Shown here: in pieces, positions 1 through 64,000 of the stretch | Layout: each line of letters opens with the position of its first letter | How positions within the stretch are numbered: the stretch's first letter is position 1 | Source: Levilactobacillus cerevisiae | GTDB lineage: Bacteria; Bacillota; Bacilli; Lactobacillales; Lactobacillaceae | DNA: 64,000 nucleotides | Reading direction: 5' to 3' | Assembly: GCF_003946245.1 (NCBI RefSeq) | Contig: NZ_RHNN01000018.1 | Span: forward strand, 1-64,000 | Notes under the pieces: generated by a model | Database searches by the model: none | The model's input: the letters and a program-made list of their open reading frames with translations, nothing else | Told to the model about the DNA's origin: nothing | Program-made: the position numbers and the translations under genes

Positions 1-97
1 ATACCAAGTATCAAACCGCCCTACACATATTTGGTTTGTCGAAACAATGTTCAGTTTTCAAAGGTCTACCAAGTTATTTGCTCTCGCAAACAACTTA
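1..97 (-). other. rRNA operon leader (partial, runs off left edge)
   Basis: Read on the minus strand this stretch follows a consensus promoter and contains CTTTGAAAACTGAAC (about 60-46), a sequence typical of Lactobacillales 16S/23S leaders and spacers. No coding frame is evident. I infer that a 16S rRNA gene begins just beyond the left edge. No mature rRNA sequence is visible, so this rests on the leader motif and promoter pair only. Confidence 0.55.
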
Positions 98-100
98 ATT

Positions 101-129
101 ATTATACCATCTAACTGATATGATGTCAA
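101..129 (-). promoter_or_regulatory. rRNA-type promoter P2
   Basis: On the minus strand a perfect -35 TTGACA (129-124) and a perfect -10 TATAAT (106-101) are separated by 17 nt. This is a full-consensus sigma-A promoter pointing out of the left edge, as expected for rRNA operon P2. Confidence 0.8.
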
Positions 130-190
130 CAAGAAGTTTGATTTAACAACGTTTCTCGTTAATCCGCTGTTCCAATGGAGCAGCTTATTT

Positions 191-220
191 AATATATCAT
201 TTCATCATCATGCTTGTCAA
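191..220 (-). promoter_or_regulatory. rRNA-type promoter P1
   Basis: On the minus strand a perfect -35 TTGACA (220-215) is followed after 18 nt by TATATT (196-191). It lies about 90 nt upstream of a second consensus promoter in the same direction. The tandem arrangement is typical of Lactobacillus rRNA operons. Confidence 0.7.
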
Positions 221-367
221 CAACTAATTTCAATCTTTTAAATTGGTCTAGTTGGTGAATCGCCGTGACAACGTATATAACTATACCAACCACAGCTTGC
301 CCCGTCAACTAAAATCGCCAATAAATGTAAATTATTTTCAAAGCCGAATGGTATTTATGAAAACATG

Positions 368-395
368 AAAAAACGACCGAGTTAACCGGTCGTTT
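368..395 (-). terminator. Rho-independent terminator of the MFS gene
   Basis: A perfect 9-bp stem (371-379 pairing with 387-395, AAACGACCG/CGGTCGTTT) closes a 7-nt loop. On the minus strand it is followed by a run of T. It lies 34 nt after the stop of the MFS transporter. Confidence 0.85.
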
Positions 396-428
396 GGCCA
401 GGGCACGCCTGGAGATAGTTCGCGTCAA

Positions 429-1619
429 TTATTGCTTTCTTTGTAAAGCCGGCACAACGCCAACCAAGAAACTCATGCCGATGACCGCATCGATCCCGGC
501 GCAAATCCAAAACAGAACCGGGAAAGACGCAAACTGGGCGATCACCGCGCCACCCATGACCGGACCCAGGGCCTTTCCTAAGGAAGAAAAAGCGTTCACC
601 AGTCCCTGGTACTTACCTTCATTGCCAACCGTGTACAAATTGATCAGTGCGGGGACCCCTGGAACGTAGACGGCCTCCCCCACCGTGAGCAGGGTCATGG
701 CCGCAAACAAGACCACCACGCCTGATTCACTAGTTAATAGAAGAAAAGAGCTGCCAATGGCAATCAAACCACCTAGGATTTGCCACGGTAAGACCTTACT
801 ACGACTGACTTTTGCCATCACTGCTTGGACGACAATTAAGAGGATGCCGTTGTACACCCAGAGGTAGCTGTACAGTTTAATCCCTAAGCCCTCATTTTGG
901 ATGTAGACGGAAACGTTGCTCATCCATTGCACGTAGGTCAGCCACATGAACACCAGGCTCAATAGGATAATAACCAGATTCGTGCGGGAGAGCTTGCCGC
1001 GGGCTGGCGTGGCAGTCGTCGCCGTGGTGCGTGCCGTCTGTTTCGCCGGTGCCGGTGCTGCCGACTGTCGTTCAAAGCTGCTTGCCCGCCAGCGCCACAG
1101 AATAGCGGCCAACCCGTAGCACCCCAGCAACAACCCGAAGATGGGCCGCAAGCTGTTATGGTAGAGAATCCCGATGCTGGCGGTCCCAACGACCAGGCCA
1201 ACGTTGATAAATATGTAGAGTAAATTGAACAGGCGCCCGTCCAGATGACTGAGTTGCGCCGTCATGGCGGTTATCAGCGTCAGCATGCCCCCGGTCAGGA
1301 GACCGAAGATGACCAGGACGATGGGGTACGCCACGATGCCGTTCCAGAAGAAACCGACTAGCGCATCCCCAATCAACCCGGCCAGCATCCCCACCCCCAC
1401 CGTTTTAGCCGAGTAGCGATCCGTCAAGACGCCGCCCAGGTAACCGCCGAGCACGTTACAGCCGGAGTACGCTGCCAGGATCAGCCCACTCTGGACTAAA
1501 TTCAGGTCCAGGTCGCCGTGTAAATAGATCGTGGTCAGTGGCCACATGACGCTATAGGCCGTGTTCACCAGGAATCCCAGCAACAGGAGCGGCCACATTT
1601 TTCGTATCAATTTTAACAT
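429..1619 (-). CDS. MFS transporter (DHA1-like, substrate unknown)
   Basis: The 396-residue protein is highly hydrophobic with about 12 predicted membrane segments and a basic, probably cytosolic central loop (about residues 180-210). The loop after the second helix carries the MFS motif A signature, GGYLGGVLTDRYSAKTVG near residues 57-75. This marks a proton-coupled major facilitator protein of the multidrug/sugar efflux type. The substrate cannot be inferred. It is transcribed away from lysS and ends at its own terminator. Length and motif fit a complete gene. The divergent intergenic region holds an inverted repeat and a cre-like site that could act on either gene. Confidence 0.8.
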   Translation of the reverse strand: MLKLIRKMWPLLLLGFLVNTAYSVMWPLTTIYLHGDLDLNLVQSGLILAAYSGCNVLGGYLGGVLTDRYSAKTVGVGMLAGLIGDALVGFFWNGIVAYPIVLVIFGLLTGGMLTLITAMTAQLSHLDGRLFNLLYIFINVGLVVGTASIGILYHNSLRPIFGLLLGCYGLAAILWRWRASSFERQSAAPAPAKQTARTTATTATPARGKLSRTNLVIILLSLVFMWLTYVQWMSNVSVYIQNEGLGIKLYSYLWVYNGILLIVVQAVMAKVSRSKVLPWQILGGLIAIGSSFLLLTSESGVVVLFAAMTLLTVGEAVYVPGVPALINLYTVGNEGKYQGLVNAFSSLGKALGPVMGGAVIAQFASFPVLFWICAGIDAVIGMSFLVGVVPALQRKQ

Positions 1620-1741
1620 TGCGTTGTTTGCTGCCTCCTTTGCGCTTCCTCATTGTGCCCAGTCTATCATGTTTGGCGGGGTCCTTAAAAGGGGGGCCAA
1701 CACATTTGCCATTCTGTCGCCTCATTTCTGCGGTTATGGGC

Positions 1742-1790
1742 CTTTCAAATTGGCACGGCGGATTTCCACCCATTTGAAAGCGTCTTCATT
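1742..1790. promoter_or_regulatory. Inverted repeat with overlapping cre-like site between MFS gene and lysS
   Basis: CTTTCAAAT (1742-1750) and ATTTGAAAG (1772-1780) form a perfect 9-bp inverted repeat around a 21-nt spacer. The right arm overlaps TTTGAAAGCGTCTTCATT (1773-1790), which matches the CcpA cre consensus WWTGNAARCGNWWWCAWW at all but one position. There is no T-tract, so this is more likely an operator than a terminator. Which of the two divergent genes it controls is not clear. Confidence 0.4.
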
Positions 1791-1897
1791 CACCCAATCC
1801 CCCTTTATGGCTTGCTTATTGGGCGAAAATCAACTAAATTTAAGGGAGGTCTGGATTCATTGAACTTTTGAATCAATACTTAATAGGAGGACACAAC

Positions 1898-3412
1898 ATG
1901 GGTAACAGCAAAAATAATAACAATGCCGCACCAGCCGATCTGAACGATCAGATGCAGGTTCGTCGGGATAAAATGGAAAATTTACAAGCACAGGGCATCG
2001 CGCCTTTTGGGCATCGCTTTGATCGCACTGACGACAGTCAATCACTCACTGAAAAATACGACAAGTATGACAAAGAAGAGTTGATGGAAGACAAACATTA
2101 TGTTGCTGTTGCGGGTCGGATTACCGGTAAGCGGGGCAGTGGTAAAGCCGGCTTCATGGATTTACTCGACAGAACTGGTGTGATCCAAGGTTACGCGCGT
2201 CAAGATGAACTGGGCGAAGACAAGTACGCCCTCTACAAGACGTTAGACTTAGGGGACTTCATCGGCGCCAAGGGTTACGTCATCAAGACCAATACCGGCG
2301 CTTTGACCCTGCGTTTCACTGACTTCGAATTCTTATCAAAGGCTTTGCGGCCATTACCAGACAAGTACCACGGTCTGACAAATCCTGAAACCATCTACCG
2401 TCAACGGTACCTGGACTTGATCGCCAACCACGATAGCTTTGACCGCTTCATCAAGGTGACCCAGATCAAGAAGGCCATTCGTGAATACTTGGACGGCCAA
2501 GGTTACTTGGAAGTCGACACCCCCGTCCTGCAAACGGAAGCCGGTGGCGCCGAAGCCCGGCCATTTGTCACCCACTCCAACGCCTTTGATATTCCTTTAT
2601 ACTTGCGGATCGCAACGGAACTTTACCTGAAGCGCCTGATCGTTGGTGGGATGGAAAAGGTTTACGAACTGGGCAAGGACTTCCGGAACGAAGGAACTGA
2701 CCTGCGCCACAACCCTGAATTTAACATGGTTGAAGTCTATACGGCTTACGCAGACTACAACGACGTCATGGACTTGACGGAAAACATCTTCCGTTTCGTG
2801 GCCAACAAGGTTAACGGCTCTGGTAAGGTGACCTACCAAGGCAAGGACATCGACCTCGACTCCGATTTCAAACGGGTGCACATGGTCGACGCCGTGAAGG
2901 ACGCTACCGGAATTGACTTCTGGCAACCAATGTCCGTTGAAGACGCTAAGAAATTAGCTGACGAAAACGGCATTCACTGCGAACCTTACTGGACGGTTGG
3001 GCACATCATCAACGCCTTCTTCGAGGAAAAGGTCCAAGACAACTTGGTTAACCCAACCTTCATTTACGGTCACCCGGTTGAAATTTCACCGCTGGCTAAG
3101 AAGAACCCTAAGGATCCACGGTTCACTGACCGATTCGAACTCTACATTGATGGGAACGAATACGGCAACGCCTTTACTGAATTAAACGACCCAATCGACC
3201 AAAAGCAACGTTTCGAAGCCCAAGACGCAGAACGCGCCGCTGGGAACGAAGAGGCGCACGGGATCGATACGGATTACGTTGAAGCCATGGAATACGGCAT
3301 GCCGCCTACTGGTGGTCTCGGTATCGGGATCGACCGGATGACCATGCTGCTGACGGACGCTGCTTCCATCCGCGACGTGATGCTCTTCCCAACCATGCGG
3401 CCAAACGCCTAA
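1898..3412 (+). CDS. lysS: Lysyl-tRNA synthetase (class II)
   Basis: The 504-residue protein charges tRNA-Lys with lysine in the cytosol. An N-terminal OB-fold anticodon-binding domain (about 60-165) precedes the class II catalytic core. Motif 2 (FRNEG...RHNPEF, about 265) and motif 3 ([14 protein letters not shown] near the C-terminus) are intact. The start chosen is the ATG at 1898, preceded by AGGAGG with 7-nt spacing; the in-frame TTG 30 nt upstream has no ribosome site. murE follows after 20 nt, so the two are very likely co-transcribed. I saw no T-box leader. Length is normal for the family. Confidence 0.95.
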
Positions 3413-3432
3413 CCACGAAAAGAGGCAATTGA

Positions 3433-4953
3433 ATGAGAGCAAACCAACTGATTGCGCTGCTCCAGGAACACGACTTGTTGCTGGGCACCACGCTACCTTC
3501 AGCTGACGTCGACTTTGCATCGTTAGCGTACGATTCACGCAAGGCCAGCGCCAATGGCCTCTTCGTCTGCAAAGGCTTCAATTTCTCAGTGGACTATTTA
3601 CAATCGGCAATCACTAATGGGGCAACCTGTTACTTGGCCGAAAAGGATTACCACGTTGACGTGCCGGTCATCCTGGTCAGTGACGTGCGCAAGGCCTTGT
3701 CCTTGGCCGCCCAACTCTACTTTGGCTTCCCGCAAAATGACCTGTTTCTCATTGGCTACACCGGGACCAAGGGGAAAACGACCTCGACGTACCTGACCAC
3801 GAACATCTTAAGCCACGCGTTTCCACAACAAGTGGCGATGTTCTCAACCATCAATCACATCATCGGCCCCAAGCCAGAAGACCAATTCAAGGCCCACCTG
3901 ACCACGGCGGAGTCGTTTGACCTCTTCCACGAAATGCGCCAAGCCGTCGACAACGGCAGCAAGGTGTTGGTCATGGAAGTCGCCTCCCAGGCTTACCTGC
4001 TGGACCGCGTGTACGGATTGACGTTTGACGTCGGTATCTTCTTAAACATCTCGCCCGATCACATCGGGGTCAACGAGCACCCGAACTTCGCCAACTACCT
4101 CTTCTGCAAAATGCAGCTGATGATCAATTCGCGTAACTGTATCATTGACGCGGACATGGACCATTTTGACGAGGTTTACGCGGCGGCTAAGGTCTCCACG
4201 GATCCCGATCACATTTTCACGTACGGGTTCGCTCAGGATGACGCCACGCTGGCCATCACCAGCAGTACGGCGACCTTGACCGACAGTACGTTCACGCTGA
4301 CGACGCACACGACCGACGCGCGGCTGCAGGAACTCGCAACCACGTATCACGTGTCCGTGCCGGGTGATTTCAACCAAAGTAACGCCACGGCTGCCATTCT
4401 GGCGAGTCGCTTGGCGGACGCTGCGGTGGCTGACATGCAATTTGGGCTGGCCAATACGACCATCCCCGGGCGCATGGAGTCGATTACCACCAAACATCAC
4501 GGGACCATCTACATTGACTACGCCCATGATTGGGGCAGTATGAACGCCCTGCTGAGCTTCCTACACACGCAGTTCCCCGACCACCAGATTACCGCCGTGC
4601 TCGGCAGTACCGGTGACAAAGGTGAAGACCGTCGCGAAGGCTTTGCCAAGGCGCTGAACGATTACGCGGATACCGCTTTTCTGACGACGGACGATCCGGG
4701 TCACGAGGACCCAATCGCCATTGCCAGGGAGATTGACAGTCGGATTGACCACGATAAGGTGCAGACGACCATCATTCCCCAACGTGAAGACGCCATCCGC
4801 CACGCCATTACCAGCGCCACCAATCACGATTTAGTCGTGCTGGCCGGTAAGGGTGAGGACGCATATCAAAAAATTAATGGCGTCGACACGCCTTACGCTT
4901 CCGATCCGGTCGTGGCTGAGGACGTCATCGCCGGGTTGGCGGACGAACAGTAA
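3433..4953 (+). CDS. murE: UDP-N-acetylmuramoyl-tripeptide (L-lysine-adding) ligase
   Basis: The 506-residue Mur ligase adds the third stem-peptide residue to UDP-MurNAc-L-Ala-D-Glu in peptidoglycan synthesis. The ATP-binding P-loop GYTGTKGKTTST (about 108-119) and the C-terminal amino-acid domain are present. The position of the DNPR motif that selects meso-diaminopimelate is DDPGHEDP, without the arginine. This fits an L-lysine ligase, as expected for lactobacilli with Lys-type peptidoglycan. It starts 20 nt after lysS with AGAGG as ribosome site. The lysS-murE pair couples two uses of lysine, protein synthesis and cell wall. Confidence 0.9.
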   Translation: MRANQLIALLQEHDLLLGTTLPSADVDFASLAYDSRKASANGLFVCKGFNFSVDYLQSAITNGATCYLAEKDYHVDVPVILVSDVRKALSLAAQLYFGFPQNDLFLIGYTGTKGKTTSTYLTTNILSHAFPQQVAMFSTINHIIGPKPEDQFKAHLTTAESFDLFHEMRQAVDNGSKVLVMEVASQAYLLDRVYGLTFDVGIFLNISPDHIGVNEHPNFANYLFCKMQLMINSRNCIIDADMDHFDEVYAAAKVSTDPDHIFTYGFAQDDATLAITSSTATLTDSTFTLTTHTTDARLQELATTYHVSVPGDFNQSNATAAILASRLADAAVADMQFGLANTTIPGRMESITTKHHGTIYIDYAHDWGSMNALLSFLHTQFPDHQITAVLGSTGDKGEDRREGFAKALNDYADTAFLTTDDPGHEDPIAIAREIDSRIDHDKVQTTIIPQREDAIRHAITSATNHDLVVLAGKGEDAYQKINGVDTPYASDPVVAEDVIAGLADEQ

Positions 4954-4977
4954 TTATCTAAATTGGTCGTTGACTGC

Positions 4978-5155
4978 GCCTCCGGGCGGGTGAAAACTGG
5001 GCCGGGACGCTGTGGGCGAACGTGCGGAGCCGAAGTGCGGTCTTCACACTTACTTTGAGCCGCTAGCGCGTCTCAAAGGTATCAATTGCCTAAGCGACGA
5101 AGGTCGTCACTAAGGCAATTCCCACGGCTGTGCCCATTGTCACCCGCCCTGCGGC
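4978..5155 (+). repeat. Structured intergenic repeat, family R1 (copy A, full length)
   Basis: The outer arms GCCTCCGGGCGGGTGA (4978-4993) and TCACCCGCCCTGCGGC (5140-5155) are complementary at 14 of 16 positions. Inside are nested hairpins: CTTTGAG/CTCAAAG (about 5050-5080) and AATTGCCT/AGGCAATT (about 5087-5121). A conserved CGCTGTGGGCGAACG segment follows the left arm. The same architecture recurs at 8606, 8974 (reverse), 39256 (truncated) and 60156, with compensatory changes in the stems. No reading frame is conserved. Confidence 0.75.
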
Positions 5156-5231
5156 TTCGACGGATTTAGATTGTTATTGTTGTGTGCTGACGGTATTTAT
5201 ACATTGTCACTGAATTTTAGTGAAACCAATT

Positions 5232-5286
5232 AAAAACGAGCCAGTCGGTTCTTCCTGTGTGGGAGAATTGACTGGCTCGTTTTTTG
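5232..5286 (+). terminator. Terminator downstream of lysS-murE
   Basis: A 15-bp stem (AAAAACGAGCCAGTC / GACTGGCTCGTTTTT) with a loop of about 23 nt is followed by a T-run on the plus strand. A T-run of similar quality on the minus strand means it could also act bidirectionally. It lies about 280 nt past murE, beyond the R1 repeat. Confidence 0.7.
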
Positions 5287-5367
5287 TTGGGGATTAATAC
5301 TTTGGCATTGTCGTGTGTTCAAGGAAGTTCGGAACTCAGTCAGTTTGAAGTGACTTTACTCAACCAC

Positions 5368-5418
5368 TTGTCCCAATTTTACACACAGCATGGTACTTTG
5401 TGTGTAAAATCGGGACAA
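5368..5418. repeat. Long perfect-type inverted repeat in convergent intergenic region
   Basis: TTGTCCCAATTTTACACACA (5368-5387) pairs with TGTGTGTAAAATCGGGACAA (5399-5418): 19 of 20 bp around an 11-nt loop. No T-run follows on either strand, so it is not a standard terminator. It lies between two terminator-like hairpins separating murE from the convergent orphan gene. Confidence 0.6.
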
Positions 5419-5456
5419 ATCTGATCACGTGCCGTCGCTGTTGCCCTGAAAACACA

Positions 5457-5501
5457 GAAAGAGATGGCATCCCTCAATATCGAGGACGCCATCTCTTTTG
5501 A
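5457..5501 (-). terminator. Terminator-like hairpin of the 321-residue orphan gene
   Basis: The stem AAAGAGATGGC(A)TCC / GGA(C)GCCATCTCTTT encloses a short loop. It ends 23 nt after the stop of the minus-strand gene. Its T-run is short on both strands, so the call is moderate. Confidence 0.55.
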
Positions 5502-5524
5502 TTGGACTTCAATCCAATCAGTAT

Positions 5525-6490
5525 TTACCGGCGACGATGCTTCCGCCGCTTTTTTTGACTGTATTTAATCTGCTTAATGTGTTTCTTATGCGTCAGTTGC
5601 CGGTCGGTCGTGAACAATTCGCGACTGGTTGTCGGGTGGGCGCGCAAGTATTCTTGCGTGAAGGCGTCCACGGCTTTGGCATCATCGGCGTCGATATTCT
5701 GCGCCTGCATCGCGGTGGTCAGGTCCTCAAAGAAGCTTTCCAGCTTCGGATCGTACATGGTAACTAGCGCGGTGTGGTGCTCGCTGACCCAGTTCTCTAA
5801 CTCGGTTGCGGCCGGCAGTTGGTTCTGCTCGTCCAGGTAAGTGAACAACGTCGTCAGCGCAAATGGCACCAGGTTGAAGAGTGCCGGTACCCGATCCTCT
5901 TCATCTAGTAAATGGGTGAAGGGACCAAACATGATTTCGCTTAACGTTTGCACGTCCCAGTCTTTTGGCTGTTGTCCCTTACCGGTAATCATTAATTCAG
6001 CGGTCGTGTGGACGATGGTCACGAAGTTCTGGCGATCACCTGCGGCTAAATTGGCCACATCTGACCGATCAATCATCGCTGCAACCCACTGCTCAACCAG
6101 CGCCACGACGCCTTCGTAGGCTTCTTGCTCACCGGCCGCATCGCCATGCTTTTCAACCAACGTGGTCCGTGCGGCTTTCAACGCGGCATCTAACGCTTTG
6201 AGATTGGCCAATTTTTGCGCCTTAAAGTAAGCTGCTAAGACGGGCACGACCGCGACAAAGTACAAGTGGGGTTGGTCCACCATGGTTGGCAGCGCGGCCA
6301 AAGTCGCCGTCACCTGTTGTGGCGTCCAGTCCCCCTGCGCCATGTTGACGGTCTCCCGAACGTGCAGGACGTCTGCCAAAATGGTCGCGGCGTATTTCTG
6401 TTGATTAGCTGATAATGAAGCCAACCGTTGCGGCGTCAAGAATTCTGCCGGCGTCAACGATTTGGCGGTTGCATCTGATTGTTCCATCAC
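5525..6490 (-). CDS. Uncharacterised cytosolic protein with a basic tail
   Basis: I do not recognise this 321-residue protein. It has no signal peptide or membrane segment and reads as mostly helical and acidic (about residues 10-290). It then ends in an extremely basic segment with lysine, histidine and arginine clusters (about 295-321), suggesting nucleic-acid or ribosome contact. The coordinates use a GTG start; an ATG one codon downstream (6487) is equally placed behind AGGGG and may be the real start. It lies alone between convergent murE and the agmatine cluster regulator. No function can be assigned. Confidence 0.7.
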   Translation of the reverse strand: MMEQSDATAKSLTPAEFLTPQRLASLSANQQKYAATILADVLHVRETVNMAQGDWTPQQVTATLAALPTMVDQPHLYFVAVVPVLAAYFKAQKLANLKALDAALKAARTTLVEKHGDAAGEQEAYEGVVALVEQWVAAMIDRSDVANLAAGDRQNFVTIVHTTAELMITGKGQQPKDWDVQTLSEIMFGPFTHLLDEEDRVPALFNLVPFALTTLFTYLDEQNQLPAATELENWVSEHHTALVTMYDPKLESFFEDLTTAMQAQNIDADDAKAVDAFTQEYLRAHPTTSRELFTTDRQLTHKKHIKQIKYSQKKRRKHRRR

Positions 6491-6628
6491 GCGTATTCCC
6501 CTATCTTGAATCCATTACTTATATTATAGAGAAGTTGCGGGAGAAAATGCAAATCTAGCGGGAAAACGGCCTTCGAATCCACCAAAAAACGGGCCCCCTC
6601 CCCAGGACCCGCCGCGTTCACCTATTAC

Positions 6629-7435
6629 TTATTCTTCTCGTTTGCGGAAATGGAAGTCACGACCGCCATAGTCCTCAACGTATTGATACAGAATCAGTTC
6701 CATCACCGAAATCGTCGAAATTCGTGAACTAATGTCTGTGTTATTGACGGTGACCCCGTCCGTGAAAATGTAGAAATTAATATCGCTCAAATTTTGAATC
6801 GTGTTGTTGTCCGGCTCCGTGATCGATACGAGTAGCGGCCGTGGCTGCATATCCACGAGCCGGCTCATGTTATCCAGCATTTCCCCGTCGGACCCTTCGT
6901 ACGTCAAAATGAAAACGAGCGCGTCACCGTCAACCTGGTTTAAGGCCTGCTTGCGGTAATCGTGGTCGCGTGGGTAGTGGGTCTTGAAACCGGCCATCGT
7001 GTATAAATATTCAATATATTCCACGGCGTGCTTGCTGACCCCCTTGGCGAAGAAGAACACGTCAGGGTGTTGTGCCAGCTTTTCAACCACTTGGTGGAGG
7101 CGGTTGGGTTGAATCACGTGAATGGATTCCGCAATATTCTTCAGGTATTCCTCCCGGTAGTCCGTCTGCTTCACGACAAACGGCGTGGCTTGGTCGGCTT
7201 CTTTCCGGTTGATCAACGTAAATTTGATAACCGTGGTAAATTCACTGAATCCGGAAAAGCCAATCTTCTTCACGAACCGCAGAAACGTGGCCGTGGAAAC
7301 GAATGTGGCTGAGGCGACCTCCCGAATACTCTTGTTCTTGATCTGGTCCATATTTTTAACCACGTAATCGAAGAGCTTCTGCTCGTTAGGGGTCAAGCTT
7401 CCCAAATGGGCGTTGACGATTTCAAAAAAATTCAT
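6629..7435 (-). CDS. RpiR-family transcriptional regulator of the agmatine cluster
   Basis: The 268-residue protein has an N-terminal RpiR helix-turn-helix (about 1-75, including REVASATFVSTATFLRFVKKIGFSGFSEF) and a C-terminal SIS-type ligand domain (about 110-240). RpiR proteins usually sense phosphosugars, but this one sits at the 3' end of the agmatine deiminase cluster. It starts 2 nt after the stop of the degenerate aguA2 paralogue, with its ribosome site GGGAGG inside that gene, so translation is coupled. I infer that it regulates the cluster, perhaps through the GATGAAACAT operator motifs upstream of aguB. Its ligand cannot be read from the sequence. Confidence 0.85.
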   Translation of the reverse strand: MNFFEIVNAHLGSLTPNEQKLFDYVVKNMDQIKNKSIREVASATFVSTATFLRFVKKIGFSGFSEFTTVIKFTLINRKEADQATPFVVKQTDYREEYLKNIAESIHVIQPNRLHQVVEKLAQHPDVFFFAKGVSKHAVEYIEYLYTMAGFKTHYPRDHDYRKQALNQVDGDALVFILTYEGSDGEMLDNMSRLVDMQPRPLLVSITEPDNNTIQNLSDINFYIFTDGVTVNNTDISSRISTISVMELILYQYVEDYGGRDFHFRKREE

Positions 7436-7437
7436 GC

Positions 7438-8544
7438 TTATTTTCCTCCCGTATGATGCCCCGGAACGCCGGCCGCAATCGTATGAATGTTGCCGCCACC
7501 GGTTAAAATCTCAGTTGCAGGGACGTCGACGACTTGGCGGGTCGGGTAAAGCGCAGCCAGTTGTTCGTGCGCCACGGCATCTTGCGGATCGTCAAAGGTC
7601 GGCATCAGAATCGCCTGATTCGTGGTGATGTAGCTCACGTAGCTGGCGGTTAAGCGCTGGCCAGCCACCCGGGGCAGCATGCCGTTGATTGGGTCAACAC
7701 CATTGGCTTCTGCTTCGCTCAGCGTCAAGACCCGGGGCGTCTGCAGTTTATGAATTTTAAAATGGCGGCCCCGGGCATCGGTCACTGCAGTCAGCCGTTC
7801 GTAGGCGTCTTCACTGATTTCGGCTTGCGGGTCGCTGGTATCGTCCGTCCAGGTCAAGACGACTTCACCGGGCGCCACGAAGTTCAGCATATTATCAATG
7901 TCACCATTGGTTTCATCCATAAAGTAGCCCTCTGGCAACCAGATGGTCTTGGTCACGCCAAGGTAGTCGTGGAAGATTTTTTCGGCATCCGCCTTGGTCA
8001 GTCCGCCGGGGTTCCGGCCTTCCGACAACACCACGCTCTCCGTGGCAATCAGCGTTCCCTGACCGTCCACGTGAATCGCGCAACCTTCCAGCACGGCAGC
8101 CACTTCGTACACGGGAAATCCCTGTAAGTCCGCAACCTTTTTACCGATTTGATTATCTTTATCCCAAGGGAAATACAGCCCATCTAAGAGGCCACCCCAG
8201 GCGTTAAACTGAAAATCAACCGCCCTGATGTCCCCAGCATCGTTGACCACGTAGAATGGCCCACAATCCTTCATCCAGGAATCATTACTACTCATTTCGA
8301 CGACACGAACCGCCGGCGATAAACTTGCCCGCGCGTGGTTGTACTGGTCCTGGTTGACCAACATCGTCACCGGCTCAAATTGGGCAATCGTTTCAGCTAA
8401 ACGGGCAAAAGCCTTTTGGGCTGGCTTGCCCCCTTCGCGCCAGTTATCTGGTCGTTCCGGCCAAATCATGTAGCTCGCAGCCTGGTCCTCGAATTCGCCA
8501 GGCATGTGAAAGCCGTCTTGTGCGGGTGTTTCTGCTAGTCTCAT
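7438..8544 (-). CDS. aguA2: Agmatine deiminase paralogue lacking catalytic residues (AguA2)
   Basis: The 368-residue member of the agmatine deiminase/peptidylarginine deiminase family aligns along its full length with the neighbouring AguA. However, the catalytic cysteine is threonine here (GGGNIHT, residue about 355, versus GGGNIHC) and the catalytic histidine is aspartate (DETNGDIDN versus DETNGHVDN). The acidic residues in SWMKDCG and in LEGCAIHVDG remain. The frame is intact, so it is a maintained protein rather than a decayed gene, but it should not deiminate agmatine. The start is the ATG at 8544 behind GGAGTGAG; an earlier ATG at 8571 has no ribosome site. It may be a pseudoenzyme, an agmatine-binding partner, or an enzyme with another chemistry. 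Confidence 0.9.
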   Translation of the reverse strand: MRLAETPAQDGFHMPGEFEDQAASYMIWPERPDNWREGGKPAQKAFARLAETIAQFEPVTMLVNQDQYNHARASLSPAVRVVEMSSNDSWMKDCGPFYVVNDAGDIRAVDFQFNAWGGLLDGLYFPWDKDNQIGKKVADLQGFPVYEVAAVLEGCAIHVDGQGTLIATESVVLSEGRNPGGLTKADAEKIFHDYLGVTKTIWLPEGYFMDETNGDIDNMLNFVAPGEVVLTWTDDTSDPQAEISEDAYERLTAVTDARGRHFKIHKLQTPRVLTLSEAEANGVDPINGMLPRVAGQRLTASYVSYITTNQAILMPTFDDPQDAVAHEQLAALYPTRQVVDVPATEILTGGGNIHTIAAGVPGHHTGGK

Positions 8545-8605
8545 ATTACTCACTCCGATTGTTTTTATCATTATTATGTTTCAGGTTAAACTGTTCGTTG
8601 CCAGT

Positions 8606-8699
8606 GCCTCCGGGATGGTGAAAATGAGACCGGACCGCTGTGGGCGAACGCCTGGAGCCATAGTGCGGTCTCCGGGCTTATTTTCACCATCCCTGCGGC
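8606..8699 (+). repeat. Structured intergenic repeat, family R1 (copy B, short form)
   Basis: The left arm GCCTCCGGGATGGTGAAAAT (from 8606) is complementary to ATTTTCACCATCCCTGCGGC (ending 8699). The arms differ from copy A but remain self-complementary. The conserved CGCTGTGGGCGAACG is present. The two internal hairpins of the full-length copies are missing. Confidence 0.7.
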
Positions 8700-8876
8700 C
8701 GACACAGGTTTAGCCCTGAATCCGTGAATCATGCTTTTGCCGTGCTCTGACTATGAATTAGCCAAGCTCCAATCCATCCGCTTTAAGTTCTTCACCATTT
8801 TACACTAAATTGATTCGTAAGACCCGTCGAATTTTAATGACCTGAATCACCAGCAAATTAGCCAAAATGATGGACA

Positions 8877-8913
8877 ACTAGCGGCATCAACCTAAGTCGA
8901 TACCGCTAGTCGG
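8877..8913. repeat. Hairpin in the arcC-aguA2 intergenic region
   Basis: ACTAGCGGCAT and its near-complement ATACCGCTAGT form a stem of about 11-12 bp around a short loop. No T-run follows on either strand. It lies between R1 copies B and C and has no assigned role. Confidence 0.45.
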
Positions 8914-8973
8914 ATGTTATCTGAATAGGTTCTTGGCAGTAAATACAACAACCCACGGGCCAAACACGTGTTA

Positions 8974-9154
8974 GCCGCAGGGAGTGGGCAAATAGGCTCA
9001 GCCGTGGGAATTACCTTAGTGGCGATTTTGGCCGCTTAGGTAATTGGTATCTTTGAGACTCGGGTTTCGAGGCTCAAAGTAAGTTGGTAGACCGCCTTTT
9101 GGCTACCAACGTCCGCCCACAGCGGCCCGGTCCTATTTGCCCACTCCCGGAGGC
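8974..9154 (-). repeat. Structured intergenic repeat, family R1 (copy C, full length, reverse)
   Basis: Read on the minus strand it has arms GCCTCCGGGAGTGGGC / GCCCACTCCCTGCGGC, extended by CAAATAGG / CCTATTTG. The internal stems are CTTTGAG/CTCAAAG and AATTACCT/AGGTAATT. Compared with copy A both the outer and the inner stems changed in a paired way. It lies head to head with the R2 copy at 9237, both inside the agmatine cluster between arcC and aguA2. Confidence 0.75.
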
Positions 9155-9236
9155 GCAGCTAACGCCTAGTCATCCCCACTAGCCAAATCCAACCATGAGA
9201 CCCAAGTAACCTGCAGCGCCCGTGTAAGCGACCAGA

Positions 9237-9406
9237 GGCGGGTCAACGTTTCCAGCTGTGTCGATGGTCTTAGCTGAGTGATTTGCTCAGGTTAGACCAT
9301 GGGCCGACCTTGGAACCTCACGGGTTCCAGTGAGGTTCCAAGGCGAGGCGGAAGACCGCCCCTCAGGCTGAAGCCGGGCCCCACAGCAGGAAACGTTGAC
9401 CCCGCC
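9237..9406 (+). repeat. Structured intergenic repeat, family R2 (copy D)
   Basis: Arms GGCGGGTCAACGTTTCC (9237-9253) and GGAAACGTTGACCCCGCC (9389-9406) enclose AGCTGTGTCGATGGTCTTAG, an internal stem CCTTGGAACCTCAC / GTGAGGTTCCAAGG, and CCCCACAGCAG. The reverse complement of 39017-39187 aligns along its whole length with different but still complementary arms. A weaker copy lies at 60413. No reading frame is conserved. Confidence 0.75.
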
Positions 9407-9434
9407 GCCGGGAGCGTCAGAGCAACCCCCAAGG

Positions 9435-10379
9435 TTACTTGCGGATGATGGTGCCGGAACCGTTTTCCAGGAACTCGCCCACGTTGGCCAGCGAGGTAAT
9501 CACGACTTGCCCCTGCGGCTGGTTGTTCACAAAGTCCAAAGCCGCTTGGATCTTCGGGAGCATGCTCCCCTTGGCAAATTGGTTCTCGGTAATGTACTGG
9601 TTCAGTTCCGCTGACGTGACGTCGGTCAATTGCTTTTGGTTGGGCTGGTTGAAGTTCACGAAGACGTGGTCAACGGCCGTCAAAATGATCAAGAGGTCAG
9701 CGTGGACAAGTTCTGCCAATTTTTCAGAGGCAAAGTCCTTGTCAATCACGGCTTCGCGGCCGACCAATTGGTTGCCTTCCTTGACGACGGGCACACCGCC
9801 ACCCCCTACGGAAACGGGAATGATATCGGCATCGACTAACGCGTTGACCACTGCGGATTCCTTGACGTCGATTGGCTTAGGTGAAGCCACAACGCGCCGG
9901 TATCCCCGGCCAGCGTCTTCCACGTACACGTTGTCTGGGTGTGCGGCCTGTTCAGCGGCCACTTCATCCTTGGTGTAGAAGGGACCGATGGGCTTGCTGG
10001 GATCCGTGAAGGCTGGGTCATCAGGAGAAACCTCCACCTGGGTGACCACCGTGGCAACGTCTTTTTTCAGGCCTTCATCAGCCAGAGCCTTGTCCATGGC
10101 ATTTTCTAACCAGTAACCGATGCTCCCTTGGGTCATGGCAACTGCCGTGTCCAGTGGCATTGCGGGATTCTTGGCCGTGCTGCCGGCGGCTTGTTGTAAG
10201 AGTAAGTTGCCGACTTGCGGGCCGTTTCCGTGAGAAATGATCAGCTGGTCACCCTGCTTGACGAATTTGACCAAATATTTAGCCGTGTCTGCCAGCGCCG
10301 CCTGTTGGGCTTCAGCTGAGGCATCATTGGCTAAGATCGCGTTGCCGCCTAAAGCGACCACAATTTTACGTTTTGACAT
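9435..10379 (-). CDS. arcC: Carbamate kinase of the agmatine pathway
   Basis: The 314-residue protein belongs to the amino-acid kinase family. It converts carbamoyl phosphate and ADP to carbamate and ATP, the energy-yielding last step of agmatine catabolism (aguC in AgDI nomenclature). Visible motifs are the N-terminal [22 protein letters not shown] (about 50) and the C-terminal [11 protein letters not shown]. It starts 232 nt after aguA, separated from it by repeat R3 and a terminator hairpin, so its level may be set by read-through or an own promoter. It is the only carbamate kinase in the window, and could also serve the PucR cluster at 46-54 kb. Confidence 0.92.
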
Positions 10380-10421
10380 GTTTACTTCACTCCTATTTTA
10401 TAAAAATCATGATTAACCGAG

Positions 10422-10452
10422 AAAAGAGCCTGGGTTTTTCCCAGGCTCTTTT
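10422..10452. terminator. Hairpin with T-runs on both strands between aguA and arcC
   Basis: A perfect 13-bp stem (AAAAGAGCCTGGG / CCCAGGCTCTTTT) has a 5-nt loop. On the minus strand it stands 43 nt before the arcC start, in the transcription direction of the cluster. It could therefore attenuate transcription into arcC, or end the aguB-aguD-aguA transcript. Confidence 0.75.
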
Positions 10453-10467
10453 TTGGATTTCCAACTT

Positions 10468-10608
10468 TATATTGTTGAAACGTGCGACCAAAGGCAGCTG
10501 ACTCCGCTTAAAACTGGTAGCCAAACAATCCAAGCCCGGGATTATTCGGCTACCAGCCTTAATGCTCGCCAGCTAACCGCCTTTTGTCCCACTCTTTTCC
10601 CGTTTCAA
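10468..10608 (-). repeat. Structured 3'-UTR repeat, family R3 (copy a)
   Basis: On the minus strand it follows the aguA stop directly. Outer arms TTGAAACG/CGTTTCAA enclose AAAGGCAGCT / AGCTAACCGCCTTT. The inner stem CTGGTAGCC / GGCTACCAG is extended by ACAATCC / GGATTAT. A second copy at 61139-61266 has the same order and again is followed by a strong terminator, suggesting a conserved 3'-end module. Confidence 0.7.
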
Positions 10609-10611
10609 AAT

Positions 10612-11706
10612 TTAAGCTTCAGGAACCTGTTGCGTGATGCAGTGGATGTTCCCACCACCGAGTAAGACTTCACGGGCAGGAACGCCGACAACTTTACGGT
10701 CTGGGTAAAGTTCTTCTAACGTGGCCTTAGCCTTCTCGTCGGCTGGGTCGCCGAACAGTGGGAAGACAATGCCGCCGTTAGCCGTGTAGTAGTTGACGTA
10801 GCTAGCAGCTAAGCGGTCGCCAGCAGTCCGTGGCAAGGTGCCGTCAACAGCGTCAACGCCTTCGCTTTCTTCCTTGGTAATGGTGATTGGCTTTGGCAAG
10901 TAGAGCTTAACGACCTTGATTTTCCGGCCCTTAGCATCCGTAGCGTTTTCCAAAATATCCAAGTTTTCTTTAGAAATCTTGTATTGGGGATCGTTCTTGT
11001 CGTCCGTCCAAGCCAGGGCAACGACGCCGGGCTTAACGAAGTTGGCAATGTTGTCCACGTGGCCGTTGGTTTCGTCCAGGTAAATCCCGTTCTTCAACCA
11101 GATAACCTTCTTCAGGTTCAGGTTTTCCTTCAGAACTTCTTCAATCTGTTCTTTGGAAAGCTGTGAGTTCCGGCCGTCGGATAATAAGCATTCTTCGGTG
11201 GTAATCAGGGTGCCTTCACCATCAACGTGAATGGAGCCACCTTCCAAAATGAAATCGTCTAACCGGTAACGGTCAACGTGTTCCAGTTCGGTCATCTTTT
11301 CAGCAACCCGGTCATCCTTGTCCCATGGGAAGTAGAGGCCATCAACCAAGCCACCCCATGAGTTAAAGGTCCAGTCGACGCCACGCATGTTGCCCTTGTC
11401 GTCTTTGACAAAGGTTGCGCCACAGTCGCGAATCCAAGAATCATCGTTAGACATTTCAACCACTTCAACATTGGCTGGCAACAGGTTCTTCGCGTTGGCG
11501 TATTGGTCATCGTTAACCCCGACCGTCACGTGTTCAAACTGAGAAATCGCCTTGGCAACTTCAACGAACGTCTTTTGGGCAGGCTTGCCACCGTTCCGCC
11601 AGTTGTCTGGACGTTGGGGCCACAGGATGTAAACACCCTTGTGTTGTTCAAATTCACCGGGCATGCGGTATCCGTCTTGCTTTGGTGTACTATCTAACGT
11701 CTTCAT
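10612..11706 (-). CDS. aguA: Agmatine deiminase
   Basis: The 364-residue enzyme hydrolyses agmatine to N-carbamoylputrescine and ammonia in the cytosol. Catalytic positions of the family are all present: Asp in SWIRDCG, Glu in [12 protein letters not shown], His and Asp in DETNGHVDN (about residue 217), and the nucleophile Cys in GGGNIHCIT (residue about 356). It lies 24 nt downstream of the antiporter gene on the same strand, within the order aguB-aguD-aguA-arcC. The intact active site identifies it as the functional copy, in contrast to the downstream paralogue. Confidence 0.95.
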
Positions 11707-11730
11707 AATTGGTTCAGCTCCTTATCAAAT

Positions 11731-13131
11731 TTAGTTGTTTTCTTTCGGTGTTGCTGAGACAGATTCTTGATCGGTCGGCTGGTGGTGTTCCGCGTAACGA
11801 ACCACAATTTCACCAACGACTAACGTGATGATGACCCCAATCAGAACTGGCATCTTGGCCGCGATTTCGCTAGCAGATGAGTTCATTGGGAAAATGGAGA
11901 AGATAATCGTTAAAATTAAGAGGACTTCTGGGACCCAAGTCATTAAATTGATCATAACTTTGCCACCAGGAACCTTAAATGGCCGTTCTGTGTCTGGATC
12001 TGACTTCCGTAATTTCCAGAATGCTGGGAATAACAGGGTGTAGGACAACAGTAAAGCGACAACGTTTAAGGAGAAGAAAGCCCAGAAAATGTCTTGGTTC
12101 GGAATGAATGGTGCGGCAATGACTAAGACGGTCGCAATAATCCCGTTCAAATAGCCAGTTCCGATTGGCATGCCTTTGGCGTTTTCCTTACCGAAGATTG
12201 CTGGTAAGGCGCCATCTTTCCCGGCGTAGTCGGCAACGTAGTTAACCCCTAACGCCCAGGATATCATTTCTGAAACTAAGATGTACAGGAAGAAGATACC
12301 GATTAGCACGACGAACCAGTTCATGTGACCAATCAACAGAACAAAACTGTCGATGAGACCACTGGAAGCGGATAATTTGTCAGTAGGAATCGCAGCCCCC
12401 ATCCCGAACGCGCCTAGTAAGTAGAAGAAGGCAATCAGGATACCACCATAGATGATGGCTTGGGGAATCTGTTTCTTCGGGTTGTCCATGTCGTCAGCCA
12501 TCGTGGCCACAACTTCAAAGCCTAAGAAGTTGAAGATGATGACGGACAAGTTGGTCAAGCCAGACAGGTTGAATTGTGGCATCAACGTGTGTAACGTGAA
12601 GGTGTTGGCCACCCCACGCGTCATAGCCACGTAGATTCCCAAGCCGCCCAACGCCAGAATCGTGAAAATCTTGGTGAAGGCCGCTAAGTTCATGATCCAT
12701 TTGCTTTCCGAAACGGGTTGGTTCCCCATCAGGACAACCACCCAAACGAAGATCAGCTGGACCACAATTGACCCGAACGTGTTGAGTTTGATATTAAATA
12801 TCTGGTCACTGACTTGGACAAAGAGCACAGCCAGACTAGCCATCCACAATGGATAGTTGATCCAGTAGAGCCAAGCCAACCGGCCACCCCAACGTTGACC
12901 AAACGCCTTGCGGACCCAGTCATATAAGCCACCGTCCCCGGTGTAGGTTGTCCCCAACTCGGATGAAATTAAACCATACGGGATGAAGAACAAGATTAAT
13001 AAGAAAATCCACCAGAAGAACTGCGACGGGCCGATAGCAGCCGCCGGAGCGACCGATTCCACGACCATGATGACAACCACCGACATTAAGACGGCGTCAA
13101 AGAGTCTAAATTTTTTCTTTTCTGTTTGCAC
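11731..13131 (-). CDS. aguD: Agmatine/putrescine antiporter (APC family)
   Basis: The 466-residue amino acid/polyamine antiporter has about 12 membrane segments and a hydrophilic C-terminal tail (about 440-466). The family glycine-rich start of helix 1 (ESVAPAAAIGPS) is visible. It sits between the putrescine carbamoyltransferase and agmatine deiminase genes, so it is expected to exchange external agmatine for internal putrescine across the plasma membrane. It starts with GTG at 13131 behind AAGGAGATAGGATC. The function is inferred from family and context. Confidence 0.88.
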   Translation of the reverse strand: MQTEKKKFRLFDAVLMSVVVIMVVESVAPAAAIGPSQFFWWIFLLILFFIPYGLISSELGTTYTGDGGLYDWVRKAFGQRWGGRLAWLYWINYPLWMASLAVLFVQVSDQIFNIKLNTFGSIVVQLIFVWVVVLMGNQPVSESKWIMNLAAFTKIFTILALGGLGIYVAMTRGVANTFTLHTLMPQFNLSGLTNLSVIIFNFLGFEVVATMADDMDNPKKQIPQAIIYGGILIAFFYLLGAFGMGAAIPTDKLSASSGLIDSFVLLIGHMNWFVVLIGIFFLYILVSEMISWALGVNYVADYAGKDGALPAIFGKENAKGMPIGTGYLNGIIATVLVIAAPFIPNQDIFWAFFSLNVVALLLSYTLLFPAFWKLRKSDPDTERPFKVPGGKVMINLMTWVPEVLLILTIIFSIFPMNSSASEIAAKMPVLIGVIITLVVGEIVVRYAEHHQPTDQESVSATPKENN

Positions 13132-13197
13132 GATCCTATCTCCTTAGTCCGCTATCCTTGTTCCGTTGTGCGGCACGCTAATCGGATAGCCAGTTTA

Positions 13198-14229
13198 TTA
13201 GTTGTTACGTTCGTCAACGGCGTTCCGTAACATTAATTCAAATTCAGCATCGTACTTGTCGGCAACAGCCTGAGAAGCGTACTTTAATTCTGGGTTCAAC
13301 AGGTAAACGAAGATTGCACGCATCGCCGTCTTACGGTTTTCAGCTTCGTCCCAAACAATGGAGTAGTCGGAGTCAATGACTTCGTCGGTAACTTCTTCGC
13401 CACGGGTAGCTGGGAGGCAGTGCATGAACTTCACGTGATCGGAGGCCTTGGCAACTAAGTCAGCGTTGACTTGGTACTTCGGGTAGAAAATCTTCATCCG
13501 GTCTTCTTCAGACAGTTCAGCTTCGTACAGGCCGTACCAAACGTCGGTGTAGATGAAGTCAGCATCCTTCAAGGCTTCGTCAGCGTCTTCCGTGATTAAG
13601 ACGGAACCGCCAGAGATTTCAGCGTTCTTCTTCCCGATTTCAAGGGTTTCAGGCTTGATTTGGAAGCCTTTAGGGCCAAATTGTACAAAGTCCATCCCCA
13701 TCTTGGTAGCCATAAACATGGTTGACACACAAACTTGGGTAGCGTCACCAACAAAGACAATCTTGCAGTCGCTGAGCTTTTTGCCCTTTGGTAAATGTTC
13801 CGTCATAGTAATGATGTCGCCAAGTTCTTGGGTTGGGTGATTGTAGTCACTCATGAAGTTCACAACAGGAACCTTGGCGAATTTACCAACTTCAGCAACG
13901 GTGTGGTGACGTTCAACACGGGCACCGATGATGTCCAGGATCCGGCCAAGAACTTGTGAGGTGTCTTCGATGGATTCGTGACCACCTAATTGGATTTGGC
14001 CTGGTGCCAGGTATTGGGCGTGACCACCTAATTCGGTCATGGCTGCTTCGGCGGAGGTCCGGGTACGGGTTGAAGATTGTTCGAAGATCATGCCGAGCGT
14101 CTTGTTCTTCAATAATGGTGGATAGTAGCCGTTCTTGATGGATTCCTTAATCTTGATCCCCAATTCAATCATGTATTGGATTTCGTCTTTCGTGTAAGTG
14201 TTGGTGTCAATAAAATCACGTTTAGTCAT
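13198..14229 (-). CDS. aguB: Putrescine carbamoyltransferase
   Basis: The 343-residue carbamoyltransferase phosphorolyses N-carbamoylputrescine to putrescine and carbamoyl phosphate. The carbamoyl-phosphate site SSTRTRTS (about 53), HPTQ and [14 protein letters not shown] are intact. The acceptor side reads GDATQVC and [11 protein letters not shown] rather than the GDARNNMGN and DVWVSMG of ornithine transcarbamylases. This is the signature expected of a putrescine enzyme, as is the extra C-terminal helix (about 320-343). It is the first gene of the agmatine cluster, downstream of a cre-like site and a palindromic operator. Confidence 0.93.
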
Positions 14230-14309
14230 TTCAATTACCCCTCTGTATTTTTTATTTGTGTGCTTCGTATCAATTGATTACGTGCTTAGCATACGGTAAA
14301 AATGCATAC

Positions 14310-14333
14310 TTGGGAAGCGTTTTCAGACAAGCT
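14310..14333 (-). promoter_or_regulatory. Promoter with overlapping cre-like site upstream of aguB
   Basis: TTGGGAAGCGTTTTCAGA (14310-14327) matches the cre consensus with one core deviation. On the minus strand a TTGTCT -35-like element (14333-14328) is followed after 16 nt by TATGCA. The cre site would lie between -35 and -10, a position where CcpA blocks initiation. This predicts carbon catabolite repression of the agmatine cluster. Confidence 0.5.
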
Positions 14334-14368
14334 GACTCCAGGGTTTTCGGGGTGTTTTTGGTTTCATT

Positions 14369-14388
14369 TGATGAAACATGTTTCATCA
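14369..14388. promoter_or_regulatory. Perfect 20-bp palindrome, candidate operator of the agmatine cluster
   Basis: TGATGAAACATGTTTCATCA is perfectly self-complementary. The half-site GATGAAACAT recurs at 14462-14471. It lies 140 nt upstream of aguB, just upstream of the putative -35. The RpiR regulator encoded at the end of the cluster is the obvious candidate binder; this is inference. Confidence 0.5.
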
Positions 14389-14516
14389 CCGGTGGTGCGC
14401 GGGTCGACGGAACGTCGTGGTGACGCGTTTCCTATTTAGAGCATGCTTTAGGCTCGTGAACGATGAAACATGATAGCATGGTGCCGCTGTTCTGGGGTAG
14501 GATGCATAGGTTGTGT

Positions 14517-14545
14517 ATAAAATTACAGTTTATTCATAATTTTAT
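14517..14545. repeat. AT-rich inverted repeat upstream of aguB
   Basis: ATAAAATTA and TAATTTTAT form a perfect 9-bp inverted repeat around 11 nt, about 290 nt upstream of aguB. No coding or T-run context is present. It may be a protein site or a promoter-proximal structure. Confidence 0.35.
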
Positions 14546-14587
14546 GCTGCGGTAATTGCATTTTAAATAATTCTCCCGCTGAAAATT

Positions 14588-14633
14588 AAAAGGAACCATC
14601 AACCTGTCTTTATGCCAGACAAGCCAATGGTTC
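14588..14633 (-). terminator. Terminator of the membrane-anchored protein gene
   Basis: The stem AGGAACCAT / ATGGTTCCT has an inner TTGTCT / AGACAG extension. On the minus strand it is followed by TTTTAATTTT. It lies 19 nt past the stop of the gene ending at 14652. Confidence 0.8.
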
Positions 14634-14651
14634 CTCATATCCTAAATCATT

Positions 14652-15572
14652 TTACTTTTTTAACTTACGCGCCCATGTATGCAAATCTGTTCCAGCTTGC
14701 TTTCGATTAACCTCTGCCCAGGTATAAGGAAAGTAGTTCTTCCAGATTTCATCCGTAAAGGCGATTTCATATTTTTCCAATTGCGGCACGATTGTTCGAT
14801 CTATCTTCAATAAATTTGCGATGACCTCTAACCCAACAGTTGAAAAACAAGTCGTGACTATTTTCCCCTCTTCATTTGTGACCCAACTACCTTCGTCGCC
14901 ATTCAGAAAAGAAAAGACATCATTTTCAACCTCATCTAATTTCCGTTGTTGTTGCACCAGATAAATATTCCATTCATTCCGCGTTGAATAGTACCGCCAG
15001 AAATAATAATCTTGAAGGAACGTTGCAAAATTCCCAGAAAATTTGGTTGTCGGTTGGAAGTCTGGTCCCGACCCACGAGAAAACATGGAAGCATTGGCAA
15101 TTAACTTATGAACCGTGCCAAAAGGATTGGCTTGCTTCGTAAACATCGATAAGTAACGCATTTGCCGAGAAAACAAGTCTACTGCGTCTTTCGGCTTCAA
15201 TGCTCTAACAGTCGTGAGTTCCAAGGACATATCAACTTTGTCAATATATCGAATTGAATCCTTAGGCAACCGACCAGCTTCTCGTAAATGACTGACGTTG
15301 CTTTGAAATTCTAGCAACAGTTCTTGACGTCGTTCATCGTCGGGCAATTTATTAACTGGAAACGATTTTGCATATACATAAATGTCACCAATTGACGAAT
15401 TCCAAGGAAGCTTTGAATACATATAGCTTTTCATCGCTTCGCTTTTAGTAAGCGGATAGTTTCTTGATGATCCAGCAGTCTTCGCATCGCCAGACTGCTG
15501 CATTCTGTCCACTCCCTTATACACAAATAAATAGTAGCCCAGTCCTGCTGCTAAAAGTACACCGCTATACAT
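14652..15572 (-). CDS. Uncharacterised N-terminally anchored protein
   Basis: I do not recognise this 306-residue protein. A short hydrophobic segment (about residues 3-18) followed by charged residues looks like a membrane anchor. The rest is soluble, charged and aromatic-rich, with a long probable helix near 205-230. The start is the ATG at 15572 behind AGGGAG; the TTG two codons upstream is less well spaced. It lies downstream of gltX but past that gene's terminator, and it has its own terminator. Its base composition is AT-rich like the adjacent gad region. No function is assigned. Confidence 0.65.
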   Translation of the reverse strand: MYSGVLLAAGLGYYLFVYKGVDRMQQSGDAKTAGSSRNYPLTKSEAMKSYMYSKLPWNSSIGDIYVYAKSFPVNKLPDDERRQELLLEFQSNVSHLREAGRLPKDSIRYIDKVDMSLELTTVRALKPKDAVDLFSRQMRYLSMFTKQANPFGTVHKLIANASMFSRGSGPDFQPTTKFSGNFATFLQDYYFWRYYSTRNEWNIYLVQQQRKLDEVENDVFSFLNGDEGSWVTNEEGKIVTTCFSTVGLEVIANLLKIDRTIVPQLEKYEIAFTDEIWKNYFPYTWAEVNRKQAGTDLHTWARKLKK

Positions 15573-15705
15573 ATTCAAGTCTCCCTTCCTTTTGTATTAA
15601 CTAATACGATACACCAAACTGCATAAAAATAAAGCAAAGCTCATTTCTTTTTAGAAATCGAGCAAAATCAGCACGGAATAGTTTACACTTACATTATATG
15701 ATAGC

Positions 15706-15743
15706 AAAAAACAATCATGCAATTATTTATGCATGGTTGTTTT
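15706..15743 (-). terminator. Terminator of gltX
   Basis: The stem AAAACAACCATGCA / TGCATGATTGTTTT has one mismatch and is followed by T residues on the minus strand. It lies 30 nt after the gltX stop. Confidence 0.8.
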
Positions 15744-15772
15744 AAAAAACATCTCAACTACCCGTATCCTGA

Positions 15773-17284
15773 CTACATTTCCGTGATAGCCTTATTCAGT
15801 AGAGCAATAATCGTGTTTGTCGCATACAGATGCAGAATCTCATCAATTTGGGGTGCCGATTGAACGCCCGTGAATGCGACATTCAACGGAAAATACAGGT
15901 TACGGCCCTTAACACCCGTATCAATGCTAACTGCTTGAATGACTTGGTTAAAGTCACGAGCAACACCTTCGTTTTGCAATACTTGAACTTGGTTTCTAAA
16001 ACTCCGCAACACGGATACCGTTTCATCTCGATCAAATCGATTCAACTGATTGTAGTCGATATGTTCATTTAGAATATTCGTGTACCAAACAATCTTCTCC
16101 ATAATTTGACTCAATTGATGAACTTCAGATTGGTAAATCTTGCAAACCTGCCACGTAAAACCGCGCAAATCTAGCAATTGTAATCCCTGAACCTGCTTGG
16201 CCAAATCTGATTGCCCTTCACTGACAAGCTCAAGAACCCGATCCGTCATATCATCTAAATCAAGCTTCTTAATGTACTCTGCATTGGTCCAATCTAATTT
16301 ACTTTGATCGAAGTAAGCCGGGGACTTTGACATTCTAGTTGGATCGTACAATTTAATTAGCTCATCTCGCGAGAAAATTTCTTTCTCGCCAACCGGGGAC
16401 CACCCTAGAAAAGCAATGAAGTTAAAAATTGCTTCGCTGAGATACCCTTGATTTTTGTACTGACTAATAAATTGCAGCGTCTCTTTGTCCCGCTTACTTA
16501 ACTTCTTCCGTGTCTTCGGGTTATAAATCAAAGTAATATGACCGAAGTTAGGATGCTCAATCCCTAAGGCCTCGTACACCGCAATTTGCTTGGGTGTATT
16601 CGCAATGTGGTCGTCACCTCGTAACACATCGGTGATATCCATCAGGTAATCGTCAACGACTACTGCAAAGTTGTAGGTTGGCATACCATTACTTTTTTCA
16701 ATAATGAAATCACCGCCCATGTTGTCCGAGTTAAAGGCAACATGTCCCTTAATGATATCATCCCATGCGTATACATGGTTTTCCGGCAAGTGTAACCGAA
16801 TACTTGGCTTTAGCCCCTTTGCTTCTGCCTCAAGTTGATCAGCTTCACTTCGACCATACCAACGTCCATCATAATGAGGCGCATCACCATTTTCACGTTG
16901 CGTCTCCCGCATTTCGGTTAGTTCATCTTCCGTTGCATAATCCTTGTAGGCCAGTCCCTGATCCAATAGTTGCATAATGTACTTATGATAGAGATCTTGT
17001 CTCTCCGTTTGATGGTAGGGTGCATACTTAGGATTGGGCTTATCAGGACCTTCATCCCAATCAATACCTAACCAATGTAAGTTGTCAATTTGACTGTCCT
17101 CTCCATGAGGAACATTCCGCTTAACATCAGTATCCTCAATTCTCAATACCATCGTTCCATTGTAGTGCCGCGCAAATAGGTAATTGAATAGCGCAGATTG
17201 GGCATTACCGATATGCAAGAAACCTGTTGGACTCGGCGCATACCTCACCCGCACATTCCTTCTCGATTTCAAATTATCACTCAC
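15773..17284 (-). CDS. gltX: Glutamyl-tRNA synthetase, gad-linked
   Basis: The 503-residue class I synthetase charges tRNA-Glu, and in organisms lacking GlnRS also tRNA-Gln, with glutamate. The HIGH-type signature is HIGNA (about 24) and the KMSKS-type signature is KLSKR (about 257). The C-terminal anticodon-binding helical domain (about 330-500) is present. It starts 61 nt after gadB on the same strand, the gadCB-gltX arrangement known from L. brevis. tRNA-Gln(TTG) and tRNA-Glu(TTC) lie 5 kb upstream on the same strand. Whether it is the only gltX of this genome cannot be judged from the window. Confidence 0.93.
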
Positions 17285-17345
17285 ACTAATTCCTCCCTAT
17301 GCTCATACATTTTTAACTATCAATCCAAGTACCGACCGCCAGGAT

Positions 17346-18791
17346 CTAGTTATGAACCGTCGTCTTATTGTCCACACTAATGTTGGATTCATCGACTGAA
17401 CCAAAGCTATGATTCAAGCCATCAACAGCTAATTTCAAGTCGTCTAAGAAATCATCTGCAATCGTCATCGTCATTGAAGGACGAACAACAATTCGACTGA
17501 TTGTCACGTCGTCCCGGTTCTTTGGTAGTGGATATGCCGGCACTTGCCAACCATATTTTGCCAGTTCAGACTCCAAATCGTACAGCGTCCACTTAACATT
17601 CGCGTTATCTGCTAGTTTCCAGCAATTGATTGGTAATTCAGAACCGTCAACCAAAATTTCAAAAATACCATATTCCTTCAACGCTTCAGTCAGCTTCATT
17701 GAAACCTTCCGAACATTCTTCATAATGGTCTGGTAACCAGCCTTGCCAAACCGAATGAAGTTGTAGTATTGCGCACTAATGTGAGCACCACTATGTGAAA
17801 AGTTAATCGCAATTGAATCAACCGTTTTCCCTAGGTAAGGTACTTGGAAGCGCATTTCTTTAGGCAGAATATCTGCCGTATTATGCCGCCAAACAATCCA
17901 ACCTAATCCAGGGTAAACCATACCGTATTTGTGACCCGAAACATTGATAGAAACAACGTTCTTCAGTCGGAAATCCCATGGCTTGAATCCATCTACGAAT
18001 GGTGCAAACAGCCCACCAAACGCAGCATCAACATGAATATGAACTGGCATGACAGCCGCCTTGTTATACTCTGTTACTAATTGATCCAAGGCTTGGATAT
18101 TATCAACTGATCCAGTGTACGTAATCCCTTCAATACCGATAATACCAATAGTATTTTCGTCAACATACCCCATCACACGGTCCATATCCAAAGAAACTTC
18201 ATCACCATTAATTGGTACTTGACGCATTTCAACGTTCCAATAAGTACAGAACTTTTCCCAAACAACTTGATACCCGGACATAATAACCAAATTTGGCTTA
18301 TGGGTATGTAAATTGTCAATGTCAAAACCCAAGTCCTTCGCACGGTGCTTCCAACTGTGCAGTAAGGCTAACCCACCTAACATGCAACCTTCAGAGGAGC
18401 CGACTGTTGAGGTACCGATGAAGTCATCATAAATCTTTTCTTCTTCAGGAATCCCCCATAAATGCGCAATCATGCTGACACAATAGTTTTCCATGGCTGC
18501 CGTTTTAGGATATTCAGACTTGTCAATGGCATTTGTATTCAATGCATTCTTCATCAATTCATCTGCTTGCGGTTCCATCTGTGTGGTACAAAATGTTGCC
18601 AAGTTTTGGTTGGCCTTAGCTTCATTAAGCCGATAGTGTTCGACAAGTTGAGCAGCTACATCTGGTGCCATTGGCTTGTCTGGTAAGACATTCGTTGGCA
18701 AAGATTGGCCGGATTCAACGCTGCCCAGAAAGGTCTTTTCTAAATCAACATCACTGATAATCTGCTGCGTTTCCTGATCTTGTTTAGTCAT
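17346..18791 (-). CDS. gadB: Glutamate decarboxylase (PLP-dependent)
   Basis: The 481-residue group II decarboxylase converts glutamate to GABA and CO2, consuming a cytosolic proton. The PLP lysine lies in INVSGHKYGMVYPG (about residue 280) and the upstream PLP aspartate/alanine in HVDAAFGG. The N-terminal and C-terminal extensions typical of acid-responsive Gad proteins are present. The tail is divergent and ends in VHN, the region that plugs the active site at neutral pH in related enzymes. The ATG at 18791 has no good ribosome site of its own; the strong AAGGAGG lies 30 nt upstream before a four-codon leader frame. Operon: gadC, gadB, gltX. Confidence 0.95.
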   Translation of the reverse strand: MTKQDQETQQIISDVDLEKTFLGSVESGQSLPTNVLPDKPMAPDVAAQLVEHYRLNEAKANQNLATFCTTQMEPQADELMKNALNTNAIDKSEYPKTAAMENYCVSMIAHLWGIPEEEKIYDDFIGTSTVGSSEGCMLGGLALLHSWKHRAKDLGFDIDNLHTHKPNLVIMSGYQVVWEKFCTYWNVEMRQVPINGDEVSLDMDRVMGYVDENTIGIIGIEGITYTGSVDNIQALDQLVTEYNKAAVMPVHIHVDAAFGGLFAPFVDGFKPWDFRLKNVVSINVSGHKYGMVYPGLGWIVWRHNTADILPKEMRFQVPYLGKTVDSIAINFSHSGAHISAQYYNFIRFGKAGYQTIMKNVRKVSMKLTEALKEYGIFEILVDGSELPINCWKLADNANVKWTLYDLESELAKYGWQVPAYPLPKNRDDVTISRIVVRPSMTMTIADDFLDDLKLAVDGLNHSFGSVDESNISVDNKTTVHN

Positions 18792-18806
18792 AATATGTTG
18801 TCATGT

Positions 18807-18834
18807 TCAGACGCCAAACATGACTTCCTCCTTA
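18807..18834 (-). promoter_or_regulatory. Strong ribosome site with four-codon leader frame before gadB
   Basis: On the minus strand AAGGAGGAAGTC precedes an ATG at 18821 that codes only Met-Phe-Gly-Val before a TGA. This mini-frame is in the same phase as gadB, whose ATG lies 30 nt further on, and a second in-phase TGA follows. gadB itself is preceded only by an AT-rich sequence. The layout suggests translational re-initiation or coupling. Confidence 0.5.
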
Positions 18835-18849
18835 ATAAGTGTATTGCTA

Positions 18850-20355
18850 TTACTTTGTTTCTTCCTCTAGAGATTCCGCAGCTGTATCATCTGCAGATCC
18901 CGGAATGCTAACACCTAGTTGACTTGCCCATTTATCATGGAACATATACAAAATAAATGGCAAGACTAACATCACGACGAACGCACTGCCTAGCAAAATT
19001 AAGTACGTATGTTTAGCTGCCGATGATAAGTCAGCTGGTGGGAAGAACGTGACAATAAATCCAAATGCCGAGAGAACAAACCCTAGGAACCCGTAGACGA
19101 TTCTTAATGTTTTCGACTTTGAGGCAAAGAATGCCCGATGCAAATCTGGATAACGGAACTGAAGAACCAAGTAGCTAATAAACATTAACATGTACATCAA
19201 CGTGTAAAGGGCAACCGTTAAACTCATAGCGATTTGGAAGGAAAGGCTCGACTTATTCCCACCAGCACCAAACGTTAGCAATGCCCCCACTATTGAAACA
19301 ATCACACCTTGTAAAATCATGACATTAGTTTCAATGCCATACTTGTTTGCCTTTGAAAACCGTGGTGGTAAGTATCCTGCCTTGGCAGCTTCGAACATAC
19401 CAGAGTTAGGTCCAACTACCCAGCTACTAATTTCACCTAAAACACCCACAGCAAGTAAAAACCCTGTTAACTTTTCAACGAACACCACACTGACACCGTA
19501 GTTCTTGACCAAAGCGCCATATGCATAAACAATCCCATTGCTAAGTTGAATTTGGTTATTAGGGATAGTCATTGCAATTGCCATACTTCCAATAATATCG
19601 GAGCAGATTGCTGCAATTGCGAGTGCCATCATAACTTTGGGATAAACGGTTGGTTTGTCCAGATCCTTAACATGCGGTGCTGAACCTTCAGCTCCTGCAA
19701 AGGCTAGAATAAATGGCACAAAACCAACCAAAACGCTACCACTCCAACTCTTTGGCATAATCGTATGCATATTGACATCGATCATTGCCGGATGGCCTTG
19801 AATCAGGTACATGATGAATAAAAATAGCAGGAAAAATACAGGAATGATCACGCCTAGCGTGAAGCACCATTGTGCAATTTTCCCGGTTACACTCGTCCCT
19901 CTCTGTTGTAATGCAATCAAGCCCCACAGAATAATCATCATCAAAATAAATTTAACGAGTGGATTATCCGTAATTATCGGAAGCCCAAATGTTACTGAGA
20001 AACACCCGAGGATAAAGTACATCATCGTGTTCATCCCTACAGTAATATGAATCCATTGATAGAACAACGCCGACCAACCTGCTCGTTCACCCAGCATATT
20101 TCGTGACCATGTAAAGATGCCACCTTTACTCCAGCCGTCAATAGATGCCATTTCTCCTGAAGATCGCGTAACTGGTAAAAACCAGAGAATTCCCGCTAAA
20201 AACAGGTAAAAGAATGCGGTCGGTCCTTGTTTAGCAAACGCCGCAAAGCCATAAACCGTCATAACCATGGAAGTAGTCATTGAAAATAACTGAAATCCCG
20301 TTATTCGGTTAGCTTTTTGCGTGTCAATCTGCTCTCCAGACTTTTTCTCATCCAC
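18850..20355 (-). CDS. gadC: Glutamate/GABA antiporter
   Basis: The 501-residue APC-family antiporter has about 12 membrane segments and a charged C-terminal tail (about 470-501). It exchanges external glutamate for GABA made by GadB, exporting a net proton equivalent. It lies directly upstream of gadB with a 58-nt gap. The chosen start is GTG at 20355, 10 nt after AAGGG; an in-frame TTG at 20364 sits too close to that site. The upstream region holds several palindromes. The assignment rests on family plus the gadCB context. Confidence 0.92.
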   Translation of the reverse strand: MDEKKSGEQIDTQKANRITGFQLFSMTTSMVMTVYGFAAFAKQGPTAFFYLFLAGILWFLPVTRSSGEMASIDGWSKGGIFTWSRNMLGERAGWSALFYQWIHITVGMNTMMYFILGCFSVTFGLPIITDNPLVKFILMMIILWGLIALQQRGTSVTGKIAQWCFTLGVIIPVFFLLFLFIMYLIQGHPAMIDVNMHTIMPKSWSGSVLVGFVPFILAFAGAEGSAPHVKDLDKPTVYPKVMMALAIAAICSDIIGSMAIAMTIPNNQIQLSNGIVYAYGALVKNYGVSVVFVEKLTGFLLAVGVLGEISSWVVGPNSGMFEAAKAGYLPPRFSKANKYGIETNVMILQGVIVSIVGALLTFGAGGNKSSLSFQIAMSLTVALYTLMYMLMFISYLVLQFRYPDLHRAFFASKSKTLRIVYGFLGFVLSAFGFIVTFFPPADLSSAAKHTYLILLGSAFVVMLVLPFILYMFHDKWASQLGVSIPGSADDTAAESLEEETK

Positions 20356-20374
20356 ATTGTACAATCCCTTCGAA

Positions 20375-20433
20375 TCAAATTGATTCCAACCATCGTTTCA
20401 CCGTTGAAACAGTTGTTAGCGGTTTCAATTTGA
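20375..20433. promoter_or_regulatory. Nested inverted repeats in the gadC control region
   Basis: TCAAATTGA (20375-20383) and TCAATTTGA (20425-20433) form an outer inverted repeat. Inside it GTTTCACCGTTGAAAC (about 20395-20410) and TTGAAAC...GTTTCAA form further dyads. All lie within 80 nt upstream of gadC and could be operators or a leader structure. Confidence 0.4.
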
Positions 20434-20440
20434 ATAATAA

Positions 20441-20456
20441 ATACTCGGCCGAGTAT
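20441..20456. promoter_or_regulatory. Perfect 16-bp palindrome, candidate operator of the gad regulator
   Basis: ATACTCGGCCGAGTAT is perfectly palindromic and lies about 90 nt upstream of gadC. Palindromes of this size are typical TetR-family operators, and a TetR-type gene ends 112 nt upstream. Binding is inferred. Confidence 0.5.
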
Positions 20457-20461
20457 CGAAG

Positions 20462-20492
20462 ATTATCCACAAAAAATTTCTTAGTGGATAAT
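20462..20492. promoter_or_regulatory. Second inverted repeat upstream of gadC
   Basis: ATTATCCAC and GTGGATAAT form a perfect 9-bp inverted repeat around 13 nt. It lies between the TetR-type gene and the 16-bp palindrome. It could be a second operator or a weak terminator-like hairpin; no T-run follows. Confidence 0.4.
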
Positions 20493-20567
20493 TACTTTGT
20501 TAACAAGTTCAGATTAATACCAGCGGGTAAAATAGAGAATAGACAGTAGCCAGCTTCTGTACAGGCC

Positions 20568-21158
20568 TTATACAGACATTAATTGTTGTCTAAATGGATC
20601 ATCTTCTTTATCGATTACGCCATGAAACAATGTACGTAGTTGCCGTTGACTAACCTTGCTCACACTTTCAACTAGCAAACTGGGGTTTTCCCGTAAGCCA
20701 CCCCTAAACCAATTTCTTACAATTCCTTGTAGTCCATACTCAAAGAGCAACAGTCCTGACTGATCACGAATTTTAAGCTGGGGGTGCTCCTTTTGCAGCG
20801 ATTTTTGAAGCTTCGTAATAATGAGATCAATCACCTGTAGCATGAAGTCATCAGCGTATGTGTAAGCATGGGATTCACTCACGTGTTGGAAAAAAGTTTG
20901 GTTCTTATCGATGTACAGGAATAGGTCTAAATATACCTTCAGCCAGTTTGACGTTGTTACATCGCCCACCAAATTACTCGCATCCTGATAAAACTGATAT
21001 TGTAGGCAATCATACTTGTCCTGAAAATGGTAATAAAAAGTTTGCCGATTGACATGACTCTCCAAAACTAACCGTTTAACCGTTATTGCATCAAATTGTT
21101 CATCTGAAGCGATTTTTTGTAGCGTCGCCCCAAGAATCTCTTTTGTTCTCGATTCCAT
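20568..21158 (-). CDS. TetR-family regulator upstream of gadCB
   Basis: The 196-residue protein has an N-terminal TetR helix-turn-helix (about 1-50, ...LVLESHVNRQTFYYHFQDKYD) and a divergent C-terminal domain of the Firmicutes DhaS-like type. It is encoded immediately upstream of gadC on the same strand, the position of gadR in L. brevis. I infer that it controls gadCB, but whether as activator or repressor is not visible. The start at 21158 follows GGAG by 8 nt; a longer frame to 21218 lacks a good site. Palindromes lie between it and gadC. Confidence 0.82.
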   Translation of the reverse strand: MESRTKEILGATLQKIASDEQFDAITVKRLVLESHVNRQTFYYHFQDKYDCLQYQFYQDASNLVGDVTTSNWLKVYLDLFLYIDKNQTFFQHVSESHAYTYADDFMLQVIDLIITKLQKSLQKEHPQLKIRDQSGLLLFEYGLQGIVRNWFRGGLRENPSLLVESVSKVSQRQLRTLFHGVIDKEDDPFRQQLMSV

Positions 21159-21371
21159 AACCTCATCTCCACTTCCGGTTACATGCTCCACCGTCAATTC
21201 TGCCCCGCGGCAATTCAATTTAGTATAGACACATTCAACATTTTGTATAAGATAATCACTGCCACCAGCAACTTAGCATGGAACATTCCTTTTAAGATTA
21301 ATTTCACTTGAAGAAATGTACCGAGAATTCCTATGTTCATCGTTAATCTCTCGAATGCGAAGAACGCCTGA

Positions 21372-21417
21372 AAAGGCCAGCTTGTCGCGGATACAAATAC
21401 GACAGACCGGCCTTTTT
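21372..21417 (-). terminator. Terminator of the GNAT gene
   Basis: The hairpin pairs AAAAGGCC with GGCCTTTT and an inner TTGTCG with CGACA. T-rich sequence follows on both strands. It lies 30 nt after the stop of the acetyltransferase gene on the minus strand. Confidence 0.65.
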
Positions 21418-21446
21418 TCGGATTTTAAATTGACATTGTCTGTGAC

Positions 21447-22010
21447 TTAGTCTACTAGCAATTTACTTAAGTCCTCACTTTTGACATTTGAAGTCAACCG
21501 TTCATATGCAAAATTATCTGTTTCCGGTTTCCCAGTTGCAGCAAGGTTAACAGATCCGGTTCGAACGAATCCACATTTTTCAATCACGTATTGCATTGCT
21601 TTGTTTTGTGGGTGTGTATCAATTCGAACGCTTTCAATTTCCCTCACTTGATCAGCCTCTCTGATTAGCTCTCGTAATAACCGTTCAGATATCCCCTCGC
21701 CATGATGCCCTTGAGCAACCGATACACGATGAATCGCTAGGTAATCTGCGTTCATCGTTAACCACTGGCCGTCAAATATTTCTTGATAGGTTGGATCTGA
21801 TCCGCTTACCAGCGCGGCAGAACCCAACACTTCATTTTCTTGTACCAAAACAAGCGTGTTCCCCTGCTGTATATCCTCTGCCAAGATTGACATATTAGGA
21901 TAATCCTTTTGCCATTGATTGATAAATTGCATTGCCAATAATTGTCTTCCATCCATAACCATGTCATAAATCTGCGGTAAATCAGCCATTGTTGCTTGTC
22001 TTAACAGCAT
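21447..22010 (-). CDS. GNAT-family N-acetyltransferase
   Basis: The 187-residue protein has a single GNAT domain: an N-terminal LLRQATMADLPQIYDMV start, the acetyl-CoA-binding motif HRVSVAQGHHGEGISERLL (about 110-130), and the closing NKAMQYVIEKCGFVRTG motif (about 150-165). The acceptor substrate is unknown. The start is the ATG at 22010; upstream codons to 22088 run into the tRNA-Gln side and lack a convincing site. The gene lies directly downstream of the tRNA pair and is convergent with nothing nearby. A complete gene of normal size. Confidence 0.85.
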   Translation of the reverse strand: MLLRQATMADLPQIYDMVMDGRQLLAMQFINQWQKDYPNMSILAEDIQQGNTLVLVQENEVLGSAALVSGSDPTYQEIFDGQWLTMNADYLAIHRVSVAQGHHGEGISERLLRELIREADQVREIESVRIDTHPQNKAMQYVIEKCGFVRTGSVNLAATGKPETDNFAYERLTSNVKSEDLSKLLVD

Positions 22011-22096
22011 ATACAGCACCACCCTGATATTTATTATTTTTATTCTAAAAAAATGTATCCGCAATCTTACCTCACTGCGCAGATACATTTTTTTAA

Positions 22097-22168
22097 TTGG
22101 GCTAGGTGGATTCGAACCAACGCATCACGGGATCAAAACCCGTTGCCTTACCGCTTGGCTATAGCCCA
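22097..22168 (-). tRNA. tRNA-Gln (anticodon TTG)
   Basis: The minus strand folds as a standard cloverleaf: a 7-bp acceptor stem TGGGCTA/TAGCCCA, a D-arm around AGCCAAGCGGTAAGGC, an anticodon stem CGGGT/ACCCG-type around TTTTGAT, and a T-arm with GGTTCGAATCC. The anticodon TTG reads CAA/CAG. In lactobacilli this tRNA is normally charged with Glu by GltX and then amidated by GatCAB. Confidence 0.93.
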
Positions 22169-22178
22169 ATAATGAAAA

Positions 22179-22251
22179 TGACCCGTACGGGATTCGAACC
22201 CATGTTACCGCCGTGAAAGGGCGGTGTCTTAAACCACTTGACCAACGGGTC
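22179..22251 (-). tRNA. tRNA-Glu (anticodon TTC)
   Basis: The minus strand gives the acceptor stem GACCCGT/ACGGGTC, the anticodon stem CCGCC/GGCGG around CTTTCAC (anticodon TTC), and the T-loop GGTTCGAATCC. It is 10 nt upstream of tRNA-Gln in the same direction, so the two are probably processed from one transcript. Confidence 0.95.
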
Positions 22252-22453
22252 ATACAAACTTTATTTCCAAGTGAACCAAGAACGTTGAATCATTTCGATT
22301 CGATAAATTTATTATGCCTCTGATCTTTATTGACGTCATTATACAAAGTACACTCTTTGTCGAACAATCTAACTATTCTGACAGTTCTATCAACTTGTCT
22401 AAGCCAATTTTGTCAATTCTCTTCTAAAATGTCAGTTAGAAAGGAAGTGCGCA

Positions 22454-23008
22454 ATGGCACCGAATCGGTATTTTTTATCTTTTAAAATTAGTCAAATTCG
22501 TGAGCATTGCTTTGCCGAAAGTTACTCTAGTTTCATAAGAGGTCTTGTTTCCATTACCGGGAAAGAAGTTGGCAGGGGGACATTAATCCGTTGGGAGAGA
22601 GGTCAGTCCACACCAAAGCTTACTTTTCTCATCGCCATCGCTCAGCTAGGGAGTGTCAGCTTAGATAACATTCTCAAACCCAGCTATGAATTAAACGTTA
22701 ATGCGGCCCCTTCAGAGTTATTAAATCAACTGTCTCCTAAAATGATTTCTGACATTTCTCTCAAATTTGGACAAATTAAAAATTTCCCAGTCGAGCGAAC
22801 CGTTTCAAAATTTTCTCGCGATATTTTCTCGGAATTTGGCTATAACATTAGTACTGTGAAATTGACCTACTGGATAAATGGTGAACACTTGCCCAACCCC
22901 CTTTACCTTTATCCACTTGCTCATATGGCAGGCATCTCCGTCGATGAACTGCTGGTTCATCCTTACCCATTGGACTTAATAGTTGTTCAAGAACCAAATT
23001 TCTATTAA
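22454..23008 (+). CDS. Putative tandem XRE-like DNA-binding protein
   Basis: The 184-residue protein appears to hold two helix-turn-helix modules of the XRE type. One is at about 10-75 (FIRGLVSITGKEVGRGTLIRWERGQSTPKLTFLIAIAQ) and a more divergent one at about 110-170 (FSRDIFSEFGYNISTVKLTYWINGEHLPNPLYLYPLAHMAGISVDELL). There is no other domain. A ribosome site AAGGAAG precedes the start. It lies 46 nt upstream of a pyridoxal/HMP kinase gene on the same strand, so it is likely the operon regulator. Domain assignment is by eye. Confidence 0.7.
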   Translation: MAPNRYFLSFKISQIREHCFAESYSSFIRGLVSITGKEVGRGTLIRWERGQSTPKLTFLIAIAQLGSVSLDNILKPSYELNVNAAPSELLNQLSPKMISDISLKFGQIKNFPVERTVSKFSRDIFSEFGYNISTVKLTYWINGEHLPNPLYLYPLAHMAGISVDELLVHPYPLDLIVVQEPNFY

Positions 23009-23054
23009 GTTGCATCATGTACTCGGATACGTCTGTCATTTAAAGGAGGATAAA

Positions 23055-23867
23055 ATGGAAACCGTTTTGACAATTGCTGGATCTGATACTTTATCAGGTG
23101 GCGGCATGCAAGCCGACTTGAAAACATTTGAAGAACTCGACGTTTTTGGAGTCTGTGCTCTTACCGGCATCGTTAACGTGACTTCGACTGATACTAAACA
23201 GACTCTCTTTTCTCCAAATCTGCTTGCGGATCAGATTGATTCAATTCTTACACAGCTCCCCATTCAGTTTGTTAAAACTGGCTTATTAGGAGATTTCAAC
23301 AACTTACTGGTTGTCGTTAATAAATTAATGAATACTGAAATTAAATTAGTCATCGATCCTGTGCTCTTTTTCAAGGAGGGACAGCTTAACTTCCATAAAA
23401 TTTATGGTGATTCAATCAAGTCATTACTAATGCCACTCGGGTTTTTAACAACACCAAATTTGCGTGAAGCCGCATATCTAAGCGATATCCCACAAATTTC
23501 GACAAAATCACAGGTGCAGCTAGCCGCCAGAAAAATACAATCATTTGGCTGCCCAAATGTCGTTATAAAATGCGGTAGTGAGTTTCCTGGAGACATTGCT
23601 TATAACTACTTGTTAAATGGGGATGAGAGTCATTGGATTACAACGCCCAAACTTCAAACAGTTGCCACTGATGGTGCAGGATGTACCTTCTCTGCCGCCA
23701 TCACAGCTCTTTTAGCACAGGGATATCCTCTGTTAGATTCAGTTCGAATTGCCACAGAGTTTGTCTACATTGGGATTCAACGTGGACTCACCATTACCAA
23801 AGACCTTGGCAATGTTTGGCAGGGGGCATACCGCCAGAAAGTAGTGACAGCAAATGAGAGGAAATAA
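23055..23867 (+). CDS. pdxK: Pyridoxine/HMP kinase (PdxK/ThiD family)
   Basis: The 270-residue ribokinase-fold enzyme phosphorylates pyridoxal/pyridoxine or hydroxymethylpyrimidine. Motifs: the N-terminal TIAGSDTLSGGGMQADLKTF and the C-terminal DGAGCTFSAA anion-hole motif (about 205). In Firmicutes such ThiD-like proteins serve as pyridoxal kinases. The adjacent vitamin-type ECF S component, and the absence of other thiamine genes, favour vitamin B6, but HMP salvage cannot be excluded. The start is the ATG at 23055 behind AAAGGAGG. It overlaps the next gene by 14 nt. Confidence 0.82.
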   Translation: METVLTIAGSDTLSGGGMQADLKTFEELDVFGVCALTGIVNVTSTDTKQTLFSPNLLADQIDSILTQLPIQFVKTGLLGDFNNLLVVVNKLMNTEIKLVIDPVLFFKEGQLNFHKIYGDSIKSLLMPLGFLTTPNLREAAYLSDIPQISTKSQVQLAARKIQSFGCPNVVIKCGSEFPGDIAYNYLLNGDESHWITTPKLQTVATDGAGCTFSAAITALLAQGYPLLDSVRIATEFVYIGIQRGLTITKDLGNVWQGAYRQKVVTANERK

Positions 23868-24354
23868 CTTAAAACAAAACGTTCTCGCCGCAATTCTAAC
23901 TGCTATGACGGTGGCTTTATCAATTCTAGTGATCATCCCTGTTCCGGCCACGAACGGATTTGTAACTTTATGTGAGGTTGGTATCTACACTAGCGCTATT
24001 TTATTTGGGCCCAAGGTAGGGAGCATCGTTGGTGGTGGCAGTGGGTTTCTAATCGATATATTGACTGGATACCCTATTTGGTGTGTTTTTTCTCTAATTA
24101 TCCACGGTTCAGAAGGATTCGTAGTCGGCTACCTCTCATCGCAACAGAACTCTTCACTTAAATCGATGTTTATCCCGCTGCTAATCGGAAGCGCTATCAT
24201 GGTGCTTGGCTACTGCTTTGCTACCATGCTACTTTTTGGCTGGCCAGCTGGACTGGCTTCAATTTTCAGCAATTGTCTCCAAGTGCTCTTTGGTACTGGT
24301 GTTACTTTGGCCATTATTGGGAGTCTCAAGAAAATTAGAATTCACTCCATATGA
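23854..24354 (+). CDS. ECF transporter S component (vitamin B6/HMP type)
   Basis: The 166-residue integral membrane protein has about 5-6 helices and resembles ECF substrate-binding subunits. It has an N-terminal [17 protein letters not shown] helix and the conserved [23 protein letters not shown] loop. No ECF ATPase or T component is nearby, so it would share the housekeeping energising module. The overlap with the kinase gene points to uptake of that kinase's substrate, probably a B6 vitamer. Its stop overlaps an ATG of the next frame by 4 nt. Confidence 0.8.
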
Positions 24355-24371
24355 GGAAAGGATCTACAAAA

Positions 24372-24935
24372 ATGATTGAAATTAAAACTACCCAACTTGT
24401 CTCACAGCTAGCCACTGATATTCAAGATATTCTTGATATTGCTCAGCTGAATAGTGGCGATTTATTTGTTCTAGGGTGCTCTACCAGTGAAATTGTTGGT
24501 GGTCACATCGGTAAGGACTCAAACTTAACTGTTGGTACCTTGGTTATTAAAACTCTACAGGAAAAATTAACGCCACTGGGCATAGGATTGGCCGTCCAAG
24601 GATGTGAACATATCAATCGTAGTCTAGTCGTCGAACGGTCGCTTGCTTTAAAGAACCAGCTGGATATCGTAACAGTGGTTCCTGCCCTACATGCCGGCGG
24701 TGCCTGTTCAATCGCGGCTTTTAAACAATTTGATAATCCAGTTGAGGTTGAACATGTAACTGCTGCAGCCGGTATTGATATAGGTGATACAGCCATCGGT
24801 ATGCATGTGAAGTTTGTTCAAGTTCCTATACGGCCAACGTACACTGAAATTGGCGGGGCCCATGTTACTGCGTTACGGTCCCGACCTAAGTATGTCGGCG
24901 GTCCTCGTGCAAATTACGATCTCAGTAAAATTTAG
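24372..24935 (+). CDS. UPF0340 protein (YwlG family)
   Basis: The 187-residue protein (counted from the ATG at 24372 behind AGGAAAGG) belongs to the uncharacterised UPF0340/DUF436 family. Recognisable conserved pieces are [14 protein letters not shown] near the N-terminus, [17 protein letters not shown] in the middle, and [18 protein letters not shown]. Its biochemical role is unknown. It is the last gene of the HTH-kinase-ECF operon and is followed by a strong terminator, which ties it to vitamin B6 or related cofactor metabolism by context only. Confidence 0.82.
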
Positions 24936-24950
24936 TCAACAAGTAGACAG

Positions 24951-24985
24951 TTGGGAGCCGACGTTCCGAGGCCCCCAACTGTCTT
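24951..24985 (+). terminator. Terminator of the vitamin B6-type operon
   Basis: AGACAGTTGGG(A)GCC pairs with GGC(C)CCCAACTGTCT and is followed by TTTATTT. It lies 15 nt after the UPF0340 stop. Confidence 0.88.
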
Positions 24986-25141
24986 TTATTTAATGTGTTT
25001 GACTAACTGTTATACTTCATTTACCGACTGTATTCCTTAAGAAAATGCAAATCCCCCACCATCTCAGCGCGTCAAGCAAGACAAACGGGGGAAAGTCAGT
25101 TATATTTAAGGTTCGGATACTATCGGAAAAGGAGCGTTATC

Positions 25142-26311
25142 ATGGCAGAAGAAGTTGTAATTGTTAGTGCAGTGCGAACCCCAATCGGAAAATTTGGGCG
25201 GAGTCTTCAGGGACTTTCTGCCGTCGAATTGGGCACCGTTGCGGCGCAGGCCGCCGTGAAACGCAGTGGCCTCACCCCCGCCATGATTCAGCAAACCATC
25301 TTTGGCACCGTCCTCCAAGCAGGGCTCGGCCAAAACGTGGCGCGACAGATTGAACTAAACGCCGGTCTGCCCGTCAGTAGTACGGCGATGACCGTGAACC
25401 AGGTCTGCGGCTCCAGCCTCAAGGCGATTCGCTTGGGCCAAAGCGCCATTCTCATGGGCGACGCCGATGCCGTGCTAGTTGGCGGCACCGAGAGCATGAG
25501 TAACGCACCATTTTTAAACAACGATATTCGCTGGGGGCAGAAGCTCGGGCACACCACCTTGGTGGACAGCCTGTCGCTGGATGGCCTGACGGATGCCTTT
25601 GGCGGCGAGTCCATGGGCATCACCGCTGAAAACGTCGCGGCGAAATACCACGTCAGCCGCAAAGAACAGGACGCCTTCGCGCTGCGTTCCCAGCAAAATG
25701 CCACCCAAGCGCAAGTGAACCACCGTTTCGACGCGGAAATTGTGCCGGTCAAGGTTGGCAACCAAACCATTACGGCCGACGAACCCGTGCGGACCACTAC
25801 GTCCTTGGATCAGTTGGCGGCGTTAAAGCCAGCCTTCAAACCGGATGGCACCGTTACGGCTGGCAACGCGGCCGGTCTAAACGACGGCGCCGCGGCCATG
25901 GTCTTGATGCGCAAGTCTAGCGCGGTGGCGGCCGGCGTTCCCTATTTAGCCACGTTACGCGGCTATCAGGAATCTGGCATCGATCCCGCCATCATGGGGT
26001 ACGCCCCGGTGACGGCGATTCAAGCTGCCTTGGCCAAGGACGGCCTAACGGTGAATGACGTCGACCGGTTTGAAGTCAACGAAGCCTTTGCGGCGCAGTC
26101 GGTGGCCATCACCCGCGACCTGCACATCCCCAACGACCGCCTGAACGTGAACGGCGGCAGCATTGCTTTGGGTCATCCCCTGGGCGCATCCGGCACCCGG
26201 ATCGTGGTTACGTTGTTACACGAATTAATTCGGAGTGACTTGCATCGCGGCCTCGCGTCGATGTGTATCGGTGGCGGCATGGGCATTGCCCTCGCCATTG
26301 AACGTGACTAA
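25142..26311 (+). CDS. Acetyl-CoA C-acetyltransferase (thiolase)
   Basis: The 389-residue thiolase condenses two acetyl-CoA to acetoacetyl-CoA, in lactobacilli the entry to the mevalonate pathway. The nucleophile Cys lies in NQVCGSS (about 88). The catalytic His and Cys are in ALGHPLGASGTR (about 345) and MCIGGGMG (about 375). The preceding AAAGGAGCG is a good ribosome site. The gene is conspicuously GC-richer than the operon upstream, marking a composition boundary near 25.1 kb. Confidence 0.93.
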   Translation: MAEEVVIVSAVRTPIGKFGRSLQGLSAVELGTVAAQAAVKRSGLTPAMIQQTIFGTVLQAGLGQNVARQIELNAGLPVSSTAMTVNQVCGSSLKAIRLGQSAILMGDADAVLVGGTESMSNAPFLNNDIRWGQKLGHTTLVDSLSLDGLTDAFGGESMGITAENVAAKYHVSRKEQDAFALRSQQNATQAQVNHRFDAEIVPVKVGNQTITADEPVRTTTSLDQLAALKPAFKPDGTVTAGNAAGLNDGAAAMVLMRKSSAVAAGVPYLATLRGYQESGIDPAIMGYAPVTAIQAALAKDGLTVNDVDRFEVNEAFAAQSVAITRDLHIPNDRLNVNGGSIALGHPLGASGTRIVVTLLHELIRSDLHRGLASMCIGGGMGIALAIERD

Positions 26312-26320
26312 CCCATTTTC

Positions 26321-26329
26321 TGGTATACT
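26321..26329 (+). promoter_or_regulatory. Extended -10 promoter of the 63-residue membrane protein
   Basis: TGGTATACT is an extended -10 element 36 nt before the gene start. It overlaps nothing coding except the sequence just after the thiolase stop. Confidence 0.45.
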
Positions 26330-26364
26330 GGTAGCAACTACTACCCACAAAGGAAGCGCGCAGA

Positions 26365-26556
26365 ATGCTGACAACGGATTTTGACGTTAAACTGAAATTA
26401 ATCATCATGCTAGTCGTTGGTCTGCTGGTCTTGGCCAGCGTCATTGGTTTGCTCTGGCACCGTGACCGCCACTACACCCGCTACTTCACTGGGGTGCTCG
26501 GCGTCATGGTTGTCCAAGCGTTTATTCTGGTTTCGCTATTTTTGATTCATCAATAG
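26365..26556 (+). CDS. Small two-helix membrane protein
   Basis: The 63-residue protein consists of two hydrophobic helices (about 10-30 and 42-60) separated by HRDRHYTRY. It is preceded by AAAGGAAG and an extended -10 promoter and followed by a terminator, so it looks like an independent small gene. Similar short DUF4059-like proteins occur in lactobacilli, but I cannot name the family with confidence. Confidence 0.65.
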   Translation: MLTTDFDVKLKLIIMLVVGLLVLASVIGLLWHRDRHYTRYFTGVLGVMVVQAFILVSLFLIHQ

Positions 26557-26589
26557 TTGCTTGCGACTGGGACCATCATTTCACAGGAC

Positions 26590-26638
26590 ACAAAAAGTAG
26601 GCGTGCTACGGCCAATCGGTCATAGCGCGCCTACTTTT
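26590..26638. terminator. Bidirectional terminator between the small membrane gene and addA
   Basis: The stem AAAAAGTAGGCG(T)GCT / AGC(G)CGCCTACTTTTT has T-runs on both strands. It separates the plus-strand small gene from the convergent addA. Confidence 0.85.
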
Positions 26639-26717
26639 TTAGGCATCGTTTTTAATTTGAGTATCAACGTGGTCAGATTGCCACCAGAAACTGGCAACGC
26701 CCAACGACTTTGCCCGC

Positions 26718-29700
26718 CTACTCCGCGGCCAAATGGCGAATCTGCTTCACGGGCACCGACAATAGGTCGCCACTCGCCAGTAGGTAGAGGTACTGACCCA
26801 GCACGGGTTTGCCAGTCATTTGCTTTAGTGCGGCCGCGTACAAATTCACCTGCCCGCCATAACGTTCGAGCAACTTGGCCTCACTTTGCGCAACGGCTTG
26901 GGCATTGACGTGGTCGGTCTTGTAGTCAAACAGGATTACCCCGTCCGGCGTGTCCAAATAACCGTCGACGATCCCATGGACCAATACCTGTGAATCGGCC
27001 TCCTGGAAATCCCGGAACAGGCTGCGCGCCGGCATTAACAGCGAGAATGGTACTTCGCGATGGAGTTTGTCGGGCGCTGCTAAAATCTGCTGGCCCAAGT
27101 CACTGTTGTAGAAGCGGAGAATGAAGTCCGGTTGAATCCGCTGGGCGACTGCCGCCGTTAAGACTTGGTCGGCCACCAACTGGTCGATCACGGCCTGCAC
27201 ACTTTCGGCCGTGGGCGCGCTGGTGACGTCTAATTCCTGGAGCACCAGGTGGGTGGCACTCCCGATTTCCGTAGCCAACGGCTCTCTGACCGTCTGGAGG
27301 AAGTCCGGCCGGGAAAAGTCATGGGTCACGAACCGATTCCCGGTCGTTTGACCACTGGCACTGGCGCGGTACTCACCGATTGACGCGTTGTCGGGGTCTT
27401 CAAATAGCCGTTTGGCCTCTGACACGGACTGGTAAGCCGTGGTCATCGTGGCCGCTTGGTGGGGATAACGGAAGTCCATGATTGCCTGGAGCTGTTCCCC
27501 GGAAACCGTCTTGGCGTTGACCTTAGCCGCTGTTTGGCTATTTTCTTGGAGCCAATCCGCCGCGGCCGCAGCCACGTCGGGTGCCGAGTCTAACTCATCC
27601 GCCGTCACAAAGGTCACGCCAAAGTTGGCGGGATCCCCGGCTAGCCCGGAGAAGGTGGTCGTTCCCTGGCGGAGGTCGGCAGGGAACTTGCCGTCACGCA
27701 CCAGGCACATCCCAATCCAGTCCAGGTAATTGGCCAGCGTGGATTTCTCCCGCAAGGTGGCGTTTAAGACCAGTTCTGGACTCTGGTAGGCCTGTTCCCA
27801 AGCAGCAATGGCCTCTTCCTGGGTCTTGTGGGAACCGACGATGTAGAGCCGAGATTCAGCCCGCGTCAACGCCACGTAGAGCTTCCGCATTTCTTCGGCG
27901 AGACTGGCCCGCGAAATTGCTTGGGCCGTCACCAATTTTTGTAGGCTCGGCGCCTTGACCCGGCTGTCAGGATCGAGGTAATCAATCCCAATCCCCGTCT
28001 TGCCGCTCATGACGTAATTCCCCTGTTGGTCTTGCTTGTTGAACTGGCGCGAGGCATCCATGATGAAGACGACTGGAAATTCCAGCCCCTTGCTCCCGTG
28101 AATGGTCATAACGGACACCGCATCCGTCGCCGCCTGCACTGGGGCACCAGCCAGATCGGCGTCCCGTTCCTGGAGGCGTTCAACGAAGCGGACGAACTGA
28201 AACAGGCCCTTGAAGCTACTCTTTTCATAGCTTTGCGCGCGTTCATACAGGGCGTGCAGGTTGGCTTGTCGCTGTGACCCGGCTGGCATCCCGCCAACGT
28301 AGTCGAGGAAGCCGGTATCCTGGTAGATCCGCCAGATCAGCGTCACCAATTCATTTTGCTGGGCCACGTCACGGAACGTTTGAAGCTGTTCTAAGAAGTG
28401 ACTGATTTTTTCGTAAACGGCCTGCTGCAGGTTGCTGGCTGAAGCGGCCGCAAAACTATTCTGGAAATGGACCAACGCCTGGTAGTAATCACCAGTCTTC
28501 TGGTTGATTCGCAGCATAGCCAGTTCATTTTCGTCCAACCCCACGATGGGTGAGCGCAAGACGGCGGCTAGCGGAATGTCCTGGTACGGATTATCAATCA
28601 CCCGCAACAGGGCCATCATGATCTGAATTTCCGTGGTCTTAAAGTAATTTTGGGCGTCGTTCACTACCACCGGAATGCCTAAGCGGCGCAGCTCATCGGT
28701 GATAATTAGGTTGTTCGTGCGGGTCGGTGTCAACAGGGTGATATCCCCGTAGCACATGTCCCGTACTTTTTTGGCATCGCGGTCATAAATTGGCGTCTTA
28801 GCGGCAATCAACTCCTGAATCTTCTTACCGACCATCAGGACTTCTCCCTGGTGCTTGTTGTCGACTTGGAAGGTCGCATCCATGGGTTCCCCATCTGTTT
28901 CCGGCGTTTCAGCACCCTCAGTCAAATAGACCAGCAAGTCCGCGGTGCTCGTGGCCCCGGCGCCCTTGTCATCGTAATAGGTCGCCCCATACTTCAGCTG
29001 AGCCGATCCAGTGTAGGCGATTTCGCCCAGTTCCCGGTCCATCAGTTGCTTGAAAATGAGGTTGGTGAAGTCGTCCACATTTTTCATGGAACGGAAATTT
29101 TCGGCGAGCACAATCAGCTGGCCGTCGTCACCGTTGGCCTCGTAACGGTCGGTCTTGTCCATGAACAGGGTCGGATCCGCCTGCCGGAACCGGTAAATGG
29201 ATTGTTTCACGTCACCCACCATAAATAAGTTGCCGTGGGGGGCTGGCTGCGCAATCGCGGTCAGGATGGCTTCCTGCAAGCTATTCGTATCTTGATATTC
29301 ATCGATCATGATTTCCTGGTACTGGTCGCGGAGTTGGGCGGTGACCTGCCGCGACTGCGCGGTGTCACTGCTTAAGATATCTAGGGCCGCGTGCTCAATG
29401 TCGGCGAAGTCCAAGACGTGCCGGCGTTGCTTTTCCTGGCGGTAGGCGTCACGAAATAAACCCACGACCCGGGCCAATTCGCCAACCAGCTCACCTGATT
29501 TGGTGATAGTGGTCGTCACTTGTTCCTCAGTCTGCAGGAAATACGAGGCTTGCAGCTGATCCAACTGCTTCTTGGCCGGATCGTAGTAGGTCGCCTTCAA
29601 TTCATTGTAAACGGGATAGTCTTCATTATTCTTCCGCACGAACGGCATACGCCCCCAGGCAAAGCCCTGAATCGCGGCTCGTAGCGCGTTCCAACTGTCC

Positions 29701-30512
29701 CCATCTACCAAGTCGCTGACCGTCTGCAAGTCGCTTAGAAGCGGCATCAGGTGGTCCAATTGCTTGGTGAGATTGGCCTGGGTGGCCAGCTGTTGCGCGC
29801 TGGTCAGGTCGGCCTTAATTTGCTGGAGTTGTTGGGTGAATAAGGGTTTTAACTGTTTTTGATAAAAGGTCGTACCGGTCAGGTGGTCACTATCCAACTG
29901 ATAGGGTTGCGGTAAGGCCGCCAACCAGGCCGCGGGATCCGGCGTGGCGTTGGCAAACGTATAGGTCCGCTGTACCAAGTCGGCCAGGCCGTCGTCACTG
30001 CGGTCCCCGGAAAAGTTTTCGGTCAGCCGGGCAAACAGCCCCGACTCGTCGTTGGCGTAGAGGTCTTCCCGCAGGTCGGCCCAGACCTCATCACGCAGTA
30101 ACGCGTTTTCCGTCTCGTCGGCCATCAATCGGAAGACCGGGTCCAGATCAATTACATAATAGTAGTGCTGGAGAATCCGCAGACAAAAGGCGTCCAGCGT
30201 ACTGATGTCGGCCACCGGCAACTGGTTGAGCTGCCGCAGGTAAAATTGTTGTTGCTCACTGTTGCCCTGGCTCGCCGTCAACTCTGCGCGCAAGCTGGTT
30301 TGAATCCGCTCACGCATTTCAGCGGCGGCGGCCTTGGTGAAGGTCACAATCAGAATGTGGTCGATGCCCATCCCCGCCTTCAGGTGTTCAATCACCCGTT
30401 GGACCAGGACCCGGGTCTTCCCGGAACCGGCCGAAGCCGAGACCAGCAGGTTATTCCCCGTTTGATAAATGGCGTCGTGTTGACTGGGTGTGTACTTAAA
30501 TGTTGTGCTCAT
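26718..30512 (-). CDS. addA: ATP-dependent helicase-nuclease subunit A (AddA/RexA)
   Basis: This is the 1264-residue UvrD-type helicase of the AddAB (RexAB) recombination-initiation complex, which resects double-strand breaks. Walker A is SASAGSGKTRV (about 28) and Walker B/helicase II is IMIDEYQDTN (about 400). The C-terminal PD-(D/E)XK nuclease has ILFDYKTDHV (about 1200). The start ATG at 30512 follows GGAGG and overlaps the end of addB by 17 nt, indicating translational coupling. Length is normal for the family. Confidence 0.95.
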   Translation of the reverse strand: MSTTFKYTPSQHDAIYQTGNNLLVSASAGSGKTRVLVQRVIEHLKAGMGIDHILIVTFTKAAAAEMRERIQTSLRAELTASQGNSEQQQFYLRQLNQLPVADISTLDAFCLRILQHYYYVIDLDPVFRLMADETENALLRDEVWADLREDLYANDESGLFARLTENFSGDRSDDGLADLVQRTYTFANATPDPAAWLAALPQPYQLDSDHLTGTTFYQKQLKPLFTQQLQQIKADLTSAQQLATQANLTKQLDHLMPLLSDLQTVSDLVDGDSWNALRAAIQGFAWGRMPFVRKNNEDYPVYNELKATYYDPAKKQLDQLQASYFLQTEEQVTTTITKSGELVGELARVVGLFRDAYRQEKQRRHVLDFADIEHAALDILSSDTAQSRQVTAQLRDQYQEIMIDEYQDTNSLQEAILTAIAQPAPHGNLFMVGDVKQSIYRFRQADPTLFMDKTDRYEANGDDGQLIVLAENFRSMKNVDDFTNLIFKQLMDRELGEIAYTGSAQLKYGATYYDDKGAGATSTADLLVYLTEGAETPETDGEPMDATFQVDNKHQGEVLMVGKKIQELIAAKTPIYDRDAKKVRDMCYGDITLLTPTRTNNLIITDELRRLGIPVVVNDAQNYFKTTEIQIMMALLRVIDNPYQDIPLAAVLRSPIVGLDENELAMLRINQKTGDYYQALVHFQNSFAAASASNLQQAVYEKISHFLEQLQTFRDVAQQNELVTLIWRIYQDTGFLDYVGGMPAGSQRQANLHALYERAQSYEKSSFKGLFQFVRFVERLQERDADLAGAPVQAATDAVSVMTIHGSKGLEFPVVFIMDASRQFNKQDQQGNYVMSGKTGIGIDYLDPDSRVKAPSLQKLVTAQAISRASLAEEMRKLYVALTRAESRLYIVGSHKTQEEAIAAWEQAYQSPELVLNATLREKSTLANYLDWIGMCLVRDGKFPADLRQGTTTFSGLAGDPANFGVTFVTADELDSAPDVAAAAADWLQENSQTAAKVNAKTVSGEQLQAIMDFRYPHQAATMTTAYQSVSEAKRLFEDPDNASIGEYRASASGQTTGNRFVTHDFSRPDFLQTVREPLATEIGSATHLVLQELDVTSAPTAESVQAVIDQLVADQVLTAAVAQRIQPDFILRFYNSDLGQQILAAPDKLHREVPFSLLMPARSLFRDFQEADSQVLVHGIVDGYLDTPDGVILFDYKTDHVNAQAVAQSEAKLLERYGGQVNLYAAALKQMTGKPVLGQYLYLLASGDLLSVPVKQIRHLAAE

Positions 30513-33500
30513 TGGGAGCCTCCTGTTCCTGTTCGGCCTTGATGCGATCCATGACGTCTTCCTTCTTGAGCGCTGCCAGATCCCGGTAGTTATTTTCCGT
30601 CAATAGCGGGTCAAACTGCATGATGGACTTGTACGGGGAGTATTGCAGCGCCGTCTTACTCTGTTGGCGGAACGGCGAGAGGTCAACGTGACCGTCGAAA
30701 ATTTCCGTCGCCGCGCGCTTGATCAGCCGCTCCGTGTGGTTCAACAGTAAGGTCAGCTCAGTCGGATTGACCAGCATCTTACCGTAAGACGTAATGGTCC
30801 CCTTCTTGGTCCGCCGTAAGCCGCGGAAGAGCAGTGAACTGCCACTAAAGTCGGGATCGGCAAATAGCGTATCCAGGTTCGTCAATAGGTCGGGATCGTC
30901 CAGCAAGAGGCCTTGATACTGTTCGGCCTTCAACAACGCGTCGCCCAGATCCTCACCCAAGATGTCAGCCGCCTTTAAAATGGGGTTCTGCATGTGCAGG
31001 TACACGGCGCCCGCCAGCTCGGCATCCTTGGCCGTGGCCGCGTCCAGCAAGTCGGGCATATTTTTCTGCACGGCATCGAGGTACGTCAGCATTTGCATGG
31101 CCTGGCCATAGTAAGCGTCTTGATAACTAAATTTATGCTCGGAACTCTTGTAGTCCACGATCCCGAGATAGGTCTTGTTGTTGACCTGCATCGCATCCAA
31201 CCGGTCGATCCGCCCGCGGACGGTGACCTGGCGCTTTTTACCAACGTCAAAGGACAGGGCCGCCAAGCCCCGTTCGTCCCCCAGCCCAAACTGCAGCTCG
31301 GTTCGCCGTGGTCGGAACTGCGTGCGTTTACTCTGCTCCTGCAGGGTTTTGGCCATTCGCCGCATGGTCTTAATCAATTGTTCACGAATATAGGTCATCC
31401 GGTGTGAACTTTCCAGGATGGCAAACTGCGGATTGGCCGTGGTATCTAGGATCTTAGCGATGACCTCATCCGTCATTTCTCCCAGTTGCTGGTCGTCTAG
31501 CGACGCGAGGTCCAGCTTCTGCTGGTTGACCAGCTTCATCAGGCCGTCTAAGGTCGCGTGAAAGAATTCCCCGGTACTTGCCGGCGAGAGCGCAAAGACG
31601 TCGCGCTCCTGCAGTTTTAGCCCATATTTGAGGTAGTATGCGTACGGGTTGGCGTAGTATTCTTCCAATTTAGAAATGGAGGTACTGATCTTGTTGCCGT
31701 ACAGCTGGGTCACGATATCTGGCGTCAACTGGGTGGGCACGTTGCGGTAACTGAGGCTGCCCAGTAATTTAGTGGTCAGCTCGCCGTAAGTCGGGTCCGC
31801 TCGTAACAAATGCAGGACGTACAGCCAGGCATTGGAGAGCGGCTTTTCCCGCAATTGACTGTCGTGACTGGCCTGTACCAGGTGCCGCAGTGTGGTCCGC
31901 CGAGTGCCGATAAACGGCAAGATCTCACCGTCTTCGGCTTGCGGCGTCCCCGCAGCCACCTGAGTTGGCAGGTTAAAGTAGGCCTGAATCCGCGCCACGT
32001 AAGGCGACAGCTGGAGGCCGTTCTTGTCATCATCGCTGGTGGCCGGGTAGCTGAAAATGAGCTGTTCACTGCTACTCAGGAAGGCCAGGTAGTTCAGATA
32101 CGGCTCGCCCGCCAGCTGAGTGGCCGCATCGTCACGCAGGTAACTGCTGGCGTCGACCTGCTGGAGTTGACTGCTCAAGTCTTGGCGGTCGTTATCCGCC
32201 AGTAAGGTCGTCGGGATCTGATTGTCCGGCATGGTATCAGCCGTGGCCCCCATCAGAAAGGTCACCTTGCGATTGTTGGTCTGCACGATCCCACTTTCAG
32301 AAATGGTGACCTGATCCAGCGTTGACGGAATTTGATTGAATTTCGCCCCGGCAAACCCGGCCTGTAACAGCGCTTGAAAGTCAGCCTGGACAAATGGCAG
32401 GTCGCCCAAAATCGTATGGAATTCGTCTAAAATTTGGCAGAAAGTGGCCCAGGTCTGTTCGGGCTGGCCCGCACGAACTAAATCGCCGTCCGTAATAGCC
32501 TGATCCCGCCAAGCCTGCAGGCGCTCGGTCACGCCGGCCTGGTCTAAGAACTGGTAGAGAACGGCAACCGCGTCGGTATAGGTCTTCGCGGCCTTTAACC
32601 GGGCAAAGAATGGCGGTAAGGTCGCCTGCACAAAGTGGCGGATCAGATTAATCTGTTGCGAAATCTGGTCGTCTTGCGTGGTCTGCACGCCACCATCCCC
32701 CACGGCAAAGCGGTTAAAGACCCAATCCTTATCCTGCGTCCAGCGATACTGGCCCTCGTAGCCGTTCTTCAGGACCAGATTTTCCGTGAGTGCCAACGCT
32801 TGCCGGTACGTGGTCAGAGACAGCGGCTGGTCGTCCGCATCGCGGGGCAACAATAGTTCTGATTTCAGCACCCGAAAGACGTCAGCGTAACGGTAGTTCC
32901 GGCGTTCGACGTCGAACAAGGCGTTGAGCAATTCCACGAAGGGGTGGTCGGCCATTTGCACGTCGGCATCGTCAAAGTACGGGATCGCCTGTGCGCTGAA
33001 AATGGGGCCAATCACGGTCTGATAGGCATCCAAATGCCGCGCCAGGACTAAGAAATCCTGGTAGCGGTACTTGCCGGTCGCCACCATCTGGCGAATCTGG
33101 GTGGCGACCCGTGAAACTTCGACGTACCGGTTAGCCGCCTGAACAACTTGAATGTTGGTGGGCACACTGGTGGCCGGCACGGGTTCTGGCGAAATTGTGT
33201 TGCTGGCCTGCCAGTAGGCGTCTAACGCCTGCAGGTCGGCGCTCACCCGGGCCGTCTGCGCGCGTTGGTCCCGCAAGACGTGAACGCTGTTGGCCTGCGC
33301 CACCACGTAGAGTTGGTGGTACGTTTTGGCCGACTGAAAGAACAGGTTGGTCGGGTCGGGAAGCTCGCCTGGATAGCCTTTGTCGAGGTTCAAGGCGACC
33401 GTCACGCTAGCAGCGTGTTCAATCAAAACGGCAACCAGCTGGCGTTCCTGGGCGCTCAATTGGGAAAAGCCTTCGAGGTAAAAATGCGCGTGACTCAGGT

Positions 33501-34104
33501 CCACCCGCTGGCTCAAGAAATCGGCCAGCTGGTTGAGTAAATCCGTATTTTCGACATATTTGCCCAGCATCTGGGCTTCAAAGGCGTCATAAATAATCAT
33601 CAGGTCGTGGAGCTTGGCCTGCAGGTCGGCATTCTTGCCGGGCAACTGGTCAATGGCGGCAAGCAAGTCGGCCGCGGTCACCTGCCCCACCTTGAATTCG
33701 GCGAGTTGGGTGGTCAGCTGACTGATGAAGCCCGGCCGATCAACCTCTCCTCTGAAGATAGTCAGCTCATCGGCGTGGCTCTGAATGATTTGATAGATCA
33801 ACATGTTCAAGCCGGCCGTCGAAATCCGGGGCAGCTGGTACACGGGTTCATTTTTCATGAAGAACCAGGCCAGACGGGTGAACGAGAAGACCTGCACCTG
33901 GGTCTGGGCAAATAGCGGTTGATCGGGGGCTACGCGCGCCTTTAAGGCCGCCAGCACATCGACTTCCGTTTCAAACTTAATGTGGTTGGGCACCAGGTAG
34001 TAACTCTGGTCCATCGGTTGGGCCGTCACCTGTTGCGCCAACGCTGCCACCATGGGTTCTCTGTGGTCCTGACCGGCCCCACCTAAAATAAATTGTAAAC
34101 TCAT
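30496..34104 (-). CDS. addB: ATP-dependent nuclease subunit B (AddB/RexB)
   Basis: The 1202-residue partner of AddA has an inactivated helicase-like N-terminal half beginning FILGGAGQDH and a C-terminal nuclease (GIVDYKSSEHKF, about 1000). In Bacillus AddB four cysteines bind a 4Fe-4S cluster; here the equivalent C-terminal region reads ALQYSPYKSIMQFD with the cysteines replaced. This is the RexB form of Lactobacillales without the cluster. It is the first gene of the addBA operon. Confidence 0.93.
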   Translation of the reverse strand: MSLQFILGGAGQDHREPMVAALAQQVTAQPMDQSYYLVPNHIKFETEVDVLAALKARVAPDQPLFAQTQVQVFSFTRLAWFFMKNEPVYQLPRISTAGLNMLIYQIIQSHADELTIFRGEVDRPGFISQLTTQLAEFKVGQVTAADLLAAIDQLPGKNADLQAKLHDLMIIYDAFEAQMLGKYVENTDLLNQLADFLSQRVDLSHAHFYLEGFSQLSAQERQLVAVLIEHAASVTVALNLDKGYPGELPDPTNLFFQSAKTYHQLYVVAQANSVHVLRDQRAQTARVSADLQALDAYWQASNTISPEPVPATSVPTNIQVVQAANRYVEVSRVATQIRQMVATGKYRYQDFLVLARHLDAYQTVIGPIFSAQAIPYFDDADVQMADHPFVELLNALFDVERRNYRYADVFRVLKSELLLPRDADDQPLSLTTYRQALALTENLVLKNGYEGQYRWTQDKDWVFNRFAVGDGGVQTTQDDQISQQINLIRHFVQATLPPFFARLKAAKTYTDAVAVLYQFLDQAGVTERLQAWRDQAITDGDLVRAGQPEQTWATFCQILDEFHTILGDLPFVQADFQALLQAGFAGAKFNQIPSTLDQVTISESGIVQTNNRKVTFLMGATADTMPDNQIPTTLLADNDRQDLSSQLQQVDASSYLRDDAATQLAGEPYLNYLAFLSSSEQLIFSYPATSDDDKNGLQLSPYVARIQAYFNLPTQVAAGTPQAEDGEILPFIGTRRTTLRHLVQASHDSQLREKPLSNAWLYVLHLLRADPTYGELTTKLLGSLSYRNVPTQLTPDIVTQLYGNKISTSISKLEEYYANPYAYYLKYGLKLQERDVFALSPASTGEFFHATLDGLMKLVNQQKLDLASLDDQQLGEMTDEVIAKILDTTANPQFAILESSHRMTYIREQLIKTMRRMAKTLQEQSKRTQFRPRRTELQFGLGDERGLAALSFDVGKKRQVTVRGRIDRLDAMQVNNKTYLGIVDYKSSEHKFSYQDAYYGQAMQMLTYLDAVQKNMPDLLDAATAKDAELAGAVYLHMQNPILKAADILGEDLGDALLKAEQYQGLLLDDPDLLTNLDTLFADPDFSGSSLLFRGLRRTKKGTITSYGKMLVNPTELTLLLNHTERLIKRAATEIFDGHVDLSPFRQQSKTALQYSPYKSIMQFDPLLTENNYRDLAALKKEDVMDRIKAEQEQEAPNEHNI

Positions 34105-34399
34105 CCGCTACCTCCAATTTCTTTGCCAATCGTTTGTCCTGCACGCCTTACTGAACGTTGTCAGTATACCAAGTCTCCCCGTCATCATTTGTCGTTCGTT
34201 AGTATCAAACCACCACTTGAAAAATCAGCGGCGCAAACTTCTGTTAAGTTGATTATATGATAGCATACCGTCGAGCAAAAGCGAACATTTGTTTGGTACA
34301 AATTTTGTCATAATCTAACGACTTTGCGAGCCATTTTTCTGAAAGCGTGCTACACTGAATTATAATATTAAAAATTGGTGAGAAAGCGGGCTTGCGTTT

Positions 34400-35542
34400 A
34401 TGAAAGATAGTGAACAGATTCAGATTCTCCAGGATTTAGTCAGCATCAATTCCGTCAATGGCAACGAGGACGCCGTCGCCACGTACATCAAACAGCTCTT
34501 CGCCGAACACGGCATTGCGTCTAAGATCATCCCCTACGCCCCCAATCGCAGTAACATCGTCGCCGAAATTGGCGATCCCGCTAGCGACAACGTCTTCTCC
34601 CTGGCCGGTCACCTGGACACGGTCGCCACTGGCGATTTAGCGGACTGGCAGTTCGACCCGTTCGCCGCCCACATTGACGGCAACACGCTGTACGGTCGGG
34701 GTGCTGCCGACATGAAGAGCGGCCTGGCGGGCATGCTGATCACCTTCGTGAACCTGGCCGACGCCCATACAAAACTGAACGGTCGCTTGCGTTTCATCGG
34801 GACCGTGGGCGAGGAAAATGGTGCCATGGGCTCACGGATGTTGACTGAACAGGGTTACGCCGACGATTTGAAAGGCATGGTCATTGGCGAACCCACCGGT
34901 GGCAACCTGGTCTACGCCCACAATGGTTCCCTCAACTATCACGTCTATTCGCGCGGCGTTGGGGCGCACAGCTCCATGCCAGAGAAAGGCATCAACGCCA
35001 TCACCAATTTGATCAAATACGTGACCGCCGAGGCCACTGAATTTGACGACGCCCCAGTCAGCCCCGAACTCGGGCCGCTGGTCCACAGTGTCACCGTCTT
35101 TAACGGCGGCGAACAGGTCAACAGCATCCCCGCCAAGGCCGAACTGCAAGGCAACATTCGGCCCATTCCAGAGTTCGACAACGCGGCCGTGATCAAGCGG
35201 CTAAACGAGACCGTCGACCGGCTCAACCAGGAAGATGGCGTGGCCTTGACCTTACACGTTGACTACAGTTTCAAGCCGATCATCAGCGCGCAAGATTCGC
35301 CACTGGTCAAGACGACTAAGGCGATTGCGGACGCCGAATTTGGCCATCCGATTGATCTGCAAGTCATCCACGGGGCGACCGACGCCTCCGAATTTACCAA
35401 GTCCACCAACGCCTTCCCCGTTATCGTTTACGGCGCGGGCAAATGGTACGACGCCCACTCACTGAACGAATCCGTCGACCTCGATGAATTCCGCCACGTG
35501 CAACGGGTCTACGAACAATTAGTCAAAAAAATGCTGGCTTAA
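34400..35542 (+). CDS. M20-family deacylase (ArgE/DapE type)
   Basis: The 380-residue zinc-dependent amidohydrolase has the metal and catalytic motifs GHLDTVATGD (about 73), GRGAADMKSG (about 100) and GTVGEENGAMG (about 135), followed by the dimerisation lid (about 180-290). The closest functional groups are succinyl-diaminopimelate desuccinylase and acetylornithine deacetylase. Because the wall uses lysine and no dap or arg genes are adjacent, a peptide or N-acyl amino acid role is equally possible. It is monocistronic, with a terminator 9 nt after the stop. Confidence 0.85.
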   Translation: MKDSEQIQILQDLVSINSVNGNEDAVATYIKQLFAEHGIASKIIPYAPNRSNIVAEIGDPASDNVFSLAGHLDTVATGDLADWQFDPFAAHIDGNTLYGRGAADMKSGLAGMLITFVNLADAHTKLNGRLRFIGTVGEENGAMGSRMLTEQGYADDLKGMVIGEPTGGNLVYAHNGSLNYHVYSRGVGAHSSMPEKGINAITNLIKYVTAEATEFDDAPVSPELGPLVHSVTVFNGGEQVNSIPAKAELQGNIRPIPEFDNAAVIKRLNETVDRLNQEDGVALTLHVDYSFKPIISAQDSPLVKTTKAIADAEFGHPIDLQVIHGATDASEFTKSTNAFPVIVYGAGKWYDAHSLNESVDLDEFRHVQRVYEQLVKKMLA

Positions 35543-35550
35543 TCGCCACA

Positions 35551-35600
35551 CAAAAACGCTTGGCCTCACGGGAAAATGTTCCACGTGAAACTAAGCGTTT
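35551..35600 (+). terminator. Terminator of the M20 gene (contains a parS-like site)
   Basis: AAAAACGCTT pairs with AAGCGTTTTT and is followed by T; inside, TCACG/CGTGA adds a second stem. The loop region contains TGTTCCACGTGAAACT (35577-35592), one mismatch from the Spo0J/ParB consensus TGTTNCACGTGAAACA. Confidence 0.7.
35577..35592. promoter_or_regulatory. parS-like site (one mismatch)
   Basis: TGTTCCACGTGAAACT differs from TGTTNCACGTGAAACA only in the last base. It may be a fortuitous part of the hairpin, but a full parS lies 1.7 kb away. Confidence 0.4.
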
Positions 35601-35609
35601 TTTGATTGC

Positions 35610-36629
35610 CTATTTACCGGCGATTCGCGAATCATTGGCGCCAAAGTACTGACGGCCTGGCAATGCCTGGTAGTTTAAGAGTTGACTGACCGTGACCAGC
35701 TTGTAGCCCTTGGCCTTTAAGCGTTTGATAATCGTCGGAACGGCAGCCACGGATTGTTTGTGGATGTCGTGCATCAGAATGATGTCGCCCCCACGGGTAT
35801 CCTTCATCACTTCATTAATATCTTTTTGCGTGTTCAGGTAAGCCCAATCCCGTGAGTCGACCGACCAACGGATGATGGGTTGCTGCACCTTGCGCCCTTC
35901 TGCGGCAGTGATGTTACCGTATGGCGGCCGCACGTACTGTGGCAGCGTGCCGGTCGCGTTGTAAATGGCGCGGTTGGTCCGCGTAATTTGGCTAAACGTG
36001 TTGGCGGTCCCGATGCTGTCAAAGTTGGGATGATTCCACGAGTGGTTGCCCAGTTCCTTGCCCCCAGCCAATACGGCGCGGGTAATCTTTGGGTAACGCG
36101 TCACGCTCTGGCCAACTTCAAAGAACGTCGCGTGCACGTGATTGTTCTTCAGCGTCTTCAGCAACCGCGGCGTCAGGGTTGGGTCCGGCCCGTCGTCAAA
36201 CGTCAGCGCCACCATCTTACTGGTCTTCACCTTGCTGGTCCGGTTGGCCTTAGGTAGGTAGCGATTCAGAATCTTGCCCTTCAAGTCACGATAGGGCACC
36301 GTAACGTGCGTTAATTTAAAACTGTTCTTCAACAGTGGCATCCGCAGGCCGTTCTTGGTCAGCGTGGCCTTCTTGGTCATGTGCGTTGGTAAAGCCACCT
36401 GATAAACGGCGGCGACTTTGGAACTCTTCGCCTTGGTCGTCTGCAGGATGGACTGACGCGCGGCCTCCCGAATCGCCCCGAGCCGGTACTGATTCTTGTT
36501 GGTCAGTTGTCCGTAAGTCACCGTCTTGTTCGTCGTCTTGGCTTGGGCGCTCAGTGGCCCTGCCCCTAGTAATAGGACGGTTGCTGCCGCTAAAATTCCG
36601 GTCACGAGTCCCCGTTGGTATGTACGCAT
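35610..36629 (-). CDS. Secreted polysaccharide (peptidoglycan) deacetylase
   Basis: The 339-residue protein has a signal peptide (about 1-30, ending SAQA-K), a linker region, and a NodB homology domain (about 140-330). Catalytic motifs: TFDDGPD, NHSWNHPNF (zinc histidines), RPPYG, SVDSRDW and MHDIH. It is probably a cell-surface N-acetylglucosamine deacetylase that modifies peptidoglycan against lysozyme (PgdA type). The start is the ATG at 36629 behind GGAGGGG; the open frame extends 49 codons further upstream without support. Confidence 0.88.
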   Translation of the reverse strand: MRTYQRGLVTGILAAATVLLLGAGPLSAQAKTTNKTVTYGQLTNKNQYRLGAIREAARQSILQTTKAKSSKVAAVYQVALPTHMTKKATLTKNGLRMPLLKNSFKLTHVTVPYRDLKGKILNRYLPKANRTSKVKTSKMVALTFDDGPDPTLTPRLLKTLKNNHVHATFFEVGQSVTRYPKITRAVLAGGKELGNHSWNHPNFDSIGTANTFSQITRTNRAIYNATGTLPQYVRPPYGNITAAEGRKVQQPIIRWSVDSRDWAYLNTQKDINEVMKDTRGGDIILMHDIHKQSVAAVPTIIKRLKAKGYKLVTVSQLLNYQALPGRQYFGANDSRIAGK

Positions 36630-36731
36630 AGAAATCCCCTCCAATTGCATTGTAAACTCCCCTGAGTCTACCCCCATGTTACCAGTTTTACCCCTAAAAA
36701 GAACCCTTTTTGCCCATGCATTTTTCTGTAT

Positions 36732-36762
36732 AAAAAAAGGCAACCGACCGTAGTCAGTTCCC
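36732..36762 (-). terminator. Terminator of the 128-residue gene
   Basis: On the minus strand an imperfect stem GGGAACTGAC / GTCGGTTGCC is followed by seven T. It begins directly at the stop codon of the gene ending at 36763. Confidence 0.7.
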
Positions 36763-37149
36763 TTAGTCCGTTTCACTGTCGGGCGGGTTAATCGCCTTGT
36801 GATTCTCCGTCAAAACTTCATTGGTATACTGTTCCAAATCAGCCAACGTGGTCGCCGCATCGCCGGTTTGGGCGTTCTGTTGGGCCGCCATATTCTCGGC
36901 AACCGCCCAGCGTGCCAACGTGTCGGTGATGGGCACGATGTCTTGGATAATCACCATGTCTGAGTCAGCTTCGTGTTGTTCTTGCAGCGCTTGAAAGCTA
37001 TCGATATCGGTAATCAACCGTAAAACTTTACCCGTTTCTCGTTCAGTGGATTCGAAAATCACAAAGTGGGCTACCTGATTGGCCGCCTGCATCCGTTCCC
37101 GAATCGCTTTTAATTGCTCATCATCTATTTCTAGTGCCAAAGTCTTCAC
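36763..37149 (-). CDS. Uncharacterised 128-residue protein
   Basis: A small acidic cytosolic protein without membrane segments. The N-terminal half (KTLALEIDDEQLKAIRERMQ...LRLITDIDSF) looks like an alpha/beta domain and the C-terminal half is helical. I do not recognise the family. It begins with GTG at 37149 with only a weak GTGGG site, so the start is uncertain. It has its own terminator. Confidence 0.6.
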   Translation of the reverse strand: MKTLALEIDDEQLKAIRERMQAANQVAHFVIFESTERETGKVLRLITDIDSFQALQEQHEADSDMVIIQDIVPITDTLARWAVAENMAAQQNAQTGDAATTLADLEQYTNEVLTENHKAINPPDSETD

Positions 37150-37246
37150 CCCACTGCGTCTATTTTAACAAAGATTGCGGCTGGCTACGTACTATTTCAG
37201 CAGGTTTTCGGAAATTTTAGTTTTTGGCAGCTAAAATTGGGACCCG

Positions 37247-37852
37247 TTATTGACAGATCGCCAACGACTGGTAATCGTAGCCGCCATTTTGCAAGAGGTC
37301 GACTGCCACCTGAGCCACTGTTTCACGTGAAACATTTCCAGCGGGTACGGGGGCGCCTTCCTTGATGATTTGTGGCGTCGTGCCCAGCTCGGCCGTCAGC
37401 GTGACCGGCCGTAAAATCGTATACGGGAACTCGGCTTCATCCACTAATTTGGCGGCATATCGCTGCTGGTTCAGGTATTCCTTCACGTTGTCGATGCCGG
37501 GATAGACCAGCTCGCCTGTCACTTCCTGGTCGACGCCCGCCGTACTGAGCATCACGAACCGTGTCAGCTGCAGGCGTTGGTGGTACTGCGCGTCGAACAA
37601 GGCCTCAAAGGCCAGGTCAACGTCCATGCCGCTCAGCGCTGAGAAAATGATAGGGCTGTCCTGTAACGGCGCCACGTAAGTCTCCTCGGTCGCTAAGTCG
37701 CCGCTAAATTCGGTCACCTGCGCTGCCAGGTCAGCTGGCAAGGTTTCTGTTGGGGTGTGCAAGACCCGCACCGTCGTCTCTGCATTACCTGCCAATTGCC
37801 GCGCCACCAGTTGACCCAGCGCCGTTGCGCCCACAATTAAATAAGTCGTCAT
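37247..37852 (-). CDS. NAD(P)-binding Rossmann protein (atypical SDR/NmrA type)
   Basis: The 201-residue protein starts with a Rossmann fold, MTTYLIVGATALGQLVARQL, a variant of the GATGxxG motif. It continues with FVMLSTAGVDQ (about 100) and YTILRPVTLT (about 145), as in the atypical SDR family of YwnB/NmrA-like proteins. It lacks an obvious catalytic Tyr-x3-Lys. The substrate is unknown. The coding sequence contains a perfect parS sequence at 37319-37334. A ribosome site AAGGAG precedes the start. Confidence 0.82.
   Translation of the reverse strand: MTTYLIVGATALGQLVARQLAGNAETTVRVLHTPTETLPADLAAQVTEFSGDLATEETYVAPLQDSPIIFSALSGMDVDLAFEALFDAQYHQRLQLTRFVMLSTAGVDQEVTGELVYPGIDNVKEYLNQQRYAAKLVDEAEFPYTILRPVTLTAELGTTPQIIKEGAPVPAGNVSRETVAQVAVDLLQNGGYDYQSLAICQ
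37319..37334. promoter_or_regulatory. parS site (perfect consensus)
   Basis: TGTTTCACGTGAAACA is a full 16-bp match to the Spo0J/ParB binding consensus TGTTNCACGTGAAACA. It lies inside the 3' part of a coding gene, as many bacterial parS sites do. It implies origin-proximal location. Confidence 0.85.
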
Positions 37853-38004
37853 CGTTTATCCGCTCCTTTTTTCCTTGCCTCCCAGTGTAGCAGAAAGTCG
37901 CGGCCGCTAACACCGGGCCAAGATATTTTTAACTTCAAAATTAATTCGGTATAATAGGAAATGTATTTGAATCCGGTTTCATTAATTATTAGGAGGGTCT
38001 TTGT

Positions 38005-38988
38005 ATGACACACAAACAAGTCACGATTGGTAAAACTGATGTGCAAACAACACCGTTAGGACTGGGAACCAATGCAGTCGGCGGGTATAACCTCTTCCCG
38101 AATTTGAAAGACGAAGATGGATTGAACTTGGTCAAGGCGGGCTTAAACAACGGCATCCAGCTGTTGGACACGGCCTACGTTTACGGCCTGGGGCACTCCG
38201 AAGAACTGGTCGGCCAAGCCATGCACGACTTTGACCGCCACAGCTTCACCCTTGCCACTAAGGGCGCGCAGGACTTCTCAAGCGGCGAACAGGTCATCAA
38301 CAATGACCCGAAATTTCTCACCGAACAAGTCGAAGCCAGCCTGAAACGGCTCAACACCGACTACCTCGACATTTACTACATTCATTTTCCAGACAAGCAA
38401 ACGCCTAAGGCCGAAGCGGTCGGCGCCCTGCAACGGCTGCGGGAACAAGGCAAGATTCGGGCAATCGGCCTGTCTAACTTCAGCTTAGACCAGGTCAAGG
38501 AGGCCAACGCGGACGGCTACGTCGACGTGGTGGAAGACGAATTTAGCCTGTTGCATCGCGACCACGAGGCCGACCTGATGCCATACCTGAAGGATCACCA
38601 GATTAGTTTCGTACCATACTTTCCACTGGCTTCTGGCCTGTTGACCGGGAAATACGACCAGAACGTGGCCTTCCCCGCCGATGACATTCGCAGCCAAATC
38701 AGTGACTTCCAGGAACCCCGCTACACGCAAGCACTGCAAGCTATCGAAGCCATCCGGCCAATCGCCAGCGCCCACAACGCCACGGTTGCGCAGACCGTTT
38801 TGGCTTGGTACATGCAGGATCCACTGATCAGCGTCGTCATCCCCGGTGCCAAGCGCGCCGCTCAGGTCGAGGCCAACGCGAAATCACTGGATGTGACCCT
38901 GAGCGCCGCCGAATACCAAACGATCGACACGGCCTTCGCTGGGTTCAAGGCAACAACCAGCGGCAAGTCCCTAGCCGACCCAGACTAA
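38005..38988 (+). CDS. Aldo/keto reductase
   Basis: The 327-residue TIM-barrel oxidoreductase is NADPH-dependent. The catalytic tetrad is visible: Asp and Tyr in LLDTAYVYGLG, Lys in LATKGAQD, and His in YYIHFPD. The cofactor-binding end is VIPGAKRAAQVEAN. The substrate is not predictable; general stress or aldehyde reduction is usual. It follows GGAGGG and a TATAAT box about 50 nt upstream, and is divergent from the Rossmann protein gene. Confidence 0.88.
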   Translation: MTHKQVTIGKTDVQTTPLGLGTNAVGGYNLFPNLKDEDGLNLVKAGLNNGIQLLDTAYVYGLGHSEELVGQAMHDFDRHSFTLATKGAQDFSSGEQVINNDPKFLTEQVEASLKRLNTDYLDIYYIHFPDKQTPKAEAVGALQRLREQGKIRAIGLSNFSLDQVKEANADGYVDVVEDEFSLLHRDHEADLMPYLKDHQISFVPYFPLASGLLTGKYDQNVAFPADDIRSQISDFQEPRYTQALQAIEAIRPIASAHNATVAQTVLAWYMQDPLISVVIPGAKRAAQVEANAKSLDVTLSAAEYQTIDTAFAGFKATTSGKSLADPD

Positions 38989-39016
38989 ACTCGGATTGCT
39001 GGTCTTTTCCGTTCCC

Positions 39017-39187
39017 GGCGGTGGGTTCAAGGTGCTCTGCTGTGGGGCACGGCTCCAGCCTGAACCCCGGTCTTTCGCCTCGCCTTAAAGCCCCGCAAAA
39101 ATCGCGAGGCTTCAAGGTCGTCCCATGCTCTAAGCTGCCAAAACCGCAGCTAAGACCATCGACACAGCTGAGCACCTTGACCCACCT
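39017..39187 (-). repeat. Structured intergenic repeat, family R2 (copy E, reverse)
   Basis: On the minus strand arms GGTGGGTCAAGGTGCTC / GAGCACCTTGAACCCACC enclose AGCTGTGTCGATGGTCTTAG, an internal GC-rich hairpin and CCCCACAGCAG. It aligns with copy D at 9237. The arm sequences differ but remain complementary. It begins 28 nt after the aldo/keto reductase stop. Confidence 0.75.
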
Positions 39188-39255
39188 CTGGTCACTCACC
39201 TTGTGATCTGAGTTTCGACTTTGTGTGGCTCGCATCAGACATAACAGCTCTCAGT

Positions 39256-39308
39256 GCTTCCAGGATGGTGAAAATGGGACCGGATCGCTGTGGGCGGACG
39301 TCTAGCCA
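39256..39308 (+). repeat. Truncated R1 repeat (copy F, left half only)
   Basis: GCTTCCAGGATGGTGAAAAT and CGCTGTGGGCGGACGTCTAGCC match the left half of copy B; no right arm follows. It lies next to R2 copy E. Confidence 0.6.
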
Positions 39309-39423
39309 TCACTATTTACGTCTAAGTCACTTTGGATTTTTGACCTGGCTTGAACCGCATTAACTTAACCTGGCCACCAACTTAGAATCCTTGGTACCCT
39401 AGACCACTAGCACCATGCTTCCC

Positions 39424-39460
39424 CAAAAGGACGCGAGAAAAATTTCTCGGGCCCTTTTTC
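39424..39460 (+). terminator. Terminator-like hairpin downstream of the repeats
   Basis: AAAAGG and CGAGAAA pair with TTTCTCG and CCTTTT and are followed by T. No intact gene precedes it directly, so it may end the aldo/keto reductase transcript after the repeats. Confidence 0.5.
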
Positions 39461-39488
39461 TTTGGCCAAATCCCGCCAGACCGGTTTA

Positions 39489-39616
39489 TTCGTGTTTTAC
39501 GAACTTGCTCGGTATAAAATTGTTCATAATTCGTGATTGCATTTCATTTAGCGAAATGGTAAGCTCTATAAGTATTGATTTTAGATAAAAACACGAACGA
39601 TAGTTAAAAACGTTCG
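39489..39616 (+). promoter_or_regulatory. Candidate PurR boxes upstream of the purine permease
   Basis: TTCGTGTTTTACGAAC (39489-39504) and CGAAC...GTTCG (39594-39598 and 39612-39616) resemble PurR boxes of Firmicutes (core CGAAC). The region also holds the hairpin CATTTC/GAAATG (39540-39558). No purine riboswitch core was seen. Confidence 0.4.
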
Positions 39617-39653
39617 GATTTTACATAAATTGGATTTGAAGGAGCAATTATTC

Positions 39654-40964
39654 ATGCAAAGAATCGCTGACTTTTTTCATTTTGAAGAACTGGGTACGAA
39701 CTACAAGAAGGAAACGCTGGCGGGGTTAACCACTTTCGTTTCCATGGCCTACATCCTCTTCGTGAACCCGCAAGTGCTGGGGGCTTCCGGCATCAGCCAA
39801 GGCGCCGTGTTCACTGCGACCGCCTTCGCCTCCGCCTTTGGGTGCATGTTGATGGGGATTCTCGCCAACTACCCCATCGCCATCTCCGCTAGCCTGGGGA
39901 TCAACGCCTTCTTCGCCTACTCCGTGGTTATCGGCATGAAGGTGCCGTGGGAAACGGCGCTGGCCGGGGTCTTTGTGGCCTCGATTCTCTTCATGATTTT
40001 AACAGCGTTCAAGCTGCGGGAAAAGGTGGTTGACGCCATCCCCCGTGATTTAAAAATGGCCATCAGTGCCGGAATCGGATTGTTCATTGCCTTTATCGGG
40101 TTGAGCCAGGGTGGCTTGATCATGGCTGACAAATCAACGGTCGTGACGTTGGGCTCCCTGCAAGTCGGTAGCACCTGGTTGACGATTTTCGGGCTGCTGG
40201 TGACGCTGATCTTAATGAGTGCCCGCATTCCCGGTGCCATCTTCATCGGGATGGTCGCCAACTCCATTTTAGGCTTGGCCACCGGCTTAATCGCCATGCC
40301 CAAGCAAATCGTCTCCGGCGTGCCGTCCATTAGCTCCACGTTCATGGTTGGGCTGACCCACGTCACGAGCATCAACTCCCTCCAACTAGTTGTGGTCGTT
40401 TTGACCTTCTTGTTGGTCACCTTCTTTGACACCACCGGGACGCTGGTTGGCCTGGCCGAACAAGCCGGCTTGGTGAAGAATAACAAGCTGCCACGGATTG
40501 GGAAAGCCTTGATGGCCGACTCCAGTACGATGGTGGTCGGTTCACTGCTGGGGACCTCACCCATGGGCGCCTTCGTGGAATCATCCGCTGGGATCGCCGT
40601 GGGGGGCCGCTCAGGGTTTACCGCCATTGTGACCGGGATCTTCTTCATTTTAGGGGCCTTCTTCTCCCCACTGCTGGCCGTCGTGACCAACCAAGTGACC
40701 GCGCCCGCTTTGATTATTGTGGGTGTGCTGATGGCCCAATCGCTGAAAAACATTCACTGGGAAAAATTTGAAGTCGCCGCCCCTGCCTTCCTAATCGTCT
40801 TGGGCATGCCACTGACCTACAGCATCTCAGACGGTATTGCCTTGGGCTTCATCACCTACCCGCTGACCATGATTGCGGCCAAGCGCGGCAAGGAAGTCGG
40901 CGCCATGATGTACGGTCTGGCCGTCGTCTTCGTCTTGTTCCTGTGGATTTTAAACGCAGGCTAG
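39654..40964 (+). CDS. NCS2-family purine permease (guanine/hypoxanthine type)
   Basis: The 436-residue permease has about 12-14 membrane segments and belongs to the AzgA-like branch (PbuG/PbuO). The helix 1-2 region ETLAGLTTFVSMAYILFVNP and the motif TTFFDTTGTLVGLAEQAG (about 262) are characteristic. It imports purine bases with protons. The start is the ATG at 39654 behind GGAG. PurR-box-like motifs upstream suggest purine repression. A terminator follows. Confidence 0.9.
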   Translation: MQRIADFFHFEELGTNYKKETLAGLTTFVSMAYILFVNPQVLGASGISQGAVFTATAFASAFGCMLMGILANYPIAISASLGINAFFAYSVVIGMKVPWETALAGVFVASILFMILTAFKLREKVVDAIPRDLKMAISAGIGLFIAFIGLSQGGLIMADKSTVVTLGSLQVGSTWLTIFGLLVTLILMSARIPGAIFIGMVANSILGLATGLIAMPKQIVSGVPSISSTFMVGLTHVTSINSLQLVVVVLTFLLVTFFDTTGTLVGLAEQAGLVKNNKLPRIGKALMADSSTMVVGSLLGTSPMGAFVESSAGIAVGGRSGFTAIVTGIFFILGAFFSPLLAVVTNQVTAPALIIVGVLMAQSLKNIHWEKFEVAAPAFLIVLGMPLTYSISDGIALGFITYPLTMIAAKRGKEVGAMMYGLAVVFVLFLWILNAG

Positions 40965-40992
40965 TCGTGCCTGATGACTTTGGATATAACGT

Positions 40993-41030
40993 TAAGAAGC
41001 TCGCCAGATTTTGTCTGGTGGGCTTCTTTT
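40993..41030 (+). terminator. Terminator of the purine permease gene
   Basis: AAGAAGC(T)C(G)CCAGA pairs with TCTGG(T)G(G)GCTTCTT and is followed by T6. It begins 29 nt after the stop. Confidence 0.85.
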
Positions 41031-41100
41031 TTGCACTCTAAAATTAAAAACCAATCAAAAAAACTCCCCCACAACCAAAACCACGTTGTGAGCAAGCCAT

Positions 41101-41550
41101 TTAAGCACGCCACCGCCGATAACCCCAGCGGGCCAAATTGCTCAAAACAATACCAATCGTGACGACTAACATGCTGATTCCCATCAGAGGGCCGGCAACG
41201 GGAAATCCGAGAATGTCGCCGAGCACCGAGACGATGCCACCAATGACAATCAGCGCCATCAGGACCGTCTTCGACCACGTCCAAACGGTCCGTTGGTTGG
41301 GGGCCGTTTCGTTTAGCAAGTAGAACCACCCTGCCATTTTGGTCGGTGAAACTGACTCACGCCGCCCCCAGAAGTGGTAATAGCTGTCGACGGCCAGGAG
41401 CGCGACCACGATAAGTAGGAATAAGACCCAATAGCCGGGTGGCAGCTGTCCCGTTGGCCCCATGAACATCAAGGCCGCCTCAATCACAATGATGAGAAAC
41501 AGGCCGGCCCCTAAAATTTGTTGCAGGTACTCGTGCATTTGTTTCGTCAT
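41101..41550 (-). CDS. Four-helix membrane protein of an unnamed paralogous family (copy 1)
   Basis: The 149-residue protein has four predicted membrane helices in two hairpins. Between them lies a conserved cytosolic or external loop, GWFYLLNETAPNQRTVWTWSK (the parts W-F-Y-L-L-N-E and TWSK recur). The same pattern is found in the products of 43313-43789 and 43792-44277. The start at 41550 follows GGGGAGAAACGATAA, a leader almost identical to that of the third copy. The function is unknown. Confidence 0.75.
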   Translation of the reverse strand: MTKQMHEYLQQILGAGLFLIIVIEAALMFMGPTGQLPPGYWVLFLLIVVALLAVDSYYHFWGRRESVSPTKMAGWFYLLNETAPNQRTVWTWSKTVLMALIVIGGIVSVLGDILGFPVAGPLMGISMLVVTIGIVLSNLARWGYRRWRA

Positions 41551-41620
41551 TTATCGTTTCTCCCCGTTGATGCGCGACTCCGAACGCGCGCCATCCCTTT
41601 CAGTCTAGCAAAAATAGCCG

Positions 41621-42241
41621 TCACTGACCAGACTGATTCTGCGCCAGCCACGCCCGATACGCCGCTGGTTGAAGGACCGCGCCCATGATCATCGCCGTCA
41701 AATCAGCCAGGGCCTGGGGCGTGTCCGGATAGAGACCTGACCGCACACCGGCCGCATAGTGATAGACCGGTCGCGCTAGAAAGTAGCGGATGAAATTAAG
41801 ATCGACGGCGCGCAACAACTGTTGTGCCACACCGACCTGCAGGAGCCGCTGAATCCGTTGATTGGCCACATCGTCTTGTTTCAACTGTAGCTGATGCTTC
41901 AACGCCACGTCATCTAACAGTACCTGAATGGCCGTCACCGTCTCCGGAAAGTCGCGGGAAAACTCATATAACGCCGTCACACTGGCCTGTAGCTGCGTCA
42001 CCAGCGGTGCTTGGGCATCCAGCGCAGCGGCCACTGCCACACTCTGCTGGTGAACGGTCGTTTGGTAAACGGCTTCCAGCAGACTCTGCTTATTGGCAAA
42101 ATAAATGTAAACGTTGGACTGCGGGATCCCCGCTAATTTGGCCACCTTAGTCGTGGAGAAACTGGCCAGTCCCCCAGTCGCCAACACGGTCACCGCGGCC
42201 GTAATCAGGCGATCGTATTTTTCTTCATCCTTGAGTTTCAT
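41621..42241 (-). CDS. TetR-family repressor
   Basis: The 206-residue regulator has the N-terminal HTH TTKVAKLAGIPQSNVYIYFANKQSLLEAVY (about 25-55) and a helical ligand-binding C-terminal half. The start is the ATG at 42241 behind AGGAG; a longer frame lacks a site. It is divergent from an NmrA-like oxidoreductase gene, and an operator pair lies across the shared promoter. It probably represses that neighbour. Confidence 0.88.
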   Translation of the reverse strand: MKLKDEEKYDRLITAAVTVLATGGLASFSTTKVAKLAGIPQSNVYIYFANKQSLLEAVYQTTVHQQSVAVAAALDAQAPLVTQLQASVTALYEFSRDFPETVTAIQVLLDDVALKHQLQLKQDDVANQRIQRLLQVGVAQQLLRAVDLNFIRYFLARPVYHYAAGVRSGLYPDTPQALADLTAMIMGAVLQPAAYRAWLAQNQSGQ

Positions 42242-42282
42242 GCGTCCTGACTCCTTTTTTTGCGTTTTCTTTAGTTTACCAG

Positions 42283-42343
42283 TTGACAAAGTATAAGTCT
42301 ATCTCTTATAATGGCCTCAAGTTAAAAGATAGTTCTATACTTT
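42283..42343 (+). promoter_or_regulatory. Consensus promoter with paired TetR-type operators
   Basis: TTGACA (42283-42288) and TATAAT (42307-42312) are 18 nt apart. AAAGTATAAGTCTATCT (42288-42304) and its near reverse complement AGATAGTTCTATACTTT (42327-42343) flank the -10. The symmetry fits binding by the divergently encoded TetR protein. Confidence 0.7.
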
Positions 42344-42361
42344 ATGAAAGAAGTCCTTCCC

Positions 42362-43249
42362 ATGAGAATTACATTAACCGGTTCCCTCGGTCACATCAGT
42401 CAGCCCCTCGCCCAAGCCCTCATCGCCGCCGGTCACAGCGTCACCATCATCAGCCACAATCCCGACCGTGCCGCGGCAATCACCGCGCTTGGCGCAACCC
42501 CGGCCATTGGCAGCATTCAGGACGAAACCTTTTTGACCCAGGCCTTCACTGGTGCCGATGCCGTCTACTTGATGATCACGGCGGGCCAAGACAATAGCGA
42601 TATTTTTGAAGCCGGCCGCCGACAGGCCCACATCTATGCTAACGCGGTCAAAGCTGCGGGCGTGAAGCAGGTGGTCAACCTCAGTAGTGTCGGGGCCAAC
42701 CTCGGTCCAGAAGTTGGGGCCCTGCACATTTACAACATCATCGAAGGCGTCCTGACGCAAGAACTGCCCGGGGTCAACCTGACTTTCCTGCGGCCAACGG
42801 GGATGTTCTACAACCTGTTGAGCAATATTCCGAGTATCAAACGCGACCACACCATTTACACCAACAGTAGTTTGACCAAAAAGAATTCCTGGATTGCGCC
42901 CGCGGACATCGTGCCGGTAGCTGTGAACGCCCTGACGGCGCCTACCCCCGGCGTTACCAGCCAGTATGTGGCTAGCGATGAACAAAGCTACACGGAAGTC
43001 GCTGCCATTTTGGCTGAAGCCCTGCACCTGCCGGATCTGAAGGTCGTGCAGATCAGTGATGACATGCTGCTCAAGAACCTGTTGGCTGCCAACATGCCAG
43101 AGTCCTTCACCCGGGGGTACGTGAAGATGACCGCTTACGAGCGCGACCACGACTTCTACGCGGACTACCGGGCGCACCAGCCAATCCTCGGACCAACCAA
43201 GCTGACCGACTATGCGGCCGGAGACTTTCTCACCGCTTATCAGAACTAG
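42362..43249 (+). CDS. NmrA-family NAD(P)-binding oxidoreductase
   Basis: The 295-residue protein has an N-terminal Rossmann domain with MRITLTGSLGHISQPLAQAL. It continues with the NmrA/SDR-a5 pattern VVNLSSVGANLG (about 107) and LTFLRPTGMFYNLL (about 145). Such proteins act as quinone or azo reductase-like enzymes or redox sensors. The start at 42362 has a weak AAAGAAG site; an in-frame ATG at 42344 lies only 32 nt after the -10 and cannot be excluded. It is controlled with the divergent TetR gene and followed by a terminator. Confidence 0.85.
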   Translation: MRITLTGSLGHISQPLAQALIAAGHSVTIISHNPDRAAAITALGATPAIGSIQDETFLTQAFTGADAVYLMITAGQDNSDIFEAGRRQAHIYANAVKAAGVKQVVNLSSVGANLGPEVGALHIYNIIEGVLTQELPGVNLTFLRPTGMFYNLLSNIPSIKRDHTIYTNSSLTKKNSWIAPADIVPVAVNALTAPTPGVTSQYVASDEQSYTEVAAILAEALHLPDLKVVQISDDMLLKNLLAANMPESFTRGYVKMTAYERDHDFYADYRAHQPILGPTKLTDYAAGDFLTAYQN

Positions 43250-43250
43250 T

Positions 43251-43290
43251 AAAAAATGCTGTCACGCCTAGATTGGCGGACAGCATTTTT
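43251..43290 (+). terminator. Terminator of the NmrA-like gene
   Basis: AAAAATGCTGTC and GC pair with GC and ACAGCATTTTT; T-runs occur on both strands, so it may also serve the convergent membrane-protein pair. Confidence 0.8.
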
Positions 43291-43312
43291 GCATTTGTAA
43301 GTATGGTAATTC

Positions 43313-43789
43313 CTAAACTTTTTTCACCGCGTGCCGCTTCCGGCTGAACGCCCACCGTAGCACATTCACGCTCACGATGCCCAACGCGACCACGATGCTG
43401 TCCAGGCCCAAGAACAAGTCGGTGGCGGGCGGCAGGACTAGCAAATCATCACTAATCGCGACTGACGTCATCAGAAGGCCCAACCCCACGACGACCCCTT
43501 TGGACCAGGTCCACCAGTTACGTTCCAGGTTGGCATCGTGCTCGTTGAGTAGGTACAGCCAGCCAGTCGTGTGCGCGGCCGTTACTGAATGGGAGCTTCC
43601 CCAGAACAGGTGCCACCCACTGACAACGCAGATGCCGATGATGGCCAGACCCAAAACGCTCACCAGCAGTATCCGCCAGGCCCAAAGGTCTTCCCACGCC
43701 AACATGGTCATCGCAATTTGCAGCAGTAACATAAGTAAAATAATATCCCCGAAAAATTGTTGCCAGTAGTCCCTGACTTGTTTTGTCAC
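43313..43789 (-). CDS. Four-helix membrane protein of an unnamed paralogous family (copy 2)
   Basis: The 158-residue protein has four membrane helices and the family loop WLYLLNEHDANLERNWWTWSK (conserved WLYLLNE and TWSK). It starts with GTG at 43789 behind GGGGAGAG, 2 nt after the stop of copy 3, so the two are translationally coupled. The C-terminus is basic (SRKRHAVKK), suggesting it faces the cytosol. The function is unknown. Confidence 0.75.
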   Translation of the reverse strand: MTKQVRDYWQQFFGDIILLMLLLQIAMTMLAWEDLWAWRILLVSVLGLAIIGICVVSGWHLFWGSSHSVTAAHTTGWLYLLNEHDANLERNWWTWSKGVVVGLGLLMTSVAISDDLLVLPPATDLFLGLDSIVVALGIVSVNVLRWAFSRKRHAVKKV

Positions 43790-43791
43790 AC

Positions 43792-44277
43792 TCAATCTCT
43801 CCCCGAAAGTTGCATTCTGTGTTGCCACCAACGATACCCCCACAACCCCATGTTCATGAGGAAAATACCCGTAACCAGGCCAATCAGTCCCACGCGGATG
43901 TGCGCGACTTGCGTCAGCCCCAAGAACTGTTGAAATTGACGGGAAAGAAGGCCCAGAGTTGCGGCGATGAGTACCGTCAGTTTGGACCAGGTCAGATTGT
44001 GCCGCTGATAATCCCCGTTTTGCTCATTATACAGATACAGCCAATGCCGGACTTGAGACCAATCGAAATCTGCTGGATCCGCGCGGGGACGCCAGAGGCT
44101 GAGAACCCCCATGGCCCCGATGCTACCTATCATAGCGTAGAAAACGACGTTCCGTCCCCACTGGAAATACCAGCTCGTAAAGTCCGTGTTGTCGCTAGTG
44201 ACGATATTTATAAAAATCAACAACATAATAACATCGAAAAACTGTTGTAATAAATAGCTGCGCACGTGTTCGGTCAT
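43792..44277 (-). CDS. Four-helix membrane protein of an unnamed paralogous family (copy 3)
   Basis: The 161-residue protein has the same two-hairpin topology and loop WLYLYNEQNGDYQRHNLTWSK. It has more polar residues in the first extracytoplasmic loop than the other copies. It is preceded by GGGGAGAAAAAA and followed immediately by copy 2. Sequence divergence between copies is large outside the loop, so they are old duplicates. The function is unknown. Confidence 0.75.
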   Translation of the reverse strand: MTEHVRSYLLQQFFDVIMLLIFINIVTSDNTDFTSWYFQWGRNVVFYAMIGSIGAMGVLSLWRPRADPADFDWSQVRHWLYLYNEQNGDYQRHNLTWSKLTVLIAATLGLLSRQFQQFLGLTQVAHIRVGLIGLVTGIFLMNMGLWGYRWWQHRMQLSGRD

Positions 44278-44609
44278 TTTTTTCTCCCCATAGAAAACCT
44301 ACCTGACAACCGCTTGAATGCCGGGTTAACCCTGAGCATTTGTCCCACGTGGCCATCACCCCCTGACGACCACGTTGCGTTAACCCCAACCATAAGTTTG
44401 CTGATATTGTTGTGACGTGAAACACGAATGTTAACTGAGTTCCCGGCACTGATACGCGTAACCTTGACTCAGTCAAATCCGCGTATCCGTTAAGTACGTC
44501 TCCCACAATACACTATCTGGAGTCATTTGAAAAGGGAAAATACCCACTCCCCAAAACTATTTATATTAACCGGTAGTTTCCCGGCTCGGCAGGTCAATCG
44601 AATGCCGAA

Positions 44610-44651
44610 AAAGGACTGCCACAGATTACATATGGTAAGGCAGTCCTTTCA
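44610..44651. terminator. Terminator-like hairpin in the 44.3-45.1 kb intergenic region
   Basis: AAAGGACTGCC pairs with GGCAGTCCTTT around a loop of about 19 nt. On the minus strand it lies after the 52-residue reading frame. The rest of 44278-44825 shows no gene I can support. Confidence 0.6.
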
Positions 44652-44660
44652 TTTCCCCCA

Positions 44661-44676
44661 ATATAACCCGGGTTAA
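44661..44676. repeat. Palindromic motif, copy 1 of 2
   Basis: ATATAACCCGGGTTAA contains a perfect palindrome TTAACCCGGGTTAA-type core (TAACCCGGGTTA). The identical 16-mer recurs at 45105-45120, in both cases just after a terminator-like hairpin. Confidence 0.55.
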
Positions 44677-44825
44677 TTCTGACCTAATTCACTAGATTCG
44701 AGCACCTAATGGCAACCTGACTAACGGCCACAAGCGACCAACATCTACGACGGCTTAAATCAGTCGAACTACCTCAAGTGTGTTTCAGGTAAGCAGTCGT
44801 TGTCCACCTGAAACGTAGACCCCGG

Positions 44826-44984
44826 TCAGTCCTTACCAAAAAAACGGGATTTAACCAAGCCAGCAATCACTAAAACAATCGTCACAAATAACGTGGTCTT
44901 GAAGTCTGTCACCAGCCTAAATAGCCAGAACAAAATTAGCCCAGCCACTAAGCACAAACACAAAGTTTCAATAGTTTTTCTCAT
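44826..44984 (-). CDS. Possible small two-helix membrane protein (52 residues)
   Basis: An ATG at 44984 opens a frame coding 52 residues with two hydrophobic stretches (about 8-24 and 30-44) and a basic end VKSRFFGKD. The ribosome site (TTGGGTG) is weak and a TAAAAT box lies about 15 nt upstream. It is flanked by two terminator-like hairpins and two copies of a palindromic motif. It could be real, but composition alone supports it. Confidence 0.35.
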   Translation of the reverse strand: MRKTIETLCLCLVAGLILFWLFRLVTDFKTTLFVTIVLVIAGLVKSRFFGKD

Positions 44985-45049
44985 ACACCCAATTTTACAC
45001 TAAAATACCATCAGTCGCATCAGCAATCGCAAGCAAGCGATTCTCGCCA

Positions 45050-45093
45050 AAAAAGACTGATCAGCCACCAAAAGTCGGTCGCTGATCAGTCTT
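45050..45093 (-). terminator. Terminator of the menA-like gene
   Basis: AAGACTGATCAG pairs with CTGATCAGTCTT and is followed on the minus strand by T6. It lies 43 nt past the gene stop. Confidence 0.85.
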
Positions 45094-45104
45094 CTTATTT
45101 GAAA

Positions 45105-45120
45105 ATATAACCCGGGTTAA
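45105..45120. repeat. Palindromic motif, copy 2 of 2
   Basis: Identical to 44661-44676 (ATATAACCCGGGTTAA), here between the menA-like stop codon and its terminator. Confidence 0.55.
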
Positions 45121-45135
45121 CTGCCGACTACGCGG

Positions 45136-46050
45136 TTATAGCCATGTACCTAACGCGAACAAGACCGGATACGCCACGAAGAACAGCGACGCGCTTTTGA
45201 CCATGGCCATGAACGTCCGACGTTTATCCTGAATCGCAAAGAAGGGGCGCATGCCCCGCCACATCAGCGGCAGTAACAAGACTGCCAAGGCCGTCCAGAC
45301 GGGGGCTAGCCCTAATGCCACGTTGACCAACGGCCAGAGGCTCCCCACCACTACGACGACCTGAATCAACCGGACGGAACCCGCTTGGCCCAAGTAATAT
45401 GCCAGTGTGTAGCGATGATTGGCAATGTCCTCGTCCCGGTCGGCCGTGTCATTTGCCATCTGTAGCGTGAAGAAAATCAGCGTTAACGGCAGGCACAACA
45501 GGAAGGTCACCCCGACGATGGTCCAGGTGAGCGGTCGCTGATCATAAATGGAAACGTAGACGCAGGTCAGCTGAATCAGAAAGGCAATCGCTAAAGCAAC
45601 AATCACCGCTGAAAATGGCGTCGCGTTAATCGGCCGTGGTCCAGCCGTGTAAAAGATGCCAATCAGATAACCGACGGCGCCAAAGACCGCCACCGGCCAG
45701 CCCGTACGCAAGACCAGGATGAGCCCAGGCACAGCGGCCAAGGCGTACAAGCCCCAGGCAAGCCGGGCCACGCCATTTTCTGGTAAGGCTAACCGACCAA
45801 CTGGATTGGTCTTCTGCGCGTAATCCTCACGGTCATGGGCGTGCTGATAATCGTAATAATTGTCGGCCACGTTGACCGCTAAATCAAAGATGAAGACGAC
45901 CAACAAACACAACCCGACGTTCACCCAGTTCACCGTACCCGCATAGTACTGGGCAATCGCTGCCCCCAAGATGAACCACATGACGTTGAGCGGCGCCGTA
46001 TAAATTTCTGTTAACTCGTAGAACACTGGCCACGTTAACCACCGTGCCAT
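45136..46050 (-). CDS. menA: UbiA-family prenyltransferase (MenA-like)
   Basis: The 304-residue membrane enzyme has about 8-9 helices and transfers a polyprenyl chain to an aromatic acceptor, most likely 1,4-dihydroxy-2-naphthoate in menaquinone synthesis. The two aspartate-rich motifs are NVADNYYDYQHAHD (about 62) and NDTADRDEDIANHR (about 200). No other men gene is in the window; many lactobacilli keep only part of the pathway. The start is the ATG at 46050, 8 nt after AGGGGAG. Confidence 0.82.
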   Translation of the reverse strand: MARWLTWPVFYELTEIYTAPLNVMWFILGAAIAQYYAGTVNWVNVGLCLLVVFIFDLAVNVADNYYDYQHAHDREDYAQKTNPVGRLALPENGVARLAWGLYALAAVPGLILVLRTGWPVAVFGAVGYLIGIFYTAGPRPINATPFSAVIVALAIAFLIQLTCVYVSIYDQRPLTWTIVGVTFLLCLPLTLIFFTLQMANDTADRDEDIANHRYTLAYYLGQAGSVRLIQVVVVVGSLWPLVNVALGLAPVWTALAVLLLPLMWRGMRPFFAIQDKRRTFMAMVKSASLFFVAYPVLFALGTWL

Positions 46051-46178
46051 TTTCATCACTCCCCTAGATGTTTGACTCTGTTTCTAGTGTACCAAACTTG
46101 GTGGGAAATGTCGGGGTTTAGGGTCATGAGTTACTTCCATAAATTCGCAAATGTTCATACAAAAACCAGGTCGCAAAA

Positions 46179-46224
46179 ACCAGGTGCCAAAAATCCTCGG
46201 ATTTCTCGCACCTGGTCTTTATTT
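46179..46224 (-). terminator. Terminator of the PucR-linked dehydrogenase transcript
   Basis: ACCAGGTGC pairs with GCACCTGGT, with AAATCC/GGATTT inside; on the minus strand T5 follows. It lies 55 nt after the dehydrogenase stop. Confidence 0.8.
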
Positions 46225-46278
46225 TAGAGGCCTATGTAAAGCTAATCCGGTCTCATTTTAATTCATCTTCCGCCACAA

Positions 46279-47268
46279 CTATTGAGTCACCAATTTGAAA
46301 ACATCCTCTTTGTTTCCGGTCAGGTAATTCACGATGTTTTCCGTTGATATCCGTTGAAGGCCCGCCATGGAATCCTGACTGTAAAAGGCCACATGAGGCG
46401 TAACAATGACGTTATCTCTCCCCACCAGTGGGTGATGAGCCAGATCCGGATGCTCGTCTTCCAAGACATCCATGGCTGCACCTTTCAGCTGACCCTGATC
46501 CAGCGCCGCAATCAAATCTGCCTCTCGCAATTCAGCCCCTCTACCCATGTTGATAAAGTAGGGATGCTTCCTCATCTGAGAAAATTTAGCCGTATCAAAG
46601 TAGCGATGATTGGTTTCATTCAGATTCATATGGTTCGTGACGACATCGGCTTCCATGAACAAAGTTTCCGGATCAATCAGCCGAACAAAATCGCTAACTA
46701 ACGCATAGTGCTCGTTGGTAATAAAGGGATCGGTCGCTAATACCCGCATTCCTAATGCGTGGGCTCGGGTAGCAACAGCCCGACCAATTTTACCCAAGCC
46801 GACAATTCCCAAGGTCATATTTTCAATTCGCAAATTCGGCAAACACAGGTCATAACGCCACTCATGATTGCGCTCAACATTGTTTGCATACGCCTTCAAA
46901 TTGCGGACCAGCGCATGCATGACGCCAATGGTAAATTCGGCTACGTCTTGCGTACAATATTCCCCTACTGGGCACACACCAACGCCATACTCCTGGGCAA
47001 CTTTTAGGTCAACGTTATCGTAGCCCGTAGCGTTAATGGACACGACCTTGAGCTGTGGCGCGTGCTCAAACACTTCGCGGTCAAGCTTAACAAAGGCCGT
47101 GAGAATAGCATCCACATCCGCAACCAGTTTTAAAAATTCAGCTCGCCGGTCATCTTGATACTCGTACACCATGATTTCACAGTCATCTAGCCCTGCACTC
47201 AAAACTTGGCGTTCAATATCGTGTTGTGGCATCATCGATTCCTTGTAATCGGTAATTAATATTTTCAT
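46279..47268 (-). CDS. D-2-hydroxyacid dehydrogenase (NAD-dependent)
   Basis: The 329-residue protein belongs to the D-lactate dehydrogenase/phosphoglycerate dehydrogenase family. The nucleotide-binding motif is TLGIVGLGKIGRAVA (about 150). The catalytic Arg, Glu and His lie in INMGRGAELR, AMDVLEDEHPD and VTPHVAFYS. It reduces a 2-keto acid or oxidises a D-2-hydroxy acid. As the last gene of a cluster with a deiminase-like hydrolase and a carbamoyltransferase, it may act on their carbon product rather than on pyruvate. The substrate is unknown. Confidence 0.88.
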   Translation of the reverse strand: MKILITDYKESMMPQHDIERQVLSAGLDDCEIMVYEYQDDRRAEFLKLVADVDAILTAFVKLDREVFEHAPQLKVVSINATGYDNVDLKVAQEYGVGVCPVGEYCTQDVAEFTIGVMHALVRNLKAYANNVERNHEWRYDLCLPNLRIENMTLGIVGLGKIGRAVATRAHALGMRVLATDPFITNEHYALVSDFVRLIDPETLFMEADVVTNHMNLNETNHRYFDTAKFSQMRKHPYFINMGRGAELREADLIAALDQGQLKGAAMDVLEDEHPDLAHHPLVGRDNVIVTPHVAFYSQDSMAGLQRISTENIVNYLTGNKEDVFKLVTQ

Positions 47269-47312
47269 AGTCGTCCCCCTGACATCCCGACATCAATTAG
47301 TTCAGCTTCATA

Positions 47313-48170
47313 TTATGGCCGAGACAGTGGGAAAGTCATGCAGTGAGGACCGCCACCAGCTTTGAGAATTTGTTCCAGCGGTAACTCAATAACATTGACA
47401 CCAGCAGCTCGTAAATCACGGTTAACCGATTGATTGTTCTTAATTCCCAAGACCGTGTTGTGGCCAATGGCTTCAACGTTGCACCCATGTTTAAAGACCA
47501 GCTCACTTGGGACATGAATGATGTTGAAGTTACGCCGCTTGAGCATTTCCAAGAAATTGTGGGGCAGTTCATCGGTTGCAGCTAAACAAACGTGCGGTGC
47601 CACAATATTAAAAATCATATCTAAATGCAGGTTAGCTGGGGCCGCTGGTACGCCGACAACTGTGTAACCAAACTTAGCTAACTGATCACGCAGGTTATCT
47701 ACGCCCGCTTGGTCCGTCCGGTCAACTTGGCCAAAGGCAATCGTATGTTCATCGATCATCCAAATGTCTCCACCCTCGAAAGTTCCGGCATTACACCGCG
47801 CAATAACAGGAATACCCAGTTCTGCGAGTTTCTTTTCATAGGCTTCACTTTCTGCCTGACGGACTGGATGCCGGAAGCGGCCCATAATCGCACCTTCCTT
47901 AACCATTCCCCCAAAGTCACGGGCAAACGTTTCAATCTCTAGGTCTGGCGTAGGTTCCATCTCAACAACTTCAATGCCGTTGTCCTTGTAGGCCTGAATC
48001 AAAGTTTCCCATTCCTCGACCATCTTTTTATTTTCTTCGGACTCACCTTTATCCATCCAGTTCTTGGTGATTTCGTTAATTGCATTAAATTTATAATACT
48101 GTGGTGAGCAAACTAACACTTTCTTCAAATCATTGGTCGCGTTAGAAACAAATACTTGTTCATTACTCAT
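47313..48170 (-). CDS. Arginine-deiminase-like guanidino-group hydrolase of unknown substrate
   Basis: The 285-residue protein has the pentein (guanidino-modifying) fold. Catalytic positions are conserved: Arg-Asp in TFARDFGG, Glu and Asp in FEGGDIW, His and Asp in LHLDMIF, and the nucleophile Cys in GGPHCMTFP near the C-terminus. It is much shorter than arginine deiminase (about 410), closer to DDAH or citrulline hydrolase size. In arginine deiminase the segment before Cys is GRGRGGGHC; here it is LKAGGGPHC, without the carboxylate-binding arginine. The start at 48170 follows GGAGG. It lies 45 nt before the dehydrogenase gene and just after a YfcC carrier gene. Confidence 0.82.
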   Translation of the reverse strand: MSNEQVFVSNATNDLKKVLVCSPQYYKFNAINEITKNWMDKGESEENKKMVEEWETLIQAYKDNGIEVVEMEPTPDLEIETFARDFGGMVKEGAIMGRFRHPVRQAESEAYEKKLAELGIPVIARCNAGTFEGGDIWMIDEHTIAFGQVDRTDQAGVDNLRDQLAKFGYTVVGVPAAPANLHLDMIFNIVAPHVCLAATDELPHNFLEMLKRRNFNIIHVPSELVFKHGCNVEAIGHNTVLGIKNNQSVNRDLRAAGVNVIELPLEQILKAGGGPHCMTFPLSRP

Positions 48171-48188
48171 TATTATTTCCTCCAATAT

Positions 48189-49706
48189 CTATTGAACTTT
48201 AACCAGCACCGCAGCAATCAGGATCAGGCATGAAACCACGAAGTAGGCACAAACGGGCTTCCAGGTTACCTTGATCCAGGTACCATAATTAACGTGAGCC
48301 GCCTGAATACAAGTCATTACAATAATTGATGTTGGCATGATTGTTTTGACAATTCCCAAAGATAAATTGTAAATGATGACCATGACAGCTTTTGATACCC
48401 CAGCAAAGGTCGCCAGTGGCGCCATGATTGACATAGTCGCTGCCGCTAAACCGGTGGAGCTAGGAATGAAGCTAGCCAACAGGATATAAACAACTAGACA
48501 CACAATAACAAAGACAATTGGCGACAGACTACCCAAAGTTGTTTCACAGGCATGTAACACCGTTGCTGTGATATTTCCGTTAGTCATGAGGACTTGAATC
48601 CCCCGAGCTAATGGGATGATAAAGGCTGTCGAAACTAAACCAGCCGCCCCCTTGATGATCGTATTGATGATATCATCAGTCGAGTAGTGCATAATCTTGC
48701 CGGCAATAAAGGTCATGACCAGCAACAAGCCATTGATTTCATTGAAGTACCAATTACCAAATGGCACGACATCGCTACCGATTACGGAAGAGATGATTGG
48801 TGCATGATTAATGAAATGGGCAAGGTCATCGAAGAGCGTCCAGTGGGCATTCAACGACGTCCATGGTACCAACGATACAATCATAATGACGAAGGTCCAG
48901 ATAAAGACATGGAAGACCTTACGTTGCTGCTTCGTTAGAGAAACCTCTTGCCCAGTACCAGCGAATTCCTTAAGATCCGCTTGTCGGCGTGCAAACTGAG
49001 GTGACTTTTCCGGATGCGCTTGAATTTTTTTAGCATACAAGCAGATAATCGTTGAGACTAATGCCAATAAGACCACGAACATGCCTACCCGGAATACCAG
49101 ACCGGCTCCAGGGCTTATGCCCGCAATTCCAGAAGCAATCCCCGTTGAAAACGGATTGACAATTGAGGCCGCACAACCTGCCTGAGTACCCAAAATGACA
49201 ATCATTAAAGCAACAATGGTATCCAACCCCAGTGAGAGAATAATGGGTAGGAACATTAAGAGATAGACGAAACCCTCTTCATATGATCCTTGAACCGTCC
49301 CAAAGATACCCATGATAACGGTGAGCACCGCAATCAACACATATTGATTCTTCTGATATTTCTCAGCGACTCCACGCAGCGCAATGTTAACCGCGCCAGT
49401 CTTGTCCATCATCTCTAAGAAACTCCCGAACATCAAAACGTTCAATGAGATTGTGATGGCGCCCGTAACCTTAGCGTTCCCCACCATCCCAATAATTGGG
49501 GCTTCAATAATGTCCCAGAGACCTTGATGATTGGCCTTTACCGTATGATACGTATTGGCAATTGCATTACCAGCTTGATTCGTTCGGTAGGCCCCGCCAG
49601 GAATAATCCAAGTTAACAGCGCCACCATAACCAAAACCATAAAGATAATCACATAGGTATTGGGTGTTTTAAGTTTCCGCTTCTTTTTCTTTTTTTCCAT
49701 CTCCAT
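48189..49706 (-). CDS. YfcC/ArcD-type carrier (copy 1)
   Basis: The 505-residue membrane protein has about 12 helices, a lysine-rich cytosolic N-terminus and the family signature WIIPGGAYRTNQAG (about 38). The family (DcuC/YfcC superfamily) includes arginine/ornithine and other amino-acid exchangers. It sits between the carbamoyltransferase and deiminase-like genes, so it should import their substrate or exchange substrate for product. The start at 49706 leaves a normal gap to AGGAG; ATGs at 49712 and 49700 are alternatives. A paralogue is encoded at 52525-54039. Confidence 0.85.
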   Translation of the reverse strand: MEMEKKKKKRKLKTPNTYVIIFMVLVMVALLTWIIPGGAYRTNQAGNAIANTYHTVKANHQGLWDIIEAPIIGMVGNAKVTGAITISLNVLMFGSFLEMMDKTGAVNIALRGVAEKYQKNQYVLIAVLTVIMGIFGTVQGSYEEGFVYLLMFLPIILSLGLDTIVALMIVILGTQAGCAASIVNPFSTGIASGIAGISPGAGLVFRVGMFVVLLALVSTIICLYAKKIQAHPEKSPQFARRQADLKEFAGTGQEVSLTKQQRKVFHVFIWTFVIMIVSLVPWTSLNAHWTLFDDLAHFINHAPIISSVIGSDVVPFGNWYFNEINGLLLVMTFIAGKIMHYSTDDIINTIIKGAAGLVSTAFIIPLARGIQVLMTNGNITATVLHACETTLGSLSPIVFVIVCLVVYILLASFIPSSTGLAAATMSIMAPLATFAGVSKAVMVIIYNLSLGIVKTIMPTSIIVMTCIQAAHVNYGTWIKVTWKPVCAYFVVSCLILIAAVLVKVQ

Positions 49707-49738
49707 TGCCATGCTCCTATCTCTTGTGGTTAGGGTTA

Positions 49739-50677
49739 TTAGTTGGCATATGCCGCAATAATCCCTTTAATGGAGTGCATCCGATTCTCTGCTTCATCAA
49801 AAATCACTGATTGTGGGCTCTCAAGGACTTCATCAGTCACTTCTTCTCCACGGTGAGCTGGTAAGCAGTGCATATAAATCGCTGTTGATTTCGCCATCTT
49901 CATGGCATCTGCGGTCACCTGGTAAGGTTCAAACGCCTTCTTCAGCTTCGTAATTTCCTCATCAGTTTGACCCATACTGTATTCGGCATTACCGTAAACA
50001 ATATCGGCATCCTTCATGGCTTGCTCAAAGTCTTGGGTAATTTCAATATGTGCTCCCGTAACTTTTGCCCGCTTCTGAGCTTCATCAACCAGCATTTGAT
50101 TTGGTTCGATCCCAGCCGGGCAAACAATAGACATGTCCATCCCCAACGTAGCCGCAAAGATCATGGTCGTATAACAAACGTTGTATAGGTTACCCATGTA
50201 GGTTAACTTCAACCCTTCATACTTACCAAATTTTTCCTTGATGGTCATCATGTCCGCAATTCCCTGAGTAGGGTGAGCAATATCAGTCAAGCCATTGATA
50301 ACTGGCGCCTTCATCCACTTTGAGCATTCCTCAACAATTTCATGACCAAAGGTTCTAATGAATAAGCCATCATACATCCGATCCAGAACTCGGCAGGTAT
50401 CCTTCAAAGGTTCTCCCCGACTCATCTGAAGTTCGTCAGGCCGTAAGTATGTAACCGTGATACCTAAGTCGGCTGCTGCCCGTTGGAAAGCATTCCGTGT
50501 CCGGGTACTATTCTTTTCAAATAAAGCAGCCCAAACTTGTCCTTTAAAATAATCATGGGGTTCACGCGCAATAAATTTTTTCTTAAAGTCCAACGATAAG
50601 TCGGTTAGAAACTCAATCTCCTCGCGATTAAGATCTTTGAAAGCCAGAAAGTCTTTTCCTTTAAACTGATTTCTCAT
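49739..50677 (-). CDS. Carbamoyltransferase of the OTC family with altered acceptor site
   Basis: The 312-residue protein keeps the carbamoyl-phosphate site: STRTR (about 57), HPTQ (about 135) and [15 protein letters not shown] (about 270). The acceptor side differs from ornithine transcarbamylase. GDARNNMGN is replaced by GNLYNVCYT, and TDVWVSMG by GNAEYSMG, so the Asn and Asp that hold the ornithine alpha-amino-acid group become Val and Asn. It also lacks the TDVWYGLYE signature of the putrescine enzyme at 13198. It is the first minus-strand gene of the PucR cluster, followed by a carrier and a deiminase-like gene. It probably phosphorolyses a carbamoylated compound other than citrulline. 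Confidence 0.85.
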   Translation of the reverse strand: MRNQFKGKDFLAFKDLNREEIEFLTDLSLDFKKKFIAREPHDYFKGQVWAALFEKNSTRTRNAFQRAAADLGITVTYLRPDELQMSRGEPLKDTCRVLDRMYDGLFIRTFGHEIVEECSKWMKAPVINGLTDIAHPTQGIADMMTIKEKFGKYEGLKLTYMGNLYNVCYTTMIFAATLGMDMSIVCPAGIEPNQMLVDEAQKRAKVTGAHIEITQDFEQAMKDADIVYGNAEYSMGQTDEEITKLKKAFEPYQVTADAMKMAKSTAIYMHCLPAHRGEEVTDEVLESPQSVIFDEAENRMHSIKGIIAAYAN

Positions 50678-50729
50678 TCTTCTTCACGTCCTTTATCAAC
50701 TTATTAATCATCTTCACGGGACTATCATA

Positions 50730-50750
50730 CCGAGAAATCGTAAATCTCGG
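50730..50750. promoter_or_regulatory. Inverted repeat, candidate PucR operator
   Basis: CCGAGA and TCTCGG are separated by 9 nt in the divergent region between the carbamoyltransferase and pucR genes. The central position suits a regulator of both directions. Confidence 0.45.
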
Positions 50751-50768
50751 AACTAGACTTTTATCTAT

Positions 50769-50786
50769 ATTGGAAACGCTTTCTAT
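50769..50786 (+). promoter_or_regulatory. cre-like site upstream of pucR
   Basis: ATTGGAAACGCTTTCTAT matches the CcpA cre consensus at all but one position. It lies between the divergent genes, so the cluster is likely under catabolite control. Confidence 0.55.
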
Positions 50787-50832
50787 GGACTATGTTACAA
50801 TTTACTTAAACCATTTAACGAGGTGCTACTCT

Positions 50833-52452
50833 ATGAATGACGCAATTACCGTCACTGACCTGCTTGGCCATTCCGTGTTTCAAAATTCTGATACATTTTC
50901 GGATAGCGCTGGCCTAAGCCATGAAGTTGGTACGTGTACCATTATGGATATCCCCAACATCATGGGCTGGCTAAATGCAAACGACGTGGTTATTATTGGT
51001 GAATATACCGACAACTGTCTAACCTCTGAATTCATCAGCAGCCTCCATCACAAGCAAATCGCCTGTCTCATTACCAAGAAAAAATACCGTCCTAACTTTA
51101 CTAAGGAAATTATTCACCAATTTTCTGAGTACCACATTCCCATTATTTTGGTCACCGATAATTACGCGTGGAGTGCCGTTATCAGGGCAGTTCAGCAGCT
51201 ACAATTCGGTCATTATCAAAAAATAATAGATGAAAAAGAGACTTTTTATCAGTCCCTGATTCGTTCATCCGTCAATCACTCTGCACATGAAAGCCTGGGC
51301 TCAACCTTTAACGTGAATACCGGGGCTTCCCTTGCTATCGTTGATCAAGATAAAAATTTAGTCGATGCGTCATTTGACGTGGATTGGGTCTCACTGCTGC
51401 CTGAGCTCAGCCTTAGCGACCTTCAGCCTAACCAATCCATCACTAAAAATGACAACCAACTGTTTGGTCATTTACTCATGACCTCGGCAAGCTTTCCGCT
51501 GGCCACCGTTTGGAGTATTCCGGTCTATTATCGCCGCCAGTTGCGGTATTACCTCTTGGTAGGCTTACAAACGCCAACGAAGTATCTACCTGAGAACCTT
51601 CTAGTTAAACTAGAGAGTGTTAAGAAGGTAATGCTCATCAAAGAAGAGCTACGCCAAGATTTTATTTACGAACGCTTTTTCAAGGTTAACGAGGCCTTTC
51701 AAGCAATCGCCAGTCATACGGCGAACAAGGAAGCTGATTTTATCACCTTGCAGTCTTTTGCTGGTATTCAGTTGCAGCAACATCTCCAGGTGATTCAAAT
51801 CTCCAGCCTGCAGCCGTCGGACTCACTTTTTGAAAACAATGTTTTAGCCATTCAGGCAAGCTTGGCAAAATTAATTCGACACTCTTTTCCCGGAATCACT
51901 ATCTACCACAATCGCTCTTGGCTAGTCCTGACAAGTGCCTCTAAGTCTGCCCTGACACAAGACTTGTCTAGCATTATGAATCAGCTCGACCAAGCCTACC
52001 CGGATATCCATTTTCGTGCAGGAGTTTCGCAACGACACGAGTTTTCACGCCTGAAGAAGACACTCACTGAGGCCAACGGAGCATTAAGTTACCTCCGTGC
52101 CAATCATCCGAATCAACAATTGCAGTTCTTTGATCAGCTGGGCATTAATCAACTCTTTATTGATAATGACTTTCATCTCAATAAGGCCTATATCACGACA
52201 ATGGTCACGACCTTCATGACGCCCCTTGTCAATTATGATCAGGAACATCACACGGAGCTTGTCAAGACACTAGGTTGTTACTTCCGCCACCAATTTTCGC
52301 ATACGCAAACCAGTACTGATCTTTTTATTCATAAGAACACTCTCCGCAACCGTCTAGCTAAAATTGAAGAACTCATTGGTCCTTCCCACGAAGACTTCTG
52401 GCTAAATTTACAAATTAGTTACCGCCTTTACCAACAAATCGAAACCGCTTAG
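50833..52452 (+). CDS. PucR-family transcriptional regulator
   Basis: The 539-residue protein has an N-terminal PucR ligand-binding domain (about 1-130, ITVTDLLGHSVFQ...VVIIGEYTDN), a middle GGDEF-like regulatory region (about 280-420), and the PucR C-terminal HTH (about 470-535, TSTDLFIHKNTLRNRLAKIEELIG). PucR relatives control purine, allantoin and amino-acid degradation. It is divergent from the carbamoyltransferase operon and convergent with a second YfcC carrier gene. The start is the ATG at 50833 behind GAGGTG; the frame extends 21 codons further upstream into the cre site without support. Confidence 0.9.
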   Translation: MNDAITVTDLLGHSVFQNSDTFSDSAGLSHEVGTCTIMDIPNIMGWLNANDVVIIGEYTDNCLTSEFISSLHHKQIACLITKKKYRPNFTKEIIHQFSEYHIPIILVTDNYAWSAVIRAVQQLQFGHYQKIIDEKETFYQSLIRSSVNHSAHESLGSTFNVNTGASLAIVDQDKNLVDASFDVDWVSLLPELSLSDLQPNQSITKNDNQLFGHLLMTSASFPLATVWSIPVYYRRQLRYYLLVGLQTPTKYLPENLLVKLESVKKVMLIKEELRQDFIYERFFKVNEAFQAIASHTANKEADFITLQSFAGIQLQQHLQVIQISSLQPSDSLFENNVLAIQASLAKLIRHSFPGITIYHNRSWLVLTSASKSALTQDLSSIMNQLDQAYPDIHFRAGVSQRHEFSRLKKTLTEANGALSYLRANHPNQQLQFFDQLGINQLFIDNDFHLNKAYITTMVTTFMTPLVNYDQEHHTELVKTLGCYFRHQFSHTQTSTDLFIHKNTLRNRLAKIEELIGPSHEDFWLNLQISYRLYQQIETA

Positions 52453-52460
52453 TAAGCCAA

Positions 52461-52508
52461 AATGGCCCTTAGACAACAACCGCATGCAGCGGCGTATCTA
52501 AGGGCCTT
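52461..52508. terminator. Bidirectional hairpin between pucR and the second carrier gene
   Basis: GGCCCTTAGA pairs with TCTAAGGGCC around about 24 nt. It separates convergent genes; T-runs are short on both sides. Confidence 0.6.
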
Positions 52509-52524
52509 ACCTATGAAATTAATT

Positions 52525-54039
52525 TTAAAGGAGCGTTAGAATAACCAAAAAGACACAAGAAACACAGAACAAAATGACGATTAATTTGGCCGTCCATCGC
52601 CACCAAACTGAAAAACTTACATTGGCTAATGTCAGGGCACCAACCAGCATACCCGCAGTGGGCGTAATAGCAGTGACAAGCCCTGCAGCTGATTGATAAG
52701 CCGAAACCATGATACTCCCATCAATGTGTGCAAAGTGAGCCAGAGACCCCATGACACCCATCGTTGCCGCAGCTAGTCCCGAGGTTGAAGGAATCAAAAA
52801 TGCTAGCAAGACAAAGAAGATAAAGGCACAAATGATAAACGGCCCTTTCGGCATCCCCGTCAAACTCTTCTCCCCATAGTGGAGCAAGGTTGCCGTAATC
52901 TTACCGTCGTTCATGACCACTTGAATCCCCCGGGCGACCCCAACAATAATCGCGACACTCAACAAGTCCTGCATGCCCTTGATGAAGGCGTCCATGAAGG
53001 CTTTTTCACGAATGTGACCGACAGCCATCACGACAACCGACATGAAAAAGAATAGTAACGTAATCTCGTTGAAGTACCAGCTACCCAGCGCTACCATCTT
53101 GTGACCAACGATAGTACCAAGAATTGGCGTCGTCACAATTAGATGATTAAGCGACTCGAAGAAGGTCCAGTGTGCATTAATACTAGTCCAAGGAACCAGT
53201 CCCAGAATCATAATCCCAAAGGTTAAGGCAAAAACTAGTAGTACGCGTCGTTGCACTTTCGTAATGGCTCCAGTTGCTTTAGAATTCGTAGCGGTCATAA
53301 ACCGCCGCTCATTTTCTTCTCGTAAATGATAAACCAATGACTTCGTTGGATCCGCCTTAATTTTGCTAGCATAGTGTAGCACGTACCACGTCTCAATACC
53401 GGTAACAATCACCCATAAAATAAGCCGTGAAAGAAGACCCCGTCCGGGAGAAATACCGATAATTCCGGATGCTAGGCCCGTCGTAAACGGATTAACGGTT
53501 GAGGCCAAATCCCCTACCCGCGTGCTTAACATGATTACCGCAGCCGAAACAATCGGGTCGTACCCCACACTCATCATCACTGGCGTGAGTAACGGTACGA
53601 ACGCGAGCGTTTCCTCGCCCATACCATATGTAGAACCACCGAGGGAGAAGAGAATAATCAGGGTGACAATCAGCCGTTTTTCATGTCCTCGTGACTTGTC
53701 GACAATGACCTTAATCCCATCATCCAGAGCACCCGTTTGATTGACGACCCCTAAAAAGCCCCCAATCACGAGAATGAACAGGGAAATATCAATTGCCCCA
53801 ACCGTATGTTGATTACCAATCATTCCGGTAATGGGCGCCATAAAAACATTCCAAATACCCTGTGGCTGACTTTTAACGGTATGATAGGTCCCCGTCGTGA
53901 GCTGGCCGGCCGAGTTGGTCTGATAAGCACCAGCTGGAATTACCCAGGTTAAGACTGCCATTAGAACAATGAGCCAAAACAGAATTGTGAATGCGGTTGG
54001 CATTTGAAAGCGGAACCGCTTTTTCGTTTTATTTGTCAT
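52525..54039 (-). CDS. YfcC/ArcD-type carrier (copy 2)
   Basis: The 504-residue membrane protein is paralogous to the product of 48189-49706 over its full length (shared WVIPAGAYQTNSAG start region, NPFTTGLASGIIGISPG, GVARGIQVVMN and a TSGLAAATMGVMG helix). It is a 12-helix carrier of the same family. Presence of two copies suggests separate uptake and exchange steps, or two related substrates. It is convergent with pucR and preceded by a cre-like site. Confidence 0.85.
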   Translation of the reverse strand: MTNKTKKRFRFQMPTAFTILFWLIVLMAVLTWVIPAGAYQTNSAGQLTTGTYHTVKSQPQGIWNVFMAPITGMIGNQHTVGAIDISLFILVIGGFLGVVNQTGALDDGIKVIVDKSRGHEKRLIVTLIILFSLGGSTYGMGEETLAFVPLLTPVMMSVGYDPIVSAAVIMLSTRVGDLASTVNPFTTGLASGIIGISPGRGLLSRLILWVIVTGIETWYVLHYASKIKADPTKSLVYHLREENERRFMTATNSKATGAITKVQRRVLLVFALTFGIMILGLVPWTSINAHWTFFESLNHLIVTTPILGTIVGHKMVALGSWYFNEITLLFFFMSVVVMAVGHIREKAFMDAFIKGMQDLLSVAIIVGVARGIQVVMNDGKITATLLHYGEKSLTGMPKGPFIICAFIFFVLLAFLIPSTSGLAAATMGVMGSLAHFAHIDGSIMVSAYQSAAGLVTAITPTAGMLVGALTLANVSFSVWWRWTAKLIVILFCVSCVFLVILTLL

Positions 54040-54120
54040 ACTATCGCGCCCTTCTATTCTTTAACCATCGGTGGCAAAGTGAAGGTGATTAGGCCGATTT
54101 TGCGTGAATGATCTCAGCTT

Positions 54121-54138
54121 TATGAAGGCGCTTTCAAG
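54121..54138 (-). promoter_or_regulatory. cre-like site upstream of the second carrier gene
   Basis: TATGAAGGCGCTTTCAAG matches the cre consensus with two deviations, 80 nt upstream of the gene. Together with the site at 50769 it suggests catabolite repression of the whole cluster. Confidence 0.4.
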
Positions 54139-54220
54139 ATAAACAATAACAACCCCGTGACGTTTTGACAACCCTTTTATCTATAAAAAAATAAATAACG
54201 CATCCACTTCCCCTCACCAA

Positions 54221-54258
54221 ATAAAAAATGGCAACTCTCAAGTCGCGAGAGTCGCCAT
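54221..54258 (-). terminator. Terminator of the YfhO gene
   Basis: AAAATGGC(G)ACTCTCG pairs with (T)GAGAGTTGCCATTTT and is followed on the minus strand by TTTATTT. It lies 17 nt after the stop. Confidence 0.85.
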
Positions 54259-54274
54259 TTTAGTACACCTTTAA

Positions 54275-57200
54275 CTAAGTCCGTTTCCGCCAACGCCACC
54301 AGCCAACCTCACCAACTAACACGATGAGGCCAACTGCCGTTAAGAGCCAACCGAGTTTCAGTCCCGGCGTCTCGTAAGTCAGCTTGATGCGGTGCGTGCC
54401 GCTGGTCAGGCGCGCGCCCACGAAGCCGTCATTGACCACCAACGTCTTGGCGGGTTGCCCGTCGACCGTCAGCCGCCACCCCGTGGAATACGGAATCGAC
54501 GTGGTCATGACACTGGTCCGCGTTGTCGTCAGATCGCCAGTCACCTGGTTATTCGTGACCTTGGCGTGTTGCAGGCCTCGACTTTGCGCTTGATGTACCT
54601 GTTGATCGTAACGCTGACCAAATGGGACCGCAATTAGTTTAGCTGATTTAAAATTAATTTGCTTCGTCGCACTAAACGACACGTCCACCGTCTTGCGCAG
54701 CTGGTTCGTGTACCCCAGGTTCAACAGGACGTGCTGCTTGGGTTCGTAGTCGGACAGATTATCGATCCCAAATTGGGAAAACGTCTTGGTCGCATCCCGC
54801 GTCTTGGCCGTGACCCAGTAATCGCCCAGATCCGGCATTCGCGTTGCATCCCGCCAGGCATTTAGCTTGGTCAGCGTTGACCGTGGTGTCGCCCCCAGCA
54901 CGCTGGTATTGTCCTGCGCCTGCATCTGATTGCCCGTCGTCAACTGATCCGACGTGATCCCGCTCAGCTCCAAGTAGAGCTCGGTGCCTTGCGCGCGCTT
55001 AGGTTGCTTCAACGTCAGCGTGTAGCTGATTGGCTTGCCCTGTGCGTCGCTGGCCAGTTGATGCAATCCCGTGGCATTGGCCTGCGCCGTCCGCTGCAAA
55101 ATTTGCTGGTTCTGCGTCAACACGCGTTTGAGCGCGGCCTTGTTTTGGGTCAATTGAACGATGGGCCCGTACTGGCGCACTGCTTGTTTACTGATCAACC
55201 CATTCTGATCGACCGTCAACTGTGGCACTTTGATGTTACTACCGTAAGTGGTGAGTTGTTTTTCATTTAAGCCGGTTTCTTGCCCGGCGGCGCCCTGTTT
55301 CAACCGGTACTGAATGACCTTATTGGTACTGTCGATCACCGGTATCGAATTGGTCGTCACCGTGTAGGCCAACTGGCGCTTCGGCGACTGGTAGCTAGCC
55401 GTTTTCACGCCGGCCACCTGGTTCGTCGTCACTGCCGTTTGTGTGAGGCTGCGTTCGCGGTCCACGCCGCTCAACTGCCGCCAAGCCGTGGTCGTCAACG
55501 CTTGGGGCTGGGTGTAGACCAGCGGAAAGGCTAAATTCGTGGTCAACACCTGGGTTCCGACCCCGTTGGACAGTCCGTAGACTGGCTTTTCGGGATAGAC
55601 CCGCTTTTGCGCGTGGTAACCGTACGGCAACGCCATTTGATTGGCCACCTGGTCTTCGCGGGCAAACAGGTATTTGACGCCCAGCAACTGATTCAGCGTC
55701 GTGCGACTGTCAGCCTGACCAATCGGCGCGTTCATCGCGTACTCTGAGTTCTGCAGGTCGTTGCTAAACTGCCCCACATAGCCATTTTGCACGGAAAAAT
55801 ACGACATCGTTCCATGCAGGCCGTGGCTCATGGTCATGTTGTTGCCGACGGTCCGGAATAAATTAAAGTTCCGGGTGGCGTCGACCCGACTGAACGTTTT
55901 GGCCTGCTGGGCCACGGTTTGCGCGCCGTCAAAGTAGTCAGCAATATATTTAGTCGCATCGCCACGACGGATTTCCTGGGTGGCTTGGACGCCCGCATTA
56001 GGATCGTAGTAGCCCCAGGCGTTATTGACCAAATTAAGGCCAACTAGCGTCCAGACCAGGCCCATCGTCCAGCGCGCTGGTGCGTCGACCATGAGGATTG
56101 CCGTCAACGCCAGCAGGAGGCCGTAGGTGATCAGGTCGCGCGCGGCGTTACTGAAGACCAGGCCATTGCTGAGGTAGACGACGGCGAGCAAGCCCGCCAC
56201 GCTACCGGCCAACCACCAACGGTCGCGCAACGTCAACTGGGTCAGCTGGTCCGCCAGCGTCATGGTGGCGAGACCAACCGGCACGGCCGCCAGTAAGATC
56301 CAGCGGTTGGATGGCGTCGATAGCACGTTGAAGAACGCGGCAATCATGGGAATCATGAGCCCGATGACAATCGCCACCAACGTCCCAGCAAGCCAGCGAT
56401 TTTGCCGCCAATGAACCAGCGTGAACGCACACCCCAGAAAGGCGATGCCGCTCAGCCCCAGAACGCTCCAGTAGCTGGACGTGTTACCCGTGGTCAGAAC
56501 GGCGTTCCCCAATTTTAGATAATAGCCCAGCGGATACAGGAACAGGCCGTTGGCAAACGTGGAACCGGTCCGCGTGGATTTTAACATCATTAATAAGGAC
56601 GGTAATAACAGGACGCCAGATACCAGTATCCCCGTTGCGGCAGCCGCTAAGAACCGACCAATCACGGCCGGCAGCTTAACGGCTAACGTGCCCACTTGTT
56701 TCACGTGCAGGTAGCGAATCACCGCGTAAATCAGACTCCCCAGCCCCAATATGTAGGCGAAGTAGAAATTACTGAGAATCGTGAGTCCGGTCATCAGTGC
56801 CAGCAGGCCCCACCCTTTGCCGTGCAGGATGCGGTCGATGCCCACGAATAGCAGGGGCAGCCAGATCATCGGCAGCAAGAAGAAGGGATGGTGAACCCCG
56901 ACCATCAGGGAGTACCCGGTAAACGCGTACGTGACGGCGCCCAGTAGCTGACTGCTAGGCTTGAAGGCGTAGCGCTTGGCAAACGCCAAAAAGGCCAGCC
57001 CCGTGGCGTACAGCCGCAGGATAATCGCCCAGCCGTAGCCCACTTCCAACAACCGCGTTGGTAGCAGCGCCAGCAAGTAGGCAAACGGATCGCCCAACAC
57101 GTAATACGCCAGCGTGGTTAATTTATCAGCACCCAGGCCAAACGTCCACGACCAACCGGCGAGGCCGCCGATGCCCTCTTTGACCAGCAAGCGGTGCATT

Positions 57201-57355
57201 TCCAGAATCACTGGGTAGTGTTGCGTAATCCCGTCCACGTTCCAAATCATGGTCCGATTTGCCAGACCAAACACGCCAAAACCCAATGCCGCGATCACCG
57301 TAAACGCTAAGGTGTAAAGCCCCCACAGCGGCCACTGGCGGTGTGCGATTTTCAT
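54275..57355 (-). CDS. YfhO-family membrane glycosylation protein
   Basis: The 1026-residue protein has about 12-13 membrane helices in its first half (about 1-440). A long extracytoplasmic domain follows (about 450-990) and it closes with a single helix and a basic WWRWRKR end. This is the architecture of the YfhO family, GT-C-like proteins involved in glycosylating lipoteichoic or wall teichoic acid in Firmicutes. The start is the ATG at 57355 after GGAGG. It is monocistronic with its own terminator. The sugar and acceptor are not predictable. Confidence 0.85.
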   Translation of the reverse strand: MKIAHRQWPLWGLYTLAFTVIAALGFGVFGLANRTMIWNVDGITQHYPVILEMHRLLVKEGIGGLAGWSWTFGLGADKLTTLAYYVLGDPFAYLLALLPTRLLEVGYGWAIILRLYATGLAFLAFAKRYAFKPSSQLLGAVTYAFTGYSLMVGVHHPFFLLPMIWLPLLFVGIDRILHGKGWGLLALMTGLTILSNFYFAYILGLGSLIYAVIRYLHVKQVGTLAVKLPAVIGRFLAAAATGILVSGVLLLPSLLMMLKSTRTGSTFANGLFLYPLGYYLKLGNAVLTTGNTSSYWSVLGLSGIAFLGCAFTLVHWRQNRWLAGTLVAIVIGLMIPMIAAFFNVLSTPSNRWILLAAVPVGLATMTLADQLTQLTLRDRWWLAGSVAGLLAVVYLSNGLVFSNAARDLITYGLLLALTAILMVDAPARWTMGLVWTLVGLNLVNNAWGYYDPNAGVQATQEIRRGDATKYIADYFDGAQTVAQQAKTFSRVDATRNFNLFRTVGNNMTMSHGLHGTMSYFSVQNGYVGQFSNDLQNSEYAMNAPIGQADSRTTLNQLLGVKYLFAREDQVANQMALPYGYHAQKRVYPEKPVYGLSNGVGTQVLTTNLAFPLVYTQPQALTTTAWRQLSGVDRERSLTQTAVTTNQVAGVKTASYQSPKRQLAYTVTTNSIPVIDSTNKVIQYRLKQGAAGQETGLNEKQLTTYGSNIKVPQLTVDQNGLISKQAVRQYGPIVQLTQNKAALKRVLTQNQQILQRTAQANATGLHQLASDAQGKPISYTLTLKQPKRAQGTELYLELSGITSDQLTTGNQMQAQDNTSVLGATPRSTLTKLNAWRDATRMPDLGDYWVTAKTRDATKTFSQFGIDNLSDYEPKQHVLLNLGYTNQLRKTVDVSFSATKQINFKSAKLIAVPFGQRYDQQVHQAQSRGLQHAKVTNNQVTGDLTTTRTSVMTTSIPYSTGWRLTVDGQPAKTLVVNDGFVGARLTSGTHRIKLTYETPGLKLGWLLTAVGLIVLVGEVGWWRWRKRT

Positions 57356-57601
57356 TTTCCCGTCCTCCATTTATCTTCATCCCACGAGGTGTGCGCCAGC
57401 GCAAGTCGGTTCCGGACGTCATCCTCATCACGCCACCAGCTTACGTTACCCTCCCGCGGCCCTGCCCCGGAATACCACCTCAATTATCGCTAACAAAACT
57501 AAGTTAACCTTAATTTACACAACTACGTCACCCCATGTCAATGGCTCTGGGCAGACAACACCCAATTGTAATGTTTGGCGGGAGAGATTTTTCACTGAGA
57601 A

Positions 57602-57617
57602 TGTTTCATGTGAAACA
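57602..57617. promoter_or_regulatory. parS-like site (one mismatch)
   Basis: TGTTTCATGTGAAACA differs from the ParB consensus in one central base and is symmetric except there. It is intergenic, between the DUF2207 and YfhO genes. The remainder of 57356-57728 shows no gene. Confidence 0.5.
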
Positions 57618-57648
57618 TCGCGGAAGCCCACCAGTAATCTTCAGTGTG

Positions 57649-57684
57649 CAAAAAGACCGGTACACAGACTTTCCTGCGCCGGTC
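57649..57684 (-). terminator. Terminator of the DUF2207 gene
   Basis: AGACCGG pairs with CCGGTCT around about 18 nt and is followed by T5 on the minus strand, 45 nt after the stop. Confidence 0.7.
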
Positions 57685-57728
57685 TCTTTCAGAATACTTG
57701 TTAAAATGCCCTGACAATCCTCGTCCAC

Positions 57729-59558
57729 CTAGAAGGCGCCGCCACCGGAACCGCCGCCAAAGCCACCCGAACTCCCGCCAGAGAAGCCACCCGAGCCGCC
57801 GGAAGTCGAGCTCATCTCGCTAGACGTTTGAATCGAGCTGGCAATACCGCTACCAATGGCGTCGCCCAGCGATGAGCCGCTGAAGTTGCCAAAGTAAAGC
57901 GGGTAAAAGTCAATGAAGCTAGCCTGAACCTCTGCCCGGCCGAAGTCGATTTCCAGCTTGCGGGCCACCTGTTTGGCCAAGCCAAAGGCCGCCGCGTACG
58001 GTAAAATCTCTTCCCATAAGATAAGGTCGCCGATTTGAGCCGTGTTAAAGTGGCCAATATCTTTGAGCATGCGCCGGAACCCGCCAATTTCATTGACCAG
58101 CACCAGGCCTTCCGCATTGTTACGGTCGATGCGGCCACGTCGGTTGAACGCGTAGCCCCACACCGCGACCAGGAGCATGACGCCGATTCCGGCGGTCATT
58201 TCAAATTCGGCGAGGCCCATGACCCAGGCGAAGACAATCAGGACGGCGGTTAACACGCTCACCGCGGTCGCCAACCAGACCAGCCGTTGCCGCAGAACCA
58301 CGTTGGCCATGTCCTGGTAGTGGTCGGCCTGCTCGTTAATCCCTTCTTGCCAGTGATAGAACCATTTGCCGACTTTGCCCTTCTTATCTTTCTTAGCAAA
58401 CGCCTTGAGCTCCCGCAACGTGAAGCTGTCGTTGGCGCCCAAACGGACGAAACATTTCTGCAAAAAGTAGTTGTCGACATCGCCCGTCTTGGTGAGGCGA
58501 ACGGTCTCGTGGCGGCCGTCCTTCACCGTTTCAATTTTCACTTGGTGTCGACCGGCCGCTAACATGATGTCGCCGGTCAGCGCGTCCGTGTTTGGGAAAT
58601 GAAAGTCGACCAGCGATTCGGCCAGCGCTGGGCTGACCCGGGGCACGTCAAAGAAATGATCCACGGGAATCGGGTGCGGATAAACGTTGGCGGGATGGCG
58701 TCTGAGCCACCACCAGGAACCGGCCAACGTGGCCACTAGCGCCACAATCAGGCCAACGTACCCGCCATAAACCAATCGCTTTTGACTGCGCCGGTGCTGG
58801 TTCGCGTCCGCCGCCTGCTGGGCCTCTTGCTTCTGCGCGGCAACTTTATGATTGCGGTTCACGCGATTGGTGTTGGTAGCCGTCACGCTGGTGGGAAAGA
58901 GCAGGTGACTTTCAATGAAGCTGTTCGCCGGATTGCTGGCCACGGTCATGGTCACCTTCCCCGCAGCGCGGTCGACCTGGGTATGCCCGTCTAACGGGCC
59001 GTGCGTCCAGGCCTGGAGTTGCTTGACGTGGGTTGCCGGTAACTGGACCGTTAATTTCACGCCACCCAATGGCACGTCCCAGCCCCCACCGACCAGCCGC
59101 CAGTTGAGTTGCGCGGTGTCGCGGTAGTTCGTGATGACGCCACGGAGATGAAATTTGTACGTGACCTTCAACCGGTTGTTACGCCGGACAGTGCGGTACA
59201 GTTTGACCTTCAACCGCCGCTTGGTCTGCGTTAACTGATATGTATTGGTTTGCTCACTGTTGCTGGACTTGGCGGCCACCAGCGGCCCGTCCTCCAGTTG
59301 TGACTGCACACTGGTTAACCGGCCCCCTTGAATGCCCCGCAGATCCTGAACGTTGAAGACCCCGTGATAGTTGTCATCGAAATGGTACGTCATGGTTTCG
59401 GTCACGTTGGCATCCCCATTTTTCAGAACCGTCACGTGCATCCGAAATGGCCGGATTTTATAACTGGCTGCGGCGGTGACGGGCGTGCTGACGCCAAGCC
59501 CGACGACGACTGCCAACAAACTCAGCAGCCCCCAAAGAATCCCTATTTTTCTACGCAT
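57729..59558 (-). CDS. DUF2207-type membrane protein with glycine/serine tail
   Basis: The 609-residue protein has a signal peptide (about 1-30) and an extracytoplasmic beta-rich domain (about 32-235: YHGVFNVQDLRGIQGG, LNWRLVGGGWDVPLGGVKLTVQLP). A helix at about 265-285 leads to a cytosolic linker, two closely spaced helices follow (about 430-470), and the C-terminus is rich in Gly and Ser (SGGSGGFSGGSSGGFGGG). This is the layout of the uncharacterised DUF2207 family. The start at 59558 follows GAGGG; earlier codons are unsupported. It is monocistronic. The function is unknown. Confidence 0.85.
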   Translation of the reverse strand: MRRKIGILWGLLSLLAVVVGLGVSTPVTAAASYKIRPFRMHVTVLKNGDANVTETMTYHFDDNYHGVFNVQDLRGIQGGRLTSVQSQLEDGPLVAAKSSNSEQTNTYQLTQTKRRLKVKLYRTVRRNNRLKVTYKFHLRGVITNYRDTAQLNWRLVGGGWDVPLGGVKLTVQLPATHVKQLQAWTHGPLDGHTQVDRAAGKVTMTVASNPANSFIESHLLFPTSVTATNTNRVNRNHKVAAQKQEAQQAADANQHRRSQKRLVYGGYVGLIVALVATLAGSWWWLRRHPANVYPHPIPVDHFFDVPRVSPALAESLVDFHFPNTDALTGDIMLAAGRHQVKIETVKDGRHETVRLTKTGDVDNYFLQKCFVRLGANDSFTLRELKAFAKKDKKGKVGKWFYHWQEGINEQADHYQDMANVVLRQRLVWLATAVSVLTAVLIVFAWVMGLAEFEMTAGIGVMLLVAVWGYAFNRRGRIDRNNAEGLVLVNEIGGFRRMLKDIGHFNTAQIGDLILWEEILPYAAAFGLAKQVARKLEIDFGRAEVQASFIDFYPLYFGNFSGSSLGDAIGSGIASSIQTSSEMSSTSGGSGGFSGGSSGGFGGGSGGGAF

Positions 59559-59689
59559 ATTAAGCCCTCGCTTCCCCGTGTTTAGTCTCAGTGTAGCATA
59601 CCGTTCACCGGGGTGCGGGTCCGACTGCACGCAATCTTGGTTCAGTCAGGCGACGACTAATTGGGTGATCTAGTTGCTGGGCTTTCTGA

Positions 59690-59789
59690 TTGCTATTCTT
59701 GGGTTAATCACGTAGGATGTGGTTGCAAGAAGGAATCAAGCATTGGCTCCACCGACACCCCAGCAAGCGGAATTGTTGGGGTGTTTTTT
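59690..59789 (+). ncRNA. Small RNA-like unit 1 (promoter, short transcript, terminator)
   Basis: A -35 TTGCTA (59690-59695) and -10 TAGGAT (59713-59718) are 17 nt apart. About 35 nt downstream a perfect hairpin ACACCCCAGCAA/TTGTTGGGGTGT (59755-59784) is followed by T6. The predicted transcript of about 60 nt contains ATCAAGCATTGGC, conserved in the second unit. A further small hairpin AGTTC/GAACT follows in both units. No reading frame is shared. Confidence 0.6.
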
Positions 59790-59916
59790 AGTTCCACTTG
59801 CGAACTGGTGAGTTGATTCACTTTCAAAAACGTCGGATTCAGTCAGCGTCTCTACCAGTCCCGACATTCGTCAACATGAACTACTTATCCCACAACACGA
59901 TTCGCGGTCTTTCTGA

Positions 59917-60016
59917 TTGCTATTCTCCGCTCAATCACGTACTATAGTGGGGAAGATGAATCGAGCATTGGCACACCAAACACCCCAACGAGGGCTATCG
60001 TTGAGGTGTTTTTTTA
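59917..60016 (+). ncRNA. Small RNA-like unit 2 (tandem paralogue)
   Basis: The promoter is -35 TTGCTA (59917-59922), 17 nt, -10 TACTAT (59940-59945). The terminator is ACACCCCAACGA/TCGTTGAGGTGT (59980-60009) with T7. The stem bases differ from unit 1 but remain paired (GCAA/TTGT versus ACGA/TCGT). ATCGAGCATTGGC is conserved. The duplicated unit is about 227 nt downstream of the first. Confidence 0.6.
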
Positions 60017-60155
60017 GTTCCGATTGCGAACTGGTGGGTTGAGTCAAAACAAACCGCTTACTTCCGGTGTTTACGTTTCAACCATTCCGCAAACCAAGCA
60101 ACGAGTAAACCCTACAATATCGGCAACATTGCCTAAACCTGCCGGCTTACCGTTC

Positions 60156-60305
60156 GCCAAATTTAGGCCGGAACGCTGTGGGTAGGACGCGGGTAGCCTG
60201 AGAACCGGTCTACCTGCTCGCTTTGAACCGCCAAACCCGCGTTTCAAAGACGCCATTTTCCAAGAAGTTCACGTGGAAAATCCCACGGCTGAGCCTAAGT
60301 TTGGC
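60156..60305 (+). repeat. Structured intergenic repeat, family R1 (copy G)
   Basis: Arms GCCAAATTTAGGC / GCCTAAGTTTGGC enclose CGCTGTGGG, an internal stem CTTTGAA/TTTCAAAG and a stem ATTTTCCA/TGGAAAAT, then CCCACGGCTGAGCC. Inner stem 3 is ATTTTCCA here, AATTGCCT in copy A and AATTACCT in copy C, always paired. An R2 copy follows 108 nt later. Confidence 0.7.
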
Positions 60306-60412
60306 TCACTCACGCCTACATAGACGGTGGCCAATTATTTTGGGAAAATGTTGCCAGTCCAGCGATGGTTACATTAATGTTATGTGGAAGAACAATCATA
60401 ACCGGAGGAGGA

Positions 60413-60566
60413 CAGAGATGGAGGTAGCTGTGTCGACGGTGTTAGCTGGGAACCAGCTTACAGCGTGGGACGCGTTTGGAGACTGATGAACTTTATCAGG
60501 CTTCAAACCGAGCCGGAGGACCGCTTCTCAGGCCGCAGGCGGTCCCCACAGGCGCCGGAATCTCTG
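60413..60566 (+). repeat. Structured intergenic repeat, family R2 (copy H, diverged)
   Basis: The arm CAGAGAT/ATCTCTG encloses AGCTGTGTCGACGGTGTTAG, internal stems and CCCCACAGG. It is similar to copies D and E but with more changes. A fortuitous GGAGGAGG-ATG lies at its left end. Confidence 0.6.
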
Positions 60567-60569
60567 GCA

Positions 60570-61047
60570 GCCGCAGGTGGCAATTTCCGATTACTTTTGT
60601 GGGCTGGATCTCTATTAGCTGGGCCGTTCTAGGTGCTTTTGCCTTTTCAAATCTTTGGAACGACCTCCTAAGCATACAGGAAGCGACGACATTTACCGCC
60701 TAGTCTGTCTCGCTTTCGTATCCAGGGGGTTAGGTGTCTTGTGCTGCGACTAATCACCCCGCAACCCAACGACTAAAGGGACCATTACGGCGTCATTAAG
60801 TCGCTCATGACGATTACATTTTAAATAAATCACACTCATCCCATCAGTGAACAAGCGACTCAACCAATCGCCCAGTAACCTGGTTGTTAAGCACTTTGAT
60901 TGTGTTTAGTGGCTTGCTCAGTTACTATGGAACTTGTAGATGGGCGTTACCAACCAGCACCCACCTATGGATTGCATTGGCACCCCTAACTAGTCAAGCC
61001 AATCCAGACCATTTTTGTCAGATTTATCAGCATCACATGCATTTGCC
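60570..61047. other. Intergenic stretch without a supportable gene
   Basis: Short open frames (about 75 codons ending at 60703 and about 62 codons ending at 61072) contain a hydrophobic stretch each but lack ribosome sites and recognisable similarity. They could be gene remnants. Nothing else is evident before the terminator at 61048. Confidence 0.4.
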
Positions 61048-61083
61048 AGGCCCTGACGACACGCCTCGCTAGGGCCTTTTTTA
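61048..61083 (+). terminator. Plus-strand terminator of an unidentified transcript
   Basis: AGGCCCT pairs with AGGGCCT around about 16 nt and is followed by T5-6 on the plus strand. No plus-strand gene is recognised upstream, so it may end a small RNA or a decayed gene. Confidence 0.6.
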
Positions 61084-61087
61084 GTGC

Positions 61088-61120
61088 AGAAAAAAAGTCT
61101 GGGATAAAAATCCCAGACTC
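61088..61120 (-). terminator. Terminator downstream of the xylosidase gene
   Basis: AGTCTGGGAT pairs with ATCCCAGACT around 4-6 nt, followed by T7 on the minus strand. It directly follows the R3 repeat, exactly as at 10422. Confidence 0.88.
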
Positions 61121-61138
61121 GCGTTGTATCTTCAATGC

Positions 61139-61266
61139 TATATTGTTGAAACGTGGAAAAAAAGGCAGTTGGCTCCGCTTAAAACTGATAGCCAAATAAT
61201 CCAAACCCGGGATTATCCGGCTATCAGCCTTAATGCTCACCAGCTAACCGCCTTTTTTCCCACTCT
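61139..61266 (-). repeat. Structured 3'-UTR repeat, family R3 (copy b)
   Basis: AAAAAGGCAGTTGGCT pairs with AGCTAACCGCCTTTTTT, and inside CTGATAGCC / GGCTATCAG with ATAATCC/GGATTAT. Compared with copy a the inner stem changed from CTGGTAGCC/GGCTACCAG in a paired way. It lies downstream of xynB and is followed by a terminator. Confidence 0.7.
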
Positions 61267-61423
61267 CTATTATAACCGTGCTCATCTACCGGCTGACCGA
61301 TTACCCGGCCTCAATCCAGCCAATAGTGGCAACTCATTTGAGTGGGCTCATCATACACCCATTCTTAATTGTCCACAATTGTTTTGCTTGCCAGTAACGA
61401 CGGCACATTTTTCACGCAATTGC

Positions 61424-63046
61424 TTAGTCTGGTAATTCTTGGTAGTCGAAGTGGTCAAAGGTCGCGACCTGTTCGTAACCAGCGTAATCCACTGCACCCA
61501 GTCCAACGAAGGCCCCAGTGAAGAAACCACCGGACGTCTGGAGTACGTAGTCATCTGACAGGATGGCAGCGTCTAATGTAACCGGCACCGTTTCCCAAGT
61601 CTTGCCATCAAAGGAGTATTGGTACGTGTAGGATTCCTTACGTGCCTGGACTCTGAACCAAACAGATTTGGCATCTGCTGGGACTGGAATGGCGTTGTCC
61701 TTCAGGTATGACGTGTAGGTGTTGTTGTCGTTTTGGGCAACTTCAATCACACGGCCCTTCTTGTCATCGTTGGTGATGAAGATCCAAGAATAGTGCTTGT
61801 CATTATAGAAATTGGCCAGTCCAGCCATCTGTTGGTAACTGAATGGATCGAAGCTAACTTCGGTTTCAGCGTCGAAGTTAAATGCTTGCCAACGCCGGGC
61901 CACGAAGGACACGTCGAAGGTGCTGGACAAGGATTGTTGCCCCACCAACTTCAGTGAGCCGTTGCCAACCGTCCCCAACTTAGGGGTAAATGGTTGCCGT
62001 AACGTGTTCCAGTTCAGGTCAAGCGTCGATTGACTAAAGTCATCGTGTTGGGAGTGATCCTTGGGTGCGTCAGTTAAAATGGCGTCCTTAGGCGCTTCCA
62101 CTTCAACCTGACCGCCGTGGCCGCCGACAACGCGTGGCCAACCAGCATCGTCCCATTCAACCTTTTGGATGGACGTTTCCCGGCCAAGCGTACTCCAGCC
62201 GCGAGGATCATGACTGGATTCGTTAACGTGGTTCCAAGGACGGGCAACCAATGAAGCGTAGTACCATTCGCCACCTGGCGTCGACGTTAAGGCCCCGTGA
62301 CCTTGCTTTTGCAGGTAGAAATCAGGAGTGTCCATGTTGGTGATGAAGGGACCATCTGGTTCGCCTTCGAAGGACAATTCGTCGAGCGTCTTGGAACGGG
62401 CAACAATTTCTTGGTGGGTAAAGACAGTCCCACCTTCAGCGGCAAACAGGTAGTAGTAGCCGTTGATTTGGTACAGGTGTGGTCCTTCAACCAATTTCAC
62501 GTCGTCACCATTGTAGATGTTCCGCGCCGTTTCAGGCTTCAGGTGCATGGTGTCCAGGTCAAACTCAGTCAAGGTAATCCCGTTAAATGGGTGCTTGTAC
62601 TCGCGGTGATCCCAAGTCTGTTGAACCAGGTATTTCCGACCGTTTTCATCATGGAACATGGAAGCATCGAACCCAACACCGTTAACCTTGATTGGGTCCG
62701 TCCATGGGCCGTGAATGTCGGTTGCGGTGGTCAGGTAGTTGGTCATGTCCTTGAAGGGACCATCGGTGATTTTAACATCGGTGTAGATCAACCAGAATTT
62801 ACCATCAGCGTAGGTCAGGTCTGGTGCCCAAATCCCACCAGAAGCGGGGTTCCCCTTCATGTCGAGCAACGTAGTCGTTGACAGTGGTGATGGCAACAGG
62901 TTCCAGTGAACCATGTCCTTGGACTCGTGGAGCCGGACGCCAGGGAACCACTCGAACGTGGAGTTGGCAATGTAGTAAGTGTCGCCTACTCGAATCATGC
63001 TAGGATCGGCGTTAAAACCAGGTAAAACAGGATTTTGAATCTTCAT
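61424..63046 (-). CDS. xynB: Beta-xylosidase (GH43)
   Basis: The 540-residue intracellular glycoside hydrolase family 43 enzyme cleaves xylobiose and short xylo-oligosaccharides to xylose. The catalytic base Asp14 lies in GFNADPSM. The pKa-modulating Asp is in GVGFDASMFHD (about 125-135) and the acid Glu in KLVEGPHLY (about 187). The C-terminal half (about 330-535) is the beta-sandwich DUF1349-like accessory domain typical of the family. It starts 25 nt after a GPH-family transporter gene, forming a transport-hydrolysis pair. No signal peptide. Confidence 0.93.
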   Translation of the reverse strand: MKIQNPVLPGFNADPSMIRVGDTYYIANSTFEWFPGVRLHESKDMVHWNLLPSPLSTTTLLDMKGNPASGGIWAPDLTYADGKFWLIYTDVKITDGPFKDMTNYLTTATDIHGPWTDPIKVNGVGFDASMFHDENGRKYLVQQTWDHREYKHPFNGITLTEFDLDTMHLKPETARNIYNGDDVKLVEGPHLYQINGYYYLFAAEGGTVFTHQEIVARSKTLDELSFEGEPDGPFITNMDTPDFYLQKQGHGALTSTPGGEWYYASLVARPWNHVNESSHDPRGWSTLGRETSIQKVEWDDAGWPRVVGGHGGQVEVEAPKDAILTDAPKDHSQHDDFSQSTLDLNWNTLRQPFTPKLGTVGNGSLKLVGQQSLSSTFDVSFVARRWQAFNFDAETEVSFDPFSYQQMAGLANFYNDKHYSWIFITNDDKKGRVIEVAQNDNNTYTSYLKDNAIPVPADAKSVWFRVQARKESYTYQYSFDGKTWETVPVTLDAAILSDDYVLQTSGGFFTGAFVGLGAVDYAGYEQVATFDHFDYQELPD

Positions 63047-63071
63047 CAGTAATCTTTCCTTTCGTTTGAGC

Positions 63072-64000
63072 TTAAGCTTTATCCAACTGAGCCTTACGAT
63101 CGGCCGTTAATTCTTCGTTCATCTTGTTCACTTCATCATCGGTCAAGGTGTAACGACTCATGATGAACATGGCAACAACAGCCAAGATGATTGGTAACCA
63201 AATCATTGACCACTGAATCCCCATCATGGCGCCAGCACTTTGCGTCGTCTTGGTGCCGTCAAATTTGAAGAAGGCGTTGATGTACCCAGGAATGATTCCC
63301 CCTAAGGCCAACCCAATCTTGAAGAACAGACCCATGATGGCGTTGATGATCCCGGCAACCCGCTTCTTAGAGGTGTATTCCCCGTAAGAAACAACTTCTG
63401 GAACCAATGACCACATGTAACCAGTGGCGGCGGTAATCCCCCATTGCATCAGGAAACGACCGGTGTAACCCAGAGCAACGCTGTTCTTGAAGGCTGGGAA
63501 GGACCATACCCACAGAATTAACGTCCCAATGATAAACAGTGCCAGGAAGGCGTAGAAGAATTGGCGTTTCCCAATCTTCTTCCGCACGATTGGCCACAGG
63601 AAGACCAGGAAGATCCCTGGAATTGACCCAATCAAGTTGATGGAAGCCATCCATTCGGAATGACCAATGTTGTATTGCATGTAAAAAGGCCATACGGTGT
63701 TCCCGAAGAACATGAAGGTAAAGCCAATCAGGAAGAACAACCCCAAGATTTGGAGTGGCTTGTTTTGTTTGAATTCAGTCCAAAGGTCAGAGTACTTAAC
63801 GGAATCGGATTCTTCCTTGGTTGGCAGAACCCGTTCCTTGATGCCAAAGTAAGTCGCAGTTAACATCACGAATCCAATAACCATGTAGATGGCCATGACC
63901 ATGAAGTAGGCGCCACCGGCCTTAGGCGAGGTGTAATCCCCTAAGTTCATGTGAATACCGAAGAACCCGATATCCTTGGATTGTGGATTTGGTGAAGCCA
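63072..64000 (-). CDS. GPH-family xyloside transporter (3' part, cut by the window edge)
   Basis: The frame stays open to the right edge, so the N-terminal portion is missing. The visible 309 residues contain about 7-8 membrane segments and the glycoside-pentoside-hexuronide:cation symporter pattern (GRFLMQWGITAATGYMWSLVPEVVSYGEYTSKKRVAGIINA). Context with xynB indicates uptake of xylobiose or xylosides (XynC/XylP type). The C-terminus, TDDEVNKMNEELTADRKAQLDKA, is cytosolic and charged. Confidence 0.88.
   Translation of the reverse strand, partial: ASPNPQSKDIGFFGIHMNLGDYTSPKAGGAYFMVMAIYMVIGFVMLTATYFGIKERVLPTKEESDSVKYSDLWTEFKQNKPLQILGLFFLIGFTFMFFGNTVWPFYMQYNIGHSEWMASINLIGSIPGIFLVFLWPIVRKKIGKRQFFYAFLALFIIGTLILWVWSFPAFKNSVALGYTGRFLMQWGITAATGYMWSLVPEVVSYGEYTSKKRVAGIINAIMGLFFKIGLALGGIIPGYINAFFKFDGTKTTQSAGAMMGIQWSMIWLPIILAVVAMFIMSRYTLTDDEVNKMNEELTADRKAQLDKA

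Follow-up and report, generated by a model that had tools for sequence, protein, structure and literature searches.

A conserved deiminase-carbamoyltransferase gene cluster of Levilactobacillus cerevisiae that may act on deamino analogues of arginine

We describe a gene cluster of Levilactobacillus cerevisiae that probably encodes a catabolic deiminase-carbamoyltransferase pathway for a guanidino acid with the carboxylate and chain of arginine and no alpha-amino group, most likely the pair argininic acid (2-hydroxy-5-guanidinovalerate) and 2-ketoarginine. Comparison at the level of sequence established the gene set and its conservation, the retention of catalytic and carboxylate-binding residues, the loss of the amino ligands in both enzymes, and two carbamoyltransferase lineages lacking the same Asp. 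A wider reading, which we advance tentatively and with clearly less confidence, is that this is a third fermentative carbamoyl phosphate pathway, for argininic acid/2-ketoarginine, in which substrate-level formation of ATP goes hand in hand with the reduction of a 2-oxo acid, with spread across phyla and a second OTC lineage showing the same ligand loss.

Results

Organization and regulation of the cluster

The window analyzed is a stretch of 64,000 nucleotides (contig NZ_RHNN01000018.1). All six ORFs that an earlier note had reported within 46279-54039 were found at their positions and on the same strands, and their families were confirmed by Pfam and NCBIfam (2-Hacid_dh, ADI/DDAH, two DcuC/YfcC carriers, OTCace and PucR). 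The features are:

9435..10379, minus strand: carbamate kinase of the agmatine region (TIGR00746, over cut-off)
46279..47268, minus strand: D-2-hydroxyacid dehydrogenase, DH (Pfam PF02826, 165.8 bits)
47313..48185, minus strand: deiminase-like hydrolase, ADIL (Pfam ADI/DDAH); the start is probably the ATG at 48170
48189..49712, minus strand: YfcC/DcuC-family carrier 1 (PF03606), part of the conserved block
49739..50677, minus strand: OTC-family carbamoyltransferase, OTCL (Pfam OTCace)
50770..50784, plus strand: cre-like site, a perfect match to what we take to be the cre consensus (identified by consensus match)
50785..52452, plus strand: divergent PucR-family regulator (PF07905 and PF13556); the ORF opens at TTG 50770
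52525..54039, minus strand: YfcC/DcuC-family carrier 2 (DcuC/YfcC family by Pfam)
54122..54137, no strand assigned: cre-like near-palindrome with one mismatch, upstream of carrier 2 (identified by consensus match)

Carriers 1 and 2 are 40% identical to each other. As the earlier note had observed, neither arcA nor a carbamate kinase gene lies within 46279-54039. Three carbamate kinases are encoded elsewhere in the genome, which also carries a canonical arcA-arcB-arcC on contig C82. The kinase at 9435-10379, which the earlier note had linked to the cluster, sits between two agmatine deiminase genes, with a putrescine carbamoyltransferase (PTC) gene in the same region, and is one of the three that could take the cluster's carbamoyl phosphate. 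A plasmid search with 49000-54000 as the query gave no match.

We prefer ATG 50785 over TTG 50770 as the PucR start because the perfect cre-like site overlaps the latter; in L. mulengensis a cre-like site begins 63 nt ahead of its PucR ORF. The two cre-like sites listed bear out this part of the earlier description, but the total for the whole window (39 when one mismatch is tolerated) does not exceed chance (shuffle mean 32.4; 17 of 100 shuffles reach 39), and we therefore rely only on the position of the sites. Promoter and terminator scans were also at shuffle level (16 found versus a mean of 15.0, and 9 versus 7.8, respectively). PucR would control the cluster.

ADIL lacks the alpha-amino ligand of related deiminases

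The catalytic Cys, His and acidic residues of the guanidinium-modifying (ADI/DDAH) superfamily are retained in ADIL (D90, E137, H187, D189 and C282), are invariant in 44 deiminase rows, and presumably have the catalytic roles that we assign to them. I84 occupies the alpha-amino ligand site, where Val or Ile aligns both with an Asn of ADI, which presumably binds the substrate amino group, and with an Asp of Pseudomonas DDAH, which we take to be equivalent to human Asp73; the P. aeruginosa deiminase residues are presumably Asn160, Arg185 and Arg243. The ADI paper places the Asn at the amino/carboxylate end, and the group bound is not specified there. Asp73 holds the alpha-amino group in human DDAH1 (PMC10958460), and both Args that hold the carboxylate in deiminases (PMC3474736) are present in ADIL (R109 in VRQAE and R156 in DRT).

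Curated models place ADIL far from ArcA, DDAH, CtlX and AguA. It scores 69 bits against the ArcA model TIGR01078 (cut-off 489.1), 93.9, 73.5 and 46.8 bits against NCBIfam dimethylargininase models (cut-offs 300, 340 and 450), and 60.4 bits against the ArgZ model NF052232 (cut-off 450) despite a close fold; at E 1e-5, the CtlX model NF046062 has no match to ADIL, and AguA has none in the cluster. At a Psychromonas locus, a neighboring gene does match NF046062. ADIL resembles DDAH and ArgZ/AgrE in fold (query-based TM scores of 0.74-0.84 among the Foldseek rows listed) and catalytic residues, but differs from DDAH, ArgZ/AgrE and CtlX in its low identity (16-23% in the same rows), its scores, and the Val/Ile at the amino-ligand position, where ADIL has Ile and Pseudomonas DDAH has Asp.

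The contrast between Asn-type and Val/Ile-type deiminases provides a natural control within one family. All 27 Val/Ile types have an OTC and all 25 Asn types are without one nearby; 20 of the 25 lie beside RocB-like, ornithine aminotransferase or ABC genes. The label "RocB-like" is putative and follows from a Pfam M20 match; at E 1e-15 the protein had no match among the NCBIfam models. Asn-type clusters of this kind (Liquorilactobacillus, Clostridium and Selenomonas; same family, about 42-51%) often carry a DH of the cluster's group but have Asn at the amino site and no OTC nearby, and their deiminases probably act on arginine. Among 22 ADIL matches in Lactobacillaceae (window included), three are Val/Ile types with OTCL and 19 are Asn types without an OTCL match.

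Two carbamoyltransferase lineages lack the amino-binding Asp

OTCL keeps STRTR, HPTQ, HCLP, the carboxylate Lys (K55) and the SMG loop, and N230 stands in place of the amino-binding Asp. Human OTC Ser267 also binds the amino group. In E. coli OTC, the ornithine alpha-amino group is bound by Asp231 and the D231A change costs 580-fold in kcat/KM for ornithine (PMC7004355); the Lys forms a pair with the carboxylate, and PTC has Gln in its place (PMC3282769). Asp to Asn is not among the E. coli mutants in the excerpt of PMC7004355.

OTCL has lost the ornithine amino ligand, but it does pass the generic ornithine carbamoyltransferase model TIGR00658 (358.9 versus 280.85 bits). This model does not discriminate, because the genome's own PTC passes as well (333.7 bits). 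Against the PTC model TIGR04384, OTCL scores 274.3 bits (cut-off 500) and has Lys and YSMG rather than Gln and YGLY; against the YgeW models PRK07200 and TIGR03316, it scores 87.5 and 85.5 bits (cut-offs 453 and 500, respectively).

The Asp is absent in 40 of 41 OTC rows from ADIL loci (window included), the exception, L087, being paired with a Ser-type ADIL, and the carboxylate Lys is kept in 40 of 41 (exception L068). Both residues are present in 30 of 30 OTC-model matches from the phylum sample, these being the best 30 of 40 (L158 and L184 duplicate rows already counted; OTCL and two Asp-less kin are among the other ten). The Asp is also kept in nine of nine comparison rows (own ArcB, ArcB2, PTC and six other OTCs), although the own PTC has Gln in place of the Lys. 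We term the change a loss because ordinary OTCs have the Asp; parsimony counts leave gain and loss undistinguished when the trees are unrooted. A single origin of the 39 Asp-less rows was rejected in the careful tree (p-AU 1e-53); OTCs without the Asp make up two distinct lineages, the second of which groups with the own ArcB. The OTC trees omit the partial row L075, in which the Asp is also absent, and the careful tree omits L068, which has neither Asp nor Lys. Most OTCs of the Firmicutes/Klebsiella block have Met at the Asp position, and the recognition loop of the Eggerthellaceae OTC differs from that of ArcB by little beyond Asn for Asp and Ala for Ser, with the Lys and loop Met kept.

The gene set is rare and recurs in distant phyla

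The best 80 of 146 relatives from the family search were surveyed for neighbors within 7.5 kb or 6.5 kb, contig ends cutting some loci. The deiminase tree omits the short deiminase fragment L062, and its 80 rows represent 79 loci (L068 gives two). ORFs were called mechanically, and protein matches to the genes of the window were added to correct for antisense ORFs that hid some genes in GC-rich genomes. The block of OTCL, YfcC carrier, ADIL and DH recurs in Bacilli, Clostridia, Klebsiella and Eggerthellaceae/Collinsella, and recurrence in such distant phyla places the gene set beyond chance. The 27 Val/Ile-type loci have an OTC in 27, a YfcC carrier in 27, DH in 26, a PucR gene in 25 and an adjoining carbamate kinase in 11; OTC, carrier and DH are all kept together with the deiminase in 26. 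At the Isobaculum locus (L029) the block is present with no DH within about 9 kb. L. mulengensis has carrier 2 as well, and a homologue at 35% identity adjoins two Collinsella clusters.

Among 398 phylum-sample genomes, ADIL was found in two (E 1e-60), DH in one (E 1e-75) and OTCL matches in nine (E 1e-90), two of these with at least 55% identity. The cluster may be mobile and have spread among Firmicutes, Enterobacteriaceae and Actinomycetota, which forms part of the wider reading above and shares its standing as a whole. Titles and beginnings of abstracts among the matches listed from open-licence PubMed Central do not describe the gene set, an absence that carries little weight.

DH is a D-2-hydroxyacid dehydrogenase of a distinct group

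Catalytic R243, E272 and H292 (invariant in 35 rows) and an NAD-binding domain place DH in the D-2-hydroxyacid dehydrogenase superfamily, and D180, which follows the second Rossmann strand, points to NAD as cofactor; the predicted model has a pLDDT of 95.1. The five other own paralogues in the tree all lie outside DH's 44-row group, in which DH groups with the DHs of Asn-type clusters. Of the 15 Asn-type rows with a DH match, 13 also have a HisC-like aminotransferase, which hints at a 2-oxo acid derived from a basic C5 amino acid. Acidic positions of the DH group (D7, E/D103 and D/E108) might hold a cationic side chain.

Discussion

The loss of amino ligands and retention of carboxylate residues in both enzymes make a deamino-arginine the most likely substrate, to judge from the residues, and the 2-hydroxy/2-keto arginine analogue guessed in the earlier note is the best fit to both the residues and DH. 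In the proposed pathway, a YfcC carrier would import the guanidino acid, ADIL would convert the guanidino to a ureido group with release of ammonia, and OTCL would phosphorolyse the ureido group to carbamoyl phosphate and a 5-amino acid. Carbamate kinase encoded elsewhere would turn carbamoyl phosphate into ATP, and the end product, 5-amino-2-hydroxy/oxo-valerate, would exit through a YfcC carrier. The NAD-type DH would interconvert the 2-hydroxy and 2-oxo forms; in our opinion it would mainly consume NADH, recycling it and pulling the unfavorable phosphorolysis. In favor of this pair, argininic acid was raised in antibiotic-treated pig ileal loops; that it was still raised after microbiota transfer counts against it (PMC12562777).

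Several observations temper this assignment. Clusters that have no DH (Leu and Tyr types of Serratia, Atlantibacter and Lachnospiraceae) have lost the amino ligand too, and the Isobaculum block has no DH close by, so the loss alone is no proof of a 2-hydroxy/2-oxo substrate. Met at the Asp position pairs poorly with a hydroxyl, which counts against a 2-hydroxy substrate. The occurrence of the same DH group in Asn-type clusters and the lack of a carbamate kinase in the cluster also count against it. The OTC Asp is described as important in deprotonating ornithine (PMC9506655), so a change in catalysis could also account for its loss.

An unsubstituted guanidino acid (4-guanidinobutyrate or 5-guanidinovalerate), with DH in a redox-balance side role, is an unlikely but the most serious alternative. 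Any deamino acid fits the lost amino ligand, and OTC occurs in three of three Leu-type and nine of 14 Tyr-type loci, where DH matches number none and one, respectively. However, such a substrate leaves a 2-hydroxyacid dehydrogenase without a task, when DH is present in nearly every Val/Ile-type locus and its group is tied to this deiminase family.

We consider it improbable that the cluster is just another arginine deiminase pathway of the ordinary kind, its enzymes being unusual but still using arginine. Although catalytic residues are intact in both enzymes and OTCL exceeds the OTC model cut-off, the own PTC does so too, arcABC is already present in the genome, and the amino ligands are gone from both enzymes and from two OTC lineages, a change of the kind for which E. 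coli OTC pays so heavily (D231A; PMC7004355).

The preferred pathway shares with arcABC(D) the order of deiminase, catabolic carbamoyltransferase and carbamate kinase, with a carrier, and its second OTC lineage joins ArcB; it differs in a 290-aa DDAH/ArgZ-like deiminase, the loss of both amino ligands, and the added dehydrogenase and PucR regulator. With the AgDI pathway (aguA/ptcA) it shares the same logic specialized by an altered carbamoyltransferase specificity loop, but it is without an AguA-type deiminase and OTCL is the mirror image of PTC, which has the Asp and is without the carboxylate Lys and SMG loop. A third variant beside ADI and AgDI, as first suggested in the earlier note, is thus supported by the distance of ADIL from curated models, the lost ligand of OTCL and the conserved gene set; neither of the two outcomes that the note had named as refuting it was observed.

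Least probable is a purine/ureide route of the allantoate, ureidoglycolate or oxalurate type, with OTCL acting on a short ureido acid and DH on a glyoxylate-like acid: PucR, the scores of DH with glyoxylate/hydroxypyruvate reductase models (all below cut-off), a reported carbamoyltransferase that phosphorolyses allantoate (PMC4016543) and a Tyr-type locus (L061) with M20-hydrolase-like and PucR-like genes (read from protein starts) are in its favor, but the near-ArcB loop of the Eggerthellaceae OTC, with its Lys and loop Met, argues for an acid of ornithine length, and no purine-pathway gene was recognized among the few annotated cluster neighbors.

Argininic acid and 2-ketoarginine are arginine derivatives among the uremic retention solutes (PMC8745165), and the argininic acid/2-ketoarginine pathway, if true, would name genes for their microbial removal and extend the ADI/AgDI family of ATP-yielding pathways to three. 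With an active-site change that recurs in this way, the question of the substrate can be put directly to two purified enzymes. The pathway would also yield a residue rule for carbamoyltransferases, in which Asp with Lys denotes an amino acid, Asp alone an amine and Lys alone an acid, and which would correct automatic "ornithine carbamoyltransferase" annotations.

Gene content and origin of the cluster

The six ORFs that the earlier note had placed at 46279-54039 are all present, and domain and family models confirmed the families it had assigned to them:

Within 46279-54039, minus strand: D-2-hydroxyacid dehydrogenase (DH)
Within 46279-54039, minus strand: deiminase-like hydrolase (ADIL)
Within 46279-54039, minus strand: YfcC-family carrier 1
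Within 46279-54039, minus strand: OTC-family carbamoyltransferase (OTCL)
Within 46279-54039, divergent from the preceding four genes: PucR regulator
Within 46279-54039, minus strand: YfcC-family carrier 2

These genes are 44-47% GC, lower than the window as a whole (50%) and the genes flanking them on either side (55-57%), which is consistent with acquired DNA. The genome is 3.38 Mb, and the nearest named relative found was Levilactobacillus mulengensis, whose ADIL is 94% identical.

A search across 84,980 species genomes yielded 146 ADIL relatives, and the loci of the best 80 were kept. The expectation that the gene set would recur elsewhere was borne out, since OTC, YfcC, ADIL and DH genes occur together, in varying order, in Levilactobacillus, Streptococcus thoraltensis, Vagococcus, Enterococcus, Atopobacter, Ignavigranum, Neobacillus, Schaedlerella, two Klebsiella species, Eggerthellaceae, Coriobacteriaceae and Atopobiaceae. 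Isobaculum has the block with no DH within about 9 kb. ADIL was found in only 2 of 398 genomes sampled from the phylum and in 22 of 397 from the Lactobacillaceae (19 with Asn at the amino-ligand site and no OTCL, three with Val/Ile and OTCL), and this rarity, combined with scatter over phyla, suggests horizontal spread. Two Collinsella clusters (L042:11132-12610; L049 near 11400) carry a second YfcC gene directly after DH; such paired carriers, as in the window, may be functional.

The deiminase amino-ligand site tracks gene neighborhood

The predicted ADIL model (pLDDT 95.9) matches the folds of 2-nitroimidazole nitrohydrolase, ArgZ, AgrE, ADI and DDAH, and the active-site Cys, His and acidic residues and both Arg positions are kept in 44 aligned rows. 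Profile alignment to solved structures places the Val/Ile of ADIL (Ile84 in the window) at the Asn of ADI and the Asp of Pseudomonas DDAH, which we take to correspond to Asp73 of human DDAH1. Excerpts of the structural literature describe Asp73 as binding the alpha-amino group (PMC10958460) and the ADI Asn as sitting at the amino/carboxylate end of arginine, with two Args assigned to the carboxylate (PMC3474736). Within the family, the residue at this site tracks the neighborhood.

Residue at the ADIL amino-ligand site and presence of an OTC gene nearby (best 80 of 146 relatives)
Asn: 25 rows, OTC nearby in 0
Val/Ile: 27 rows, OTC nearby in 27
Leu: 3 rows, OTC nearby in 3
Tyr: 14 rows, OTC nearby in 9
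Ser: 9 rows, OTC nearby in 1
His/Trp: 2 rows, OTC nearby in 1

Among these same 80 loci, the 27 Val/Ile-type loci also include YfcC (27/27), DH (26/27), PucR (25/27) and carbamate kinase (11/27). M20 (RocB-like), ornithine aminotransferase or ABC genes lie near 20 of 25 Asn-type rows, and CtlX and ornithine cyclodeaminase genes near seven of nine Ser-type rows, indicating that Asn- and Ser-type ADILs probably use arginine.

Nearly all the associated carbamoyltransferases lack the amino-ligand Asp

OTCL retains STRTR, HPTQ, HCLP and, two positions ahead of STRT, a Lys. This Lys pairs with the ornithine carboxylate and is replaced by Gln in putrescine carbamoyltransferase (PTC) (PMC3282769, in part); the strain's own PTC has Gln here. 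The Asp of the TDVWxSMG loop, the ornithine alpha-amino ligand, is absent from OTCL and from 40 of 41 OTC rows at the best 80 of 146 ADIL loci, but kept in 9/9 comparison rows and in each of the 30 top-scoring sequences among 40 matches to the OTC model in the phylum sample. The sole exception among the 41, L087, shares its locus with a Ser-type ADIL. In E. coli OTC the corresponding residue, Asp231, contacts the alpha-amino group of ornithine, and the D231A change lowers kcat/KM for ornithine 580-fold (PMC7004355, in part).

In a tree built with the loop columns removed and the L068 protein left out, the 39 Asp-less OTCs fall into two separate groups, one of 25 rows (the window, Firmicutes, Klebsiella, Serratia and others) and one of 14 (Eggerthellaceae and allies, Neobacillus), the latter lying beside the strain's own ArcB in a quick tree and carrying the loop T/A-NVWAAMG (Asp to Asn, Ser to Ala). 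A single origin was rejected (p-AU 1e-53, in a tree with long branches), and the same operon thus appears to have acquired a second carbamoyltransferase, which changed in the same sense. Whereas PTC, acting on an amine without a carboxylate (putrescine), has the Asp and no Lys, OTCL has the Lys and no Asp, and its substrate should therefore carry a carboxylate but lack the amino group. The same Asp is, however, described as important in deprotonating ornithine (PMC9506655, in part), a caution on reading it as an amino ligand.

The dehydrogenase

The catalytic Arg, Glu and His are all present in DH, whose second Rossmann strand is followed by an Asp, suggesting NAD as cofactor. DHs of OTC-bearing and Asn-type clusters form one 44-row group (SH-aLRT 99, quick tree), outside which fall the five other DH paralogues of this genome that were placed in the tree (27-31% identity to the window DH). 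Fifteen Asn-type rows have a DH match nearby, in one case (L067) a distant protein that falls outside this group, and 13 of the 15 rows also carry a HisC-like aminotransferase. The pairing of aminotransferase and DH suggests that DH acts on the 2-oxo acid derived from ornithine or arginine.

Related modules

The carbamate kinase at 9435-10379, to which the earlier note had routed carbamoyl phosphate, is one of three in the genome and belongs to the agmatine region:

7438-14229: agmatine region, also with an antiporter-like carrier and PTC
7438-8571 and 10612-11706: agmatine deiminase genes flanking the carbamate kinase

A fourth OTC-family gene of this strain lies with a carbamate kinase and YfcC carrier (L133:8496-12097, contig C12); no deiminase was seen in the 19 kb read around it, nor a further ADI-family deiminase in a search of the genome, and the module could use citrulline.

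Asn-type loci (L108-L125 and L185 in Lactobacillaceae; many of L063, L065, L067, L073, L074 and L081-L105) mostly carry an M20 RocB-like protein, which might hydrolyze citrulline, and ornithine aminotransferase, often with an ABC transporter or with HisC-like aminotransferase and DH; they likely represent an uncharacterized arginine route. In Moritella/Psychromonas (L070-L072, L077, L078, L092, L096), the presence of CtlX-like and ornithine cyclodeaminase genes alongside a Ser-type ADIL suggests conversion of arginine via citrulline and ornithine to proline. L087:6466-9846, with carbamate kinase between ADIL and OTC, is perhaps a true arginine version. At L068:8947-13920, two ADIL genes and carbamate kinase lie beside a very divergent OTC-family protein (SLRTR and YPKCWPSLEY replacing the usual motifs), and at L136:4613-7452 (genome G417) an Asp-less OTC (YANTYHSMGT) adjoins carbamate kinase and a 38% identical Tyr-type ADIL. 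L061 and L059 have Tyr-type ADIL and no OTC; from their sequence starts, some neighboring genes presumably encode M20 carbamoyl-amino-acid hydrolases, with what we take to be phosphonate-type and PucR-like genes at L061.

A predicted pathway for deamino-arginine

The strongest evidence is the repeated active-site change. In the proposed pathway, imported deamino-arginine would be deiminated to a ureido acid and ammonia, phosphorolysis would yield carbamoyl phosphate and a 5-amino acid, carbamate kinase would form ATP, and the product would be exported, with DH interconverting 2-hydroxy and 2-oxo forms. Because of DH, argininic acid/2-ketoarginine is the favored substrate, as a prediction. The phosphorolysis is unfavorable, and reduction of the 2-oxo acid would pull it while recycling NADH. 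Argininic acid levels were elevated in pig ileal loops treated with antibiotics (PMC12562777, in part), in agreement with microbial consumption, though other explanations exist and the elevation persisted after microbiota transfer. Among the titles and abstract openings listed, the open-licence literature held no description of this gene set. The cluster shares its logic with the ADI and AgDI pathways, and its substrate class appears to be new.
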